Of a DNA stretch of 64,000 nt, positions 1 to 64,000 are shown piece after piece. The notes under the pieces were generated by a model. It ran no database searches, had not been told where the DNA came from, and saw only the letters and a list, made by a program, of their open reading frames with translations. The position numbers and the translations under genes are program-made. How positions within the stretch are numbered: the stretch's first letter is position 1; each line of letters opens with the position of its first letter. The DNA is from Bacteroidota bacterium (GTDB lineage: Bacteria; Bacteroidota; Bacteroidia; UBA7662; CANHCV01), in the NCBI GenBank assembly GCA_947459245.1, contig CANHCV010000004.1, forward strand, positions 1 through 64,000, written 5' to 3'.

Positions 1-2
1 AT

Positions 3-125
3 AACCGATCAACAAACGCATCTGCAGAATCGTTTAACGCCAAAATTAAAGCATTCCGAACCCAGTTCAGAGGAGTGAAAAACGTTGAATTTTTTCTTTA
101 CCGATTAACTAAAATTTATGCCTAG
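3..125 (+). pseudogene. C-terminal fragment of an IS transposase (ISAon1/ISL3-like), truncated by the window edge
   Basis: Frame 3 reads NRSTNASAESFNAKIKAFRTQFRGVKNVEFFLYRLTKIYA* with stop at 123-125. The 'AESFNAKIKAFR.QFRGV...FFLYRLTK' tail resembles ISL3/ISAon1-type transposase C-termini. It may be an intact gene extending left of the window. Confidence 0.75.
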
Positions 126-164
126 TCCCCAACAATTGTACTTGATCCCTATTTTCGTAAAAAT

Positions 165-194
165 AAATGGGACCAAACCCGTTGAAATGGGACC
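165..194. repeat. Two exact copies of AAATGGGACC with a 20-bp period (165-174, 185-194)
   Basis: Direct reading of 'aaatgggaccaaacccgttgaaatgggacc', just downstream of the transposase stop codon. Confidence 0.7.
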
Positions 195-372
195 GTGAAA
201 TGAAAAAAAGAGGATGAATAAGAAGGGATTTTTTTGAATTTTTCTTAAACCTTGTGGGAAGTATGATTTGGAATCATCCCAAGTAAATTAAGTTGTATGA
301 TTTCCTGAAAAGTCAGAAAATATTTTTGGAAATTGCAATTTCGGGCTAAATACGGGCTAGATAAAAATAAAA

Positions 373-409
373 AAACCGTAACTATTGGTTTTTCAATGAG
401 TTACGGTTT
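373..409 (-). terminator. Rho-independent terminator downstream of tRNA-Lys
   Basis: Perfect 10-bp inverted repeat AAACCGTAAC (373-382) / GTTACGGTTT (400-409); on the minus strand it is followed by a T-rich tract. Confidence 0.85.
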
Positions 410-416
410 ATTTTCG

Positions 417-489
417 TGATCCCGCTGGGACTCGAACCCAGGACCCATACATTAAAAGTGTATTGCTCTACCAGCTGAGCTACGGAATC
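417..489 (-). tRNA. tRNA-Lys (anticodon TTT)
   Basis: Reverse complement GATTCCGTAGCTCAGCTGGTAGAGCAATACACTTTTAATGTATGGGTCCTGGGTTCGAGTCCCAGCGGGATCA: acceptor GATTCCG/CGGGATC, GGTTCGAGTCC T-arm, CTTTTAA anticodon loop; CCA not encoded. Confidence 0.95.
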
Positions 490-572
490 CAACGTTTGTG
501 CGAAACGTGGCGCAAAGATAGCTGTTTATTCGAATTGACAAACTTTTTTGAGAATTTTTTTTGAAGTTTTTC

Positions 573-605
573 TTGCCCTTCACCCGCTAAACTAACCTAA
601 CTTTG
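573..605 (+). promoter_or_regulatory. Bacteroidota-type promoter (TTG -N22- TAACTTTG)
   Basis: TTG at 573-575 and TAACTTTG at 598-605, five bp before the ATG at 610. Confidence 0.55.
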
Positions 606-609
606 TGCC

Positions 610-2235
610 ATGAAAGCCATTATCCTGCCCATAATCTTGTTGCTTTTCGCTGCTTGTCAATCACTTCCGCAAGCCGATTACATCCTCCATCATGGAAAAA
701 TATACACCTGCGATTCAACTTTTTCAGTGGTGGAAGCCGTTGCCGTAAAGGATGGAAAAATTCTCGCCACCGGCTCTAACCAAGATATTTTAAACGGTTT
801 TAAAGCCGATTCTACCGTAGATCTGCAAAATCAAGCGGTTTACCCGGGCCTCATCGACGCCCATGCGCACTTTTATGGGTACGGTAAAGGCCTGTTCGAG
901 GTGAATCTTTGGGGTTGTGCCTCCGAAGAAGACCTTGTGAAAAGGGTCAAGGAGTTTGCTCAGAAAAATCCGCAGTTGCCGTGGATCATCGGCCGTGGGT
1001 GGGACCAGAATGTTTGGTCCAACAAATCCATGCCCAATTTTAACTCGCTCAACGGGTTAAAATTGTCACAACCCGTTTTTTTAACCCGAGTTGATGGACA
1101 TGCAGCGTTGGTTAACGATGTTGCTTGGAGCCTCGTACCCAACAAAAAATCAAATTCCCTCGGGGGCGAGGTGGTCATGCAGAACGGTGCTTTCACCGGA
1201 TTGCTGATCGACGGAGCCGTGGATTTGGTTCAAAATCAAATTCCTCAACCTTCCAAAGAAGATATCAATAAATACCTTCTTTCGGCACAAAACAACTGCT
1301 TGGCCGAAGGAATGGTAGCGCTCCACGATGCCGGTTTAAAATTCAACATCATCGATGCTATGCACCAATTGAAAAACAACGGGGAATTGAAAATGGATTT
1401 CCATTTAATGATGGATGGAACCGATGAAGCCACGTTGAACAAGTATTTGAAATCACCCATCGTAGAAGATGGATTTTTGGTGAAATCGGTGAAATTGTAT
1501 GCCGACGGTGCGTTGGGATCGAGGGGGGCACTGTTGAAACACGAATACCATGATCGACACGATTACTACGGGATTAGGGTAACTTCATTGGATTCTATGG
1601 AGAAGGTTGCACGCCGATGCGTGGAAAATAGAATTCAATTGTGTACCCATGCCATCGGCGATTCGGCCAATCGCGATGTGCTTCGCATTTATTCCCAATT
1701 GATTCAAAAAGGAAATCCGTTGCGTTGGAGAATTGAACATGCCCAGATCGTAGATCCCGCAGATTTTCAATATTTTAAACAGTTTTCCATCATTCCATCG
1801 GTTCAACCTTCCCATGCTACGAGCGATCACGCTTGGGCTCCCGATCGCTTGGGAAGTTTTGTTTCTCGTGGATATCAATACAAAACGCTTTGGGATTGCA
1901 ACGGATTCTTGCCATTGGGAAGCGATTTCCCAGTAGAATCCATTCGCCCCGTCCTTCAGTTTTACGCCGCAGTTGCTCGAAAAACCACCGACGGGAAACC
2001 CCAAGGTGGCTTCCAAATGAACGAGGCGTTAACCCGCCAGCAAGCTTTGTTAGGATTAACCCGATTTGCGGCCTATTCCATGCAAATGGACGATCAAATG
2101 GGAAGCATTGAAAAAGGGAAATGGGCCCATTTTACTGTTTTTGATCAGGACATCATGAGCATTTCTGTGGAAAAAATTCCAAACGTTTCCACGAAATACA
2201 CCATCATTCGGGGTAATATTGCATACTCCAAATAA
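610..2235 (+). CDS. Amidohydrolase family lipoprotein (YtcJ-like)
   Basis: Lipobox-like signal LLLFAACQ; 'VYPGLIDAHAHF' metal-binding motif; C-terminal GSDFPVES. Confidence 0.9.
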   Translation: MKAIILPIILLLFAACQSLPQADYILHHGKIYTCDSTFSVVEAVAVKDGKILATGSNQDILNGFKADSTVDLQNQAVYPGLIDAHAHFYGYGKGLFEVNLWGCASEEDLVKRVKEFAQKNPQLPWIIGRGWDQNVWSNKSMPNFNSLNGLKLSQPVFLTRVDGHAALVNDVAWSLVPNKKSNSLGGEVVMQNGAFTGLLIDGAVDLVQNQIPQPSKEDINKYLLSAQNNCLAEGMVALHDAGLKFNIIDAMHQLKNNGELKMDFHLMMDGTDEATLNKYLKSPIVEDGFLVKSVKLYADGALGSRGALLKHEYHDRHDYYGIRVTSLDSMEKVARRCVENRIQLCTHAIGDSANRDVLRIYSQLIQKGNPLRWRIEHAQIVDPADFQYFKQFSIIPSVQPSHATSDHAWAPDRLGSFVSRGYQYKTLWDCNGFLPLGSDFPVESIRPVLQFYAAVARKTTDGKPQGGFQMNEALTRQQALLGLTRFAAYSMQMDDQMGSIEKGKWAHFTVFDQDIMSISVEKIPNVSTKYTIIRGNIAYSK

Positions 2236-2243
2236 ATTAATCC

Positions 2244-4238
2244 TTGGCAGTTTACGTTCGAAACCTCTATTCCCGAAAAAGAAAGTGGCCCAAAATTGTG
2301 GGAATCACCTTTCTAGCACTTTTTGTCCTTGCTATTGGAGGGTATTTCACATTCCGACAATCTTTCCTCGATCGTGCAATTGCAAAGGCAAAAGAGAAAG
2401 TGGTTCAGGATTTTCAATCTCAGTTATCCATTGGATCTTACCAATTTTCGGGTTTTAATTCCGTTGAAATGAATCAGGTTTGCCTGATTTCTCCCTTAAA
2501 AGACACCTTAGCATTTTTTCCTAAGCTCGAATTAAGTGTTCGAATGCTTCCATTGCTGCAACGAAAAATCCTTTTCGGGTCGGTAGAAACGGATGGAGGT
2601 CGAATTCAACTGATTAAAAACGACTCGATTGGATGTAATTTTTGCACCTTTTTAAAAGGAAAGAAAGAGGCATCTGATCCATCCCAGAAAAGAAATATCG
2701 CCCGACTTTTGTACCGTTCCATCGATAAGGTATTCGACCTACTTCCATCCGATTTAATGGTGTCGAACTTCCAAACAACGTTTCTAGATAACAACGGATT
2801 GACAACTTTTTATCTGGAACGGATCAATTTAGATGATGAAGATTTAGAAGGAACTTTATGGTTTGATGAAGGTTCCGGCCGACATTTCATGGCCATCGCC
2901 GGAGAAGTGGATCGGGGAGATTTAACCGGAACGCTTAATTTAAAACCCAAGGGTCAAAACTGGGTGCAGTTGCCTTTGTTGGAGTCGAAATTTGGGTTGA
3001 AATTCGCATTTTCTGAATTGAATTTAAGTTTGGAAGATGTAGATTTCGGAGGAGGTGAATTGGAAGTGAGAGGAAATGGAACTGCCAAAAATCTCGGAGT
3101 ATTTCATCCTCGATTTAGCGATTCCATGGTCATCATTCCCCATGCTGATGCCTCTTTTTCAACCCTTTTCGGGGAAGATTTTGCCGAAATTGATAGCTCC
3201 ACCAGCATAGATTTCAATGGAATTCCAGGAAAAGTGTATGCTCGGGCGCAAACTGGAGAACATCCCGATTATCAATTGAAAATTTCAACCTATCCGGTAC
3301 AAGCGCAAACGTTTTTCAATGCCCTTCCGGCCGGAATGTTTGGCTCCATTGCAGGAACCAAGGCCGAAGGAAAAATGGATTTCTATTTGGACTTGCATTT
3401 GGACGGAGAAAAACCCTTCAAATCAACATTTGATGCCGGAATTCATCAAAATGGATTCAAACTCCTTGGATTTGGAAAAGCCCAACTCGATTTTTTTAAT
3501 GCACCTTTCGAATACACTCCCATTGAAAACGGACAACCCATGCGTTCCCGTTTTATTGGACCTGAAAACGTTTATTTTGTGGGGTATTCAGAAATCCCAT
3601 CTTACCTGAAAAATGCCATTTTAACCTGCGAAGACCCCAGTTTTTTCGGACACAAAGGGTTTGTGATGGAAGCTTTCAAAAATGCGATTGCTAAGAACTA
3701 CAAAACCAAGCAATTTAAAGTGGGCGGAAGCACCATTTCTATGCAGTTGGTTAAGAATCTATTCCTTTCAAGGAAAAAAACATTAAGCCGAAAAATTGAA
3801 GAAGCCATGATTGTTTGGCTGATTGAAAATCAGCGAATTTCCTCGAAACAGCGCATGTTTGAAGTATATGTGAACATGATCGAGTGGGGACCCAATGTTT
3901 ACGGTTTGGGGGAAGCCTCTGATTTTTACTTCGGAAAATCTCCGAGTCAGCTTTCGTTGCCTGAATGCGTTTATTTGGCCACTTTAATTCCTCGTCCGAA
4001 ACAATACCGAAGTTTTTTTGATGCATTTGGTGAATTAAGGCCGTATGCGGTACGTCATTCCGAGGTGATTACCAGGAAAATGGCTTCCCGTGGATTGTTG
4101 ACGGAGACCGATACCCTGGGTTTTGATCCACGGGTTCGGTTAAGTGGTCGGGCCATGAATGGTTTTCAATTGAATGATACGGTTCCGGTGTTGTTTGAAG
4201 AACCCTTGGACGAAATTGAAGAAGAAATTTTCCAGTAA
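2244..4238 (+). CDS. AsmA-like N-terminal region fused to a GT51 peptidoglycan glycosyltransferase domain
   Basis: TTG start; GT51 motifs EDPSFFGHKGF, GGSTISMQLVKNLF, RKIEEAMIVWLIE, FEVYVNMIEWGPNVYG; AsmA-like N-terminus; no transpeptidase domain. Confidence 0.85.
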   Translation: MAVYVRNLYSRKRKWPKIVGITFLALFVLAIGGYFTFRQSFLDRAIAKAKEKVVQDFQSQLSIGSYQFSGFNSVEMNQVCLISPLKDTLAFFPKLELSVRMLPLLQRKILFGSVETDGGRIQLIKNDSIGCNFCTFLKGKKEASDPSQKRNIARLLYRSIDKVFDLLPSDLMVSNFQTTFLDNNGLTTFYLERINLDDEDLEGTLWFDEGSGRHFMAIAGEVDRGDLTGTLNLKPKGQNWVQLPLLESKFGLKFAFSELNLSLEDVDFGGGELEVRGNGTAKNLGVFHPRFSDSMVIIPHADASFSTLFGEDFAEIDSSTSIDFNGIPGKVYARAQTGEHPDYQLKISTYPVQAQTFFNALPAGMFGSIAGTKAEGKMDFYLDLHLDGEKPFKSTFDAGIHQNGFKLLGFGKAQLDFFNAPFEYTPIENGQPMRSRFIGPENVYFVGYSEIPSYLKNAILTCEDPSFFGHKGFVMEAFKNAIAKNYKTKQFKVGGSTISMQLVKNLFLSRKKTLSRKIEEAMIVWLIENQRISSKQRMFEVYVNMIEWGPNVYGLGEASDFYFGKSPSQLSLPECVYLATLIPRPKQYRSFFDAFGELRPYAVRHSEVITRKMASRGLLTETDTLGFDPRVRLSGRAMNGFQLNDTVPVLFEEPLDEIEEEIFQ

Positions 4239-5581
4239 TGAACTATCATTTTATTGCCATCGGTGGGGCGGTGATGCACAATTTAGCCCTCGCTCTCCAT
4301 CATTTGGGACATCACGTTTCTGGAAGCGATGATCAGATTTTTGAGCCATCGCGAACCCGTTTAGAGAAATTCGGATTGCTGCCGGCTCAATTGGGTTGGT
4401 TTCCAGAAAAAATAACCTCCAATTTGGATGCGGTGATTTTGGGCATGCATGCTCGAGGCGATAATCCGGAGCTCATTGAAGCCCAAAAATTAGGAATTCG
4501 CATTTTTTCTTTCCCTGAATTCGTGGCTCATCATTCCCAGGATAAAACTCGATTGGTGATTGCAGGAAGTCACGGTAAAACCACCATCACCAGCATGCTG
4601 ATGCATGTTTTGATAACTGCGGGTCGGAAATTCGACTATTTGGTGGGTTCCCAAATTGAAGGATTTGAAACCATGGTGCAAATTTCCGATGCGCCCCTTA
4701 TCATTTTAGAGGGAGATGAATACTTGACCTCGCCTTTGGATCCGCGTCCCAAATTTTTGTGGTACCATCCGCATTTGGCCTTGATTTCGGGTATTGCTTG
4801 GGACCACATGAACGTGTTTCCAACGTGGGATAGTTATGTGAACGCCTTTCGCGATTTTGCCAAAACGTTGCCCGATGAAGGGTTTTTGGTTTACGATGAA
4901 ACGGATGCTGCCCTTTCAGCTTTGATGGCAGAAAACGATTTGCCCGGGAAGCGGGTAGGTTACCAAGCTCATCCCTATCGGGTAGAAAACGAGCAATGTT
5001 TTCTACTGAAAGAGGATGGAAATGCCATTTCGGTGGAAGTTTTTGGAGAACACAATTTAAAAAATATTCAAGGGGCTTATTTATTATGCCAGCAATTGGG
5101 TTTGTCGGACGAGGAGTTTTACCGGGGCATTTCATCGTTCAAAGGTGCTGCAAAGCGAATGGAATGCTGGAAGAACGATGTTTCGGAGGTGATTTATCGC
5201 GATTTTGCTCATAGTCCGTCCAAGTTAAAAGCCACGGTTGATGCGGTTCGTTTGCAATATCCGAAGCGTAAGATGTTGGCGGTATTTGAGTTGTTTACCT
5301 ACAGTTCGTTGAATGCGGCCTTTCTACCTCAATACCAAAACGCCATGCAGGCCGCAGATGAGGCTTGGGTGTATTACAATCCGGCCCAATTGGAATTGAA
5401 AAAACTTCCGTTTTTTCCTGCTGAACAAGTTGCCCACGAATTCAATCATTCCAATTTTAGGGTTTTTACCGATTCGAGTGAATTGTTTGAAAATTTGAAG
5501 CAAAGAAATCGAGAAAATTCGGCTTTGCTCTTGATGTCTTCAGGAAATTTCAATAATTTGCCATTGGAACAGATTCTATAA
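4238..5581 (+). CDS. mpl: UDP-N-acetylmuramate:L-alanyl-gamma-D-glutamyl-meso-diaminopimelate ligase (Mur ligase family)
   Basis: N-terminal GGAVMHNLALALHHLGHHVSGSDDQIFEP; ATP-binding GSHGKTTITSM; 'RDFAHSPSKLKATVDAVR'. Confidence 0.9.
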   Translation: MNYHFIAIGGAVMHNLALALHHLGHHVSGSDDQIFEPSRTRLEKFGLLPAQLGWFPEKITSNLDAVILGMHARGDNPELIEAQKLGIRIFSFPEFVAHHSQDKTRLVIAGSHGKTTITSMLMHVLITAGRKFDYLVGSQIEGFETMVQISDAPLIILEGDEYLTSPLDPRPKFLWYHPHLALISGIAWDHMNVFPTWDSYVNAFRDFAKTLPDEGFLVYDETDAALSALMAENDLPGKRVGYQAHPYRVENEQCFLLKEDGNAISVEVFGEHNLKNIQGAYLLCQQLGLSDEEFYRGISSFKGAAKRMECWKNDVSEVIYRDFAHSPSKLKATVDAVRLQYPKRKMLAVFELFTYSSLNAAFLPQYQNAMQAADEAWVYYNPAQLELKKLPFFPAEQVAHEFNHSNFRVFTDSSELFENLKQRNRENSALLLMSSGNFNNLPLEQIL

Positions 5582-5593
5582 ATGTGAAATGGT

Positions 5594-5971
5594 ATGGCAA
5601 ACGTAAAAACTCAAATTGAATATCCCGTAAAATGCAAGCCAGCCTTGTTGTACACCTATTTAACCGATCCTGTATTTCTCAGTCAGTGGTTTGCCGATAA
5701 GGTTGAAAGTCATGGAGATCATTGGACATTCGATTGGAATGGAGAATTGGTGGATGGGAAATTGGTCGATAAAAAAATCAATGCAGCGGTAAAATTTGAA
5801 TTGGATTACCATCAAGAAGATGAGTACATTCAATTGCAGATTGTGGTTGATGCCATAACGGAAGAAATAGAGTTGCTCATTACCGACTTTTGCGAAGCGG
5901 GTGAGGAGGAAGATTTAAAGTTATTGTGGGATACGTCGATTCAACGATTGCACCGTGCAGTTGGGGCATAA
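5594..5971 (+). CDS. START-like domain (SRPBCC superfamily) protein
   Basis: 'EYPVKCKPALLYTYLTDPVFLSQWFADKV' resembles Bacteroidota START-like proteins. Confidence 0.75.
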   Translation: MANVKTQIEYPVKCKPALLYTYLTDPVFLSQWFADKVESHGDHWTFDWNGELVDGKLVDKKINAAVKFELDYHQEDEYIQLQIVVDAITEEIELLITDFCEAGEEEDLKLLWDTSIQRLHRAVGA

Positions 5972-5992
5972 AAACGTATCTTTGCAGCAGTT

Positions 5993-7387
5993 TTGAAGCC
6001 CAAAGTACTCCATCGTTTTTTATTGAAAGCCTACGTTGGCCCTTTTCTGGCTACGTTTTTTGTTGTGGAATTTATTCTCGTGCTTCAGTTTTTATGGAAG
6101 TACGTAGACGATTTGGTTGGTAAAGGATTTGATACCTTATTGATTTTAAAATTGATGGCTTTGGCCTCGGTTTCTTTTGTTCCCATGGCGTTACCCTTGG
6201 CCATTTTATTGGCTACCCTTATGACCTTCGGCAATTTGGGCGAATTCTTTGAACTCACCGCAATTAAATCGGGAGGGATTTCTTTGTGGAGGTTCATGCG
6301 GCCGCTCACCGGTTTAACCTTGGTTTGGGTGGTGTTTGCTTTTTTCTTTTCCAACAATATTCTGCCGGTTGTAAACCTCAAGTTTCAAACCTTATTGTAC
6401 GATATCCGAGAACAACGACCGGCCTTGAGCATTCAGGCTGGGGTTTATTACAACGGTATTGATGGGTATTCCATTCATGTTGGGAAAAAAGATGATGATG
6501 GGAAAACGCTTCGGCAAATTACCATTTACGATCATTCCGAGCGAAGAGGGAATACCAAATACGTGTATGCCAAACGAGGAGAAATGGAGAGTGTGGCAAA
6601 TAACCATTACCTTGTTTTAAAGTTGTACGATGGTTTTGTGTACCAAGAAATTCAACCCAAAGCCGGCGATAAAGCGGTTCTTCCTGCCATGAAAATGGAA
6701 TTCAAAGAACAACAAGTGGGCTTTGATCTTTCTGCTTTCCGTTTTTCCAGGACCCAAGAAAGTACTTTCAAAGATGTTTACACCATGCTTACCGTACAGC
6801 AGCTATCTACCAACATCGATTCTTTAAAAATTCAGAGGAAAAACCGCATTTCCGAAGTGGCCGGATTCCAAAACAAGTACTACGCCATCGTTGCCGATTC
6901 CAATTTAGGAACAGTAAAAACAACCGCCCGTTCGGTATTTCAATGGGAGGCCATGGTTCCCGATTCTTTCCATGTTTTGGTGCTTCAAGACGCGAAAAAT
7001 GGCGTTTCGTCGGTAAAATCCTATACTTCCATGTTGCTAAGGGACCTGGAATATCAACAAAATAACATCTCTGCGCATTTGGTCGAAAGGCATAAAAAGT
7101 TCACCCTTTCCGTGGCTTGTTTGGTTCTATTTCTAATCGGAGCTCCCTTGGGAGCAATCATCAAAAAGGGCGGATTTGGAATGCCCATGTTGTTTTCCAT
7201 CCTTTTCTTTTTGGTTTACCACGTTACGTCCATGATCGGTGAGAAAATGGCAGAATCGGGAAAGGTGCAACCGTGGCAAGGCATGTGGTTGGCAACTTTC
7301 CTTCTGCTTCCGGTGGGTTTGATCTTGATGATTCGTGCAAATACCGATACCGGTGGATTAAAATCTCTTTTCAAAAGGAAGAAATGA
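5993..7387 (+). CDS. LptF/LptG family permease
   Basis: TTG start; 'LHRFLLKAYVGPFLATFFVVEFILVLQFLWKYVDDLVGKG' and C-terminal TM block typical of LptF/G. Confidence 0.88.
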   Translation: MKPKVLHRFLLKAYVGPFLATFFVVEFILVLQFLWKYVDDLVGKGFDTLLILKLMALASVSFVPMALPLAILLATLMTFGNLGEFFELTAIKSGGISLWRFMRPLTGLTLVWVVFAFFFSNNILPVVNLKFQTLLYDIREQRPALSIQAGVYYNGIDGYSIHVGKKDDDGKTLRQITIYDHSERRGNTKYVYAKRGEMESVANNHYLVLKLYDGFVYQEIQPKAGDKAVLPAMKMEFKEQQVGFDLSAFRFSRTQESTFKDVYTMLTVQQLSTNIDSLKIQRKNRISEVAGFQNKYYAIVADSNLGTVKTTARSVFQWEAMVPDSFHVLVLQDAKNGVSSVKSYTSMLLRDLEYQQNNISAHLVERHKKFTLSVACLVLFLIGAPLGAIIKKGGFGMPMLFSILFFLVYHVTSMIGEKMAESGKVQPWQGMWLATFLLLPVGLILMIRANTDTGGLKSLFKRKK

Positions 7388-8580
7388 AAGTGCTTCAATT
7401 GGCTTATCGACTACCTTTTCCTCCCAAAGATGGGGGTGCGTTGGGGTTGTTGCGCATTTCAGAAGGATATTTGGAAACAGGAAATGAAGTTCACCTCCTT
7501 GCTATTCGAACGCCGAAACATTGGATATCCGACGACGAAATTCAATCCCATCTATCTCTTTATCCTGGGATTACCTGTACCGTAGTGGATGTAAATACTC
7601 GTCCAACCGTTTGGGGAGCCATTCAATCACTTTTTTCACCTTCTTCCTACCATGCTCTTCGTTTGAACGACCCTGGATTGAAGAAGGTCATTATTCAAAT
7701 TCTAACGAATCATCAATTCGATTTGATTCACTTAGATGGACCGTTTTGGTTGCCTTATTTGAATGAAATTCGAAGACTTTCCAAGGCGAGGTTGGTTTTT
7801 CGGGCGCATAACGTGGAGCATTTCATTTGGAAGCGTTTGGCGCAAGAAGCCAAGAATCCATTGAAGAAATGGTATTTGAATGGGCAATGGCCGAAAATCG
7901 CAAAAGAAGAAGCGGCAATGGCCCAACAAGTGGATTGGATTTTACCCATTTCTACCGTCGATGCCGCTTGGTTTAGTTCCTGCTCTTCCACCCCGCAACA
8001 CGTGTTGGAAGCCGGACTCCCGCTGCAGCAATACCCACAAATGATTGCTTCTCATTCCAACAAATGGTGTTTTTTAGCATCTTTGGAGTGGATGCCGAAT
8101 GTACAAGGGTTGGAGTTTTTTTTGGAAAACATTTGGCCCGCTTTGATTCAAGTTCATCCTTCATTAACGCTTTCCGTTGCGGGCCGACGAATGCCAGAGC
8201 ATTGGAAAAATCGGAATATTCCCGGGGTGAAATTCGTGGGAGAAGTGGAATCGGTGAAGGAGTATTTTTCCCAACACGGATTTTTAATCGTTCCACTTTG
8301 GTCGGGAAGTGGCGTGCGAATCAAATTGATCGAGGCATTGGCCATGGGCATGCCCTGCATCAGCACAACGGTTGGAGCCGAAGGATTGGGATTGGTTCAT
8401 GGGCAACATCTTTTGGAGGCGAATCGGGTGGAAGAGTGGTTGCAAGTTGCTCATGAAGTACTTTCAAATCCAGAAATTTCCATCTCATTATCCCAAAAAG
8501 GAAGGGATTTTGTGCTTCAACACTTCGATAACCGAGTTATCTTTGAGAAGTGGATGCAAGCATTGGATACAGCACAATAG
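7384..8580 (+). CDS. Glycosyltransferase family 4/1
   Basis: Re-started at ATG 7384 (ATGA overlap with upstream stop); 'GVRIKLIEALAMGMPCISTTVGAEGL' GT-B donor motif. Confidence 0.88.
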   Translation: MKVLQLAYRLPFPPKDGGALGLLRISEGYLETGNEVHLLAIRTPKHWISDDEIQSHLSLYPGITCTVVDVNTRPTVWGAIQSLFSPSSYHALRLNDPGLKKVIIQILTNHQFDLIHLDGPFWLPYLNEIRRLSKARLVFRAHNVEHFIWKRLAQEAKNPLKKWYLNGQWPKIAKEEAAMAQQVDWILPISTVDAAWFSSCSSTPQHVLEAGLPLQQYPQMIASHSNKWCFLASLEWMPNVQGLEFFLENIWPALIQVHPSLTLSVAGRRMPEHWKNRNIPGVKFVGEVESVKEYFSQHGFLIVPLWSGSGVRIKLIEALAMGMPCISTTVGAEGLGLVHGQHLLEANRVEEWLQVAHEVLSNPEISISLSQKGRDFVLQHFDNRVIFEKWMQALDTAQ

Positions 8581-9719
8581 AATGGATTGGAATTTTCTTG
8601 GCGATCATTCCAGTTTTTTTATTGCTTCATACCTATTTAATCTATCCGTTGTCTCAATTGCTTCAATCGAAGTCTAATCAAAGTTATTCCGAGGATTTTC
8701 AACCCCAAGCAACGGTTTTATTGGCGGTGTTTAATGAAAAAGATATCATCGAGCAAAAGATGAAATCCATGTTAACCACCCACTATCCCATGGAGCGTTT
8801 GCAGTTCATTATTGGCTCAGATTGTTCGGATGATGGTACCAATGAAATCATCGAAAGCTTTGTTCGATTGCATTCGAATATTACGTTTTTCCCTTTCCAA
8901 GAGCGAAGAGGAAAGGCCGTGGTGATGGAAGATTTGTTGCAATGGGTTAAGGGTGAAGTGATTGTGTTTACCGATGCCGATACGTTATTTCGCCCAGAAA
9001 CCATTCCCCACCTGCTCGCACCGTTTCAAGATCAAGCCGTTGGTGGGGTTCAAGGGAATTTTCATTCCATTCCTCTGGATCGTACCGAAGCGTTGCAACA
9101 GGAGAGTTTTTTCAATCGCATTGAAATGTCCATCAAAATGCGGCAAAGTAAACAAGGTACCGTTATTGGGGCCATTGGTTCCATTTTTGCCATTCGAAAA
9201 GATCTGTACGAAACAGTACCCTACGGGATTATTGTAGATGACTTCTTTTTGTTCATGACTGTTTTGAGAAAGGGGTATAAAACGGTTTTCGCCGAAAAGT
9301 CAATTTCAGATTTGTACGTTAGTGGCGACCCGATCTTGCAATTTAGGCGCAAAAAGCGCATTGGTTCGGGGAATTTTATGGCCTATTTTATTTTCCAATC
9401 GATGTCTTGGCCGTGGATGGGTAGGGTAGGCTACCACTTTTTTAGTTACAAAGTGCTGCGTTGGTATGGCCCATTTTTGATGATTTTGGCCGCTCTTGGA
9501 TTTTTCATGTTGTTCCCTTGGAGTACTGCAATGGGAATGATTGCCGTAGGATTGGTTCTGGCGTTGGATTGGTTATTCAGGAAAATTGAATTGAAAAGTG
9601 GAGTTTTTAGATATCCTGCGCATTTTTTCTGGATGAATGCCGCGATGTTTCTTGGCTTTTTTCAGTATGTTCTTCGCGGCAATTCGGCTGTTTGGAATAA
9701 TCCGAAAAAGTTGGGTTAA
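8550..9719 (+). CDS. Glycosyltransferase family 2 (membrane-associated, processive-like)
   Basis: 'ATVLLAVFNEKDIIEQKMKS', 'IIGSDCSDDGTNEI', 'VFTDADTLFRP', C-terminal TM helices. Confidence 0.88.
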   Translation: MDASIGYSTIEWIGIFLAIIPVFLLLHTYLIYPLSQLLQSKSNQSYSEDFQPQATVLLAVFNEKDIIEQKMKSMLTTHYPMERLQFIIGSDCSDDGTNEIIESFVRLHSNITFFPFQERRGKAVVMEDLLQWVKGEVIVFTDADTLFRPETIPHLLAPFQDQAVGGVQGNFHSIPLDRTEALQQESFFNRIEMSIKMRQSKQGTVIGAIGSIFAIRKDLYETVPYGIIVDDFFLFMTVLRKGYKTVFAEKSISDLYVSGDPILQFRRKKRIGSGNFMAYFIFQSMSWPWMGRVGYHFFSYKVLRWYGPFLMILAALGFFMLFPWSTAMGMIAVGLVLALDWLFRKIELKSGVFRYPAHFFWMNAAMFLGFFQYVLRGNSAVWNNPKKLG

Positions 9720-12034
9720 CGCAACGGAATGTACCTCGAGAGGATCGCATCTACCAGCTCAGCTTTCAATGGTTTGGATAAAAATCCTTTTACGTTTTTG
9801 AAAGATTTAGCTCGAACAAAGTCATTGGGATTGATGGAAGAGGTAAGAATATGAACCTGAATTTCAAGATTATTTCGTTCCATTTCCTCTAAAAATTCCC
9901 AACCGTTCATGATGGGCATGGATAAATCGAGCAGAATAAAGTCGGGCTCCATGGTTTTATTGATCAACAACTCCAAAGCACGGTGTGCTTCATTGAAATC
10001 GTGAACCACAATGTTGGAGTTTTGGTTGGAAACAACTTTGCTGTTGATCAAATTTTGAAAGGGATCATCATCGATCAACATCACGTTGAGCGATTGAGTA
10101 ATTTCGTAATTTTCGCCCACCACATCTTCAAACTCAACATCCTTCAACAATTCATTCAACTCTTTGATCACCGAATCCATTTTATCGGAAGATTTCAAAA
10201 GCGCATCCAAATACTCCCGATCCAATTTGGTGTCCCCGGAACGCAATACATTCAGGATGGACATGATGGTCGTAAGTGGACCCCTCAAATCGTGGGAATT
10301 GATGTGGGCGTATTTTCTAAGCTTGTTGTATTGGGTGACAAGAATTTCATTCAAACGTTTGATTTTCTTTTCGTTTTGAATGATTTGACTTACGTCAGTT
10401 AAGGTGCCAACAAACCCAACCGGTTGTCCAGCGAGGTCTCTTTCAACTTTCAGGTGAACCATCACTTGTCGGGTTCCTTCTTCGGTTGAAAAGGCAAGGT
10501 TATCTTCAATCACTTCGTGTTCGTCAACGCCAGAAATCAATTGTTGCCAACGTGAGAAAAAACGAATGCGATCTTTTTCATCCAAGTTTTTGGTCCAACC
10601 GAATCCTTCCGCATCCATTTTAGCAACCCCGATAATTTGTTCGCCTTGGTCGTTTAGGAAGTTGCAAAGTCCTTCAAGGTTGGTTTTGAAAATGCCAACA
10701 GGAACAACCTTGATGAGGTCATTCAGGGTTCGTTCTGCTTTAGCAATGCGTTTTTCTTGTTCAAGCTGATCGGTCACATCGGTTTCGATGGCGATGAGTT
10801 TGTGTGTTTCGGCAACGTGGTCGAAATGAAAAATTCCTTTGCAATGAATCCAACGGATTCCTTGTTGCGGATGTTCAATTCTAAATTGTTGATCGAGATC
10901 GGATTTCGTTTGAACGGAATGATAGAGGGCCTTGGTAAAGGCTGCGCGATCCTCTGAATAAATGCTTGCTAAGAAATTGGATTCAGACGGTTCTAAGGAA
11001 TCTGATAATCCGAACAATTGGTGGTGTTCGTTGGACCACCAAAAACGATTGTTTTCAAGGTCGTATTCCCAAACTCCCGATCCGGTTAGGCCGAGGGCGA
11101 GGCTCAGTTTTTGAGTGGACTGATCGGCCGTTTCCGATTTGGACTTTTCTGAAGTGATATCGGAAAATTGAACCACAATTCCTTCAAAAGAAAGGTTGCT
11201 TTTTTGAAAAATGGGGAACGTATTCACCTCAATCCAGCGGTGGTTTCCTCGAATGCTTTTGAGGTGATACGATTGCTTGATGGACTCTCCTTGCAAGGTT
11301 TGTTGAATGATGGAATCAAACATTCCATACAATTCTCCTTTCAGGTATTGGGTAATCGGTTTGTTGATTTCTAATTCTTGATCGAAAACGCGTTGGAAAA
11401 AAGGACGTGCCTTTTGGTTGTGCGCTTGAATGAATCCGTTTTGATTGATGAACAACGTTGGTTGTGGAGCAGAGTCGAAAATGGATTGAAAGATGGAATG
11501 GTCTTCTGTTTTTTGTTTCTCTGGGATCATTGCTCCGATCAAACGAACCGGTTCGTCGTACAGAAAGAGGTATTGGAAACGCAATTTCCAGGTGGACTCC
11601 TTTTTTCCTGTTAATAAGGATAGTGGGATGTTGAATGCCTCTTTTTTACCGAAGTTTTTAACGAGTTCCGTAACAATTTTGGGTCGATCTTTCGAAGAAA
11701 TCGAATTTTGAAAACTACCAAAAGTAAACGAAATGGCGTTCAACTTCGATCCAGCCATTTTTGCGAGGGAAGAATTGAACACCAACGCATTTTCATCGAA
11801 ATCGAACTCCAAGCAATAAAGCTGGGGCGAAAGCTTCGCAACATCTGCAAAGAACAGTTCTTTCTGGAATTGAAGGGAGTGGTGTTCGGAAGGGATGAGC
11901 TCGTCTTGAATATCAATTTGAACAAATCCCATGGTTTCAGAAACCGCCAAGGATAGTTCAGATAGCTTTTCTGTTTGATCGGTTATTTCGGTCAACCCCT
12001 TTAAAATCAAACTTAATCGTGGACGGTAGTTCAT
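9716..12034 (-). CDS. Multi-PAS protein with a DHp/HisKA-like H-box and C-terminal receiver domain; no visible HATPase_c
   Basis: PAS repeats; 'HINSHDLRGPLTTIMSIL' followed ~70 aa later by 'NVMLIDDDPFQNLINSK...DFILLDLSMPIMNGWEFLEEM...LSKPLKAELV'. Confidence 0.85.
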   Translation of the reverse strand: MNYRPRLSLILKGLTEITDQTEKLSELSLAVSETMGFVQIDIQDELIPSEHHSLQFQKELFFADVAKLSPQLYCLEFDFDENALVFNSSLAKMAGSKLNAISFTFGSFQNSISSKDRPKIVTELVKNFGKKEAFNIPLSLLTGKKESTWKLRFQYLFLYDEPVRLIGAMIPEKQKTEDHSIFQSIFDSAPQPTLFINQNGFIQAHNQKARPFFQRVFDQELEINKPITQYLKGELYGMFDSIIQQTLQGESIKQSYHLKSIRGNHRWIEVNTFPIFQKSNLSFEGIVVQFSDITSEKSKSETADQSTQKLSLALGLTGSGVWEYDLENNRFWWSNEHHQLFGLSDSLEPSESNFLASIYSEDRAAFTKALYHSVQTKSDLDQQFRIEHPQQGIRWIHCKGIFHFDHVAETHKLIAIETDVTDQLEQEKRIAKAERTLNDLIKVVPVGIFKTNLEGLCNFLNDQGEQIIGVAKMDAEGFGWTKNLDEKDRIRFFSRWQQLISGVDEHEVIEDNLAFSTEEGTRQVMVHLKVERDLAGQPVGFVGTLTDVSQIIQNEKKIKRLNEILVTQYNKLRKYAHINSHDLRGPLTTIMSILNVLRSGDTKLDREYLDALLKSSDKMDSVIKELNELLKDVEFEDVVGENYEITQSLNVMLIDDDPFQNLINSKVVSNQNSNIVVHDFNEAHRALELLINKTMEPDFILLDLSMPIMNGWEFLEEMERNNLEIQVHILTSSINPNDFVRAKSFKNVKGFLSKPLKAELVDAILSRYIPLR

Positions 12035-12202
12035 GCTTCTTCAAAGATATGAAAAGAATAAATCTTTCCATGTCGTTCCCAAATGTAGAAAATACTTTCG
12101 AGGAATTAGAAAGAAAACTCAAGGAGATCCTTGCCTTTTTACCCAATTTTTCAACGTTTAAAAAAGAGAGTGTGGAAAAAGTTTTTCAAATTGAGAAAAT
12201 GT

Positions 12203-13204
12203 CTAAAAATTAGGAATTTTTCTCTTGTATCCTAGTCCAAGGATGTTCCCTAAACCGTAACTTAAATGAAAAAGCAAAAATCCAAAGGGGAGAAAAAGCC
12301 TTAAAAAGCCTTTCGCTTTTGGGTGGGAAAGGCTGAAATATACAGCTAATCCAAAATACAGCACATTGGCCAATCCCCAGATGAAACCAGGAATTGCAAA
12401 GGCCGAGCAACAAAAGGATAAACCAACCGAAAGTCCGCCAAGCACTTGACCTGCAAAAAACAATCCAGGGAAAAAGTGGTACCACTTCATGCAGGGGAAT
12501 TTCATTAACAGGGTTTTGGTGTTCCAAACTCCCGACTTTAAGGCATATTGGAGGAGCTTTCGGTAGGATCGTGGCGGATGGTAAGAAGCCGAAATTTCGT
12601 TGGTCACATATAGTTTGAATCCGGCCTTTACCAACTTGTAATTCATGTCGTTATCCTGATTTCGAGCCAATTCTGGATGGTACATTCCTACCGATTCAAC
12701 GGCTTTTTTGTCGAAAAGTGGTAAACTAACGGAATCGGTAAATCCACTTTTCCCGATGCGATAACTTTGGGAAGACACTCCAAACGAAGACGTAGAAATG
12801 CAATGAACCAACCTGCTTTCAAAATCGGTCGATTCAAGAATTGGAAGTACCCTTCCCGAAACGCCCACCGCACCGGTAGTTTGCATGGTTTCCCAAAGAA
12901 TTTGCAAGTAACGTGGTGGGTAGTAGGTGTGGGCGTTGATCAACGCAAAATGACTTCCTTTGGAATTTTTGATGCCTAAATTAAAGGCGTGATTGGCGGT
13001 TTTTTGTGGATTTGAAATGAGTCGAATGCGGGAATCTTTTTGTTCCCATGCTGAAATGATTTCCAAAGTACCATCCGTTGAACCTCCATCAACAACTAAA
13101 ATTTCTAAATCAAAAGTTGGGCATTCCTGATTGCTCATTTGGGAAAGAACCGAATCTATGGTTCTTTTTTCTTGGTAACACGGAATGATGGCAGTGATAA
13201 TCAT
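12203..13204 (-). CDS. Glycosyltransferase family 2
   Basis: 'ITAIIPCYQEKRTIDSVL', 'EILVVDGGSTDGTLEI'; start moved to ATG at 13204. Confidence 0.87.
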   Translation of the reverse strand: MIITAIIPCYQEKRTIDSVLSQMSNQECPTFDLEILVVDGGSTDGTLEIISAWEQKDSRIRLISNPQKTANHAFNLGIKNSKGSHFALINAHTYYPPRYLQILWETMQTTGAVGVSGRVLPILESTDFESRLVHCISTSSFGVSSQSYRIGKSGFTDSVSLPLFDKKAVESVGMYHPELARNQDNDMNYKLVKAGFKLYVTNEISASYHPPRSYRKLLQYALKSGVWNTKTLLMKFPCMKWYHFFPGLFFAGQVLGGLSVGLSFCCSAFAIPGFIWGLANVLYFGLAVYFSLSHPKAKGFLRLFLPFGFLLFHLSYGLGNILGLGYKRKIPNF

Positions 13205-13273
13205 CTGTTGCAAAAGTACATTTCTTTGGAATATTTTTCCATATCACTTCATTTTATGGGTATTTTTGTGTCA

Positions 13274-14311
13274 ATGCGAGTGATTTACATTGGAAATAAG
13301 CTGAGTAAAACCGGCGGAATTAATCCAACCTCCATTGAAACGTTGGGGGTTCAATTGAAGGATATTGGCTGTGAAATGAAGTATTCCTCATCGGTTAAAA
13401 ATCAGTTTTTGCGGTGGTTGGATATGGCTTTTGCCATCATTCGCTTGCGCCGCTGGGCACAAATTGTTTTGATCGATACCTACAGCTCAAAAGCGTTCTT
13501 TTTTGCTTGGTTGGTGGCTCGTTTGTGCTATTTCTTTAAGATTCCGTATTTCCCCATTTTAAGAGGTGGAAATTTGAAAGAACGAATTAAAAGTTCTCCA
13601 AAACTTTGCGATCATGTCTTTTCCCATTCCTACATGAATATCGGTGTAAGTCATTTTTTGAAATCTACTTTTGAAGAAAAGGGGTATTCTTTTCAGATGA
13701 TTCCCAACAATATTCCTGTTCGGGAATACGAATTTCAAATTAGAAAGCAATGTAGTCCCCAAATTTTGTGGGTAAGGTCCATGAATCAGGTTTACAATCC
13801 CTTGATGGCCCTCGATATTTTTAAATTGGTAAAAGTGGAATTTCCAGATGCCACCCTCGCCATGGTGGGCCCCGATAAAGACGGTAGTTTAGGCGAGTTC
13901 AACGAATATGCTAAAACATTGGGATTGAACGATTCAGCTTGGACCACCGGCGGAAAATCGAAAAAAGAATGGAGGGAATATTCCAAAGATTTTTCGGTTT
14001 TTTTGAGCACCACCAATATCGACAATACGCCCATTTCTGTCATTGAGGCCATGGCACTTGGCTTACCCGTTGTTACTACCAATGTGGGTGGAGTGCCATT
14101 CATCATTCAGAACGGAGAAAACGGATTGCTCTATCCTCCCAAAGATCCACAGGCCGGCGCTAATGCCATTCTTTCCATCTTGAAAAATGCTCAGCTTGCC
14201 GAAGAACTTTCTGCCAACGGACGGAAAACGGTGGAGGCCTGGGATTGGGAAGTGGTGAAACACCAATGGAAAAGTTTATTCGAATCGGCCATCCAAAAAT
14301 CAAAATCTTGA
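13274..14311 (+). CDS. Glycosyltransferase family 4
   Basis: Re-started at ATG 13274 (MRVIYIGNKLSKTGG); 'TPISVIEAMALGLPVVTTNVGGVPFII'. Confidence 0.87.
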   Translation: MRVIYIGNKLSKTGGINPTSIETLGVQLKDIGCEMKYSSSVKNQFLRWLDMAFAIIRLRRWAQIVLIDTYSSKAFFFAWLVARLCYFFKIPYFPILRGGNLKERIKSSPKLCDHVFSHSYMNIGVSHFLKSTFEEKGYSFQMIPNNIPVREYEFQIRKQCSPQILWVRSMNQVYNPLMALDIFKLVKVEFPDATLAMVGPDKDGSLGEFNEYAKTLGLNDSAWTTGGKSKKEWREYSKDFSVFLSTTNIDNTPISVIEAMALGLPVVTTNVGGVPFIIQNGENGLLYPPKDPQAGANAILSILKNAQLAEELSANGRKTVEAWDWEVVKHQWKSLFESAIQKSKS

Positions 14312-15498
14312 AAATCATTGTTTTTTACCAGTATTTCGGCACCCCGAACGGCGGTTGGAGCACCCGCGTGTACGAAATGTGCCGAAGGTGGGTTGCTCAA
14401 GGAGCGGAAGTAACGGTGGTGACCAGCCCTTACGACAAATCCGATATTTCAGCTCAGCGGTTTTTTGACACCCAATATTTTGAAGGCATCAAGGTTAAAA
14501 TCATCAACCTTCCTCAATCCAATAAACACCCCATTTGGAAACGAATTTATACGTTTCTTGGATTTTCATTTTTCTCACTTTGGTATGCATTGGTAGAGAA
14601 CTACGACATTGCCATCGCTTCTTCGGGTCCCATTACCATCGGTTTGCCTGGCTTGGTGGCCAAGTGGATTCGTAGGAAGAAACTGATTTTTGAAGTTCGG
14701 GATTTATGGCCATTAGGAGCCATAGAATTGGGAATGATTCGAAACAAAGGACTTCAAAAAATAGCTCTTTTTGCTGAAAAAACCTTTTACCAAGCTTCCG
14801 ATTTTATTGTCACTTGTTCGGATGGCATGACTGAAAATATCCAAAAACGATTTCCCAAATTGGATGTTCGAACCATCCCCAATGCCAGCGATGTTGCGCT
14901 TTTTCAAAAGAAAACCTCATTTGTTTTGCCTGAAAAATATCAAGGTAAAAAAATCGTTGTTTACACCGGTTCGTTGGGAGCCATGGACAATTGCGAGCAA
15001 ATGATTCGTGGAATTGCAGCGTTTTCTCCTCGAACAGATGTTTGTTTTGTGATCATTGGAGAGGGAGCAGAAAAGCCTCAACTCATGGATCTCGCTCGAA
15101 CCTTGCAAATTCAAAACATTGAATTTTTGGGTTTAATTCCGAAGGTGGAGGTGATTGGGTGGTTGCAAAACGCGTATGCTGCGTTGGTTACTTTCCGCAA
15201 TTTGGAAGTTTTTCAAACCAGCTCTCCCAATAAGTTGTTTGATGCTTTCGCTGCAGGGGTTCCCCTCATTCAAAATACCCAAGGTTGGATCAAAAGCTTG
15301 TTCATCGAAGTTCCCTGCGGCATCAATGTTCCTCAAGAGAATGCTGCTGAATTTGGAAAAGCCATCGAGAGAATGGTAACTTCTGCAGAAGATCGGAACG
15401 AAATGGCTGCAAAATCAAAATTGCTTGGAGAAACCAAGTTTAATCGGGATCATTTGGCCGAAGAATATTTTCAATGGATGAAAAAATTAAGGCCATGA
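14308..15498 (+). CDS. Glycosyltransferase family 4 (WbuB-like)
   Basis: Likely TTG start 14308 (TTGA overlap); 'IIVFYQYFGTPNGGWSTRVYEMCRRW', 'FEVRDLWPLGAIELGMI', 'SSPNKLFDAFAAGVPLI'. Confidence 0.87.
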   Translation: MKIIVFYQYFGTPNGGWSTRVYEMCRRWVAQGAEVTVVTSPYDKSDISAQRFFDTQYFEGIKVKIINLPQSNKHPIWKRIYTFLGFSFFSLWYALVENYDIAIASSGPITIGLPGLVAKWIRRKKLIFEVRDLWPLGAIELGMIRNKGLQKIALFAEKTFYQASDFIVTCSDGMTENIQKRFPKLDVRTIPNASDVALFQKKTSFVLPEKYQGKKIVVYTGSLGAMDNCEQMIRGIAAFSPRTDVCFVIIGEGAEKPQLMDLARTLQIQNIEFLGLIPKVEVIGWLQNAYAALVTFRNLEVFQTSSPNKLFDAFAAGVPLIQNTQGWIKSLFIEVPCGINVPQENAAEFGKAIERMVTSAEDRNEMAAKSKLLGETKFNRDHLAEEYFQWMKKLRP

Positions 15499-16400
15499 AA
15501 AAAGTGCTGTTAACCGGATCCTCCGGATTTTTAGGAAAATACCTTTTGAAGGCTTGCGATGAAAATGATTTTTCTGCCGTAAGTGTGGGTCGCTCTTCGG
15601 CTAATCAGGTGGTGTGCGATTTGAAAACGGCCGTTCCGCAAATTCCAAAGGAGGAGTTCGAAAAGGTGATCTTTGCCGCTGGAAAAGCGCATTTGGTTCC
15701 CAAAACGGAAGCGGAAAAACAAGACTTTTTCGATGTGAACGTTACGGGATTAAAGCATTTCTTGGAAGGCCTTCAAGGCGTGAAAGTGAATCAATTTGTT
15801 TTCATCAGTACGGTGTCGGTTTACGGTTTGTGGAAGGGCAATAACATTTCCGAAAGTGATCCGCTTTTGTCGGAAGAGCCGTATGGAAAGTCGAAAATTG
15901 AAGCCGAGGAAATGTTGGTGAATTGGGGAAATAAACATGATGTGCCGGTTATCATTTTCCGAATTCCCTTGTTGGCTGGAGCAAATCCGCCTGGAAATTT
16001 GGGCGAAATGATCGCGGCTATCAATAAAAATCGGTACCCCCGACTAGGTAAAGGATCAGCACGGAAATCGATGGTCTTGGCCGAGGATGTGGCTCAATTT
16101 TGCTTGCATCTTAAAGGACAAGAATCCGGAATTTTTAATCTAACCGACCAGCAACATCCTTCTTTTTTTGAAATTGAAATGCATTTGAGAAAGCAACTAA
16201 ACAAGCCTAATTCGATCGTAATTCCAACTTTTGTAGCTCGGTTGTTGGCGTTGTTCGGTGACTTGCTTCCGAAATTTCCGATGGATTCCCATCGTTATAA
16301 AAAAATGACCTTGGACCTAACATTCGATTCTAGGAAAGCGGCCTCGGAATTGGGTTGGAAACCGCGCAGGGTTATCGATGTTGATTTCTTGAAAAAATGA
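15495..16400 (+). CDS. NAD-dependent epimerase/dehydratase (extended SDR, nucleotide-sugar type)
   Basis: 'KVLLTGSSGFLGKYLLKAC', 'YGKSKIEAEEML'; start at ATG 15495. Confidence 0.87.
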   Translation: MKKVLLTGSSGFLGKYLLKACDENDFSAVSVGRSSANQVVCDLKTAVPQIPKEEFEKVIFAAGKAHLVPKTEAEKQDFFDVNVTGLKHFLEGLQGVKVNQFVFISTVSVYGLWKGNNISESDPLLSEEPYGKSKIEAEEMLVNWGNKHDVPVIIFRIPLLAGANPPGNLGEMIAAINKNRYPRLGKGSARKSMVLAEDVAQFCLHLKGQESGIFNLTDQQHPSFFEIEMHLRKQLNKPNSIVIPTFVARLLALFGDLLPKFPMDSHRYKKMTLDLTFDSRKAASELGWKPRRVIDVDFLKK

Positions 16401-16521
16401 TCCCTTTTCTTCGGCGAGAAATGTGAATAATTATTGCCGATTGTCTGATAAGTTGTGCAGGATTGGTTCTACATTTTCTTGCAGAAAATCTTACCTTTGA
16501 AGCTATTAAAATGGTAATTCC

Positions 16522-19107
16522 ATGGATGCTAAATTTTCTCCTAGAGTCAAAGATGTCATTAATTTAAGTCGAGAAGAGGCCATACGTTTGGGCCATGATC
16601 ATATCGGTGCGGAACACTTCCTGTTGGGAATGATTCGGGAAGGCGATGGACAAGCCATTCGGGTGCTTAAATCCCTTGATGTAGAAATTGATCAGCTCCA
16701 AAATCAAATGGAGAATGCGGTGAATTCCGGTAAGATTGCTCGCGTTAATGCAATTGAGCAAATTCCGATGACCAAACAAGCCGAGAAGATTTTGAAAATC
16801 ACTTACTTAGAAGCAAAAATTTTCAAGAGTGATACCATTGGTACCATTCATTTGTTGCTTTCCATTCTTCGTGAAGAGGATTGCCTCGCTTCTCGCATCC
16901 TCAACCGTTTTGGAGTGAATTATTCCAATGTTAAAATGAAAATGGAGCAAATGGGAGAAGGTGGGAATTCCAATAAACCCAGTTCTTCCGATAATTTCTT
17001 TACCAGAAACGAACCATCCAACGAGGCAAATCCCTTTGGGAACGATGATTCTTTCGACGATGACGAACCCAAAGGAATGGATTCCAATAAAAAACAAAAT
17101 AACAGCAAATCCAAAACGCCTGTTTTGGATAATTTCGGCAGGGACTTGTCCAAATTAGCGGAAGAAGGAAAGCTAGATCCCATCATTGGCCGAGAAAAGG
17201 AAATCGAACGCGTATCTCAGATCCTTTCTCGTCGCAAAAAAAATAATCCCATTCTCATTGGTGAACCTGGAGTTGGGAAAACCGCTATTGCGGAAGGATT
17301 AGCCCTTCGAATTTTGCAAAAAAAGGTCTCTAGAATTCTATTCAACAAGCGAATCATTACCCTGGATTTGTCTTCCCTGGTTGCCGGTACCAAATACCGT
17401 GGGCAGTTTGAGGAGCGCATGAAAGCAGTGATGGGAGAGTTGGAAAAGAATTCCGATATCATTCTTTTTATCGATGAAATTCATACCATTGTAGGTGCTG
17501 GTGGAGCAAGCGGAAGCTTGGACGCTTCGAACATGTTCAAACCCGCCTTGGCACGAGGGGAAATTCAATGCATTGGAGCTACAACCTTGAACGAGTACCG
17601 ACAGTACATCGAGAAAGATGGTGCCTTGGATCGTCGTTTCCAAAAAGTTTTGGTCGATCCGCCAACCCCGGAAGAAACCATCCAAATCATTGGGAACATC
17701 CGTGAGAAATACGAAGATCATCACCGTGTTCAATACACCGAAGAAGCGATCGCCGCCTGCGTTACCCTTACGGAAAGGTACATTACCGATCGATTTTTGC
17801 CCGATAAAGCCATCGATGCGTTGGACGAGGCCGGAGCTCGCGTTCACCTTTCTAACATTCAAGTTCCGACTGAAATTTTGGAACTCGAAAATCAGATTGA
17901 AGAATTGAAGCTGGAGAAAAGAAAGGTCATTGAAGCCTCTAAATACGAGCAAGCTGCCCAATTGCGCGACAAAGAAAAATTGGTAGAAAACGAATTGGCA
18001 GCCGCAAAAAATGCTTGGGAAACCGAGGCGAAAGCCAAACGATACATGGTTACCGATGAGGACGTTGCCCAAGTGGTGGCCATGATGTCGGGAATTCCTG
18101 TTACCAAAATCGCCCAAAGCGAAACCGACAAATTGGCGAAAATGAAGGAAACCTTGAAAAGCAAGGTAATCGGTCAGGATAAGGCGATTGAGGCCATTTC
18201 AAAAGCCATTCAACGTACCCGCGTTGGACTAAAAGACCCCAAAAAGCCCATTGGCTCCTTCGTGTTTTTAGGTCCAACAGGCGTTGGAAAAACGCAATTG
18301 GCCAAAGAATTGGCTCGCTTCCTTTTCGATTCTGAAGATTCATTGATTCGCATCGACATGAGCGAATACATGGAGAAGTTTTCGGTTTCACGATTGGTGG
18401 GAGCTCCCCCCGGATACGTTGGGTACGAAGAAGGCGGCCAATTGACCGAAAAGGTTCGCAGAAAACCTTATTCCGTTATTTTGTTGGATGAAATTGAAAA
18501 AGCACACCCCGATATTTTCAATGTTTTGTTGCAGGTTTTGGATGACGGTCAGTTGACCGATGGATTGGGTAGAAAAGTAGATTTCAAGAATACCATCATC
18601 ATCATGACTTCCAACATTGGATCTCGTCAATTGAAGGAATTCGGCACGGGTGTTGGATTTACAACGGCAACCAAAAAGGAAACCGAAGACGTGGAATCTC
18701 GTGGTGTTATTGAAAAAGCGTTGAAACGCGCCTTCGCACCTGAATTTTTGAACCGAATTGATGATGTTATCGTCTTCAACCAACTCACTCGAGCCGACAT
18801 TCACCAGATCATCGATGTTTCTTTGAAAGGTGTTCTTCGTCGCATCGAAACGTTGGGATATGAGGTTGAATTAACGGATGAAGCCAAAGACGTGCTGGCC
18901 GAAAAAGGTTACAGTCCAGATTTTGGAGCACGTCCTCTGCAACGCGTCATTCAAAAGTACATCGAAGATAAATTGGCCGAAAAAATCTTGTCAGGCGAGC
19001 TTCATTTGGGCGATAAAATCATCGTTTCAAAAAATGCGGAAGGCGAAATTGTTTTGGAAAATAAAAAGAAATCGTCTAAAAAATCAAAAACTGAAACCGA
19101 GGAATAA
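16522..19107 (+). CDS. clpC: ATP-dependent Clp protease ATP-binding subunit ClpC
   Basis: Clp_N repeats, two AAA+ modules (GEPGVGKTAIAEG; GPTGVGKTQLAKE), UVR-like middle region. Confidence 0.95.
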   Translation: MDAKFSPRVKDVINLSREEAIRLGHDHIGAEHFLLGMIREGDGQAIRVLKSLDVEIDQLQNQMENAVNSGKIARVNAIEQIPMTKQAEKILKITYLEAKIFKSDTIGTIHLLLSILREEDCLASRILNRFGVNYSNVKMKMEQMGEGGNSNKPSSSDNFFTRNEPSNEANPFGNDDSFDDDEPKGMDSNKKQNNSKSKTPVLDNFGRDLSKLAEEGKLDPIIGREKEIERVSQILSRRKKNNPILIGEPGVGKTAIAEGLALRILQKKVSRILFNKRIITLDLSSLVAGTKYRGQFEERMKAVMGELEKNSDIILFIDEIHTIVGAGGASGSLDASNMFKPALARGEIQCIGATTLNEYRQYIEKDGALDRRFQKVLVDPPTPEETIQIIGNIREKYEDHHRVQYTEEAIAACVTLTERYITDRFLPDKAIDALDEAGARVHLSNIQVPTEILELENQIEELKLEKRKVIEASKYEQAAQLRDKEKLVENELAAAKNAWETEAKAKRYMVTDEDVAQVVAMMSGIPVTKIAQSETDKLAKMKETLKSKVIGQDKAIEAISKAIQRTRVGLKDPKKPIGSFVFLGPTGVGKTQLAKELARFLFDSEDSLIRIDMSEYMEKFSVSRLVGAPPGYVGYEEGGQLTEKVRRKPYSVILLDEIEKAHPDIFNVLLQVLDDGQLTDGLGRKVDFKNTIIIMTSNIGSRQLKEFGTGVGFTTATKKETEDVESRGVIEKALKRAFAPEFLNRIDDVIVFNQLTRADIHQIIDVSLKGVLRRIETLGYEVELTDEAKDVLAEKGYSPDFGARPLQRVIQKYIEDKLAEKILSGELHLGDKIIVSKNAEGEIVLENKKKSSKKSKTETEE

Positions 19108-19115
19108 ACGCATTC

Positions 19116-19943
19116 ATGGCCTATACCGACCAATTTAAGGAAGGAGAAGAATCTCCAAAAGAAATGTCTTTCTTAGAACATCTTGATGAACTTCGCAAGT
19201 ACATTTTTCGATCAGTCATTGCCATTGGTATTGGATTTCTGATTGCCTTATTGAACCAGGAGTTCATTTTTGATACCATCATTTTTGGACCAACCCATTC
19301 TGATTTTTTAACCTACCGATGGTTGTGTGAGTTGGCTCAGAAATATCCTTCGCTCGGGGCTTTGTGTTTTGAAATGAAAGAATTCAAACTCATAGCTACA
19401 GATATGGATGCCCAATTCATGAGGTACATGTCGGGCAGTTTAATTGCCGGTGCCATTGTGGCATTTCCGTTTGTGATTTACCAGTTGTGGACGTTTGTTA
19501 AGCCAGCGTTGAAGCAAAAAGAAATTCAATCCGTTCGCGGGATGACCTTTATAATTACGGGCTTATTTTTCATGGGTGTTTTGTTTGGTTATTTTTTGAT
19601 TGCTCCGTTTTCCATCGCGTTTTTTGCCAATTTTAAACTTTCACCCCAAATTGAAAACTATTTCAACATTGAAAGTTACATTTCAATCTTAACCATGTTA
19701 ACCTTGGCTACAGGATTGGTGTTTCAATTCCCAGTTTTGTGTTATTTCCTAGCCAAAGTGAGTATTTTAACTTCGGAGTTTCTTCGGAAATATCGCAAAC
19801 ATTCGGTGGTGGTCATCAGCGTGATTGCAGCGGCAATTACGTATGATGTGATTTCCTTGGTCCTCATGATGATTCCACTTTGGGGATTGTATGAAATCAG
19901 TATTTTTGTTGTTCGACGTGCCGAAAAAACTTTAGATAAATGA
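19116..19943 (+). CDS. tatC: Sec-independent (Tat) translocase subunit TatC
   Basis: 'MSFLEHLDELRKYIFRSVIAIGIGF', multiple TM helices. Confidence 0.93.
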   Translation: MAYTDQFKEGEESPKEMSFLEHLDELRKYIFRSVIAIGIGFLIALLNQEFIFDTIIFGPTHSDFLTYRWLCELAQKYPSLGALCFEMKEFKLIATDMDAQFMRYMSGSLIAGAIVAFPFVIYQLWTFVKPALKQKEIQSVRGMTFIITGLFFMGVLFGYFLIAPFSIAFFANFKLSPQIENYFNIESYISILTMLTLATGLVFQFPVLCYFLAKVSILTSEFLRKYRKHSVVVISVIAAAITYDVISLVLMMIPLWGLYEISIFVVRRAEKTLDK

Positions 19944-20365
19944 AATGGATCATCGCTTCCGACCATGCGGGATTTGAGTTGAAACAAGAAATCATTCGCC
20001 ATTTTCCTCAGTTAGAATTCCAGGATTTAGGTCCGGAATCAACCGATTCTGTGAATTACGCCGATTATGCTCATCGGTTAGCTGAAATGATTGAGCACCA
20101 AAAGGCCGACCGCGGGATTTTGATTTGTGGAAGTGGGGTAGGAGTGAGCATAACCGCCAATCGACATGCCAACGTTCGAGCTGCCCTTTGTTGGCAACCC
20201 GAAATTGCCCGATTGTGCAGGCAGCACAACGATGCCAATGTCATGTGCCTTCCTGCTCGATTCATTTCCGTGGAACAAGCCATCGAAATGATCCAAATTT
20301 TCGTTTCTGAACCGTTTGAAGGCGGTCGCCACCAAACACGAGTATCATCCATTGAATGTTGCTAA
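19940..20365 (+). CDS. rpiB: Ribose 5-phosphate isomerase B
   Basis: 'IIASDHAGFELKQEII', 'GILICGSGVGVSITANRHANVRAALC', 'HNDANVMCLPARF'. Confidence 0.94.
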   Translation: MKWIIASDHAGFELKQEIIRHFPQLEFQDLGPESTDSVNYADYAHRLAEMIEHQKADRGILICGSGVGVSITANRHANVRAALCWQPEIARLCRQHNDANVMCLPARFISVEQAIEMIQIFVSEPFEGGRHQTRVSSIECC

Positions 20366-20366
20366 C

Positions 20367-22028
20367 ATGAGAAAATCATTATCCCTGTTTTTTGCGTTTT
20401 TAAGCGCATCTTTGTTTGCCCAAGTTCCCCAAGAAGGGTTGAAGTTTTTCAATCGTGGAGAATTGGAACAAATGATTCAAACCATAGGCGGCCCTTCGTT
20501 TCAAGGAAGGGGCGTAGGCCAACCCGGCTACCGCATGGCCGCCGATTACATTGCCCAAAATTTACGGGAGTGGGGCTTTCAAGAATTGAATCCCAACCCC
20601 AATACCTTGGTCAAAGAACCCGGATTTTTTCAAATGGTTCCCATGTGGAAGGAATCCATCAAAAGTGCAAACATCGCATCTTCCACCAAAGCGGTCATGT
20701 TGGGAGAACAGTTTGTTCCTTACCGAACCAATGGAATGAGTCAACTTACTGTTGAGGAATGGGTTTTCCTTGGATATGGAATTGAAGATGCGAAGTACAC
20801 CGATTTTGAGGTTAAAACAGACGTTCGTGGAAAGGGAGTGATTATTTGGGATGGAGAACCTCAACAAAAAAATGGAAATTATTTGTTGAGTGGAAGCAAA
20901 CAAGCCAGCAAATGGGGGCGTTTACAAACCAAAATCGAGAATTTATCCAAAAAAGGAGCGGTATGTGTTTTGGTGGTGACGCAAAACCCAGCGACCATTC
21001 AATCTCAACTCAACCGATGGAAAGAACCACGTATTCAGCTTGATACCACTTATTTAGATGTTTTGAAAGGCCAACGTTTTGATGTTGCTCCAGAAGAAAA
21101 GCTAATGCCAGTTCAAGAAATGGTGTTGGCTGATCCCTCTCAACAACCGAAGCCTGCCCCCAAAGCAGTTACCCGCCCCCCCGTTTTTTACATCATGGAA
21201 AATTCGGCCATGGAAATTTTTCCAACATTACCATGGAAAAAAATGATCAAAGCACGTCAATCTTTGAAAACCATGGCCAATCAAGGAGTTTTGATGAATG
21301 TGTCGCTTTCGGTTCAAAAGAATTTGGAGAAAATTGAAGAACCCAACGTGGTGGGATACATTCCCGGTGAAAGTGGAAAAACCGTGGTGGTGTCGGCTCA
21401 CTTGGACCACCTTGGCATACACGAAGGGAAAGTTTATCCTGGAGCCGACGATGATGGTTCAGGTTCATCCGCCATTTTGATGATGGCAAAAAACATCATT
21501 GAATTAAAGAAGGCCAATTTCCCGTTTCAAAATGGAATCCTATTCGTTTGGTTTACCGGAGAGGAAAGCGGACTTTTAGGGTCGGAGGTTTTTGCCAACG
21601 TTCCTACCATCAAAAAGGAGAATATCATTTGCAATTTGAACGTTGACATGATCGGGAGAAACGATCAGATTCACCAAGGAAATACCGATTATTTGTATTT
21701 GATAGGATCGGATAGAATTAGCCAACGATTGCACGAGATTTCTGAACAAGTAAACGAAAGGTGCTGCCAGCTAAAACTGGATTATACCTACAACGATGAA
21801 AAAGATCCAAACCGGTATTATTACCGAAGCGATCATTACAATTTTGCCGAAAAAGGAATTCCAGTCATTTTTTACTTCAAGGGAGTTCACGAAGATTACC
21901 ACAAACCAACCGATACGGTTGATAAAATTGAATTGGATTCTTATCTCAAAGCGTGCCGTTTGGTGTATGAAACGGCTTACGAACTCATTTCTCGTTCCGA
22001 AGATTTACCGCGAAAAACCAAAAAATAA
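20367..22028 (+). CDS. M28 family metallopeptidase (secreted)
   Basis: Signal peptide from ATG 20367; 'VVVSAHLDHLGI', 'GADDDGSGSSAIL', 'WFTGEESGLLGS', 'NVDMIGR'. Confidence 0.9.
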   Translation: MRKSLSLFFAFLSASLFAQVPQEGLKFFNRGELEQMIQTIGGPSFQGRGVGQPGYRMAADYIAQNLREWGFQELNPNPNTLVKEPGFFQMVPMWKESIKSANIASSTKAVMLGEQFVPYRTNGMSQLTVEEWVFLGYGIEDAKYTDFEVKTDVRGKGVIIWDGEPQQKNGNYLLSGSKQASKWGRLQTKIENLSKKGAVCVLVVTQNPATIQSQLNRWKEPRIQLDTTYLDVLKGQRFDVAPEEKLMPVQEMVLADPSQQPKPAPKAVTRPPVFYIMENSAMEIFPTLPWKKMIKARQSLKTMANQGVLMNVSLSVQKNLEKIEEPNVVGYIPGESGKTVVVSAHLDHLGIHEGKVYPGADDDGSGSSAILMMAKNIIELKKANFPFQNGILFVWFTGEESGLLGSEVFANVPTIKKENIICNLNVDMIGRNDQIHQGNTDYLYLIGSDRISQRLHEISEQVNERCCQLKLDYTYNDEKDPNRYYYRSDHYNFAEKGIPVIFYFKGVHEDYHKPTDTVDKIELDSYLKACRLVYETAYELISRSEDLPRKTKK

Positions 22029-23420
22029 ATGAGTGTAGTTTCTCAATTTTTAAAAGAATCGGATGGGAAAGCCTTCGATTCGGAACACCGAAGGAAAATC
22101 CAATTCAACATTGGAAAGTACGATCATTCGGTGGATATTGGGAAAGCGCTCATCAAAGATTTGCCGTATTTGCGGAAGAAAACCAACTACATCAAGTGGA
22201 AATCCATCGAAAATCTTGAAGCCTATTTGCTGGAGTTTGAAAGGAATTTTACTGCTCGAGGAGGAAAAGTAATTTGGGCAAGAAATGCCGATGAGGCCAA
22301 TACGGAAATTTTAAAAATTTTCCAAAAGCATCAAGCCTCCCAAGCAGTAAAATCCAAGTCCATGGTCACCGAGGAAATTCACCTCAATAAAGCCATGAAA
22401 GACCATGGAATTGATGTGCTCGAAACCGATTTGGGAGAGTTCATCGTTCAACTTAGAAATGAAGCCCCCTACCACATCGTAACCCCTGCCATGCACCTTT
22501 CCAAGGAAGACATTGCGCTTACGTTTCACGAAAAGTTTGGCCTCCCCATCAATTCTACCCCACAAGAAATTGCGGCTTTTGCACGCAAAATTCTACGCGA
22601 TAAATACCTGGAGTCGGCCATTGGAATTACAGGAGTGAATTTTCTGTTGGCCAAAGAAGGTGGCATGGCCATGACCGAAAATGAAGGCAATGGCCGGTTG
22701 TCGTTCGGTTACCCCAAAGTTCACATTGCCATTGCAGGAATTGAGAAGATTATTCCTTCCATGAATGATTTGAACCTATTTTGGCCCATGCTGGGTATTC
22801 ATGGAACGGGCCAATTCGTAACGGTTTATAATTCTCTGGTGTTTGGCCCGAAACAAAGCAAAGAGTCCGACGGACCTGAAGAAATGTACGTTATTCTTCT
22901 CGATAATGGTCGTACGGAAATCTTAGCAAAACCCGAAGCCCGTCAATCCTTGTATTGCATTCGCTGTGGTGCATGTCTCAATGCCTGTCCGGTTTACAAA
23001 AACATCGGTGGACACACGTATGGCACCACCTATGCAGGACCCATCGGGGCCGTTATTTCTCCTCACTTGAATGGAATGAAAGAAGCAGGGCACCTCAGTT
23101 ATGCTTCTTCTTTGTGCGGAAATTGCACGGAGGTTTGTCCCGTAAACATCGAATTGCACAAAATTTTACTAACCAACCGGAAAGAATACGTTGAAAATCA
23201 GTTTTCTACTTCAACGGAACGACTTACTTGGAAAATTTGGAAGAAAGCCATGTTGAATCGTTCATGGATGAATCAAGGTTCTGCCTCGGTGAAAAATTTT
23301 GTTTTTCGCCACCTCGCCAAATCCGTTTGGGGAAACCGACGGAGTCCCATTCATTTTGCTGAAATGTCTTTTCACGAATTATGGAAAGCAGAACGCGGAT
23401 TTCAGGACGAAAACTCCTGA
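22029..23420 (+). CDS. LutB/LldF-type iron-sulfur lactate utilization protein
   Basis: LUD domain; 'CIRCGACLNACPVY' and 'CGNCTEVCPVNIELHKIL' 4Fe-4S motifs. Confidence 0.9.
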   Translation: MSVVSQFLKESDGKAFDSEHRRKIQFNIGKYDHSVDIGKALIKDLPYLRKKTNYIKWKSIENLEAYLLEFERNFTARGGKVIWARNADEANTEILKIFQKHQASQAVKSKSMVTEEIHLNKAMKDHGIDVLETDLGEFIVQLRNEAPYHIVTPAMHLSKEDIALTFHEKFGLPINSTPQEIAAFARKILRDKYLESAIGITGVNFLLAKEGGMAMTENEGNGRLSFGYPKVHIAIAGIEKIIPSMNDLNLFWPMLGIHGTGQFVTVYNSLVFGPKQSKESDGPEEMYVILLDNGRTEILAKPEARQSLYCIRCGACLNACPVYKNIGGHTYGTTYAGPIGAVISPHLNGMKEAGHLSYASSLCGNCTEVCPVNIELHKILLTNRKEYVENQFSTSTERLTWKIWKKAMLNRSWMNQGSASVKNFVFRHLAKSVWGNRRSPIHFAEMSFHELWKAERGFQDENS

Positions 23421-24508
23421 CGAATTTGCGCAGAATGCTCCCCTAATCGTGGAGGTTCAGCTAATGGAATTTCTTTCTGCAAGGGTCCTCTCCAATGGAT
23501 AAAATCTCCCGATTTTTGAATAAACGCTGCTACTTTCGAATCTGTTAATGCCTCGGAAACGGTCATTACCGGTGCGATGGGTAATTTTTTAGAATGAAGT
23601 AATTGGATCCATTCTTCTCTGTTTTTTTTAGAAAAGAGATTTTGAAGCAACGCATGAATGTCGTTTCGGTTTTTTACCCGATTGGCGTTGCTGATCCAAT
23701 GTTCGGGAAGCGCAAATCCAAGAATGTCTGAAAGAAGTTGAAATTGATGGTCGGAACCGATGGCAATAACAAAAGGTTGTTGCTTGGAATCTCTGAAAAT
23801 GGAACCGTAAGGAACGATATTGGGGTGTTCAGACCCCATGGGTTGCGGGTTGAATCCGGCATTGAGCCAAGCGGATGCTTGATTGGTAAGGGATTGAAGG
23901 GCGACCTCCCAAAGGGAAACATCTACTGTATTTCCCATGGAATTCGTAGTGCGATCTAAGAACGCCAACAACGTTTTTTGAATCAGGTGATGCCCTGCAA
24001 GAACATCAATCAAAGCCACGGGCATTTTGTGGAAATCGGCGGTTGAATTACCGTTGATGTACATGAATCCACTTTCGGCCTGCAATAGCGCATCGTAACC
24101 AACTCTTTGATCGTTTTTTCCGTATGCAGAAATGTTGGCGACAATAGCTTTGGGGTTGATATCGTGAAGGTGTTGCGGGGTAAGCCCAAATTTGGTTTCA
24201 TCGCCCGGTTTGAAAGAAGAAATGATTAAATCGGATTGGGCGATGATGTTTTGTAAAATGGATTTATCCTGATCGGAAGAATAATCAAAAACGACCGATT
24301 CTTTTCCCGCATTGATCCAGGAGAAGTAACTGGGCCGATCGTTGTTCGGGTCTTCGGTAGGTAATTTCCAAGTTCGTGTAACATCGCCTTGTTGACTTTC
24401 TACCTTGATGACCCGGGCCCCGAGTTGCGCATAAAAATACCCCACCGAAGGGCCGGCTAACACATTGGCCAATTCCAAAACGGTAATGGACGACCAATCA
24501 AATCCCAT
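23402..24508 (-). CDS. CaiB/BaiF family CoA transferase
   Basis: 'ITVLELANVLAGPSVGYFYAQLGARVIKVE'; start set at 24508 by homology pattern. Confidence 0.9.
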   Translation of the reverse strand: MGFDWSSITVLELANVLAGPSVGYFYAQLGARVIKVESQQGDVTRTWKLPTEDPNNDRPSYFSWINAGKESVVFDYSSDQDKSILQNIIAQSDLIISSFKPGDETKFGLTPQHLHDINPKAIVANISAYGKNDQRVGYDALLQAESGFMYINGNSTADFHKMPVALIDVLAGHHLIQKTLLAFLDRTTNSMGNTVDVSLWEVALQSLTNQASAWLNAGFNPQPMGSEHPNIVPYGSIFRDSKQQPFVIAIGSDHQFQLLSDILGFALPEHWISNANRVKNRNDIHALLQNLFSKKNREEWIQLLHSKKLPIAPVMTVSEALTDSKVAAFIQKSGDFIHWRGPLQKEIPLAEPPRLGEHSAQIRQEFSS

Positions 24509-25131
24509 TATCCGCGGTTGAGGTGAGCAGTGAGATGGTCGATGACCATTTGAAGGCACAAATCGTAGCTTTTGATGTTGTGAATAACCAAGTCTGCTTC
24601 ATATTTGTACGGTTCTAGGAATTCTTTGTAACTGGGTAAAACATGATTGTTCCATTGGTACACCAACCAATCGGCTTCCAATCCTCGTTCGGCTTGGTCT
24701 CTTTTCAATCGTCTTTCCCACATTACTTCCTCGGTAGAATCGATGTAAATTTTCAGGTCGAGATTGTTCCGAATTTCTTCATTGTGGAAAATGAACAGCC
24801 CCTCCATGATGATGATGGGAGAAGGTTCGACCACGATGGTTTTGGGTTCAGCATCTTTATTGTTGAAGGTATATTCCAAATAGGAAACTTGTTGTCCAGA
24901 CCTAATGGAATTCAAGTCGTTTTGGAAGCGAACCATGTCGATGCTTTCCGGCAAATCGAAATGCGGGTGACCTTCGGGATCCCGGGGTTGGAAATCCAAT
25001 GGTTTGTAATAATTATCTTGGGAAATCACCGAAAGGTCTTTCCCTGAGAAAATATCTCTTAAGCGGTGCACAAAAGAGGTTTTTCCCGATGCACTGCACC
25101 CTGTAATACCGATGATATAAGGTCTTTTCAT
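24508..25131 (-). CDS. udk: Uridine kinase
   Basis: 'IIGITGCSASGKTSFVHRL' P-loop, 'ISQDNYYK', 'FDLPESIDM'. Confidence 0.92.
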   Translation of the reverse strand: MKRPYIIGITGCSASGKTSFVHRLRDIFSGKDLSVISQDNYYKPLDFQPRDPEGHPHFDLPESIDMVRFQNDLNSIRSGQQVSYLEYTFNNKDAEPKTIVVEPSPIIIMEGLFIFHNEEIRNNLDLKIYIDSTEEVMWERRLKRDQAERGLEADWLVYQWNNHVLPSYKEFLEPYKYEADLVIHNIKSYDLCLQMVIDHLTAHLNRG

Positions 25132-25133
25132 AC

Positions 25134-25163
25134 AAAAAAAAAGCTCCCTCACTGAGGAAGCCT
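25134..25163 (-). terminator. Rho-independent terminator-like hairpin with T9 tract abutting udk
   Basis: Minus strand GCTTCCTC-AGT-GAGGGAGC-TTTTTTTTT, then GT and udk ATG (25131). Confidence 0.75.
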
Positions 25164-25182
25164 TGAATTTCTTTCTAACAGA

Positions 25183-25398
25183 TTATTTGTTGTTTTTCTC
25201 TTTGATGCTTTTGTATGCGCCTTGTGCAATAAAATAGCTAGCAGCAAATCCCAAAACCATGATAATCAACGGCCAAGTGTAATTTCCATTGTAGCTCTGC
25301 TGGAAATATTTTTGGGGATCCATGGCTGTTAAAACGATGAACGTTAAAATTGAGATGCAGGTAATGATGGTGACAATCCAAGGAGTTGAAGTTTTCAT
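25183..25398 (-). CDS. Small two-helix membrane protein
   Basis: 71 aa with two hydrophobic helices; followed by the terminator above. Confidence 0.65.
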   Translation of the reverse strand: MKTSTPWIVTIITCISILTFIVLTAMDPQKYFQQSYNGNYTWPLIIMVLGFAASYFIAQGAYKSIKEKNNK

Positions 25399-25431
25399 TG
25401 GTATTTTTTTTACAAAAATAAGGAAGAAAAG

Positions 25432-26886
25432 TTACGTTGCAAGGCTTTTTTTGCTACCCATCCACAATCCCAAGAAGGTTATTGCGGCATTGATCAGTAA
25501 AATTTCATAACCAAATTGGTAGCCGCCCAACAGATTGAGTTTTTTCGCTAAAACATCGGAGAGTAAATAACAAATTCCGGGACTTAAAATGGCCATAATG
25601 GGGGCGAAAATGGGCGAAAGGACTCGCTTTGTGAAAATTCCAAACGCGAATAAACCCAAAAGTGGACCGTAGGTAAATCCAGCAATTTTAATGATCAAAT
25701 CAATGATGGTTTTGTTGTCGATTTGATAAAACACCAACAAACAAACAAAGAACAATGCCGTGAATCCCAAATGAACCCATCTGCGGATTTTGGTTTTCTT
25801 TTCCTCGGTGTAATTTTTATGATTGAATTGCAATAGATCGATGCAAAAGGAAGCGGTTAGAGCGGTAATGGCGCCGTCGGCGCTTGGGAATAGTGCCGAC
25901 ACCAAAGCCACCAAGAAAATCAATCCGAAAATAGGTGGCAAATGCTGAAGAGCAACCGTTGGGAAAAGGGTATCTCCGCTGGCGCTGATGCCCAATTCGG
26001 TTCCGTAAATGGTTAAAATGGCACCTAAAAAAACAAAAAGAAAATTGACAAACAAAAGGGTAGAGGCAAAAACCAACATGTTCTTTTGAGAGTCCTTCAA
26101 TGTTCTAACTGAAATGTTTTTTTGCATCATCTCTTGGTCCAAACCGGTCATGGCTATGGTGGTAAAGAATCCACCCAACAAGTGTTTTACCCAAAAAGAA
26201 GGGGTGTGATAATCGGTATTGATCCAAAAATCTAAATGAACAGATTTAATTTGATCCCAAACGGGAGCCGGGTTGTTCAGTTCACCGCTCACAAAAAGGG
26301 TACATGCTACCAAACCAAGAAGCATTAACGAGGTTTGAAGCGTATCGGTCCAAACAATGGTTTTTACACCGCCTTTAAAAGTGTAGGCCAAAATCATGAG
26401 CAGAATGATGATGGAAGTTGCTGCAAAATGCAATCCTAAATCGTTGAAAATGAATGTTTGGAGAATAGCGATCACCAAATAAAGTCGAGCGGTGGCTCCC
26501 AAAGTTCGGCTGATGATGAATACGGTTGCCCCGGTTTGGTAAGGCAGTGTTCCGAAGCGTTCTTTAAGGTAATGGTAAATGCTGGTAACATTCAATCGAT
26601 AATACAGGGGCAACAAAATGTAGGCTACTGCAAAGTACCCAAGAAAGAAACCCAAAACCACCATCATGTAGGTGAAACCTCCTTTGGCAACTCCACCGGG
26701 GACCGAAACGAAGGTTACCCCACTAAGGGAGGTGCCAATCATTCCGAATGCAACCAGCCACCACGATGAATTTTTATTCCCAACAAAATAGCCCTGATTG
26801 TCGGTCCCTTTGGCCGTTCGAAGGCTTACCCAAAAGAGGACCAGGAAATAAATTCCTAAAACCGAGGCTAGCAATAAGGGATTCAT
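25432..26886 (-). CDS. Sodium:solute symporter family protein (SSS)
   Basis: 'GYFVGNKNSSWWLVAFGMIGTSLSGVTFVSVPG' and multi-TM pattern. Confidence 0.9.
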   Translation of the reverse strand: MNPLLLASVLGIYFLVLFWVSLRTAKGTDNQGYFVGNKNSSWWLVAFGMIGTSLSGVTFVSVPGGVAKGGFTYMMVVLGFFLGYFAVAYILLPLYYRLNVTSIYHYLKERFGTLPYQTGATVFIISRTLGATARLYLVIAILQTFIFNDLGLHFAATSIIILLMILAYTFKGGVKTIVWTDTLQTSLMLLGLVACTLFVSGELNNPAPVWDQIKSVHLDFWINTDYHTPSFWVKHLLGGFFTTIAMTGLDQEMMQKNISVRTLKDSQKNMLVFASTLLFVNFLFVFLGAILTIYGTELGISASGDTLFPTVALQHLPPIFGLIFLVALVSALFPSADGAITALTASFCIDLLQFNHKNYTEEKKTKIRRWVHLGFTALFFVCLLVFYQIDNKTIIDLIIKIAGFTYGPLLGLFAFGIFTKRVLSPIFAPIMAILSPGICYLLSDVLAKKLNLLGGYQFGYEILLINAAITFLGLWMGSKKSLAT

Positions 26887-28826
26887 CCGATTTGGAGAAA
26901 TTGGGACATTTTTTGAGCAACTTTTTCTGGGGTAAATCCGAAATAATCGGCCAAAACGTTGCCAGGTGCTGAAGCTCCAAAAGTATCAAGGCCGATGTTC
27001 AAGCCGTTCATGCCAGTAAACTTCTGCCATCCCAAGGTGCAGCCCGCTTCAATCGAAATTCTTTTCGAAGTGGTTGGAGACAGGATTTCGTTGCGGTATG
27101 CTTCATCCTGTTCCCAGAACAGCTCCCAACAAGGGATGGAAACCACTCGAATATTTCCAGAGAAATCTAACTTTTGGGCCGCCTCAATGGCTACGTGAAC
27201 TTCCGAACCGGTTGCAAAAACAATGGCATCGGCAGGTAGCCCGGGTTTTGTTTCAAACTTGATGAATGCTCCTTTTTCAATGGCAACGGAACCTTCCAAA
27301 GTGGGCACGTTTTGACGCGTTAAAGCGATTAAACTTGGCCGATGGGTTTCTTTGAAATATTGGTTCATGCAGGCCAAGGTTTCGCGTGCATCCGCTGGTC
27401 GGAAAACCAATAAATTGGGAATGGCACGCAAACTCATCAAGTGTTCGATGGGTTGGTGGGTGGGGCCATCTTCTCCAACAAAAAACGAATCGTGAGTAAA
27501 TACATGCAAGGTTTGAATTTCTTGAATGCCACTCATGCGGATAGCATTTCGAGAGTAATCGGCAAAAGTTAAAAATGTTGCTCCAAATGAATGCATTCCG
27601 CCATAAAGCGACATTCCGTTTTGAATGCAAGCCATGGAAAATTCACGAACTCCGAAAGCAATGTTTCGGCCCAATCGATTTTCTTTGGAGAATTCACCCA
27701 CTTTTTTAGCAAATCCCTCCGTATTGTTTGACGGTTCTAGATCGGCCGATCCACCCATCAAATTGGGCGCAACATCGGCGGCTTGTTCCAAAACCATACC
27801 AAACGCTTTTCGGGTTGCCATGCTTTCGCCAACGGGAAAGTCCACTTTCATTTCAGGTACAGCCGAGAAAAGGGAGGCAACTTTAGGTTGATTTTGATGT
27901 GCTTGAATCCAGCGCTCTGCTTCTTCGTTGAAAACATTGAAATGGGTAGAGAAGCGCTGGTAAGTTGATTCCGATACTTGGAAGAATTTTTCCGGATCCA
28001 ATCCTAATTTGGATTTGGTTGCTGCAATTTCTTCCGGTTTTAGGGGTTCCCCGTGGGTTTTGTGCGATCCTTCCATGGATGCAGTTCCCTTTGCAATGGT
28101 GGTATTCCCGATGATCAATAAGGGCTGAGTTCGTGGAGTTTGGGCATGATCCAAACAAGCACGAATGGCCGCATGATCGTGACCATCAATGGTTCGAACT
28201 TCCCAGCCAATAGCTTGAAACAGTAATTCGAAATTGGTGGAATCTGATCTTGATGTTTTTCCCGAAATTTGAATGTCGTTTTTATCGTAAAAAACGACCA
28301 AATTGTCCAACGCCTGGTGTCCGGCAATCGCGGCAGTCCCGATGGCTACGCTTTCTTGAAGGTCTCCATCACCCACCAAAACGTACACCTTGTTTTTAAG
28401 AATTTCAGAACCTAAAACCGCTTCTTGATGCTTTTCAGCCATGGCCATACCAACTGCCATGGAAATGCCTTGGCCCAATGGCCCCGTAGTGGCTTCAACA
28501 CCGGGAGTGAGGTGAACTTCGGGGTGTCCGGGAGTTAAACTTCCCAACTGTCGGAAATTCTGAATTTCCTTCATTTCCAACAAACCCATCAAGTGCAACA
28601 TGGAATATTGAAGCATGGATTCATGTCCTGCCGAAAGGATAAATCGATCTCGGTTATGCCATTTTGGATATTTTGGAGCAAATCGCAAATAATCCATGTG
28701 GAGGATGCTCACAAAATCGGCGGAGGAAAAGGCCCCACCGGGGTGTCCGGAATTGGCGCTACGGGTGGCGTCCATGATCAATCCTTTTACTTCATTGATC
28801 ACTTGAAAATCGATGGAATTCGACAT
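26883..28826 (-). CDS. tkt: Transketolase
   Basis: 'RSANSGHPGGAFSSADFVSILH', 'GDGDLQESV', 'THDSFFVGEDGPTHQPIEHLMSLRAIPN'; start ATG 28826. Confidence 0.94.
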   Translation of the reverse strand: MSNSIDFQVINEVKGLIMDATRSANSGHPGGAFSSADFVSILHMDYLRFAPKYPKWHNRDRFILSAGHESMLQYSMLHLMGLLEMKEIQNFRQLGSLTPGHPEVHLTPGVEATTGPLGQGISMAVGMAMAEKHQEAVLGSEILKNKVYVLVGDGDLQESVAIGTAAIAGHQALDNLVVFYDKNDIQISGKTSRSDSTNFELLFQAIGWEVRTIDGHDHAAIRACLDHAQTPRTQPLLIIGNTTIAKGTASMEGSHKTHGEPLKPEEIAATKSKLGLDPEKFFQVSESTYQRFSTHFNVFNEEAERWIQAHQNQPKVASLFSAVPEMKVDFPVGESMATRKAFGMVLEQAADVAPNLMGGSADLEPSNNTEGFAKKVGEFSKENRLGRNIAFGVREFSMACIQNGMSLYGGMHSFGATFLTFADYSRNAIRMSGIQEIQTLHVFTHDSFFVGEDGPTHQPIEHLMSLRAIPNLLVFRPADARETLACMNQYFKETHRPSLIALTRQNVPTLEGSVAIEKGAFIKFETKPGLPADAIVFATGSEVHVAIEAAQKLDFSGNIRVVSIPCWELFWEQDEAYRNEILSPTTSKRISIEAGCTLGWQKFTGMNGLNIGLDTFGASAPGNVLADYFGFTPEKVAQKMSQFLQIG

Positions 28827-28874
28827 GGAAAAGGGAATTTTTTGCAAAGGTAAGGGGAAAAGCTTTTTCCCTTT

Positions 28875-29483
28875 TCACTCGTTGTTCACAACCCACTTTT
28901 GAGGGATGATTCGCTTCCAAATTTCTGCCACCAAAATACCGATGAATGACCCAACAACAACATCCATTGGAAAATGTTGTGCAAGGAAAATTCGAGAAAA
29001 TCCTACCAATGAAGCTAAAATTAGTAAAAAGAGGGTAGCTGATTTTGAAGGGACAAAAGAGGTTAATAGATAAAAAAAAGCGAATGCCCCAATGGTGTGT
29101 CCGGAAGGGAAGGAATGATGAAGATGAACTTCAACATGCTGCGGCAATTGAATCGCCCGATGCATTTTTTCGAAATGCAATTTTGGACGATCGCTTTCGG
29201 GGAAAACAACCCTTTTGAAAAACTGTCCAACCAACCCCGCAACCGAAGGTGCAAGTCCCAAGAACAATCCTTGTTTCCAGCCTTTCCAAAACATCACGAG
29301 GATGGAAAGGATTCCAATCAACCAACCTTCGCCCAAAAAAGTAATCCATTTCCAAAATTCGGGAATGGGGGAGAAGAGGTGATTGAAATAAAGAAAAACC
29401 GACTCGTTCCCCCAGGTAATGAGGGCAAGTAACCACAAGGCAAACCAAGCAGTCAAGAAAATTGAAACGCTTTTTTGGTGCAT
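28875..29483 (-). CDS. PAP2 family phosphatase
   Basis: 'KRVVFPESDRP', 'HHSFPSGHTIGAFA', 'SRIFLAQHFPMDVVVGS'. Confidence 0.88.
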   Translation of the reverse strand: MHQKSVSIFLTAWFALWLLALITWGNESVFLYFNHLFSPIPEFWKWITFLGEGWLIGILSILVMFWKGWKQGLFLGLAPSVAGLVGQFFKRVVFPESDRPKLHFEKMHRAIQLPQHVEVHLHHSFPSGHTIGAFAFFYLLTSFVPSKSATLFLLILASLVGFSRIFLAQHFPMDVVVGSFIGILVAEIWKRIIPQKWVVNNE

Positions 29484-29520
29484 TGAAGCAAATGTAGTTA
29501 CTTTTGTTCAAAACCTAATT

Positions 29521-30009
29521 TTGAGAACCCTCTATTTAATGCGTCACGGACAAGCCCTTTCTGCAGAAATGGGTCAGGCCGACTTTTCTCGGAAACTATC
29601 GGAGAAGGGGGAAGCAGATATTGCGCACGAAGCTCAAATATTACTTGAAAAAGCCATTCAGTTTGATTTGGTTCTGTGTTCACCCACAGAGCGCACCCAA
29701 AAAACTGCAGGAATTTTAGTTCATGGAATGGGTTTAAAACATGAAATCATTGAATTTGAAACACGATTGGTGAATGCATCTCCAGATCAAATATTCTTTT
29801 GCATCATGGAGGCCAATCCAGAAGCCAACCATCTGTTGGTTGTTGCTCACAATCCTGGAATATCCAATTTGGCTGGGATGTTGAGCACCCAAACCCCAAT
29901 TCTTTCTTTTCAACCCGGTGGAATTGCCGCCTTTCGCTATCCTGAAGCTCGTTCGTGGATGGAGGCGGCACAGCAAGAACCCGATTTTCTTTGGTACGTA
30001 CAGCCCTAA
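29521..30009 (+). CDS. SixA-type phosphohistidine phosphatase (histidine phosphatase family)
   Basis: TTG start 29521; 'LYLMRHGQAL', 'VVAHNPGISNL'. Confidence 0.85.
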   Translation: MRTLYLMRHGQALSAEMGQADFSRKLSEKGEADIAHEAQILLEKAIQFDLVLCSPTERTQKTAGILVHGMGLKHEIIEFETRLVNASPDQIFFCIMEANPEANHLLVVAHNPGISNLAGMLSTQTPILSFQPGGIAAFRYPEARSWMEAAQQEPDFLWYVQP

Positions 30010-30017
30010 TTTGATAA

Positions 30018-31115
30018 ATGTTTACAGTGAATAAGCCCGATTTTTACCACGCCGATTGCCGACACTTGCGCGGTGACCTTCCTTGCAAGCCTCATAAAAA
30101 AACAGGAGCTCATTGCGGCAATTGTGGCGATTACGATCCCGTTTCTCAACGCATATTGATCATCAAGCTTGGCGCATTGGGCGATGTTATTCGGACAACG
30201 CCACTGGTAACACGGATGCGGCAGCGGTATCCTGGTTGTAAAATCACTTGGCTCACGTTAAGTCCCGCCATTTTACCTTCTTCAGAAATTGAAGAGATCT
30301 TGCCTTTTGAATTGAAATCCATCGTTTATTTGGAAGGATGCCATTTCGATGTGGCCATCAATTTGGATAAAGACAAGGAGGCTGGCTCTCTTTTGAAACG
30401 CATTTCAGCCGACCAGAAATTTGGGTTCATCTTAGAAAAAAATGTTGTTCAACCCATTGATTCTAAGGCTTACCACAAATACCACACGGGTTTGTTCGAT
30501 GATGTAAGCAAAGCCAATACCCTCAGTTATTGCGAGGAGATTTTCGCCATTTGCGGATTGGAATATGCAGGAGAAAAGTATTTGCTCGATAATCATTCCG
30601 ACAAAGGGTACGAATGGCCAAGTTTAACCGTGGGGAAACCCATTGTTGGATTGAATACCGGAGTTGGGGCCCGATGGCCAACCCGACTTTGGGACAATGA
30701 GAATTGGGTGGAGCTATGTCGACAAATTGAAAATGCAGGTTTTCAACCGCTGCTCTTGGGTGGAGAACAAGAACATCCCAATAACGTTGAGTTGCAAAAG
30801 CTAACCGGTGCAATGTATTTGGGGCATTTCTCCCTTCAACAATACATCAATTTAATGAACCAATGCGATGTTGTAGTTACTCAAGTAAGCATGTCGATGC
30901 ACTTGGCGTTGGGTTTGCAGAAAAAAATTGTTCTGATGAATAACATTTTCAATAAGCACGAATTCGATCTTTTTGGAAATGGGTTTCTTGTTGAGCCTGA
31001 GCACGATTGCACCTGTTTTTATGCCGGAACTTGCTCCCAAGGCAAGTCGTGCATGCAGTACTTAAAACCATCAACAGTCTTGGATCGAATAAAAAAATTG
31101 GTTGAAAAGGGTTGA
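30018..31115 (+). CDS. Glycosyltransferase family 9 (heptosyltransferase-like) with Cys-rich N- and C-terminal segments
   Basis: 'RILIIKLGALGDVIRTTPLV'; N-term DCRHLRGDLPCKPHKKTGAHCGNCGDY; C-term CTCFYAGTCSQGKSC. Confidence 0.85.
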   Translation: MFTVNKPDFYHADCRHLRGDLPCKPHKKTGAHCGNCGDYDPVSQRILIIKLGALGDVIRTTPLVTRMRQRYPGCKITWLTLSPAILPSSEIEEILPFELKSIVYLEGCHFDVAINLDKDKEAGSLLKRISADQKFGFILEKNVVQPIDSKAYHKYHTGLFDDVSKANTLSYCEEIFAICGLEYAGEKYLLDNHSDKGYEWPSLTVGKPIVGLNTGVGARWPTRLWDNENWVELCRQIENAGFQPLLLGGEQEHPNNVELQKLTGAMYLGHFSLQQYINLMNQCDVVVTQVSMSMHLALGLQKKIVLMNNIFNKHEFDLFGNGFLVEPEHDCTCFYAGTCSQGKSCMQYLKPSTVLDRIKKLVEKG

Positions 31116-31140
31116 CTTTTATGATTTTTTTTTATCTTTG
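31112..31140 (+). promoter_or_regulatory. Bacteroidota-type promoter of tRNA-Pro (TTG -N18- TATCTTTG)
   Basis: TTG 31112-31114 and TATCTTTG 31133-31140, 15 bp before the tRNA 5' end. Confidence 0.75.
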
Positions 31141-31155
31141 CACACCCTAAACGTT

Positions 31156-31229
31156 CGGGGTGTAGCGTAGCCCGGTATCGCGCCTGCTTTGGGAGCAGGA
31201 GGTCGTAGGTTCGAATCCTGCCACCCCGA
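31156..31229 (+). tRNA. tRNA-Pro (anticodon TGG)
   Basis: CGGGGTG...CACCCCGA acceptor, anticodon arm GCCTGC-TTTGGGA-GCAGG, GGTTCGAATCC T-arm. Confidence 0.95.
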
Positions 31230-31236
31230 CGAACTT

Positions 31237-31270
31237 AAAAAGTCCTAACTTCGGTTGGGACTTTTTTTTT
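31237..31270 (+). terminator. Rho-independent terminator after tRNA-Pro
   Basis: AAAAAGTCCTAAC-TTCG-GTTGGGACTTTTT followed by T-run. Confidence 0.9.
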
Positions 31271-31299
31271 GGCATATTCCATGCAAAAAAGTAACTTTG
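31269..31299 (+). promoter_or_regulatory. Bacteroidota-type promoter of serS (TTG -N20- TAACTTTG)
   Basis: TTG 31269-31271, TAACTTTG 31292-31299, upstream of the 31317 ATG. Confidence 0.65.
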
Positions 31300-31316
31300 T
31301 AAGATAACCGGAACCC

Positions 31317-32588
31317 ATGTTAGATATTCGTACCATTCGAGAACAAAAAGACCTCATCGCAGCACGTCTTGCTCGTCGATCCAAAGATTTTTCCGCCGAT
31401 TTGGATCAAGTCATTGCTTTGGATGATCAACGGAAAGCCATTCAATTGCAATTGGATACCAATCTCGCCCGACAAAATGAATTGGCTAAATCCATTGGTG
31501 CGTTAATGAAGGATGGAAAAAAGGAAGATGCCGAAGCTGCAAAGCAAGAAGTTGCTCAGTTGAAGATGACTTCGAAGGACATCGAAGAAAAAAAGATTTC
31601 CAAGGAAATGGAAATCAAACAAATCCTTTTAACTATTCCGAACGCTCCGGCAGAACGTGTTCCAATCGGAAAAACTCCCGAAGAAAATGAAATCGCTTTT
31701 GCCATGCCCGGTTTGCCATCGGTTCCAGAAGGTTCTATACCACACTGGGATTTAGCAAAAAAGTACGATTTGATCGATTTCGAAACGGGAGTGAAAATTG
31801 CCGGCGCAGGGTTTCCGCTCTACAAAGGAAAGGGTGCTCGTTTGCAACGTGCCTTGATCAATTTCTTTTTGGATGAGGCGGAAAAGGCCGGTTTTCAAGA
31901 AGTTCAGCCTCCAATTGTAGTGAACGAAGATTCGGGATATGGAACCGGTCAGTTGCCCGATAAAGAAGGCCAAATGTATTACATCGGTTTGGATAACCTT
32001 TACTTGGTTCCTACCGCTGAAGTTCCTGTTACCAATATTTTTAGAGATACCATTCTAAAAGAATCCGACTTCCCCATTCAACTTACTGCATACACTCCGT
32101 GCTTTCGTCGAGAAGCAGGTAGTTATGGAAAAGATGTTCGAGGGTTAAATCGCTTGCATCAGTTTGATAAGGTTGAAATTGTGGTGGTGGATCATCCCGA
32201 AAATTCATACAGCAGGTTGGAGGAAATGAGGAATTACGTTGCAGGTTTGTTGGAGAAATTGGGATTGCATTACCGAACGCTTTTGTTGTGTGGAGGAGAC
32301 ATGGGTTTTGCATCAGCCATGACGTATGACATGGAAGTATATTCTGCAGCCCAAGAACGTTGGCTTGAGGTGAGTTCCGTTTCTAATTTTGAATCGTTCC
32401 AAGCCAATCGTCTTCAGTGCCGATTCAAAGGCGAGGACGGTAAAACGCGATTGGTGCACACCCTGAATGGGTCGGCCCTCGCATTGCCTCGCATCGTGGC
32501 ATCTCTTTTGGAAAATAACCAAACCCCGGAAGGAATTCGAATCCCATCTTGCCTAGTTCCATATACCGGTTTTGACCTTATTTCCTAA
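31317..32588 (+). CDS. serS: Serine-tRNA ligase
   Basis: 'MLDIRTIREQKDLIAARLARR', class II motifs 'TPCFRREAGSYGKDVRGLNRLHQF', 'HTLNGSALALPRI'. Confidence 0.96.
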   Translation: MLDIRTIREQKDLIAARLARRSKDFSADLDQVIALDDQRKAIQLQLDTNLARQNELAKSIGALMKDGKKEDAEAAKQEVAQLKMTSKDIEEKKISKEMEIKQILLTIPNAPAERVPIGKTPEENEIAFAMPGLPSVPEGSIPHWDLAKKYDLIDFETGVKIAGAGFPLYKGKGARLQRALINFFLDEAEKAGFQEVQPPIVVNEDSGYGTGQLPDKEGQMYYIGLDNLYLVPTAEVPVTNIFRDTILKESDFPIQLTAYTPCFRREAGSYGKDVRGLNRLHQFDKVEIVVVDHPENSYSRLEEMRNYVAGLLEKLGLHYRTLLLCGGDMGFASAMTYDMEVYSAAQERWLEVSSVSNFESFQANRLQCRFKGEDGKTRLVHTLNGSALALPRIVASLLENNQTPEGIRIPSCLVPYTGFDLIS

Positions 32589-34237
32589 TGAGAAAAATTG
32601 TCCTCTCTTTCCTTTTCCTTTGGATTGGCCTTGCATCTTCCGCTCAGTTAAGTGGAGATTTACAAGTAAACCAGAACTTTTTTATTCTGGATTCAGCAAT
32701 TTTCCCCAATGGAAACGTAATTCCTCCCCAATACTACCAGCAACTTTCATCCACTGAAGGTTGGCTAACGATGAATTACCGACATGATGACTACACCTTC
32801 GGTATTCGTTACGATTTGTTTCAAAACAGTGGTTTAAGGAATCCGCAAGCGGCGTACAACGGACAGGGATTAGGCTATTGGTTTGTTCAGAAAAAAACAG
32901 ATAACCTTGAAATTACTGCAGGTTATTTCTACGAGCAATTTGGTTCTGGAGTTGCTTTCCGGGCTTACGAACAGCGCGGCCAAAATTTGGATTATGCCAT
33001 TATGGGAATGCGGGCAAAATACCAGTTTTCCGATAAATGGAGCATGAAGGCATTTACGGGTAAGCAGAAATTTCTTTTTGGAACGTATCAACCGGCCATC
33101 AGCGGGGTTTTTACCGAAAGAGAATTTCAACTTTCTGAAAATTTCAGATTCAACGCGTACACTTCGGTGGTTAACCGCGTTATGGATAATTCTGATGCTC
33201 AAACCATTTTGAATAATGTGAATTTACAAGCTCTTCAAGAACGATTTGACGTTCGAAGAAACGTGTGGATTTACAACGGTGGAATTCAAGCCGATTACAA
33301 AAACTTTAGTTTTCAGGGAGAGGCAAACTTTAAAACCCGTGAAGCCATGAACGATAATAAAATTGATACGTTGGTGGATGGATCAGGGAATGTAAGTTAC
33401 ACGCAAAGAAACATTCTTGTGAATAAACCCGGCACCGTACTTTTCGGCTCGGTTAGTTATTCCAAGCCGGGATTAGGGGTTACGGCTCAATTCAAACGAA
33501 CCGATCATTTCGATTTTCGCACGTCTCCGAATGAAATTCTAAACAATGGCTTGGTTTCCTTTCTGCCTCCCATTGCCAGAATGAATACTTACCGATTGCC
33601 TAGTCGTTATGCCCCTGCAACCCAATTGATCGGTGAGCAAGGTTTTCAAATCGACGTTTCAAAACGCTTGAATAAAAAACACGATGTTGCTGTTAATCTC
33701 GCTCAAAGCACCGATTTAAGGAATCAATTGCTGTACCGAGAGGTTTATTTGGAAGTGAAGTCGAAAATTGGAACGAAAGTCAAAGCGGTTTACGGTGTTC
33801 AATACCTCAATTATAATTTTGGGGTGTATCAAAAACAAGAAATTCCCGGTACCAACGGAAATACGACCGATAAATTGGTTCGTGCTGTTACTCCTTACAT
33901 CGACGTTACTTACAAAATTGATCGGAAAAAGTCGCTTCGCATGGAACTATCTCACATGTCTACACAACAAGATCTTGGGTCATGGTGGTGGGGATTGCTG
34001 GAGTACAACATTGCGCCGAAATACAGCTTTTCCATTATGGATATGTGGAATTATGGGAATCCAAGAGCTAACGAACGAATTCATTATTACACCATTTTTG
34101 GTGCAGTGAATTTTGGTAAAAACCGTTTAGCTGGTGGATACGTTAAGCAAGTTCAAGGCGTGGTTTGCAACGGTGGCGTTTGTAGGGTTGAACCCGCATT
34201 CAATGGATTTCGTTTTACCTTAACCTCAACGTTTTAA
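32588..34237 (+). CDS. DUF6029-like secreted/outer-membrane beta-strand protein
   Basis: Signal peptide; 'LSGDLQVNQNFFILDSAIFPNGNVIPPQYYQQLSSTEGWLTMNYR', alternating beta-strand pattern and terminal aromatic F. Confidence 0.7.
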   Translation: MRKIVLSFLFLWIGLASSAQLSGDLQVNQNFFILDSAIFPNGNVIPPQYYQQLSSTEGWLTMNYRHDDYTFGIRYDLFQNSGLRNPQAAYNGQGLGYWFVQKKTDNLEITAGYFYEQFGSGVAFRAYEQRGQNLDYAIMGMRAKYQFSDKWSMKAFTGKQKFLFGTYQPAISGVFTEREFQLSENFRFNAYTSVVNRVMDNSDAQTILNNVNLQALQERFDVRRNVWIYNGGIQADYKNFSFQGEANFKTREAMNDNKIDTLVDGSGNVSYTQRNILVNKPGTVLFGSVSYSKPGLGVTAQFKRTDHFDFRTSPNEILNNGLVSFLPPIARMNTYRLPSRYAPATQLIGEQGFQIDVSKRLNKKHDVAVNLAQSTDLRNQLLYREVYLEVKSKIGTKVKAVYGVQYLNYNFGVYQKQEIPGTNGNTTDKLVRAVTPYIDVTYKIDRKKSLRMELSHMSTQQDLGSWWWGLLEYNIAPKYSFSIMDMWNYGNPRANERIHYYTIFGAVNFGKNRLAGGYVKQVQGVVCNGGVCRVEPAFNGFRFTLTSTF

Positions 34238-34238
34238 C

Positions 34239-35090
34239 ATGAAGAAGTTCTTTTTTGGAATGGCAATTTTGGGAAGCATCGCTTCGTGTTCCGAAATTCC
34301 ATTACCCTATGATCAATCGAAAGGTAGTTTGAAAGATACCACTTATGTTGGTCCTGTAGAATCGCCTCAGTTAAGAAATGTTTTGGTAGAAAAGTCAACC
34401 GGAGTTCAGTGCAATAATTGCCCGAAGGGCGATGCTGCTATCAAGCTTTTTGATTCCATTTATCCGAATAGAATTGTTGCGGTAGGAATCCATAACGGTT
34501 TTCTCGCCAATCCACATAAAGCTGGTGAGGACACCTTGAAAACCCAATTTGGAGAAGACATCATTACTTATTTAGGGTTCCAAGCACAACCTTCTGCAGG
34601 CATCAATCGACGTAAATTCGATTCTCAACCCAACTTGTTGGTGGCCCTTCCTTTTTGGAAAAATTTGGTCGATAGCCAACTGACCACTTCAACGCCCATC
34701 AATCTTTCTTTGGGTCAAATTTCTTACAATGCCTCCAATCGAACGGTTACGTTTGCCATCACAGGGAAGTTTACCCAACCCGTTTCTGGTGCACTGAATT
34801 TGAGTGTAATGGTGGTGGAAGATAAAATTGAAGCCGAGCAAAAAATGCCTGATGGCACTTACAACTCCACCTACGAACAAGAGCACGTTTTAAGAACCAT
34901 GTTTACACCTGCTTTGGGTACCCCATTGAACCTGCCCGATCAAAATGCGGGAAGGGTGTTTACCAAGGTTTACGAGGAATCGCTTCCCGCCAAAATAAAA
35001 CCGGAAAATGCTAAATTGGTGGTATTTATTCACCGAAGCAGTCCCGGACAAACCGAAGTGCTTCAAGCCATTCAAGCCAAACTAAAATGA
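34239..35090 (+). CDS. Omp28-related lipoprotein
   Basis: Lipobox IASCSE; 'NVLVEKSTGVQCNNCPKGDAAI...VAVGIHNG'. Confidence 0.82.
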   Translation: MKKFFFGMAILGSIASCSEIPLPYDQSKGSLKDTTYVGPVESPQLRNVLVEKSTGVQCNNCPKGDAAIKLFDSIYPNRIVAVGIHNGFLANPHKAGEDTLKTQFGEDIITYLGFQAQPSAGINRRKFDSQPNLLVALPFWKNLVDSQLTTSTPINLSLGQISYNASNRTVTFAITGKFTQPVSGALNLSVMVVEDKIEAEQKMPDGTYNSTYEQEHVLRTMFTPALGTPLNLPDQNAGRVFTKVYEESLPAKIKPENAKLVVFIHRSSPGQTEVLQAIQAKLK

Positions 35091-36322
35091 AATCCCTCCC
35101 GCGGATAGCCATCATTGGTGCTGGTCCGTCGGGTAGCACGTGTTCATTTTTTCTATCTCGATTTCAAATTCCCCATGTTCTAATTGATGCCGCTGAATTT
35201 CCGCGCGATAAAATATGCGGAGATGCCATCAGCGGAAAAGCATTGCATATTCTTCGGAAAATGGACTCCCAAGCAGTGGAAGATCTCCATTCAAAAGCCG
35301 GGTTTACCGATACTTGGGGGATTTCATTCACTGCGCCAAACGGGAAAAAGCTCGATATTCCTTTCAAAAAAGATAAAAAAGAAGATGATTTGCCAGTTGG
35401 ATTCGTTTCCAAGAGGTTGGATTTCGATCATTACTTATTTCAGAAAGCGCAATCAACTTTTGCTCAGATTCGAACCAATACGTCCTTGGTAGGCATTCAA
35501 AAAGGTCCCAATGGTGTAGTTTTAGAATTGAAGAAGAATGGATTGATGGAAACGATGGAGGTAGATTGGGTGATCGGTGCCGAAGGTGAGCGATCCGTGG
35601 TTGCAAAGTCTTTAGCCGATTACCGAAAGGAGCCCCGACATTTTTCAGCGGGCATTCGGCAATACTGGAGAGGCGTTACCCAATGCCATTCAGAAAATTA
35701 CATTGAACTCCATTTTTTAAAGGATTTACTTCCCGGTTATTTTTGGATCTTCCCTATGGCGGATGGAACCTGCAATGTAGGTTTGGGAATGCGATCCGAT
35801 CGGGTGAGCAAAGGGAAGGTGAATTTGAAAAAAGAATTGGATCGAATCATTCAAGAACATCCCCAATTCAAAGATCGTTTTCAACAGGCCGAGGCCTTGG
35901 AAATGCCCAAAGGATGGGGTTTGCCGATGGGTTCCAAGCAACAAACCATCGCAGGAGACGGATTTTTACTGTTGGGCGATGCGGCTGCGTTGATTGATCC
36001 ATTTACCGGAGAAGGCATTGGGAATGGCATGAAATCGGGTTGGATGGCCGCCGAACTGATACGAGATTGTTGTGAAAATGGGTCATGGGCATCGCTTCCT
36101 TCGAGGTACCAGCAACGGGTTTACCGGAGTTTGGGCGATGAATTACGGGTAAGCGACTTTCTTCAACGGTCGTTGGATTTTCCCTGGTTATTCAATGCCG
36201 TTGTTAGGAAAGCAAATAATAGTCCGCTTCTGAAAGAAACGCTGATTTGCATGTTTGAAGATGTAGATCTCCGGCAGCAGTTGCGCAAACCCAAGTTTTA
36301 TTGGGATTTGTTGGTGAAATAA
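35087..36322 (+). CDS. FAD-dependent oxidoreductase, geranylgeranyl reductase-like
   Basis: 'IAIIGAGPSGSTCSFFLSR', 'FPRDKICGDAISGKAL', 'LLGDAAALIDPFTGEGIGNGMKSG'. Confidence 0.87.
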   Translation: MKSLPRIAIIGAGPSGSTCSFFLSRFQIPHVLIDAAEFPRDKICGDAISGKALHILRKMDSQAVEDLHSKAGFTDTWGISFTAPNGKKLDIPFKKDKKEDDLPVGFVSKRLDFDHYLFQKAQSTFAQIRTNTSLVGIQKGPNGVVLELKKNGLMETMEVDWVIGAEGERSVVAKSLADYRKEPRHFSAGIRQYWRGVTQCHSENYIELHFLKDLLPGYFWIFPMADGTCNVGLGMRSDRVSKGKVNLKKELDRIIQEHPQFKDRFQQAEALEMPKGWGLPMGSKQQTIAGDGFLLLGDAAALIDPFTGEGIGNGMKSGWMAAELIRDCCENGSWASLPSRYQQRVYRSLGDELRVSDFLQRSLDFPWLFNAVVRKANNSPLLKETLICMFEDVDLRQQLRKPKFYWDLLVK

Positions 36323-36325
36323 CGA

Positions 36326-38263
36326 TTATTTTTTGGGAAGAATGAACGACCAGGGCTCTTTGAGTATGGTCCAAATGACGTGTCGAAAAAGCCCTGGTGT
36401 TTCTCCGAACTTGATTCCCCTGCTTCGCACGGCTACCAACATACTTAATCCAAAGCTGAAAACCACATTGATGGTAGCAACGCCAAGCACTCCCAAAACA
36501 AAATGCCAGATGTGCCAGTTGTTCGGCAATTGGTTATCCAAACTTTGAAATGCAACACCAATGTTTCCAAAAACAAAGGTTACGTGTCGAATATCGATGG
36601 GAAGACCGAGGATGAGTCCGAAGAAAGAAGCTGTTCCTAGGAAAAACCCTAGCGAGAAGTTACCCGCCAAGTTGCTAAGGTTGTGTTCAATATAATTGGA
36701 GATTTTGATGGTCCTTTTTACACCGAACAATTGCTTGAAAGCCAAACTGTTTTTGATCCTTGCCGGCAATCGGTCGTAGTTCATTTTGTTTTCTACAAAG
36801 CCGGCAATCAATCCCGACAGCATGAGGAAAACACCCGTAAGGATGGCATAAAAGAATAATCCCGATTCCCACGGGTGGTTGTTCTTGAGCGTAATTTCCG
36901 CTTCTTCAAGAGTTAACAAGGAACTTCCCGTTTGAATTTTCCATAAATATGCCCACAAATAAGCGAAAGGGCCTACCAGCATCAAATTCCCAATCAATGC
37001 AACCGTTTGGGTGCTCGAAATCCGCTTCACCAACCGGGTAAAATCTACCTTGATGTTTTCTAAACTTGAGTTTTTACGAATAGCCCCTGCCAAAGTACTG
37101 GCTGTCATGGAAGGTTGTTTGGTGGCAATGGTGAATCCAAATGTTTGAACTATGGTGAATCCTAGTCCATAATTGAAACTGAATAGCAATGCTTCAATGA
37201 GCGGTGGGGCGTGAAGAAAATGAAGCAAGGTTTTGGTTAGAACCATGATGGAAACGATAAATCCGCCTCCCATGGCAGCTTTTAGCATAGCGAACCATGC
37301 TTTTCTGCCAACCGCTATGAAATTTTCTCCTTTTCGCGAGGTTTGTTCAACAATTTTGTAGGCAAGCACATTCAGGGTGTCTTCCAACATGGGGCGAATG
37401 TGTTTTTTCTCAAATTCGTTTTTCAGAAGGGACTGAACCAAATGAAACATCGCCTCTTGGGCATTGGGATCTTTTGGTTGATGGTAAATAAGAAGCAGTT
37501 GGCGAATTCTAGAAATCTCCAATTCCATCCGCTTCAAGGTAAATGCCATTCGTAACGAAATTCCAAACTGGTCTTTGTGCCGTTGAAGTTGTTTCAATTG
37601 AAGTTCAACCTCGGCAATGTTTTCCCAAACCAAAATGTAATTGGGCTCCGTTCTACCTTCTTCGGTAAGGAAATGATGCATTTGGTGTTGAAGTTGCACC
37701 ATGGGAGAAAGAACTTCATTCTCAATTTTTAGTTTCTCGATAACTTCAGGCAATAGCCCTTCTGACGCTAAGCGAGTGGTTAAAATGATCAATGCGTCGC
37801 GAATTTCTCCCCGCATTTTTAAGCGGATGCCTTCAGGAATGGAGTCGAAAAATCGAAGTTTTTGGAACAATTCCCGGAGATTTCCGTGGGTAAATACGTG
37901 TTTTATGATCGCTCGATCTTTGGCAAGGAGGATTTTGGAAAGGTGGTCGTCCAAAGAGTTGGGCGAATACACGGGAGCAATGATTTTTGAACCAAAACGT
38001 TTGTTCAATTCCGACCAAAATCCTTCGTATCCAAGAATTCCATTTTGAGCGAATGCCCACTGAAATTCGGTATGGTCTAAAAACCAATGCATCATTTCGA
38101 GGAATTTATCCCTAGCGAAAGCATTGGTTTCTATTTCGTGAACAATTTTCTCCCATTGCAATTCTGCATTAACGCCTAAATGCAAAAAGCTCAGCATCTC
38201 CCGAAATCTTCGGTATTTGCCCATTCGGGGTTCGGTTAGAAAAACGGGTTGAAGCTGAATCAT
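36326..38263 (-). CDS. Integral membrane protein of the family annotated 'site-specific recombinase' (PF10136-like)
   Basis: Soluble N-terminal half and C-terminal multi-TM half; resembles SpecificRecomb family proteins. Confidence 0.7.
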   Translation of the reverse strand: MIQLQPVFLTEPRMGKYRRFREMLSFLHLGVNAELQWEKIVHEIETNAFARDKFLEMMHWFLDHTEFQWAFAQNGILGYEGFWSELNKRFGSKIIAPVYSPNSLDDHLSKILLAKDRAIIKHVFTHGNLRELFQKLRFFDSIPEGIRLKMRGEIRDALIILTTRLASEGLLPEVIEKLKIENEVLSPMVQLQHQMHHFLTEEGRTEPNYILVWENIAEVELQLKQLQRHKDQFGISLRMAFTLKRMELEISRIRQLLLIYHQPKDPNAQEAMFHLVQSLLKNEFEKKHIRPMLEDTLNVLAYKIVEQTSRKGENFIAVGRKAWFAMLKAAMGGGFIVSIMVLTKTLLHFLHAPPLIEALLFSFNYGLGFTIVQTFGFTIATKQPSMTASTLAGAIRKNSSLENIKVDFTRLVKRISSTQTVALIGNLMLVGPFAYLWAYLWKIQTGSSLLTLEEAEITLKNNHPWESGLFFYAILTGVFLMLSGLIAGFVENKMNYDRLPARIKNSLAFKQLFGVKRTIKISNYIEHNLSNLAGNFSLGFFLGTASFFGLILGLPIDIRHVTFVFGNIGVAFQSLDNQLPNNWHIWHFVLGVLGVATINVVFSFGLSMLVAVRSRGIKFGETPGLFRHVIWTILKEPWSFILPKK

Positions 38264-39393
38264 TAAAAATCAAATTCTCGTTCGCTGATATCAATGCCCA
38301 TCAATCGAAACATCTGAGCCATGTCCATGGGGCGGGTTTGATCGTTGTTGCTCAAAACAATAACGCACGCATTTCTTTTGGGGATGCGGAGGAAATTATT
38401 TTTAAAGCCGTTCCACCAACCGCGGTGGTAAACGATCCCACTTCCATCTTTAAAAAGTCGCCATCCCAAACCGTAGTCTTTTATTCCCTTCATTTCCGGA
38501 CTTCCTGCGTACATTTTCCGCTGAATCGAATCCGATAACAGAAAGTTGTTTTCTAAGGCAACGTGGAATTTCAGCAAGTCAAGGGCCGAGGCATAAATGC
38601 CTTTGTCTCCAACAATTCCATCAATCAATTTATCGTTTCGGGCATATTTTCCACTGAATCCGATGGCTGAATTTTCGGTTCTCGGTGCATATCCATTTCT
38701 GAAAATGAAAGAATTGTACATGCCAATGGGCTCAAAAATTTCCTGATCCACAAAATCTTCAAAAGGAGCTTGGGTAACTTGTTCAACAATGCAAGCCAAT
38801 AACGCGTAATTGGTATTGTTGTAACGGAAAAACTGACCGGGTTTGGTGTAGGGAGCGGGTTTCTTCTCAACCATGTACTGAACCAATTGTTCGTTGGTTA
38901 TGGGCTCGCCTCCATTGTAGCTTTTTGGAAGGAAATTCAGGTAATCGGGTAAGCCACTGCGGTGATTGAGAAGCATTTCTACGGTTACTTTGGGGTAGGG
39001 GATACCAGGAAAAAACTGGGGCAAAGTATCGGAAAGCGAAATAATCCCGCGTTCTACCAAGATCATCACCGCGGAAGAAGTAATGGTTTTACTCACCGAC
39101 GCCAATTGAAAGGAGGTGTTTAAATTCAAAGAATCCAAGGTTCTCCAATCGCGAACACCGTAAGAATTCCAAAATACCTGCCCATCGTTAAATAAAACAA
39201 CACTTCCATTGAAATGCCCCGACTGGTGCAATCGCTTGAAATACTGATCTATTTTTTGATGCGTTGCAGAATCAAAGGGTTGAAGCGAGTTTAAATAAAT
39301 GGTCTCAGGATGAAGCGGAACAGGTGGATCTCCCGCAAAACTGAATTGGGATAAGCAAAAAGCGCAAAGGAGTAAAAAGAATCTACAAAGCAT
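38263..39393 (-). CDS. Serine hydrolase (class C beta-lactamase-like)
   Basis: 'FQLASVSKTITSSAVM' (SxxK), 'YNNTNYALL' (YxN). Confidence 0.9.
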   Translation of the reverse strand: MLCRFFLLLCAFCLSQFSFAGDPPVPLHPETIYLNSLQPFDSATHQKIDQYFKRLHQSGHFNGSVVLFNDGQVFWNSYGVRDWRTLDSLNLNTSFQLASVSKTITSSAVMILVERGIISLSDTLPQFFPGIPYPKVTVEMLLNHRSGLPDYLNFLPKSYNGGEPITNEQLVQYMVEKKPAPYTKPGQFFRYNNTNYALLACIVEQVTQAPFEDFVDQEIFEPIGMYNSFIFRNGYAPRTENSAIGFSGKYARNDKLIDGIVGDKGIYASALDLLKFHVALENNFLLSDSIQRKMYAGSPEMKGIKDYGLGWRLFKDGSGIVYHRGWWNGFKNNFLRIPKRNACVIVLSNNDQTRPMDMAQMFRLMGIDISEREFDF

Positions 39394-39485
39394 ACCACAA
39401 GAACGAGAAAAGCGCGCATTGAATCAATAAGCCATCTGCAAGTAGACGTTAAAATTCTCCTAAAATGGACAATTGCACAACCTCT

Positions 39486-39502
39486 TTTCAACAATGTTGA
39501 AA
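39486..39502. repeat. 17-bp palindrome TTTCAACA-A-TGTTGAAA
   Basis: Perfect 8-bp inverted repeat with 1-nt centre in the intergenic gap. Confidence 0.8.
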
Positions 39503-41419
39503 TTAGCGCATCAATCTTTTGATATCCATTTTGGAATTCCAGTGCCTTAAATACTCGTTTTTTAACGCTTCTTCAATTTTTTCAAAATTGCTTTCGGAAT
39601 AATTGAACACGTAATTTTTGTTTTTTCCTGGATTAGGAATCGGAACTCCTACCCAAGTTTTCCGACCGAGGAAAACGGAAAGTAGGTTGGTAAAAATGAG
39701 GTTTCTTCTTTTCGAAATTAGAAAATAAGGAAAAGTGAAGAAGAAAAAAAGGCAAATCAATAGGTCTAAAATTCGTTTGTTTCGTTGATTTGAGGGGGAG
39801 AAATAAGCCAAATTGAAATCTTTGCTGTACAATACCCCAGGTGTTTCAACCGATTGAGAGCCAATGATGAATGAACTTTCTTTGGGAACAATTTTGAAGA
39901 CGTATTTCTTTTTCAATTGCTCCATGCTTTGAATGATGCTAGTATTGGAAAGGGACGCGCCACAAAAAATGATTTGCTCCAGTTGTAAGTCAGATGCAAT
40001 TTTGGGTAGCTCAAGGAAATTGCCGAGGCCATGGGTTGCAGAAGAAGGATTGATGTAGCCTAAATAACGAATGGAGGAATTGGCTTTTTGAAGAAGGCCT
40101 AAAACGCGTTCAACTTCCATTTCCGAGCCAATCATGATGGTTCTTAAATCGGTTTGAGAATCGTTTTTCCATTGGCCTAAACCAATTCTAATCAACAGCC
40201 ATCGGAAGCCAATGAGGCCAATGCCTCCCACGAGTGCTCCAACCAACAACATTCCTCTCGAAAATCGAACCGACTCATCCAATAATCCGTAGGCAGCTAA
40301 CGTGATGGTTGTTCCCACGGCCAATCCTCGAAGCAATTTCCAAGGTTTGAACGGACGATCGTATCCTCCTGAAAAATACATCGAAAGCAACCAAACGAAA
40401 ATGTAAGCCGGAACAAATCCAAACAGAAAAACATCGGGGTAGCGAACCCCATCCATTTCTTTGATGTTTCGCTCCCAATATCCTTCTAAAAAATAAAAAA
40501 GGGTCCAAAGGAGCGAAAAATCGAACAAAGGGAGCAAGCTTTTTTGAATCCTGTGCGATAAATAGGCCCAAATGGCTTTGCCAATGATGGCCGGATAGAG
40601 CAAGGTGGAGAGGAGGAAGGCCTGCCCTTTGGTAAAGTACCTTTTTGCGAAAATGATCATGGCTCCGTAAAAGGCTTTTACATAACTATAACTCTCTTTT
40701 CGAGTACTTTCTCCTTTGTAGTGAATGATGGGGGTGTAGGGGAAGTAATGATTTTCGTAACCTGCTAATCGAATGCGATGCGACAAATCGATGTCTTCAC
40801 CGTACATGAAATAAGTTTCATCCAATAAACCTATTTCATCCAAGACCGATTTTCGCATCCACATGAAAGCACCGGCTAATACCTCTACTTTTTGGGGCAT
40901 GGTTTCCGATAAATTTCCGTGGTAATAGGCCCCAAAACGCGGATGTTCCGAAAATAATTTAGAGAGTCCTGTCATTTTGTAAACAGCAACCTCGGGCGTT
41001 GGTAGTCCTCGCTTGGATTCTGGCAAGTAAACGCCCGAACCATCCAGCATTTTTACCCCAAGTCCACCCAGTTTTGGATGCTCCTGGCAATAACTCAAAA
41101 TTTCTTTAAAACAATTTTCTGGTACAATCGTATCGGGATTAAGCAATAAAACCCATTCGCCCCTCGCCAAGCGAATGGCTTGATTATTGGCTTTGGAAAA
41201 TCCAACATTGTTCTGATTTGCAATGAGTTTAACTTGAGGGAATTGGAGTTTGATCCATTCCACCGACCCATCCGATGAGTTGTTGTCTACCACAAAAACT
41301 TCCGCTTCCAAATCTTGGGTAGCAGCAAAAACGCTTCTCAAGCACTGCTCTAGAAAGTATTTGACGTTGTAATTGACAATGACTACCGTTAGTACCATAC
41401 CAACGTGCAAGATATTCAA
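39503..41419 (-). CDS. Glycosyltransferase family 2 fused to a polyprenyl glycosylphosphotransferase-like module
   Basis: N-term 'LTVVIVNYNVKYFLEQCLRSV...VVDNNSSDGSV'; C-term TM helices, CoA-binding-like region and truncated sugar-transferase-like 'NKRILDLLICLFFFF...FTNLLSVFLGRKTWVGV'. Confidence 0.78.
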   Translation of the reverse strand: MNILHVGMVLTVVIVNYNVKYFLEQCLRSVFAATQDLEAEVFVVDNNSSDGSVEWIKLQFPQVKLIANQNNVGFSKANNQAIRLARGEWVLLLNPDTIVPENCFKEILSYCQEHPKLGGLGVKMLDGSGVYLPESKRGLPTPEVAVYKMTGLSKLFSEHPRFGAYYHGNLSETMPQKVEVLAGAFMWMRKSVLDEIGLLDETYFMYGEDIDLSHRIRLAGYENHYFPYTPIIHYKGESTRKESYSYVKAFYGAMIIFAKRYFTKGQAFLLSTLLYPAIIGKAIWAYLSHRIQKSLLPLFDFSLLWTLFYFLEGYWERNIKEMDGVRYPDVFLFGFVPAYIFVWLLSMYFSGGYDRPFKPWKLLRGLAVGTTITLAAYGLLDESVRFSRGMLLVGALVGGIGLIGFRWLLIRIGLGQWKNDSQTDLRTIMIGSEMEVERVLGLLQKANSSIRYLGYINPSSATHGLGNFLELPKIASDLQLEQIIFCGASLSNTSIIQSMEQLKKKYVFKIVPKESSFIIGSQSVETPGVLYSKDFNLAYFSPSNQRNKRILDLLICLFFFFTFPYFLISKRRNLIFTNLLSVFLGRKTWVGVPIPNPGKNKNYVFNYSESNFEKIEEALKNEYLRHWNSKMDIKRLMR

Positions 41420-41805
41420 TAATATTCAACGGGCACAAAAGCGTGTTCAAAATGTTCCAATTCCCATGCTTTTTCAGGATGGGTAATGATGGAAATTACA
41501 TCGAAACGAATTTCATCGGGATGGGGAAATTTTCGCAAATAATGCCGTGCAGCTTGGGTGATTTTGCGTTGCTTGAGCGAATTTACGGCCTTTTCCGGGT
41601 GGGCGTTTTTCCAAGGTTTTCTCGATTTTACTTCCGTGAAAACCAAGGTGTTCTGATCTTTGGAAACGAGATCAATTTCGGCAATGGTAGAGTAATGGAA
41701 GTTTTTTTGAAGGATAAGATGTCCTTTTTGCAGTAAATAAAGTTCTGCAAATGCCTCCGCCGAACGTCCTGTTTCGGTAGAGGCGTTTTTTTCCGTCTTT
41801 TTCAT
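41416..41805 (-). CDS. YraN family (UPF0102) endonuclease-fold protein
   Basis: 'GRSAEAFAELYLLQKGHLILQKNFHYSTIAEIDLVSKDQNTLVFTEVKSRK'. Confidence 0.9.
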   Translation of the reverse strand: MKKTEKNASTETGRSAEAFAELYLLQKGHLILQKNFHYSTIAEIDLVSKDQNTLVFTEVKSRKPWKNAHPEKAVNSLKQRKITQAARHYLRKFPHPDEIRFDVISIITHPEKAWELEHFEHAFVPVEYY

Positions 41806-41831
41806 GGTAACTTTGCACAAAATACAAAAAA

Positions 41832-42362
41832 ATGCTGGCACCCAAAAAACCGAACGATTCGTTCACGGTAATGAACGAAATGATTTTGCCGAACGACACC
41901 AACGTGTTAAACAATTTGATGGGCGGCCGTTTGTTGCATTTTATGGATATTTGCGCTGCCATCGCCGCCCAGAAACATTCCGGTCGAGTAGTGGTAACCG
42001 CATCGGTCGATTCGGTTTCTTTCAAAGAGCCCGTAAAACTGGGCGACGTTGTTACCCTCGAAGCTTGGGTTACCCGTGCCTTTACTTCTTCCATGGAGGT
42101 TTTCATTCGGGTGACTTGTGAAAACATCCCAACCCGAAGAAAAGTAAAGTGCAACGAAGCATATTACACGTTTGTTGCCGTGGATCAATTGGGTACACCC
42201 ATTGCTGTTCCTCCCATTCAACCCGAAACAGAAGAAGATCAACACCGTTTTGAGGATGCTTTGAAAAGAAGGCAACTTCGCTTGCTGATCGCCGGGAAAA
42301 TCAAACCGGAAGATGCACCCGAATTGAAAGAATTGTTTTCTCCAAAAACAGAAAACCTATGA
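41832..42362 (+). CDS. Acyl-CoA thioesterase (hotdog fold)
   Basis: 'NDTNVLNNLMGGRLLHFMDICAAIAAQKHSGRVVVTASVDSVSFKEPVKLGD'. Confidence 0.9.
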   Translation: MLAPKKPNDSFTVMNEMILPNDTNVLNNLMGGRLLHFMDICAAIAAQKHSGRVVVTASVDSVSFKEPVKLGDVVTLEAWVTRAFTSSMEVFIRVTCENIPTRRKVKCNEAYYTFVAVDQLGTPIAVPPIQPETEEDQHRFEDALKRRQLRLLIAGKIKPEDAPELKELFSPKTENL

Positions 42363-43222
42363 TGCAATCCATGACCGGATTCGGTTCGGCGAGCGCCCAA
42401 ACGAAATTGGGAAAAGTAACGATCGAATTAAGGGCGCTCAATAGCAAACAAATGGATTTAACCATTCGCTTGCCTAAGGAGTTTTCTAATTTGGAAGCTC
42501 ACGTTCGGCAAGCCATTTCTGCCAAAAATCAACGTGGAAAAATTACGTGTTTGATTCATCTTGAATCTGATTCAAACGTTGAAGTGAGTCTGAATAAAGA
42601 ATTGGCAAACAGTTATTTAAATCAGCTAAAGAGTTTTGCGGATGGGCATTCGTTGAAGGAGGTCGATTACTTAAGCATCATTTCCCGAATGCCAGAAGTT
42701 TTTTCCGGACAACTTTCTTCCGATGAAGAAGATGAAGGAGTGTTCATCTCGGCGGTTCATGAAGCATGTGATTCCTTGAATCAATTTCGTTTTCAAGAAG
42801 GAATGGAAACCCAGAAAGCCATCACAAACAGTGTTCGAGAAATTCAATCCAATTTGCATCAAATTGAAGCATTGGATGCTGAACGCATTGCTTTGATGAA
42901 GGAAAAATTCGAATCCTGGGTGAAAGATCGCTTAACCAAAGCCGCTTTTGACCAGGAGCGATTTGAACAAGAACTGATCTATTACCTTGAAAAGTTGGAT
43001 GTTTCTGAAGAAAAACAGCGTTTGAATCAACACTTGAATTTCTTTCAGGAAAACATCAATGAACCGCAAGCTGGACGAAAATTGGGTTTTATTGCACAAG
43101 AAATGGGGCGCGAAATCAATACCCTGGGTTCCAAGGCAAACCATTTTGGAATTCAACAAAAAGTGGTTGAAATGAAGAATGAACTGGAGAAGATTAAAGA
43201 ACAAGTGCTCAATATTTTATGA
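42359..43222 (+). CDS. YicC family protein
   Basis: 'MQSMTGFGSASAQTKLGKVTIELRALNSKQMDLTIRLP'; C-term 'GRKLGFIAQEMGREINTLGSKAN'. Confidence 0.93.
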   Translation: MMQSMTGFGSASAQTKLGKVTIELRALNSKQMDLTIRLPKEFSNLEAHVRQAISAKNQRGKITCLIHLESDSNVEVSLNKELANSYLNQLKSFADGHSLKEVDYLSIISRMPEVFSGQLSSDEEDEGVFISAVHEACDSLNQFRFQEGMETQKAITNSVREIQSNLHQIEALDAERIALMKEKFESWVKDRLTKAAFDQERFEQELIYYLEKLDVSEEKQRLNQHLNFFQENINEPQAGRKLGFIAQEMGREINTLGSKANHFGIQQKVVEMKNELEKIKEQVLNIL

Positions 43223-43782
43223 AAAGAAAAGCCATTATTTTTTCAGCTCCTTCAGGGGCAGGTAAAACAACGCTCGTTCAACATTTAATGCAACAACTCC
43301 CCGTACTTCAGTTTTCTGTTTCGGCTACAAGCCGTGAAAAACGGGACCACGAGATTCACGGGAAGGATTACTTTTTCCTTTCTCCCGAACAGTTTCGGGC
43401 ACACATTCAATCCAACGATTTTTTGGAATGGGAAGAGGTGTATCCCGATCATTATTACGGAACCTTGAAAAGTGAAGTGGATCGAATTTTTGAAGAAGGA
43501 AAAGTAGTGATTTTTGATGTTGATGTGGTTGGCGGATTAAATTTGAAGGAGTATTTTGGATCTGAGGCCTTGGCCGTTTTTGTAAAACCTCCATCTGAGC
43601 AAGATTTAGAAGCTCGACTGAGATTTAGAAATACCGAAACAGAAGAAAAAATCCAATTGCGTTTGGCGAAAGCGAAACATGAATTGACTTTTGAAGATCG
43701 TTTTGACACCATCATTGTGAATGCCAACTTGGATGAGGCCAAGGAAGAATCGCTAGAAAAAGTTAAACAATTTATTCATTGA
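43219..43782 (+). CDS. gmk: Guanylate kinase
   Basis: 'AIIFSAPSGAGKTTLVQHLM', 'SVSATSREKRDHEIHGKDYFFL'. Confidence 0.95.
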   Translation: MKRKAIIFSAPSGAGKTTLVQHLMQQLPVLQFSVSATSREKRDHEIHGKDYFFLSPEQFRAHIQSNDFLEWEEVYPDHYYGTLKSEVDRIFEEGKVVIFDVDVVGGLNLKEYFGSEALAVFVKPPSEQDLEARLRFRNTETEEKIQLRLAKAKHELTFEDRFDTIIVNANLDEAKEESLEKVKQFIH

Positions 43783-43787
43783 ATTCC

Positions 43788-44729
43788 ATGAATGTACTCA
43801 TTATTGGATCAGAAGGCCAATTGGGCTCTGAATTGTACGACGCACTTGTACGTAAATACCCAAACGCCAAAGTGGTTTGCTCCGATATTCGAAATGCTTT
43901 TCCCGATAAAGAACGGTCATTTGAAATCCTAGACGCAACCGATGCAAAAACCTTGGATCAAATCCTTGAAAAACATCAAATTACGCAGATTTATCATTTG
44001 GCTGCCATTTTATCAGCTCGTGGTGAGCAAAATCCCCTTTGGGCATGGGACATCAACATGCGGGGATTGTTGGTGGTGTTGGAAGCTGCGGTTAAACACA
44101 AAATTCATCGCATGTATTGGCCGAGCTCCATCGCCGCATTCGGTCCAAATACGCCTCGGGTTCAAACCCCGCAGCAAGTGGTGATGGATCCCAATACCGT
44201 TTACGGAATGAGCAAACAAGTGGGGGAACTGTGGTGCCGCTACTATTTCGAAAAATACGGATTAGACGTTCGCAGCCTTCGCTACCCGGGCATCATCAGT
44301 TACAAAACCTTACCCGGTGGTGGTACCACCGATTATGCCATCGATATTTTTCACAAAGCACTGAAAGGAGAGAAATTTTCTTGTTTTCTAGGTCCAGAAA
44401 CTCCTCTCCCCATGATGTACATCGATGATGCCATCCGAGCAACTTTGGAATTGATGGAGGCCCCTTCTGAACAAATTAAAGAACGAACCAGCTACAATCT
44501 CGCTGCCATTTCGTTTACTCCCAAACAATTGGGTGAAGCCATTAAAAAAGCTATTCCCGGATTTGAAATGGATTATACTCCCGATTTCCGACAAAAAATT
44601 GCCGATTCTTGGCCAGGTTCCATCGACGATTCAGAAGCGAGAAAAGATTGGGGATGGAATCATCAATTTGGAATGGATGAATTGGTGAAAGTTATGTTGG
44701 ATGGATTGAATTCAGGGTATTTATCATGA
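43788..44729 (+). CDS. NAD-dependent epimerase/dehydratase, short-chain L-threonine dehydrogenase-like
   Basis: 'VLIIGSEGQLGSELYDALVRKYPNAKVVCSDIRN', 'YGMSKQVGELWCRYYFEKYGLDVRSLRYPGIIS'. Confidence 0.87.
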   Translation: MNVLIIGSEGQLGSELYDALVRKYPNAKVVCSDIRNAFPDKERSFEILDATDAKTLDQILEKHQITQIYHLAAILSARGEQNPLWAWDINMRGLLVVLEAAVKHKIHRMYWPSSIAAFGPNTPRVQTPQQVVMDPNTVYGMSKQVGELWCRYYFEKYGLDVRSLRYPGIISYKTLPGGGTTDYAIDIFHKALKGEKFSCFLGPETPLPMMYIDDAIRATLELMEAPSEQIKERTSYNLAAISFTPKQLGEAIKKAIPGFEMDYTPDFRQKIADSWPGSIDDSEARKDWGWNHQFGMDELVKVMLDGLNSGYLS

Positions 44730-45535
44730 TTGGCTCCATCCGAAAAATGCGAACAGTTCATTTCCCAGAAGAGGGTGGAAGAGTGGAGTATTTTTGGAGA
44801 ACTACCGAAGGTGAAATTCCGTTGAATGATTTTTTAGGAAGAGAAATTTCCATTGAGCATACGGGTCGTATTTTTTGCAAGAATTGCGGAAAAAAGACGA
44901 ATAAGTCGTTTAGTCAGGGATTTTGTTACCCCTGTTTTCAGAATGCCCCCGAGAATGCCGAATGCATTTTGCATCCTGAACTTTGCAGGGGGCATGAAGG
45001 ATTGGGGAGAGATCCGGAATGGGAGAAAAATCATCACGTTCAGCCCCATTTTGTGTATTTGGCTTTTGCAACCGAGGTCAAAGTTGGTGTAACGCGAACA
45101 ACACAGGGAATTACCCGGTGGATTGATCAAGGAGCCGAGGCCGTTCAAGTGATAGCCGAGGTTCCTTACCGGCAATTGGCCGGAGAAATTGAGGTATTTT
45201 TGAAGGATTATTTTACCGATAAAACCCATTGGCAGCGCATGTTAACCCATGCAGGTGGCCCCAATATTCAAGCCTTGAAGGAAGGGGTTAATCAGGCGGA
45301 AACGGTTCTTCCGGAGGTTTATCAAGAGTATTTTCCCATTGAAAATGAAGCATGCATCATTCGTTACCCGCAATTGGTAATTCCTGCAAAGGTTTCTTCT
45401 ACCAATTTCGAAAAGGAATTGAAAGTTACTGGAAAATTAATTGGAATAAAGGGGCAATACCTGTTTCTTGAAGGAGGTAAAGTGATGAATGTTCGAACTA
45501 TGGAAGGGTATGAAACAGAATTTTTTGAGAAATAA
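44726..45535 (+). CDS. DUF2797 domain protein
   Basis: 'FCKNCGKKTNKSFSQGFCYPCF' and 'HFVYLAFATEVKVGVTRTTQGITRWIDQGA'. Confidence 0.8.
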   Translation: MIGSIRKMRTVHFPEEGGRVEYFWRTTEGEIPLNDFLGREISIEHTGRIFCKNCGKKTNKSFSQGFCYPCFQNAPENAECILHPELCRGHEGLGRDPEWEKNHHVQPHFVYLAFATEVKVGVTRTTQGITRWIDQGAEAVQVIAEVPYRQLAGEIEVFLKDYFTDKTHWQRMLTHAGGPNIQALKEGVNQAETVLPEVYQEYFPIENEACIIRYPQLVIPAKVSSTNFEKELKVTGKLIGIKGQYLFLEGGKVMNVRTMEGYETEFFEK

Positions 45536-45609
45536 TTCGTCAAATTTGAATTAATTATTGCAATTCCGAAATCAGTTTTCTAAATTGCGCATCATTAAAC
45601 CCAAATACA

Positions 45610-46380
45610 ATGAAAAAAATCATGCTATTGTTGGCTGTTGGCGCGTTCGCAGCTAGTTGCTCGAAAGAAGCAAAAGTTACAGAAAACATCACTATTCCTC
45701 AGTCTCAAAAGACTCTTTTGATTTCTAGAAGCGCTACGTGGTGTGGTCCATGTGGTTCAAGTGGAAAGCCTGTTTTTCGTGCCTTGGAAGCTATTGGTGA
45801 TGACAAAATCGTTTGTCTTGCTTCTCAATCTAGCGATGGTCTAAATTCTCCAGCTGGTGATTTGATTGGTAACAATTTGATGTCACGTTTCCAACAGAAT
45901 GGAATTCCTCACATGTTCCAAACAGGAAATGGAAATACCCTCAATTTCTATCCTAACCAATCAACGGCTACCAACAACATGAACACCATTAACGCGAAAG
46001 CCGCTAATGCAAACGTTTATGTTTCTGCTACCGTAGAAGGATCAACCATCAATATCAAAGCAAAAACCAAATTTTTTGCAACAGGATCAGGTAACTACCA
46101 GTTGGGAGTACTTATTCTAGAAAACGGAATCCAAAAAACTCAATCAGGATCTTCAAATCCTAATCACGATGGTGTTATTCGCGGAAATGCAGGCTCTTCA
46201 GCTTGGGGTGAAGCCATCACAAGCACTGCCATGGATGCAGAGCAAGAGTTTACTTACACTGTGAATGTTGATCCTACTTGGAAAAAAGAAAATTTGAAAG
46301 TTGCTGCCATCATCTGGAAAAAGAATGGTAACAATTACGATGCTGAAAACGCATCTGCTGTAAAAGTAACTGTAAAATAA
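45610..46380 (+). CDS. Omp28-like lipoprotein with thioredoxin-type CGPC motif
   Basis: Lipobox FAASCSKE; 'LLISRSATWCGPCGSSGKPVFRALEA'. Confidence 0.78.
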   Translation: MKKIMLLLAVGAFAASCSKEAKVTENITIPQSQKTLLISRSATWCGPCGSSGKPVFRALEAIGDDKIVCLASQSSDGLNSPAGDLIGNNLMSRFQQNGIPHMFQTGNGNTLNFYPNQSTATNNMNTINAKAANANVYVSATVEGSTINIKAKTKFFATGSGNYQLGVLILENGIQKTQSGSSNPNHDGVIRGNAGSSAWGEAITSTAMDAEQEFTYTVNVDPTWKKENLKVAAIIWKKNGNNYDAENASAVKVTVK

Positions 46381-46398
46381 TAGTTCACTAGAAACGAT

Positions 46399-46427
46399 TA
46401 AAAAGCCCCATTTAGGGGCTTTTTTTA
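46399..46427. terminator. Rho-independent terminator
   Basis: AAAAAGCCCC-ATTTA-GGGGCTTTTTTT. Confidence 0.9.
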
Positions 46428-46480
46428 TTTTGCAACTGCAACTCCACTTTTGCGTTTTATTTTTGTAAAAACTGAAAGAC

Positions 46481-46975
46481 ATGTTCAAGGTTTTCCTTCC
46501 CCTTTTTGTGCTATTTTTTTTAGCGATCGGCTGTTCCCACGTGCCCGATAAAGGAATCAACAATACCTGGTTTGCACCCGAATTAACCCAAAGTGAATTT
46601 GGAGATGATGAAAGCCACAATGCAGGGAAAAATTGCATGTCTTGCCACGTGAAGGGCGGCGATCGGGAAGCCGCTAAAGAAGGAATTTGGAGCATTGCTG
46701 GAACCGTTTATCAAACGGGGACCACCAAAATATTGCCCGGTTCAACCCTCGAACTTTTTACCGGACCCAACGGTAGCGGTTCGAAAGTAATTTCCCTCCC
46801 CGTGGATGACGAAGGAAATGCTTATACCAATAAAAACATCCCTCTTGGTACGGGGCTTTTCCCTGTGGTGACCGGCCCAACAGGAAAAAAAGCATTCATG
46901 ATGTCCTCCATCGGAAATGGAGCATGCAACTCTTGCCACAACAACGGAACTCCAAAAATTACGGTAGAAAAATAA
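46481..46975 (+). CDS. Lipoprotein with two CxxCH haem-binding motifs
   Basis: Lipobox LAIGCS; CMSCH and CNSCH motifs flanking a ~90-aa insert. Confidence 0.75.
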   Translation: MFKVFLPLFVLFFLAIGCSHVPDKGINNTWFAPELTQSEFGDDESHNAGKNCMSCHVKGGDREAAKEGIWSIAGTVYQTGTTKILPGSTLELFTGPNGSGSKVISLPVDDEGNAYTNKNIPLGTGLFPVVTGPTGKKAFMMSSIGNGACNSCHNNGTPKITVEK

Positions 46976-46976
46976 T

Positions 46977-47933
46977 ATGAACTCAGACGTAGCTCAAGTA
47001 GATCAACTAAAATCCAAATACGCCGAACTTCAAAAAGAAATCGGAAAAGCCATTTACGGACAAGAAGACGTCGTCAATGCGGTAATCACCTCGGTGCTGT
47101 GCAACGGTCACTGCTTATTGGTAGGCGTTCCCGGGTTAGCGAAAACCCTTTTGGTGCAAACCATATCAAAAGTATTGGATTTATCCTTCTCACGCATTCA
47201 GTTTACTCCAGATTTGATGCCTTCCGACATTACTGGAAACGAGATTTTAGATGAGCAAAAACATTTTAAATTCATCCCTGGACCTTTGTTTTCCAACTTG
47301 GTCTTGGCCGATGAAATTAACCGAACACCACCCAAAACGCAAGCTGCCTTGCTCGAAGCGATGCAGGAACGAAAAGTAACCGTTGCTGGAAAATCGTATG
47401 CTTTGCCAAGCCCATTTTTTGTTTTGGCGACCCAAAATCCCATCGAGCAAGAAGGAACCTATCCGCTCCCAGAAGCGCAATTGGATCGTTTCATGATGAA
47501 CATCTCCTTGGATTATCCTCATTTTCACGATGAAGTTCGAGTAGTTCGAGATACCACTTCCAATCACAAGGCCGAATTAAAAAATGTTCTCTCTGCTCAA
47601 GAAATTCTTGAATATCAAGAATTGGTTAGAAGAGTACCTATCAACGATTCGGTTTTAGAATACGCTGTTAAATTGGTTCATAAAACCCGACCCAATGGCG
47701 AATTCGCTACCGAAAAGGTAAAGAAATACGTTTCTTGGGGCGCCGGTCCACGTGCAAGTCAGTACTTGGTGCTTGGAGCCAAATGCCATGCCATCCTGCA
47801 CGGAAAATATTCACCCGATATCGAAGATGTACAAGCTGTAGCGGTAAATATTTTGCGCCATCGCGTAGTCATCAATTACAAAGCCGAATCCGAAGGTCTC
47901 ACCATCGACCAAATCATCAAGGAACTGTATTAA
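46977..47933 (+). CDS. MoxR family AAA+ ATPase
   Basis: 'LLVGVPGLAKTLLVQTIS', 'LVLADEINRTPPKTQAALLEAMQERKVT', 'LATQNPIEQEGTYPLPEAQLDRF'. Confidence 0.94.
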   Translation: MNSDVAQVDQLKSKYAELQKEIGKAIYGQEDVVNAVITSVLCNGHCLLVGVPGLAKTLLVQTISKVLDLSFSRIQFTPDLMPSDITGNEILDEQKHFKFIPGPLFSNLVLADEINRTPPKTQAALLEAMQERKVTVAGKSYALPSPFFVLATQNPIEQEGTYPLPEAQLDRFMMNISLDYPHFHDEVRVVRDTTSNHKAELKNVLSAQEILEYQELVRRVPINDSVLEYAVKLVHKTRPNGEFATEKVKKYVSWGAGPRASQYLVLGAKCHAILHGKYSPDIEDVQAVAVNILRHRVVINYKAESEGLTIDQIIKELY

Positions 47934-47962
47934 ACACCCCTTTTCATCCTAATCAATAACTT

Positions 47963-50566
47963 GTGGCAAAATCCCCCGGTAAAAGTGGAAAAACTCCGCT
48001 CATGGAGCAGTACGAGCAAATCAAATCCCAACACCCTGGGACCATTTTGCTGTTTCGCGTCGGTGATTTCTACGAAACCTTTGGTGAGGACGCCATTCTC
48101 GCAGCCGATATTCTTGGGATAGTTCTAACAAAACGGGGAAACGGATCTGCCACCGAGGTTGCTTTAGCCGGCTTCCCGCACCATTCCTTGGAGGTTTATT
48201 TGCCCAAACTCGTTCGTGCGGGCCAACGCGTTGCCGTTTGCGAACAACTCGAAGATCCCAAAGAAACCAAAACCATTGTGAAGCGCGGAGTAACAGAATT
48301 GGTTACGCCTGGAACCTCACTGTCCGATCATTTACTTCACCACAAGAAAAATAATTACCTCGCGGCACTTTCATTCTGGGAAAACGAAATTGGATTGGCA
48401 TTGGCCGATGTTTCTACCGGTGAATTCATGGTTGTTTCTGGAAAACCTTCCAGCATCGAGGCCATCATTCAATCGTACCAACCGGCAGAAATCATCTTCC
48501 CAAAATCAAAATCTGCCGAACTCGCCCAATTGCAAGCCCATCGGTATTACCACCATCCTCTCGACGATTGGGCTTTTCGAACCGATTTTACCTACGAACG
48601 TTTAACCCGACATTTTCAAACCCAATCCTTGAAAGGGTTTGGAATTGAGGAAGATGTGGCTTCCATCATCGCTTGCGGAATTGTTCTGTATTACCTCGAA
48701 GAAACCCGGCATCCCAATTTGGCTCACCTCAAAGGGATTTCAAAAATTCATCCCCTCGATTACCTTTTCCTCGATCGTTTTTCCATTCGGAATTTGGAAT
48801 TGATGGAAAACCCTCAATCGGAAGGTCGGTCCTTTGTGGAGGTTTTAGATGCAACAAAAACCCCCATGGGAGCACGAATGTTGCGGAAGTGGACCTTGTT
48901 TCCATTGAAAGATTTGGAACAAATTCGATTCCGTCATTCCATCGTTTCTTCTTTTATTCAGCATAAAAAATGGTCCAAACAGGTTTCCGAAATTCTTCAA
49001 GAAATGGGAGATTTGGAACGGCTCATTGGGAAATCGGCAACCGGAAGAATCAATCCTCGGGAATTGGTTCAATTGAAAAGATCGGTTGAATTATTGCCAA
49101 AGGTTCAAAAATGCCTTTCTGAAATCAACGGAATAGAGGTGAAAACCTTGGCAAATCAACTTACCGATCAATCAGAATTCCTGCATCATTTAAAAACCTG
49201 GTTGAACGAAGATGCTCCGGCTCAGTTGGTTAAAGGTGGAGTTATTTCCAAAGGAATATCGGCTGAATTGGATGAACTGCGAAGTCTTTCCAATTCAGGG
49301 AAGGATTATTTGATTCAAATTCAACAAAGAGAAATCCAACAAACGGGAATTTCTAGTTTGAAAATTAGCTTTAACAGCGTTTTTGGTTACTATTTGGAAG
49401 TAACTCATACCCATAAAGACAAAGTGCCTGAAACATGGATCAGGAAACAAACGTTGGTGAACGCAGAACGCTACGTTACCCCTGAATTGAAGGAATACGA
49501 AGAGAAAATTCTTGGGGCTCAATCGAAAATTGAAGTCTTGGAAGCACGTCTATTCCAAGAGTTGGTTCAATTCGTTAATCAGTTCATTCCTGCCTTGCAG
49601 CAAAATGCAAAAGTGATTGCTACCGCAGATGTTTTGTTGGGCTTTGCTCAGCTTTCAGTTGAAAGAAAATACATACAGCCCACTGTAGATGAGTCGTATG
49701 AATTGGAGATCAAAGGTGGGCGTCACCCGGTGATTGAACAATTTTTACCCCACGGCAAAGACTACATTCCCAATGATGTTTTTTTAGATCATGAAACCCA
49801 ACAAATCATGATCATTACTGGGCCAAACATGGCAGGAAAGTCGGCCTTGCTTCGGCAAACCGCATTGATTGTGATGATGGCCCAAATGGGTTGTTTCGTT
49901 CCCGCCACTTCTGCCAAATTGGGCATTGTTGATAAGATTTTTACCCGGGTAGGCGCAAGCGATAATCAAGCTTTCGGCGAGTCAACATTCATGGTTGAAA
50001 TGAATGAAACAGCCGCTATTTTGAACAATATTTCGGCAAGAAGCTTGATCCTTCTCGATGAAATCGGAAGAGGAACCTCCACCTACGATGGAATTTCCAT
50101 TGCTTGGGCCATTGCCGAATTTCTGCATCAACAACCCATTCATCGAGCAAAAACATTGTTTGCAACCCATTACCACGAATTGAATGAAATGGAAGGGCAG
50201 TTCGAACGAATCAAAAATTACAACGTTTCCGTAAAAGAGGTGGGAAATCAAATAGTTTTTGTTCGAAAATTGCAAAGAGGTGGCTCAGAACACAGTTTCG
50301 GAATTCATGTAGCCAAATTAGCCGGTATTCCCGCCGAAGTCGTTGCGCGTTCCGAAGATATCCTTCGCGATTTAGAAAGCCATCGCAGCCAAAATGGAAA
50401 ACGTACGGTTTCAAAAAAATCTTCCGAGTGGCAAATGAACCTCTTTCAAACCTCCGATCCACAGCTGGAAGAAATAAGGAAAGCCCTCGAACAAATCGAC
50501 CCCAATGCCATCACACCGATGGATGCTTTGTTTACCCTGCATCAGTTGAAGCAAATCCTGAAATAG
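47963..50566 (+). CDS. mutS: DNA mismatch repair protein MutS
   Basis: GTG start; 'TPLMEQYEQIKSQHPGTILLFRVGDFYETFGEDA', 'TGPNMAGKSALLRQTALI', 'DEIGRGTSTYDG'. Confidence 0.97.
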   Translation: MAKSPGKSGKTPLMEQYEQIKSQHPGTILLFRVGDFYETFGEDAILAADILGIVLTKRGNGSATEVALAGFPHHSLEVYLPKLVRAGQRVAVCEQLEDPKETKTIVKRGVTELVTPGTSLSDHLLHHKKNNYLAALSFWENEIGLALADVSTGEFMVVSGKPSSIEAIIQSYQPAEIIFPKSKSAELAQLQAHRYYHHPLDDWAFRTDFTYERLTRHFQTQSLKGFGIEEDVASIIACGIVLYYLEETRHPNLAHLKGISKIHPLDYLFLDRFSIRNLELMENPQSEGRSFVEVLDATKTPMGARMLRKWTLFPLKDLEQIRFRHSIVSSFIQHKKWSKQVSEILQEMGDLERLIGKSATGRINPRELVQLKRSVELLPKVQKCLSEINGIEVKTLANQLTDQSEFLHHLKTWLNEDAPAQLVKGGVISKGISAELDELRSLSNSGKDYLIQIQQREIQQTGISSLKISFNSVFGYYLEVTHTHKDKVPETWIRKQTLVNAERYVTPELKEYEEKILGAQSKIEVLEARLFQELVQFVNQFIPALQQNAKVIATADVLLGFAQLSVERKYIQPTVDESYELEIKGGRHPVIEQFLPHGKDYIPNDVFLDHETQQIMIITGPNMAGKSALLRQTALIVMMAQMGCFVPATSAKLGIVDKIFTRVGASDNQAFGESTFMVEMNETAAILNNISARSLILLDEIGRGTSTYDGISIAWAIAEFLHQQPIHRAKTLFATHYHELNEMEGQFERIKNYNVSVKEVGNQIVFVRKLQRGGSEHSFGIHVAKLAGIPAEVVARSEDILRDLESHRSQNGKRTVSKKSSEWQMNLFQTSDPQLEEIRKALEQIDPNAITPMDALFTLHQLKQILK

Positions 50567-50577
50567 TCGTATATTTG
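50546..50577 (+). promoter_or_regulatory. Bacteroidota-type promoter (TTG -N21- TATATTTG)
   Basis: TTG 50546-50548, TATATTTG 50570-50577, upstream of the MarR gene. Confidence 0.65.
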
Positions 50578-50586
50578 TACCTACAA
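50575..50586. promoter_or_regulatory. Candidate MarR operator TTGTA-CC-TACAA overlapping the -7 box
   Basis: Perfect 5-bp inverted repeat with 2-bp spacer just upstream of the MarR start (50597). Confidence 0.45.
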
Positions 50587-50596
50587 CAATAGGGGC

Positions 50597-51046
50597 ATGC
50601 GCATCGAAGAGGAAATCAAACAAAGTCAATTTGAAGATGCTTACCACAAAATGGTGGTAAACGTGATGTTTACAGCCCGATTCATTGAGTTGAAGTTTGA
50701 GCGAATTTTCAAAAAACACGGTCTTACCTCGCAGCAATACAACGTTTTGCGCATCCTTCGCGGACAATTTCCCCAGCCGATTTGCGCAGGTGATGTTCTG
50801 TCTCGCATGTTGGACCAAAGCAGCAACATCACCCGATTGATGGAAAAACTCTTGCAAAAAGGATTGGTGGAACGAAAAATCAATGAAACCAATCGGCGAA
50901 TGCACGATATTTCCATCACCGAAAAAGGACTTTCCCTTTTAGAAATGATCTCACCCGATTTCAACGAACTGATGTTGGGATACCAGAATATTTCTTCCGA
51001 CGAAGCTGAAAACGTAAGCGATCTTCTCGATCAATTTCGAGGATAA
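50597..51046 (+). CDS. MarR family transcriptional regulator
   Basis: Winged-helix pattern 'LTSQQYNVLRILRGQ...SNITRLMEKLLQKGLVERKINETNRRMHDISITEKG'. Confidence 0.92.
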   Translation: MRIEEEIKQSQFEDAYHKMVVNVMFTARFIELKFERIFKKHGLTSQQYNVLRILRGQFPQPICAGDVLSRMLDQSSNITRLMEKLLQKGLVERKINETNRRMHDISITEKGLSLLEMISPDFNELMLGYQNISSDEAENVSDLLDQFRG

Positions 51047-51087
51047 AACATTTCTAGCTCATTTCGTGTTTCTGAAAGAAAAGAAAC

Positions 51088-51765
51088 ATGAATTATTTAG
51101 TGGTAGGTGCATCGAGCGGTATTGGATCTGAAGTTGCAAATTTTTTAGTGAATGAAGGCCATCAAGTCTTTACCGCACAACGCAGAATGGTTGAAGGATT
51201 GCCCCACATTCCTTTTGATGCAACTCAACCCAATTTCGATTTTTCTGCGTTGCCGGATGAGTTGCACGGGGTTGTTTATGCGCCGGGAACCATTTTGTTA
51301 AAACCCTTTCATCGCTTTAGCATGGAAGATTTTCAAAACGATTTTCAAGTGAATGTGTTGGGTGCCGTTCACGTTTTACAAGCTTGTTTACCCAAATTAA
51401 AGAAAGCCAACGGAGCCAATGTGGTGTTGTTTAGTTCGGTTGCAGCACAAATGGGAATGGGTTTTCATGCATCGATCGCTGCCGCAAAATCGGCCGTTGA
51501 AGGATTAACGCGTTCCTTGGCGGCAGAATGGGCTCCTGCCCAAATCAAAGTGAACGCCATAGCTCCATCGTTAACGAATACACCTTTGGCTTCGCCCTTG
51601 TTAAGCACACCCGAAAAAATGGAGGCCTCTGCTAAACGCCATCCATTGGGTAGGGTAGGAGAGAGCGGTGATTTAGCCCAAGCCGTTCAGTTCCTTCTTC
51701 AACCGAATTTGTGGATGACCGGAACCGTTCTTCAAGTGGACGGTGGACTAGGAAATACGAAATAA
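51088..51765 (+). CDS. SDR family oxidoreductase
   Basis: 'YLVVGASSGIGSEVANFLVNEGHQV', 'WMTGTVLQVDGGLG'. Confidence 0.92.
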   Translation: MNYLVVGASSGIGSEVANFLVNEGHQVFTAQRRMVEGLPHIPFDATQPNFDFSALPDELHGVVYAPGTILLKPFHRFSMEDFQNDFQVNVLGAVHVLQACLPKLKKANGANVVLFSSVAAQMGMGFHASIAAAKSAVEGLTRSLAAEWAPAQIKVNAIAPSLTNTPLASPLLSTPEKMEASAKRHPLGRVGESGDLAQAVQFLLQPNLWMTGTVLQVDGGLGNTK

Positions 51766-51794
51766 AAAAAGGGGTTGAAATCAGCCCCTTTTTT
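51764..51794. terminator. Bidirectional Rho-independent terminator between convergent genes
   Basis: AAAAAAAGGGGTTGA-AA-TCAGCCCCTTTTTT. Confidence 0.88.
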
Positions 51795-51803
51795 ATTATT
51801 TGT

Positions 51804-52919
51804 TTATACCGCTGGTTTCCCAAGCTGCTTTTCTAACTCTTTCGCGATTTCTTCTCCCCTTAAATTCTTGGCAATGATTTTTCCATTGGGATCCAAAAGG
51901 AAGTTTTGAGGAATGAAATTCACTCCATAAACCTTTGCAGGTTCACATCTCCAACCCTTCAAATCACTCACATGAATCCATGGTAAGTTATCTTGTTGAA
52001 CGGCTTCTGCCCATGCGGCTTTATCTTCGTCCAAACTCACGCCATAAATTTCAAAATTCTTGTCGTGGTACATGGAATAAGCCAAAACAACATTTGGATT
52101 TTCTCTTCGGCAGGGTCCGCACCAAGAAGCCCAAAAATCTACCAATACATATTTTCCACGCAAAGAACTCAACTTAATTTTTTCGCCTTTTAAGTTGGGC
52201 AATTCGATATCTGGTGCCACAGCACCCATTTCTGTTCTTTTGTAGGCATCAATCAAGTCTTTAATTTTCTTGCCATAACGGGACTTTTGAGCATCTGCTC
52301 CAAATCCGGCGTAGAATTGCTCCATTTCTTTGGGAGTGGCATCCATGAAGTTTTCATACGTAAGCAATGCTGCCACGATGGAATTTTTATTCTTCCCAAT
52401 GAAACTTTTGATGTTATTCAACCGCTGGTTATTCAACGATTCTCCGATGCGAGCAATGGAATCCATCAATCCGTAATTGCTGCTTTCCTGGGCCATTTGG
52501 TAGTACATGCCCAATTCTTGCATTTGATTTTCAATTTTATAAACCGATTCTTGGTACTGGTGATAAACATCGTGGGTAGGAGATCCTGTAACGGATAATT
52601 TCTCCAAAGAATCCAAACTTCCACTTACGTTCATAAGGCTGTTTTCTACAAATAGAGGAAAAGAAACGTCTTTTCTCAAAAACATGATTTGGAAACGAGA
52701 TGGTTCGTCTACGGTTCCTTCCAAAACCACTTTTCCATCTGCACCGGCAATAACCGTATCAATTCTAGATGAATCTGCCACCGGCAATTGAACCAAAACC
52801 GTATCACCTTCTTTGGCTCCAGTGGCCTCAATGGTCACTTCATAACCACCTCCACCGCAAGAGGCCAATAACGCTGTTAAACCAATTCCAAAACAGCCAT
52901 TTAAAATCCAATTTTTCAT
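51804..52919 (-). CDS. TlpA-like thiol:disulfide lipoprotein with DUF4369-like N-terminus
   Basis: Lipobox LLASCGG; 'LRGKYVLVDFWASWCGPCRRENPNVV'. Confidence 0.9.
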   Translation of the reverse strand: MKNWILNGCFGIGLTALLASCGGGGYEVTIEATGAKEGDTVLVQLPVADSSRIDTVIAGADGKVVLEGTVDEPSRFQIMFLRKDVSFPLFVENSLMNVSGSLDSLEKLSVTGSPTHDVYHQYQESVYKIENQMQELGMYYQMAQESSNYGLMDSIARIGESLNNQRLNNIKSFIGKNKNSIVAALLTYENFMDATPKEMEQFYAGFGADAQKSRYGKKIKDLIDAYKRTEMGAVAPDIELPNLKGEKIKLSSLRGKYVLVDFWASWCGPCRRENPNVVLAYSMYHDKNFEIYGVSLDEDKAAWAEAVQQDNLPWIHVSDLKGWRCEPAKVYGVNFIPQNFLLDPNGKIIAKNLRGEEIAKELEKQLGKPAV

Positions 52920-52921
52920 GT

Positions 52922-53665
52922 TTAAATATTTTTTGTCAAAGATAGAATATTTTTCACCCGTTCGGAATCCGTTCTTTGGTAAGAATATTCACCACCAAAA
53001 TCGGGTTTCCCCATAAAAACTCCTTCTTTTTCGAAGGTCATTTCACTTTTTTCAGACGTTCGTAGCGAAACATGAACGTGCTTGCATCCAGTTTCTTTAA
53101 GAATTTTGGCAACATTCGTTTCGTCAATTCCACTTCCCGGCATGATTTGAATTCGATTCCCAAATGATTTTTGCAAATCGGTGAGCAAATCAATTCCATC
53201 CATCGCTTTGTTCGAACCTCCCGAACTCAAAACTCGTATAAAACCAAGAGATGCCAGTGATTCCACGGTTTCCAATGGATCTCTGCTCATGTCCACAGCT
53301 CGGTGAAATGCCCAAGGCAAAGTTGGTCCTTCTTTCATCAATGCTTTTAAAAAAGCGATGTCCAATTCTCCATTGCTCAACAAAGCACCGGTTACCATTC
53401 CTTGAATGGGTAATTTTTTGAGGTAGAAAACATCTCGAAGCATGCTTTCTTTTTCTTCAGATTGGAAGAGGAAATCTCCACCTCTCGGACGTAGTATGGG
53501 CCAGATTTCGATTTTTGGGATTTTCGTGCAAATTTCTACGGTTCCGATCGATGGAGTGGTTCCACCTTCTCCCAAATTATCGCAAAGTTCAACCCGTTTG
53601 GCTCCGCCTTTGGCGGCTTCTTGGGTACTTCGAAACCCATTGGAACAAATTTCTACCTCAATCAT
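52922..53665 (-). CDS. cutC: Copper homeostasis protein CutC
   Basis: 'EVEICSNGFRSTQEAAKGGAKRVELCDNLGEGGTTPS', 'ILSSGGSNKAMDGI', 'IMPGSGIDETNV'. Confidence 0.92.
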   Translation of the reverse strand: MIEVEICSNGFRSTQEAAKGGAKRVELCDNLGEGGTTPSIGTVEICTKIPKIEIWPILRPRGGDFLFQSEEKESMLRDVFYLKKLPIQGMVTGALLSNGELDIAFLKALMKEGPTLPWAFHRAVDMSRDPLETVESLASLGFIRVLSSGGSNKAMDGIDLLTDLQKSFGNRIQIMPGSGIDETNVAKILKETGCKHVHVSLRTSEKSEMTFEKEGVFMGKPDFGGEYSYQRTDSERVKNILSLTKNI

Positions 53666-54648
53666 TAGTCGATGAGGTATTTGCCGGGGATCAACTCGGT
53701 TTTTTGAGCCGTTTTTACCGCATAGGAAAATCCTTTGTGAACGCAATAGGCGCCGTATTCTCCTTCTTTACTCACCGCAATAAATCCAACTTGAATGTCT
53801 TTAATTCGATGTTTTTGTCGTTTGTAAACCCGGTCAACGGCTTCTTTGCAGGCAGCTTCGGGCGATTTTCCTTGTCGCATTAATTCCACCACCAAATGAC
53901 TTCCAGCGATGCGTATAACTTCTTCACCGTGGCCGGTTGCTGTAGCACCTCCCACTTCTTCGTCTACAAACAAACCGGCTCCAATGATGGGCGAGTCTCC
54001 AATTCGGCCTCTCATTTTGAAAGCCATTCCGCTCGTGGTACAGGCCCCAGCCAATTTCCCAGCTTGGTCAATGGCCAACATGCCAATGGTGTCGTGGTTT
54101 TCAATGTTGATGATGGGTTTGTACTCGCTTTTTTTCAACCACTCTTTCCACGCTTTTTCCGATTCTGGAGTAAGTAGATTTTCTTTTTTAAATCCTTGTT
54201 GAAGAGCAAATTGCAAAGCCCCATCTCCCGTAAGAATCACGTGCGGTGTTTTCTCCATCACAGCCCGAGCTACGGAAACCGGATGAACAATGTTTTCCAA
54301 GGCGAGCACGGCTCCGCAAGCTCCATCTCCACGCATCACGCAAGCATCCAAGGTAACTCTTCCTTCCCGATCGGGGAATCCACCCAAACCCACGGTCATT
54401 TCTTTCGGGTCGGCCTCTGGGATCCAAACGCCTTGTTCTACTGCCGTAAGCGCATCTCCACCGGAAGAAAGAACATTCCAAGCTCCTTCGTTAGCGCCCA
54501 ACCCCATGTTCCAAGTAGAAATGACCAATGGAAAACTGTTCGAAGCGTTCCTTTTTTTCTTTTTTTCTTCTCCAAAAACGGTTGTTGAATTGGAAAGAAT
54601 TCCGGCTCCAGCGAGTCCGGCTAGTTTAATAAATGATTTGCGGTTCAT
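53665..54648 (-). CDS. Glycosylasparaginase / N4-(beta-N-acetylglucosaminyl)-L-asparaginase
   Basis: Twin-lysine/arginine-like signal 'MNRKSFIKLAGLAGAGIL'; 'NHDTIGMLAID' autocleavage/nucleophile Thr motif; 'GRIGDSPIIGAGLFVDEEVGGATATGHGEE'. Confidence 0.9.
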   Translation of the reverse strand: MNRKSFIKLAGLAGAGILSNSTTVFGEEKKKKRNASNSFPLVISTWNMGLGANEGAWNVLSSGGDALTAVEQGVWIPEADPKEMTVGLGGFPDREGRVTLDACVMRGDGACGAVLALENIVHPVSVARAVMEKTPHVILTGDGALQFALQQGFKKENLLTPESEKAWKEWLKKSEYKPIINIENHDTIGMLAIDQAGKLAGACTTSGMAFKMRGRIGDSPIIGAGLFVDEEVGGATATGHGEEVIRIAGSHLVVELMRQGKSPEAACKEAVDRVYKRQKHRIKDIQVGFIAVSKEGEYGAYCVHKGFSYAVKTAQKTELIPGKYLID

Positions 54649-55001
54649 GCGGTAAATTCGGTTGTGGTAGCAATTCCATGAATGGCGGGACGCAATTTAC
54701 GAACGGTTACGAAAACTTGTTGAGGGGAAAGGTTGAATGGAAGTAAATAGGCGTTTTTGATGGAAAAAGCCACTTCCTCTATGGTTTTTTTAGGAATAGC
54801 CATGTGGCTTTTTGCGATCGCAGAAATGCTTTCGTAATTGATGCTAGAGGTCAATTCGTCATCAATGCTGTTGGAAATGGGTAAAGAAAGTTCAACATCT
54901 ACCTCAAACCATCCACCACATTTCTGCTCTTCAGGGTAGAAACCATGAAAGGCAAAAAAACGAAGCCCTTTGACCCTCAAGATAGATTCTCTTTTTTCCA
55001 T
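54645..55001 (-). CDS. folB: Dihydroneopterin aldolase
   Basis: 'ILRVKGLRFFAFHGFYPEEQKCGGWFEVDVEL'. Confidence 0.88.
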   Translation of the reverse strand: MEKRESILRVKGLRFFAFHGFYPEEQKCGGWFEVDVELSLPISNSIDDELTSSINYESISAIAKSHMAIPKKTIEEVAFSIKNAYLLPFNLSPQQVFVTVRKLRPAIHGIATTTEFTA

Positions 55002-55071
55002 GTTCAAAGTTCTTGATTTTTAAGAACCAAAAAGCCAATTGTGCGTTTTATTTTTGCAAAAACTTTTCATT

Positions 55072-56250
55072 ATGAGAACCGATAATTTCGAAGCACCCGA
55101 TTATTACTTGTTGGACGAACTGCTAACCGATGAACATAAGTTGATTCGCGATTCTGTTCGGGCTTGGGTAAAAAAAGAACTTTCTCCCATCATTGAAGAT
55201 TACGCCCAACGTGCTGAGTTTCCTCGCCACATCATCAAGGGGCTAGGAGAAATTGGTGCATTTGGACCTGCTTTACCAGCCGAATACGGTTGTGGTGGTA
55301 TGGATCAAATTACCTATGGAATCATCATGCAAGAATTGGAACGCTGCGATTCCGGTATTCGTTCAACCGCATCCGTTCAAGGTTCTTTGGTAATGTATCC
55401 CATTTACAAGTACGGTTCTGAAGAACAACGCAAAAAGTATCTTCCTAAACTTGCTTCCGGTGAATGGATGGGATGTTTCGGACTTACCGAACCCGACCAC
55501 GGTTCAAATCCAGGTGGAATGACCACGAACATCAAAGACATGGGCGATCATTACTTGTTGAATGGGGCCAAAATGTGGATTTCAAACGCACCTTTCGCAG
55601 ATGTTGCTGTAGTTTGGGCCAAAAATGAAGAAGGACGCATCAAAGGAATCATTGTTGAGCGTGGAATGGAAGGATTTTCAACGCCCGAAACCCACAACAA
55701 ATGGTCGCTTCGCGCTTCCGCTACAGGAGAATTGGTTTTCGATAACGTAAAAGTTCCAAAGGAAAATCTTCTTCCCAACATTGAGGGATTGAAGGGGCCT
55801 TTGGGTTGCTTGGATTCTGCTCGTTACGGCATTGCGTGGGGAGTGGTTGGAGCGGCTATGGATTGTTACGATAGCGCTTTGAAATACTCTTTGCAGCGCG
55901 AACAGTTCGGAAAGCCCATTGCCTCTTTCCAATTGCAACAAAAGAAATTGGCTGAAATGGTGACCGAAATTACCAAAATGCAATTGATGGTTTGGCGCCT
56001 TGGAACCTTGAAAAACGATGACCGTGCTTCAACGGCGCAAATTTCCATGGCAAAACGCAATAACGTAGAGAAAGCCATGTGGATCGCTCGCGAAGCTCGC
56101 CAAATTCACGGCGGAATGGGAATTACCGGTGAATACCCCATCATGCGCCACATGATGAACTTGGAATCGGTGGTTACCTACGAAGGAACGCACGACATTC
56201 ACTTGTTGATTACCGGAATGGACATCACTGGAATTTCAGCTTTCCGTTAA
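55072..56250 (+). CDS. Acyl-CoA dehydrogenase (glutaryl-CoA dehydrogenase-like)
   Basis: 'CFGLTEPDHGSNPGGMTTNI', 'YSLQREQFGKPIASFQLQQKKLAEM', 'IHGGMGITGEYPIMRHMMNLESVVTYEGTHDIH'. Confidence 0.92.
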   Translation: MRTDNFEAPDYYLLDELLTDEHKLIRDSVRAWVKKELSPIIEDYAQRAEFPRHIIKGLGEIGAFGPALPAEYGCGGMDQITYGIIMQELERCDSGIRSTASVQGSLVMYPIYKYGSEEQRKKYLPKLASGEWMGCFGLTEPDHGSNPGGMTTNIKDMGDHYLLNGAKMWISNAPFADVAVVWAKNEEGRIKGIIVERGMEGFSTPETHNKWSLRASATGELVFDNVKVPKENLLPNIEGLKGPLGCLDSARYGIAWGVVGAAMDCYDSALKYSLQREQFGKPIASFQLQQKKLAEMVTEITKMQLMVWRLGTLKNDDRASTAQISMAKRNNVEKAMWIAREARQIHGGMGITGEYPIMRHMMNLESVVTYEGTHDIHLLITGMDITGISAFR

Positions 56251-57107
56251 TGAAACCGATATTTTTAAAAAGAGCGAAGGGGTTATTCTTCGCTCTTTTT
56301 GTTTCCCTTTTGGGAAAAGCGCAAACCCCCATTTTTGAAATATCCGGAAACGGATTAAGCAAACCATCGTATTTGATTGGAACCCTGCATTTAGGGTGCG
56401 AGGAATCAAAGTTGGTGCCGCCCAATTTCAGATCTTATTTGGTTAATTCGGAGGCCTTGGTTTTAGAGTTAAACCTGAAGAAGGTATCGGAACAAATCAA
56501 AATCACCACCAAAGCCATTGTGCCCAAAGAGCGTTCGTTGGATCTGCTGATGGGAGCTCGGTATTCTGAATTTAAAAGGGAAGTTCAACAACAGTACCAG
56601 TTGGATGTTGCGGCCTTTGAACGTTTTCATCCCATGATGACGACCTCGCTCTTGGCGGCTAAATTACTTCCGTGTTCCAAATCCAAAGGTTCAGAAACCA
56701 TTTTGATGGAAGTTGCCGATTCCATAAAGATTCCAGTCATGGGTTTGGAAACAGCCTCCGAACAAGCCAACATTCTTTTTTCGATTCCCGATTCGGAGGC
56801 CGTGCAATCACTTTGGGAAATGGGAACGAACCGAAGCAAGGCCCAGCACGATTGGGATGAACTCCAACGGGTTTTCGCCCTAGGTAACATCGATTCAATC
56901 GCGAAGTTCATCGAGGAATCGGATGAAATGAAGATGGACTTGGAAAAAATGCTGTTTCAACGCAACCGGAATTGGGCGAAAACCCTTCCGGCCCTGATGA
57001 AAAAGAAGTCGGTTTTCATTGCTGTTGGGGCCGGCCATCTCGGTGGTTCTCATGGTTTAGTGGCTTTACTTCGTGAAGCGGGTTACACGGTGGTGGAAAA
57101 ACAGTGA
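56250..57107 (+). CDS. TraB/GumN family protein
   Basis: 'SYLIGTLHLG', 'MGLETASEQANILFSIP', 'VFIAVGAGHLGGSHGLVALLREAGYTV'. Confidence 0.87.
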   Translation: MKPIFLKRAKGLFFALFVSLLGKAQTPIFEISGNGLSKPSYLIGTLHLGCEESKLVPPNFRSYLVNSEALVLELNLKKVSEQIKITTKAIVPKERSLDLLMGARYSEFKREVQQQYQLDVAAFERFHPMMTTSLLAAKLLPCSKSKGSETILMEVADSIKIPVMGLETASEQANILFSIPDSEAVQSLWEMGTNRSKAQHDWDELQRVFALGNIDSIAKFIEESDEMKMDLEKMLFQRNRNWAKTLPALMKKKSVFIAVGAGHLGGSHGLVALLREAGYTVVEKQ

Positions 57108-57177
57108 TTTAAAGAAACCGCAAAAAGTACTATCTTGGACTTTTAAAACCAATTCGGGCCATTCAAATGACCCCTTA

Positions 57178-58908
57178 ATGAAAAACTTTACTATGGAAAA
57201 CACAAACTCAAAATCGCACCCCAAAGGACTATGGGTACTGTTTCTAACGGAAATGTGGGAACGTTTCGGTTATTATTTGATGTTGGGAATTTTCTCCTTG
57301 TACATGCTAGATGGATGGAACAACGGAGGTATGGGATTTAGCCCCGGTAAAAAATCCGATATCTATGGAACCTATCTCGGATTGGTGTATTTAACTCCTT
57401 TTATTGGAGGATTATTGGCCGACCGAATTTTGGGTTACCGCAGATCGATTATTTCAGGTGGTTTAATGATGGCAGCCGGTTATTTTTTGTTGGCTGTTCA
57501 TAGCAATACTACGTTTTACATCGCCTTGTTGTTAATTATTCTAGGAAATGGGTTCTTTAAACCAAATATTTCAACATTGGTAGGAAACCTTTACAGCGGA
57601 GATGATTTAAAAGATAAAAAGGACGCTGGTTTCAACATTTTCTACATGGGAATTAACCTGGGTGCATTTATCTGCAATTTCGTTGCGGCATACATGCGCA
57701 TCAACTACGGTTGGGGATTCGCTTTCGCAGCCGCTGGTGTGGGAATGATTATTGGAGTTCTTGTTTTTATCTCCGGTTCAAAACACATCAAACATGTAGA
57801 TATCGTAAAACCAACCAAAGAAGGAGACATGTCTACCGGTCGCATTTTGATGATGACCGTTTTACCCATGTTTGTGTTTGGTGCCATTGGTTATGCCTTG
57901 CCCGGAAATTTCTTGGGCTCAGATACCAATGATGCATTTATCATTGGTTGTTTACCCGTAATAGGTTTCTTTATCTATTTGGCTTTCAAATCAGAAGTTA
58001 AAGAAAGTCGTGCCATTAAAGCTCTTTTGGCGGTATTTACTTGTGTTATTTTATTCTTCGCCATTTTTCACCAAAATGGAGATGCTCTAACCGTTTGGGC
58101 TGAAGATCATACCGATCGAAAAATGTCGGAAGGGGTTGCGCAAGTGGCCGACAAAATTGGAATGGCTCAAGTGGTTATCAACAACGATTTGGTATCGGCA
58201 GATCAGGCGACTTTTGATGCAGAAATTGGAAAAATGCGCGCTCAAGAAGAAGCAATGCCCGCTGTGTCTGTTGAAGAGATCAAAGCCAAAGGCGAGTTCA
58301 GTAACCAAGTTGGCCAACTGGAAAAATCTCGCAAATATTTTGAGACCTTGCCCAAGGACCAAATCCCAGCCCAAGGATCTAATTTGAAATTGTATTCTAC
58401 CGAATTGTACCAATCGATTAATCCATTTTGGGTAGTTGTTTTAACTCCTGTAGTTGTAGGTATTTTTGGATGGTTGGCTCGTAAAAAGAAAGAACCAAGT
58501 ACACCAACAAAAATTGCCATTGGTTTGATCATTACCGCTCTTTCGGCCTTGGTTATGGTTGGCGCCGTTTCTGCTAGCCACGACTTATCTACCAAGGCAA
58601 GCTCATTATGGCTCATTGCATCCTATGGAGTTATTACCATCGGTGAGCTTTGTTTATCTCCAATGGGTCTCTCTCTGGTTTCTAAACTTTCTCCACCGCG
58701 CATTACGGCCCTCATGATGGGCGGTTATTTCTTAGCTATTTCAGTTGGAAATAAGCTTTCTGGAATGCTTTCCAGTTTGTGGGAAGGCATGGAAGATAAA
58801 AAAGATTTCTTCTACTTAAACTTCGGTTTGGTTTTGGGCGCAGCACTTTTACTGTTCTTAATGTTGAAGTGGTTGAATAATGTAATGAAAGAAAACAACG
58901 TTCAGTAA
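57178..58908 (+). CDS. POT/PTR-family peptide MFS transporter
   Basis: 'LFLTEMWERFGYYLMLGIFSLYM', 'NGFFKPNISTLVGNLY'; start chosen at ATG 57178 or 57193. Confidence 0.9.
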   Translation: MKNFTMENTNSKSHPKGLWVLFLTEMWERFGYYLMLGIFSLYMLDGWNNGGMGFSPGKKSDIYGTYLGLVYLTPFIGGLLADRILGYRRSIISGGLMMAAGYFLLAVHSNTTFYIALLLIILGNGFFKPNISTLVGNLYSGDDLKDKKDAGFNIFYMGINLGAFICNFVAAYMRINYGWGFAFAAAGVGMIIGVLVFISGSKHIKHVDIVKPTKEGDMSTGRILMMTVLPMFVFGAIGYALPGNFLGSDTNDAFIIGCLPVIGFFIYLAFKSEVKESRAIKALLAVFTCVILFFAIFHQNGDALTVWAEDHTDRKMSEGVAQVADKIGMAQVVINNDLVSADQATFDAEIGKMRAQEEAMPAVSVEEIKAKGEFSNQVGQLEKSRKYFETLPKDQIPAQGSNLKLYSTELYQSINPFWVVVLTPVVVGIFGWLARKKKEPSTPTKIAIGLIITALSALVMVGAVSASHDLSTKASSLWLIASYGVITIGELCLSPMGLSLVSKLSPPRITALMMGGYFLAISVGNKLSGMLSSLWEGMEDKKDFFYLNFGLVLGAALLLFLMLKWLNNVMKENNVQ

Positions 58909-58925
58909 TCTCTAATCGCGAAATC

Positions 58926-60449
58926 GTGGAATCAAATCAGGCATTAGCCGATATTCATAATTTTAAAGGCAAGTACCCCAAGCAATTGTGGTACTTGTTT
59001 TTTAGTGAAATGTGGGAACGTTTCAGCTTCTATGGAATGCGTGGAATGTTAACCTTTTTCATGATCAACCAACTGTTCATGGATGAAAAAGTAGCCAACC
59101 TTCAATATGGTGCTACTCAAGCATTTGTGTACGCATTTACGTTTATCGGTGGGCTATTTGCTGATAAAATCTTGGGATTTCAACGTTCCCTGTTTTGGGG
59201 TGGAATTTTAATGGTCTTGGGTAGTGTCATTTTGGCAATCGATCCGGAAAAGTTCTTCTTCTTAGGAATCAGTTTTAATATTGTAGGTTCTGGTTTTTTC
59301 AAACCCAATATTTCAACCATGGTGGGTGCTTTGTACCGCGATGGAGATGAACGCCGAGATGCCGGTTTTTCATTATTCTATTCGGGCATCAATATTGGTG
59401 CACTTTTAGGAGGATATTTTTGTATCGCCATCGGAAAAGGTACGTTCATGGAAAACAGCATTCCTGTCGATTTGAGATGGAATATGGCTTTCGGTGTGGT
59501 ATCTGTTTTGATGACCATTAGTCTAATTACGTTTGTCTTTACAAAAAAATCATTGGGACCCATTGGTTTACCTCCTGTAAGAACCCATGCAGATGGAACA
59601 CCAAAGAAGAAAGGAATGGCCGAAATTTCTGTTTTCGTTGGGTCTTTGCTTGCCATTCCCCTCATCATGAAAATGGTGGCCAATACCGAATATACCGATT
59701 GGTTTATGTACTTCATTGGACCATTCAGTTTGCTGTATTTGTTGTGGGAAATGCGGTCTACAAGCAGTAGCGAAAATAAAAAGCTCATTGCAGCCTTGTG
59801 TTTTATCTTGTTTTCTGTTGTCTTTTGGGCGATTTTCGAACAAGCCGGTGGCTCTTTAAGTATTTTCGCAGCCAATCACGTTCATGATCAGCTTTTGGGG
59901 ATGTTTACTCTCGATCCCAACGGCGTAAACAATGCCGCCAATTCGCTATTCGTCATCATCTTTGCCCCGATTATTGGTTTGATTTGGCTGGCCATGGCAA
60001 AGAAGAAAATTGAACCAAACACCGTTGTGAAATTCGGAATTGCCTTTTTGTTTTTGGGACTCTCTTTTTACACGTTTTTTGCGACTCGATTTTTTGCAGA
60101 TATTCAAGGAATGACGTCCTTGGATATGTTTACATTGGCCTATTTTATTGTAACCCTAGGAGAGTTGTGTTTGTCACCCATTGGACTTTCCATCATGACC
60201 AAACTTTCTCCCAAGAAATTACAAGGATTAATGATGGGAATGTGGTTTTTAGCCAGTGCCTATGGGCAATATGTTGCCGGTTTATTCGGTGCTAGTATTG
60301 TTTCTGATGTTCAAAATGCTTCAAACTTGGACAAGCTGAATACTTATACCGAAGGATACAAACAATTTGGTTTGTACGCTATCATTGCTGGTGTGGTATT
60401 GATCGCCATTTCACCGATCATAAGGAAGCTGATGCAAGAAGTTAAATAA
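58926..60449 (+). CDS. POT/PTR-family peptide MFS transporter (tandem paralogue)
   Basis: 'LFFSEMWERFSFYGMRGMLTFFM', 'GSGFFKPNISTMVGALY'. Confidence 0.92.
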   Translation: MESNQALADIHNFKGKYPKQLWYLFFSEMWERFSFYGMRGMLTFFMINQLFMDEKVANLQYGATQAFVYAFTFIGGLFADKILGFQRSLFWGGILMVLGSVILAIDPEKFFFLGISFNIVGSGFFKPNISTMVGALYRDGDERRDAGFSLFYSGINIGALLGGYFCIAIGKGTFMENSIPVDLRWNMAFGVVSVLMTISLITFVFTKKSLGPIGLPPVRTHADGTPKKKGMAEISVFVGSLLAIPLIMKMVANTEYTDWFMYFIGPFSLLYLLWEMRSTSSSENKKLIAALCFILFSVVFWAIFEQAGGSLSIFAANHVHDQLLGMFTLDPNGVNNAANSLFVIIFAPIIGLIWLAMAKKKIEPNTVVKFGIAFLFLGLSFYTFFATRFFADIQGMTSLDMFTLAYFIVTLGELCLSPIGLSIMTKLSPKKLQGLMMGMWFLASAYGQYVAGLFGASIVSDVQNASNLDKLNTYTEGYKQFGLYAIIAGVVLIAISPIIRKLMQEVK

Positions 60450-60450
60450 C

Positions 60451-60480
60451 AAAAAAGCCCCGGAATTCGGGGCTTTTTTT
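60451..60480. terminator. Bidirectional Rho-independent terminator
   Basis: AAAAAAGCCCCG-GAATT-CGGGGCTTTTTTT between convergent genes. Confidence 0.93.
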
Positions 60481-61018
60481 ATTTTACGAAACGAAATTTT
60501 TGGACTCGGGCCGATTGTTTTTCCAACAACCAAGCCACCGCATTCAAGGAGTTTTTAAACCGTGGTTCCTTCACCTTCGATTGATGCTTGATGCTCAACC
60601 GTCCTTTTTGATGTCCAACCGAAAGCGTAAGAATCAATGTTTCTGCATCTTTAAAAGAAATCCAAGGAATCCATTTCCATTTTGAACGATTCAAAACCAT
60701 GCGTTCCATCAACTCAAATCCAAAGTTTTCGGAGGCCTGTTTGAATGTGTGCGATTGATAAACGGTAAAACCTTCTTTTTTCACCATTTCAGAAAGGTAT
60801 TCAAGCAGAAAATCTCCTTGTCCAAAAACGTCGTTGAAATCAAAAATAAATTGAATTTCGTCGGTTCTACCGGAATGAACGATTTCGATTGGATTCCCCT
60901 CCAACAAACTCACGTACCTCAACTCCATTTTGGAAAGCAAGGCTCTGAATAATCCTGCTTGTTTCCAACTTTGGTAGGATTGTTTAAAAAAACGCGAGCG
61001 GTGAATTCGGTTATTCAT
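60479..61018 (-). CDS. Conserved hypothetical protein
   Basis: Long ORF with bounded 3' terminator; no motif recognised; start ATG 61018. Confidence 0.65.
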   Translation of the reverse strand: MNNRIHRSRFFKQSYQSWKQAGLFRALLSKMELRYVSLLEGNPIEIVHSGRTDEIQFIFDFNDVFGQGDFLLEYLSEMVKKEGFTVYQSHTFKQASENFGFELMERMVLNRSKWKWIPWISFKDAETLILTLSVGHQKGRLSIKHQSKVKEPRFKNSLNAVAWLLEKQSARVQKFRFVK

Positions 61019-61074
61019 GATCATCAAAATTACAAACAACAACTTGCCAAAATGGTTGTATTTTCGTAAAATTT

Positions 61075-62499
61075 ATGAAGAGAACGATTTCATTTTTAGG
61101 TGCTGCAAAACAAGTTACGGGTTCCTTATTTCTGGTTGAGAACGATGGAGTAAAAATATTGGTGGATTGTGGGATGGATATGGAGAAACGAAAGAAAGAA
61201 AACGTGGTTCCTGTTGAATTTCCGTTCGATCCGTCCGAAATTCATGCCGTTGTATTAACCCATGCCCACATCGACCACTCGGGGAACTTGCCTCTTTTGA
61301 AACGATGGGGCTTTGAAGGAAAAATTTATTCCACCGTACCAACGTATTACCTCACTCACTTGCTTTTGATGGATTGTGCAGGTATTAATCGAAAGAAAAT
61401 TGCTTCCTTATCGGGGAAAAGGGCAGGGAAGAGGGGGCCAGGTTTGAACAAACAAGCCTACGATTCACTCTACCTAGAACCGCAAGTGGTGCAAACCATG
61501 AAGCAATTCGCGACTTTAAATTTCAATGTTCGTCATAAAATTGCCCCCAACGTAGCCATCAAATTCATTCCTGCCGGACACTTATTGGGAGCCGCACACG
61601 TGGTGATGTACCTCAAAAGAGAAGACGGATCGGAAACACGAATTGGACTATCGGGAGACATCGGTCGAGATTATTACCCGCTCCTGGTTGATCCCGAACC
61701 CATGGAAGCTGTTGATTACCTCGTAACGGAATCTACCTACGGAGGCCGCATGCACGAACCCGGTAGAGATTATACTGGTTACCTCTCCAAAATCATCAAA
61801 GAAACCTGCGTGGAGAAGGGCGGCCGATTGATCATCCCCGCTTTTTCAGTTGGACGAACCCAGGCTTTGCTTTTCGAAATAAAAAAGATGGTCAACCTGG
61901 GGCTCATTCCCGAAATCAAGGTTTTTGTGGATAGCCCCCTTTCTTTGGAATCTACAAAGGCATACCAACAAATGCACAATTACCTCAATAAGGAAGCCAG
62001 AGAGGTACAAAAAGTGGATGGCGAAATTTTCATCTTCGATCAGCTTTTTTACATCGAAAACGAAAAGCAAAGCAAAATTTTGTCTCAATTCGACGAGCCA
62101 GCCATCATCATTTCGGCCTCGGGGATGTTGGACGGTGGGCGCATTCAAACCCACATTCGTAAAAACATTGAAAACCCGAATGCGACCATCTTAATGGTGG
62201 GCTTTGCCTCACCGGGAACGTTGGGAGCGAAGTTGCGCGAACAACCGAAAGAGCTTCATTTTGATAAGAAAACCTACCAAGTTCGCGCTCGAATTTTGTC
62301 AACCAGTCTGTTCTCCGGACACGGTGATCAAGCCGATTTGATTCGTTTTGTTCAACATCAAAATCCACAAGATTTAAAACAAGTATTCCTGGTTCACGGT
62401 GAAGAGCCCTCCATGGAACAATTATCTGCGTCCTTAAAAGAAATCGGATTTTCATCCATTGAAATTCCTTCAAAAAATGATGTGTATGAATTGCATTAA
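61075..62499 (+). CDS. MBL-fold beta-CASP ribonuclease/exonuclease (RNA-specificity type)
   Basis: 'VVLTHAHIDHSGNLPLL', 'IKFIPAGHLLGAAHVVM', 'DYLVTESTYGGR', 'FSGHGDQADL'. Confidence 0.92.
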   Translation: MKRTISFLGAAKQVTGSLFLVENDGVKILVDCGMDMEKRKKENVVPVEFPFDPSEIHAVVLTHAHIDHSGNLPLLKRWGFEGKIYSTVPTYYLTHLLLMDCAGINRKKIASLSGKRAGKRGPGLNKQAYDSLYLEPQVVQTMKQFATLNFNVRHKIAPNVAIKFIPAGHLLGAAHVVMYLKREDGSETRIGLSGDIGRDYYPLLVDPEPMEAVDYLVTESTYGGRMHEPGRDYTGYLSKIIKETCVEKGGRLIIPAFSVGRTQALLFEIKKMVNLGLIPEIKVFVDSPLSLESTKAYQQMHNYLNKEAREVQKVDGEIFIFDQLFYIENEKQSKILSQFDEPAIIISASGMLDGGRIQTHIRKNIENPNATILMVGFASPGTLGAKLREQPKELHFDKKTYQVRARILSTSLFSGHGDQADLIRFVQHQNPQDLKQVFLVHGEEPSMEQLSASLKEIGFSSIEIPSKNDVYELH

Positions 62500-63112
62500 A
62501 TTTTTCCTTCTAACCGCATTTTTCTTCCTGTTTTCTATTTCCTTGTTTTCACAAGATTTCGAGGACGGACGTGGAAGAACATCATCAACCAAAAAATCTT
62601 CTTCCTCAGATAGCCTTCGTAAAAAGTCGTTTGAGGTAAAGGAAGTGGATCATACCCTTTCTGGCGGTTTGGTTTTGTGGACCGATCCAACTCAATTTAA
62701 CAACAGTTTGCTCATCACAACCTTGGAGTATTGTCCGAGATTTATCCTTGCTACCGGAAAAATTCAGTCGTCGCTTTCCATTGCGGCTCCCATCAACATT
62801 GGAATTGGGACCAATAGTGCGGGCGATTTTACAGTGATGGGTCATGTACCTGTACTTTTAGAAGGAAGTTTGGGCCATTTCTCCCATCGAGACGCAGAAG
62901 CATTAGTCGGAATTTTTGCAGGCTTGGGCGTTTCTGGATCTTTTTCCAATTTGGAAGCGCCATTCAATAACAATTTTGGACCCTCGGTATCAGCCGGATT
63001 GAGAATGGGAAACATGAACTTCCGGTCGTATACCTTCCGACTTGGATTTACCCCTTCTTTGAAATCACTCGGAAATGGGGTTATTTATTTCTCTTCTGGA
63101 CTTAATTTCTAA
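62477..63112 (+). CDS. Secreted/outer-membrane hypothetical protein
   Basis: Signal peptide 'FFLLTAFFFLFSISLFSQ'; beta-rich, Phe-terminated C-terminus; start uncertain (62477 or 62486). Confidence 0.65.
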   Translation: MMCMNCIKFFLLTAFFFLFSISLFSQDFEDGRGRTSSTKKSSSSDSLRKKSFEVKEVDHTLSGGLVLWTDPTQFNNSLLITTLEYCPRFILATGKIQSSLSIAAPINIGIGTNSAGDFTVMGHVPVLLEGSLGHFSHRDAEALVGIFAGLGVSGSFSNLEAPFNNNFGPSVSAGLRMGNMNFRSYTFRLGFTPSLKSLGNGVIYFSSGLNF

Positions 63113-63564
63113 TGTCGTTATCCATTTTTTCCGATGATTATTTCATGCGTGAAGCGCTGAAAGAAGCTCAGTATGCGTATGAAAAAGATGAAGTTCCGGT
63201 TGGAGCTGTAATTGTGGCAAACCAAAGAATCATTGCTCGAGCGCACAATTTAACCGAGCTGTTGAACGATGTTACCGCCCATGCGGAAATGCAGGCTATT
63301 ACGGCCTCAGCGAACTATTTGGGCGGAAAATACCTCGATGAATGTACGTTATACGTTACGTTAGAGCCTTGTACCATGTGTGCAGGAGCATTGAATTGGG
63401 CACAGATCAAAAAAGTAGTGTACGGGGCAAGCGACGAAAAACGAGGCGCACTAAAACATAAAATACACCTTCTTCATCCCAAAACCGAAGTGGTGGGCGG
63501 CATTTTGCAAGAAGAATGTTCCCAAATTCTTAAAGCCTTTTTCCTCAAAAAACGACTGAATTGA
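63112..63564 (+). CDS. tadA: tRNA-specific adenosine deaminase / nucleoside deaminase
   Basis: 'HAEMQAITASANYLGGKYLDECTLYVTLEPCTMCAGALNWAQIKKVVYGASDEKRGAL'. Confidence 0.92.
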   Translation: MSLSIFSDDYFMREALKEAQYAYEKDEVPVGAVIVANQRIIARAHNLTELLNDVTAHAEMQAITASANYLGGKYLDECTLYVTLEPCTMCAGALNWAQIKKVVYGASDEKRGALKHKIHLLHPKTEVVGGILQEECSQILKAFFLKKRLN

Positions 63565-64000
63565 TGACTAATTTTTGGCAAAGAACCGTTTCTGGAGTGT
63601 TTATCGTAGGAATCATCGTGGCAGCAAGCTGGGGCGGTTATTATTCGGGACTCGCTTTGTTGTCCATCATTGGTGCAATAGGTTTGGATGAGTTGTTGAA
63701 AATGGGGGAACCCGAATCTCGAAAAAATAAATTGCGTTGGATCGGCGCCTTTCATTCCGGGATTTTCCTCCTTGGACTTTGGCTGAAATTTGAAACCAAT
63801 TGGCTTTCCTTGCTAACCATTCAATTGGTTTTGGCTGCGATCGGTTGCGTGTTAACCTTTCAAGAACACAGTTTTAAAGAATTATCCAAGTTGTTTTTTG
63901 GATGGATTTGGATTTGGTTACCGGTGTTTTTAGCCAAAGATATTTTAGAAGATTTCTTGCTTCGTTTCCCCATGATTTTATTGCTGGTTTTTATTGGGCT
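63564..64000 (+). CDS. Phosphatidate cytidylyltransferase-like membrane protein, 5' portion (runs off window)
   Basis: Open frame from ATG 63564: MTNFWQRTVSGVFIVGIIVAASWGGYYSGLALLSIIGAIGLDELLKM..., hydrophobic helices as in CdsA N-termini; missing from ORF track because no stop is in the window. Confidence 0.7.
   Translation, partial: MTNFWQRTVSGVFIVGIIVAASWGGYYSGLALLSIIGAIGLDELLKMGEPESRKNKLRWIGAFHSGIFLLGLWLKFETNWLSLLTIQLVLAAIGCVLTFQEHSFKELSKLFFGWIWIWLPVFLAKDILEDFLLRFPMILLLVFIG

Follow-up and report, generated by a model that had tools for sequence, protein, structure and literature searches.

A conserved PAS-DHp-REC protein of Bacteroidota without a kinase ATPase domain, and its possible role as a sensor phosphotransferase

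Analysis of the window, the whole stretch of 64,000 nt at positions 1-64,000 of contig CANHCV010000004.1 (GCA_947459245.1) of a Bacteroidota bacterium (CANHCV01), a freshwater member of the Bacteroidetes, led to a gene for a 772-aa PAS-PAS-PAS-DHp-REC protein without a CA (HATPase_c) domain. The gene is located at 9716..12034 on the minus strand, as supported by its ORF, Pfam matches, orthologues and dN/dS. It runs from its start at 12034 to a stop codon at 9716-9718, while the plus-strand reading of the same interval is riddled with stops; the original prediction had the coordinates right, and the strand is minus. A glycosyltransferase gene (8550-9719) runs towards this gene from the other side, and the two share 4 bp at their stop codons (9716-9719); the convergent layout is also present in both sister species of the genus. 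Just 5' of the ATG, at 12042-12049 of the minus strand, TATCTTTG resembles the -7 promoter element of Bacteroidetes, which is TAnnTTTG. No clear -33 element was seen upstream of the gene. With TATCTTTG as a candidate promoter element, the transcript would be nearly leaderless.

Residues 1-180 (11495..12034, minus strand, like all features below) have no Pfam match. They are followed by three PAS domains, at residues 186-297 (11144..11479; Pfam PAS_4/PAS), 332-413 (10796..11041; PAS_3) and 445-550 (10385..10702; PAS_9). The DHp (HisKA) helical hairpin occupies residues 568-632 (10139..10333) and was recognized by Pfam (HisKA at 580-629, 35 bits against a cut-off of 26.9), by the HisKA search of its own genome and by its complete identity among orthologues. 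Alignment with HisKA and with homologues places the predicted phospho-acceptor, His581 (INSHDLRGPL), at codon 10292..10294. A 15-residue linker (633-647; 10094..10138), disordered in the AlphaFold model and placed where the CA domain of a kinase would start, leads to the receiver (REC) at residues 648-772 (9719..10093), which is supported by Pfam (Response_reg at 651-760, E=3e-16), a confident fold and PDB matches. The residues D655/D656/D657, D703 (the predicted phosphorylation site, codon 9926..9928) and K754 (of the SKP motif, codon 9773..9775) are all invariant in alignment A1. NCBIfam gave partial PAS/HK/RR matches only and the fold search receiver matches only. The order originally predicted, an H-box, then helix and linker, then a receiver, is thus borne out by the Pfam HisKA and Response_reg matches.

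No HATPase_c or other ATPase model was matched in the 772-aa protein at E<=1 (Pfam), and none between residues 560 and 650, where the prediction had seen no ATPase boxes. An Hpt match was likewise absent at E<=1, so the protein does not show the monomeric HPt feature. The same scan found HATPase_c in 11 neighboring full kinases, which served as a positive control, and in 0/24 ATPase-less proteins, consisting of 10 with a fused REC (all 10 negative, the 772-aa protein included) and 14 without a fused C-terminal REC (0/14), of which 12 come from Bacteroidota loci elsewhere and two from the source genome. A CA domain measures about 110 residues or more. Approximately 15 residues separate the end of the DHp (near 632) from the start of the REC (near 648), and the "70 residues" initially counted after the H-box are accounted for by the remaining half of the DHp hairpin and this linker; therefore there is no space for a CA domain. 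In the AlphaFold model of residues 551-772, the linker comes out as disordered (model residues 82-96) between helices and a confidently modeled five-strand REC. This model, in which DHp confidence is low, contains no alpha/beta or CA-like domain between DHp and REC, which agrees with the prediction. The full-length model, built on a three-sequence alignment, reached a pLDDT of 39.

The genus was represented by the source genome and the two other available genomes (three species). Orthologues in the two sister species are 97% and 94% identical, both are intact, and both carry the same DHp-REC junction without a CA domain, as the orthologue check set beforehand had asked. The DHp and linker show 100% protein identity across the three species. 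The dN/dS of the gene is 0.036 and 0.028 in the two sister-species comparisons, below that of four flanking glycosyltransferase genes (0.07-0.14), and the gene is under very strong purifying selection within the genus. Its neighbors are glycosyltransferases, an epimerase, an LptF/G permease and cell-wall genes, in an order that is syntenic in the three species. None of them was found near the homologues of two genomes from other families, so a role in glycan control, which had been suggested from the position of the gene, is a weak lead: the neighborhood itself is real and conserved in the genus, but it does not accompany the homologues checked elsewhere.

The direct DHp-REC junction is not confined to this genus. 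A class-wide search of 395 genomes (query residues 555-772, E<=1e-25) matched 18, of which 17 over both DHp and REC, and more fused members came from searches of the phylum and the order. The layout is present in at least seven Bacteroidota families, and the alignment shows the same junction in distant homologues of about 29-44% identity. On its well-supported branches, the REC tree requires the fused layout to have changed three times or more, and the fused L205 falls within a three-sequence branch of split members, in which DHp and REC are separate genes (support 100/82). The fusion state has therefore changed repeatedly, and DHp plus REC is a recurrent pairing. In one fused clade of family f5 a full kinase directly adjoins the fused gene in 7/7 loci examined (L148, L149, L153, L155-L158), which are probably one or two ancestral arrangements and not seven independent observations. 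These kinases are of the PAS-HisKA-HATPase_c type (six were covered by the Pfam scan) and lie upstream in divergent orientation, downstream in convergent orientation, or on both sides; in the other fused clade of the same family no full kinase adjoins the fused gene. Many Mucilaginibacter genomes (L015-L090) carry a highly conserved, apparently stand-alone single-domain REC of the same subfamily (DDDEINNFI...SSSVFSNDI).

Split members occur at 13 loci: one gene finishes with an ATPase-less DHp, and the gene that follows, usually a few bases away, encodes the matching REC. Since REC-containing queries led to these loci, the numbers of adjacent RECs carry a bias. Four of the split loci, each from a different genome (L027, L212, L216, and L217), have the order full kinase(s) - single REC - REC(-PAS)-DHp - REC. 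A kinase -> Asp -> His -> Asp relay would be expected to have its genes in this order. The shared layout looks like the middle step of a phosphate relay and not like a broken kinase. An ATPase-less DHp also closes the protein encoded at L215:9752-12697, a beta-propeller sensor (Reg_prop/Y_Y_Y) of the Bacteroidetes hybrid two-component type, and a single REC gene comes next; CA loss is therefore not confined to PAS sensors.

The residues around the His were also compared. In HisKA mutants, the acidic residue after the His is needed solely for autokinase activity and Thr/Asn at +4 solely for phosphatase activity (PMC3510030). Within the gathered loci D/E/N occupies +1 in 36/36 full kinases vs. 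12/40 ATPase-less DHps, and T/N occupies +4 in 4/36 vs. 0/40, although these sequences are related and the counts are hence not phylogenetically independent. The His is kept in 40/42 ATPase-less DHps, with Arg at +3 in 40/40 of those that have it. This pattern fits a loss of both kinase and phosphatase chemistry with the His retained for phosphotransfer. The 772-aa protein has Gly585 at +4 and an autokinase-type Asp at +1, so the argument from relaxation holds for the family and not for this protein. In its closest relative outside the genus (L094/L146, genome G130, contig C38; 44% identity over DHp-REC) the His is replaced by Thr (INSTDLRSPL) with the REC intact, and L108 has Ser at this position with intact REC catalytic residues; the His is therefore not a requirement in all members. 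Genome G130 also holds two further fused paralogues with the His.

With regard to possible partners, the above-cut-off matches in the source genome number 15 for HATPase_c and 11 for HisKA, the latter including the 772-aa gene and two other ATPase-less genes. No partner kinase was found near the 772-aa gene in the 64-kb window, and the own-genome HATPase_c search gave no match on its contig (C4). The DHp is only 22-30% identical to those of the kinases of its own genome, and no partner was singled out. One of the two other ATPase-less genes (L227:7849-9312, contig C20) encodes TPR repeats, an apparent transmembrane segment and a C-terminal DHp (SHRVRGPLSTIMGL) with nothing beyond, 38% identical to the DHp of the 772-aa protein. 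The other (L228:565-1188, contig C85) encodes a 207-aa PAS-DHp protein without a CA domain, and its start and the stop of a same-strand SMC-like gene overlap. No REC gene is adjacent to either of them.

Taken together, these data suggest that the 772-aa protein is a cytoplasmic sensor phosphotransferase, whose ancestor would be a histidine kinase that lost its ATPase and received a REC in its place. By its sequence, it cannot make a phosphoryl group itself because the ATP-binding domain is absent. The DHp hairpins most likely dimerize into a four-helix bundle, and His581 and Asp703 would exchange a phosphoryl group made elsewhere, in the direction kinase -> Asp -> His -> Asp, with the donor kinase presumably encoded elsewhere in the source genome. 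The REC is attached at the end of the second DHp helix that carries the CA domain in a kinase, and from known DHp geometry the short linker would let the REC dock at His581. The PAS domains may gate this transfer, and the output must pass via other proteins, because the protein has no effector domain. We hold the chances to be evenly balanced that the protein is a PAS-sensing, ATPase-free phosphotransferase with a Spo0B/ChpT-like role and a tethered receiver in such a relay. The original prediction of a PAS-gated phosphotransfer or scaffold module without a CA domain is supported, since neither a HATPase_c match nor a CA-bearing close homologue was found. Among its options the evidence favors phosphotransfer between receivers, and it speaks less for a pseudo-kinase phosphorylated in trans, as +1 is relaxed in 28/40 ATPase-less DHps.

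The main competitor of phosphotransfer is a scaffold or allosteric role, where the DHp would only dimerize and carry the PAS signal to the REC, a separate kinase would phosphorylate the Asp directly, and the His would go unused. We consider it unlikely, though a serious contender. It is retained because Thr replaces the His in L094/L146, the nearest relative beyond the genus; this replacement, together with the Ser of L108, both beside intact REC catalytic residues, and the relaxed +1 and +4 positions are what it would lead one to expect, and the pseudo-kinases DivL and ChrS, in which the His is not needed, are precedents (PMC9491836). However, a His that goes unused accords poorly with its retention in 40 of 42 divergent ATPase-less DHps, with a DHp that does not differ among the three species of the genus, and with the relay-like gene order of the split loci. 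Rather improbable, in our estimation, is a heterodimer in which the DHp pairs with its counterpart in a full kinase and receives phosphate on His581, in trans, from the CA domain of that kinase, for onward transfer to the tethered REC. FasC remains functional after removal of its HATPase domain, probably as a FasBC heterodimer (PMC12675982), RetS-GacS heterodimers are a further precedent (PMC12189002), the 772-aa protein keeps the Asp at +1 as the substrate of a trans-acting kinase would, and in family f5 the fused gene has full kinases beside it. Nevertheless, relaxation of +1 in 28 of the 40 ATPase-less DHps is unexpected if a CA domain still phosphorylated them, and the low identity to own-genome kinase DHps does not point to such a pairing.

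A role as a phosphate sink or phosphatase for another response regulator appears very unlikely. In principle, a regulator can lose its phosphate to an ATPase-less DHp-REC protein, as has been reported for RetS acting on GacS (PMC12189002), but the Thr/Asn needed at +4 for phosphatase activity is absent in the 772-aa protein, which has Gly585, and in all 40 ATPase-less DHps. As for gene decay or an artefact, in which deletion or misassembly would have stripped a kinase of its CA domain, the missing domain is what such an event would leave behind, yet the junction is the same in three species, dN/dS is lower than that of the flanking genes, and distant homologues are many, so this explanation is next to negligible. 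Local deletion, pseudogene formation and misassembly are ruled out by the orthologues and dN/dS.

Returning to phosphotransfer, a broader and more tentative proposal, to which we assign somewhat less than an even chance, is that ATPase-free sensor phosphotransferases are widespread and recurrently evolved in Bacteroidota, their DHp working only between receivers, often fused to the one it serves and gated by PAS sensors of the same protein, and adding a second sensory input in the middle of a relay. If true, a fully ATPase-less, REC-bearing family under strong selection would mean that the DHp alone is a portable phosphotransfer module, and that a sensor can be placed mid-relay. Censuses of signaling proteins can easily mistake such genes for broken or hybrid kinases, and the split operons are ready-made four-protein sets.

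Comparison with known systems places the 772-aa protein beside several groups. Hybrid histidine kinases such as CckA (PAS-DHp-CA-REC) have the same PAS-DHp-...-REC order in one chain, but in the 772-aa protein the CA is missing, and therefore no autokinase activity is expected. Among the features of histidine kinases it has the DHp His and the Asp, acidic pair and Lys of the REC; the N/G1/F/G2 boxes of the CA are absent, so it is not a histidine kinase by membership. With Gly585 at +4, it also does not carry the H-E/D-x-x-T/N motif of bifunctional HisKA phosphatases. FasC/FasB, RetS/GacS, and the ChrS pseudokinase are likewise DHp proteins able to act without their own CA, but they are full-length or laboratory-evolved/truncated kinases, and none is a natural DHp fused directly to a REC. 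The single-domain receivers of Bacteroidota in PDB 3ilh (Cytophaga) and 4xlt are sequence relatives of this REC, although the solved chains have no fused DHp. Relays alternating DHp and receiver domains have been treated (PMC9981736), and no description of the ATPase-less HisKA-REC architecture in Bacteroidetes was found in titles and abstracts of the open-licence literature. The closest functional parallels would be Spo0B (Bacillus), ChpT (Caulobacter), and PhyT (Sphingomonas), which are derived from kinases and use a DHp-type His between two receivers without ATP. The 772-aa protein may shuttle phosphate between two receivers in the same way, as the gene order of its split homologues suggests. 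It shares with pseudo-kinase phosphotransferases a DHp hairpin with a conserved His and no working kinase domain, but it has a REC where these have a degenerate CA-like C-terminal domain. ChpT keeps such a domain, with an atypical Bergerat fold (PMC3433190), and PhyT keeps a degenerated catalytic domain (PMC5898713), whereas the 772-aa protein has no CA at all, a REC fused in its place and several PAS sensors in front.
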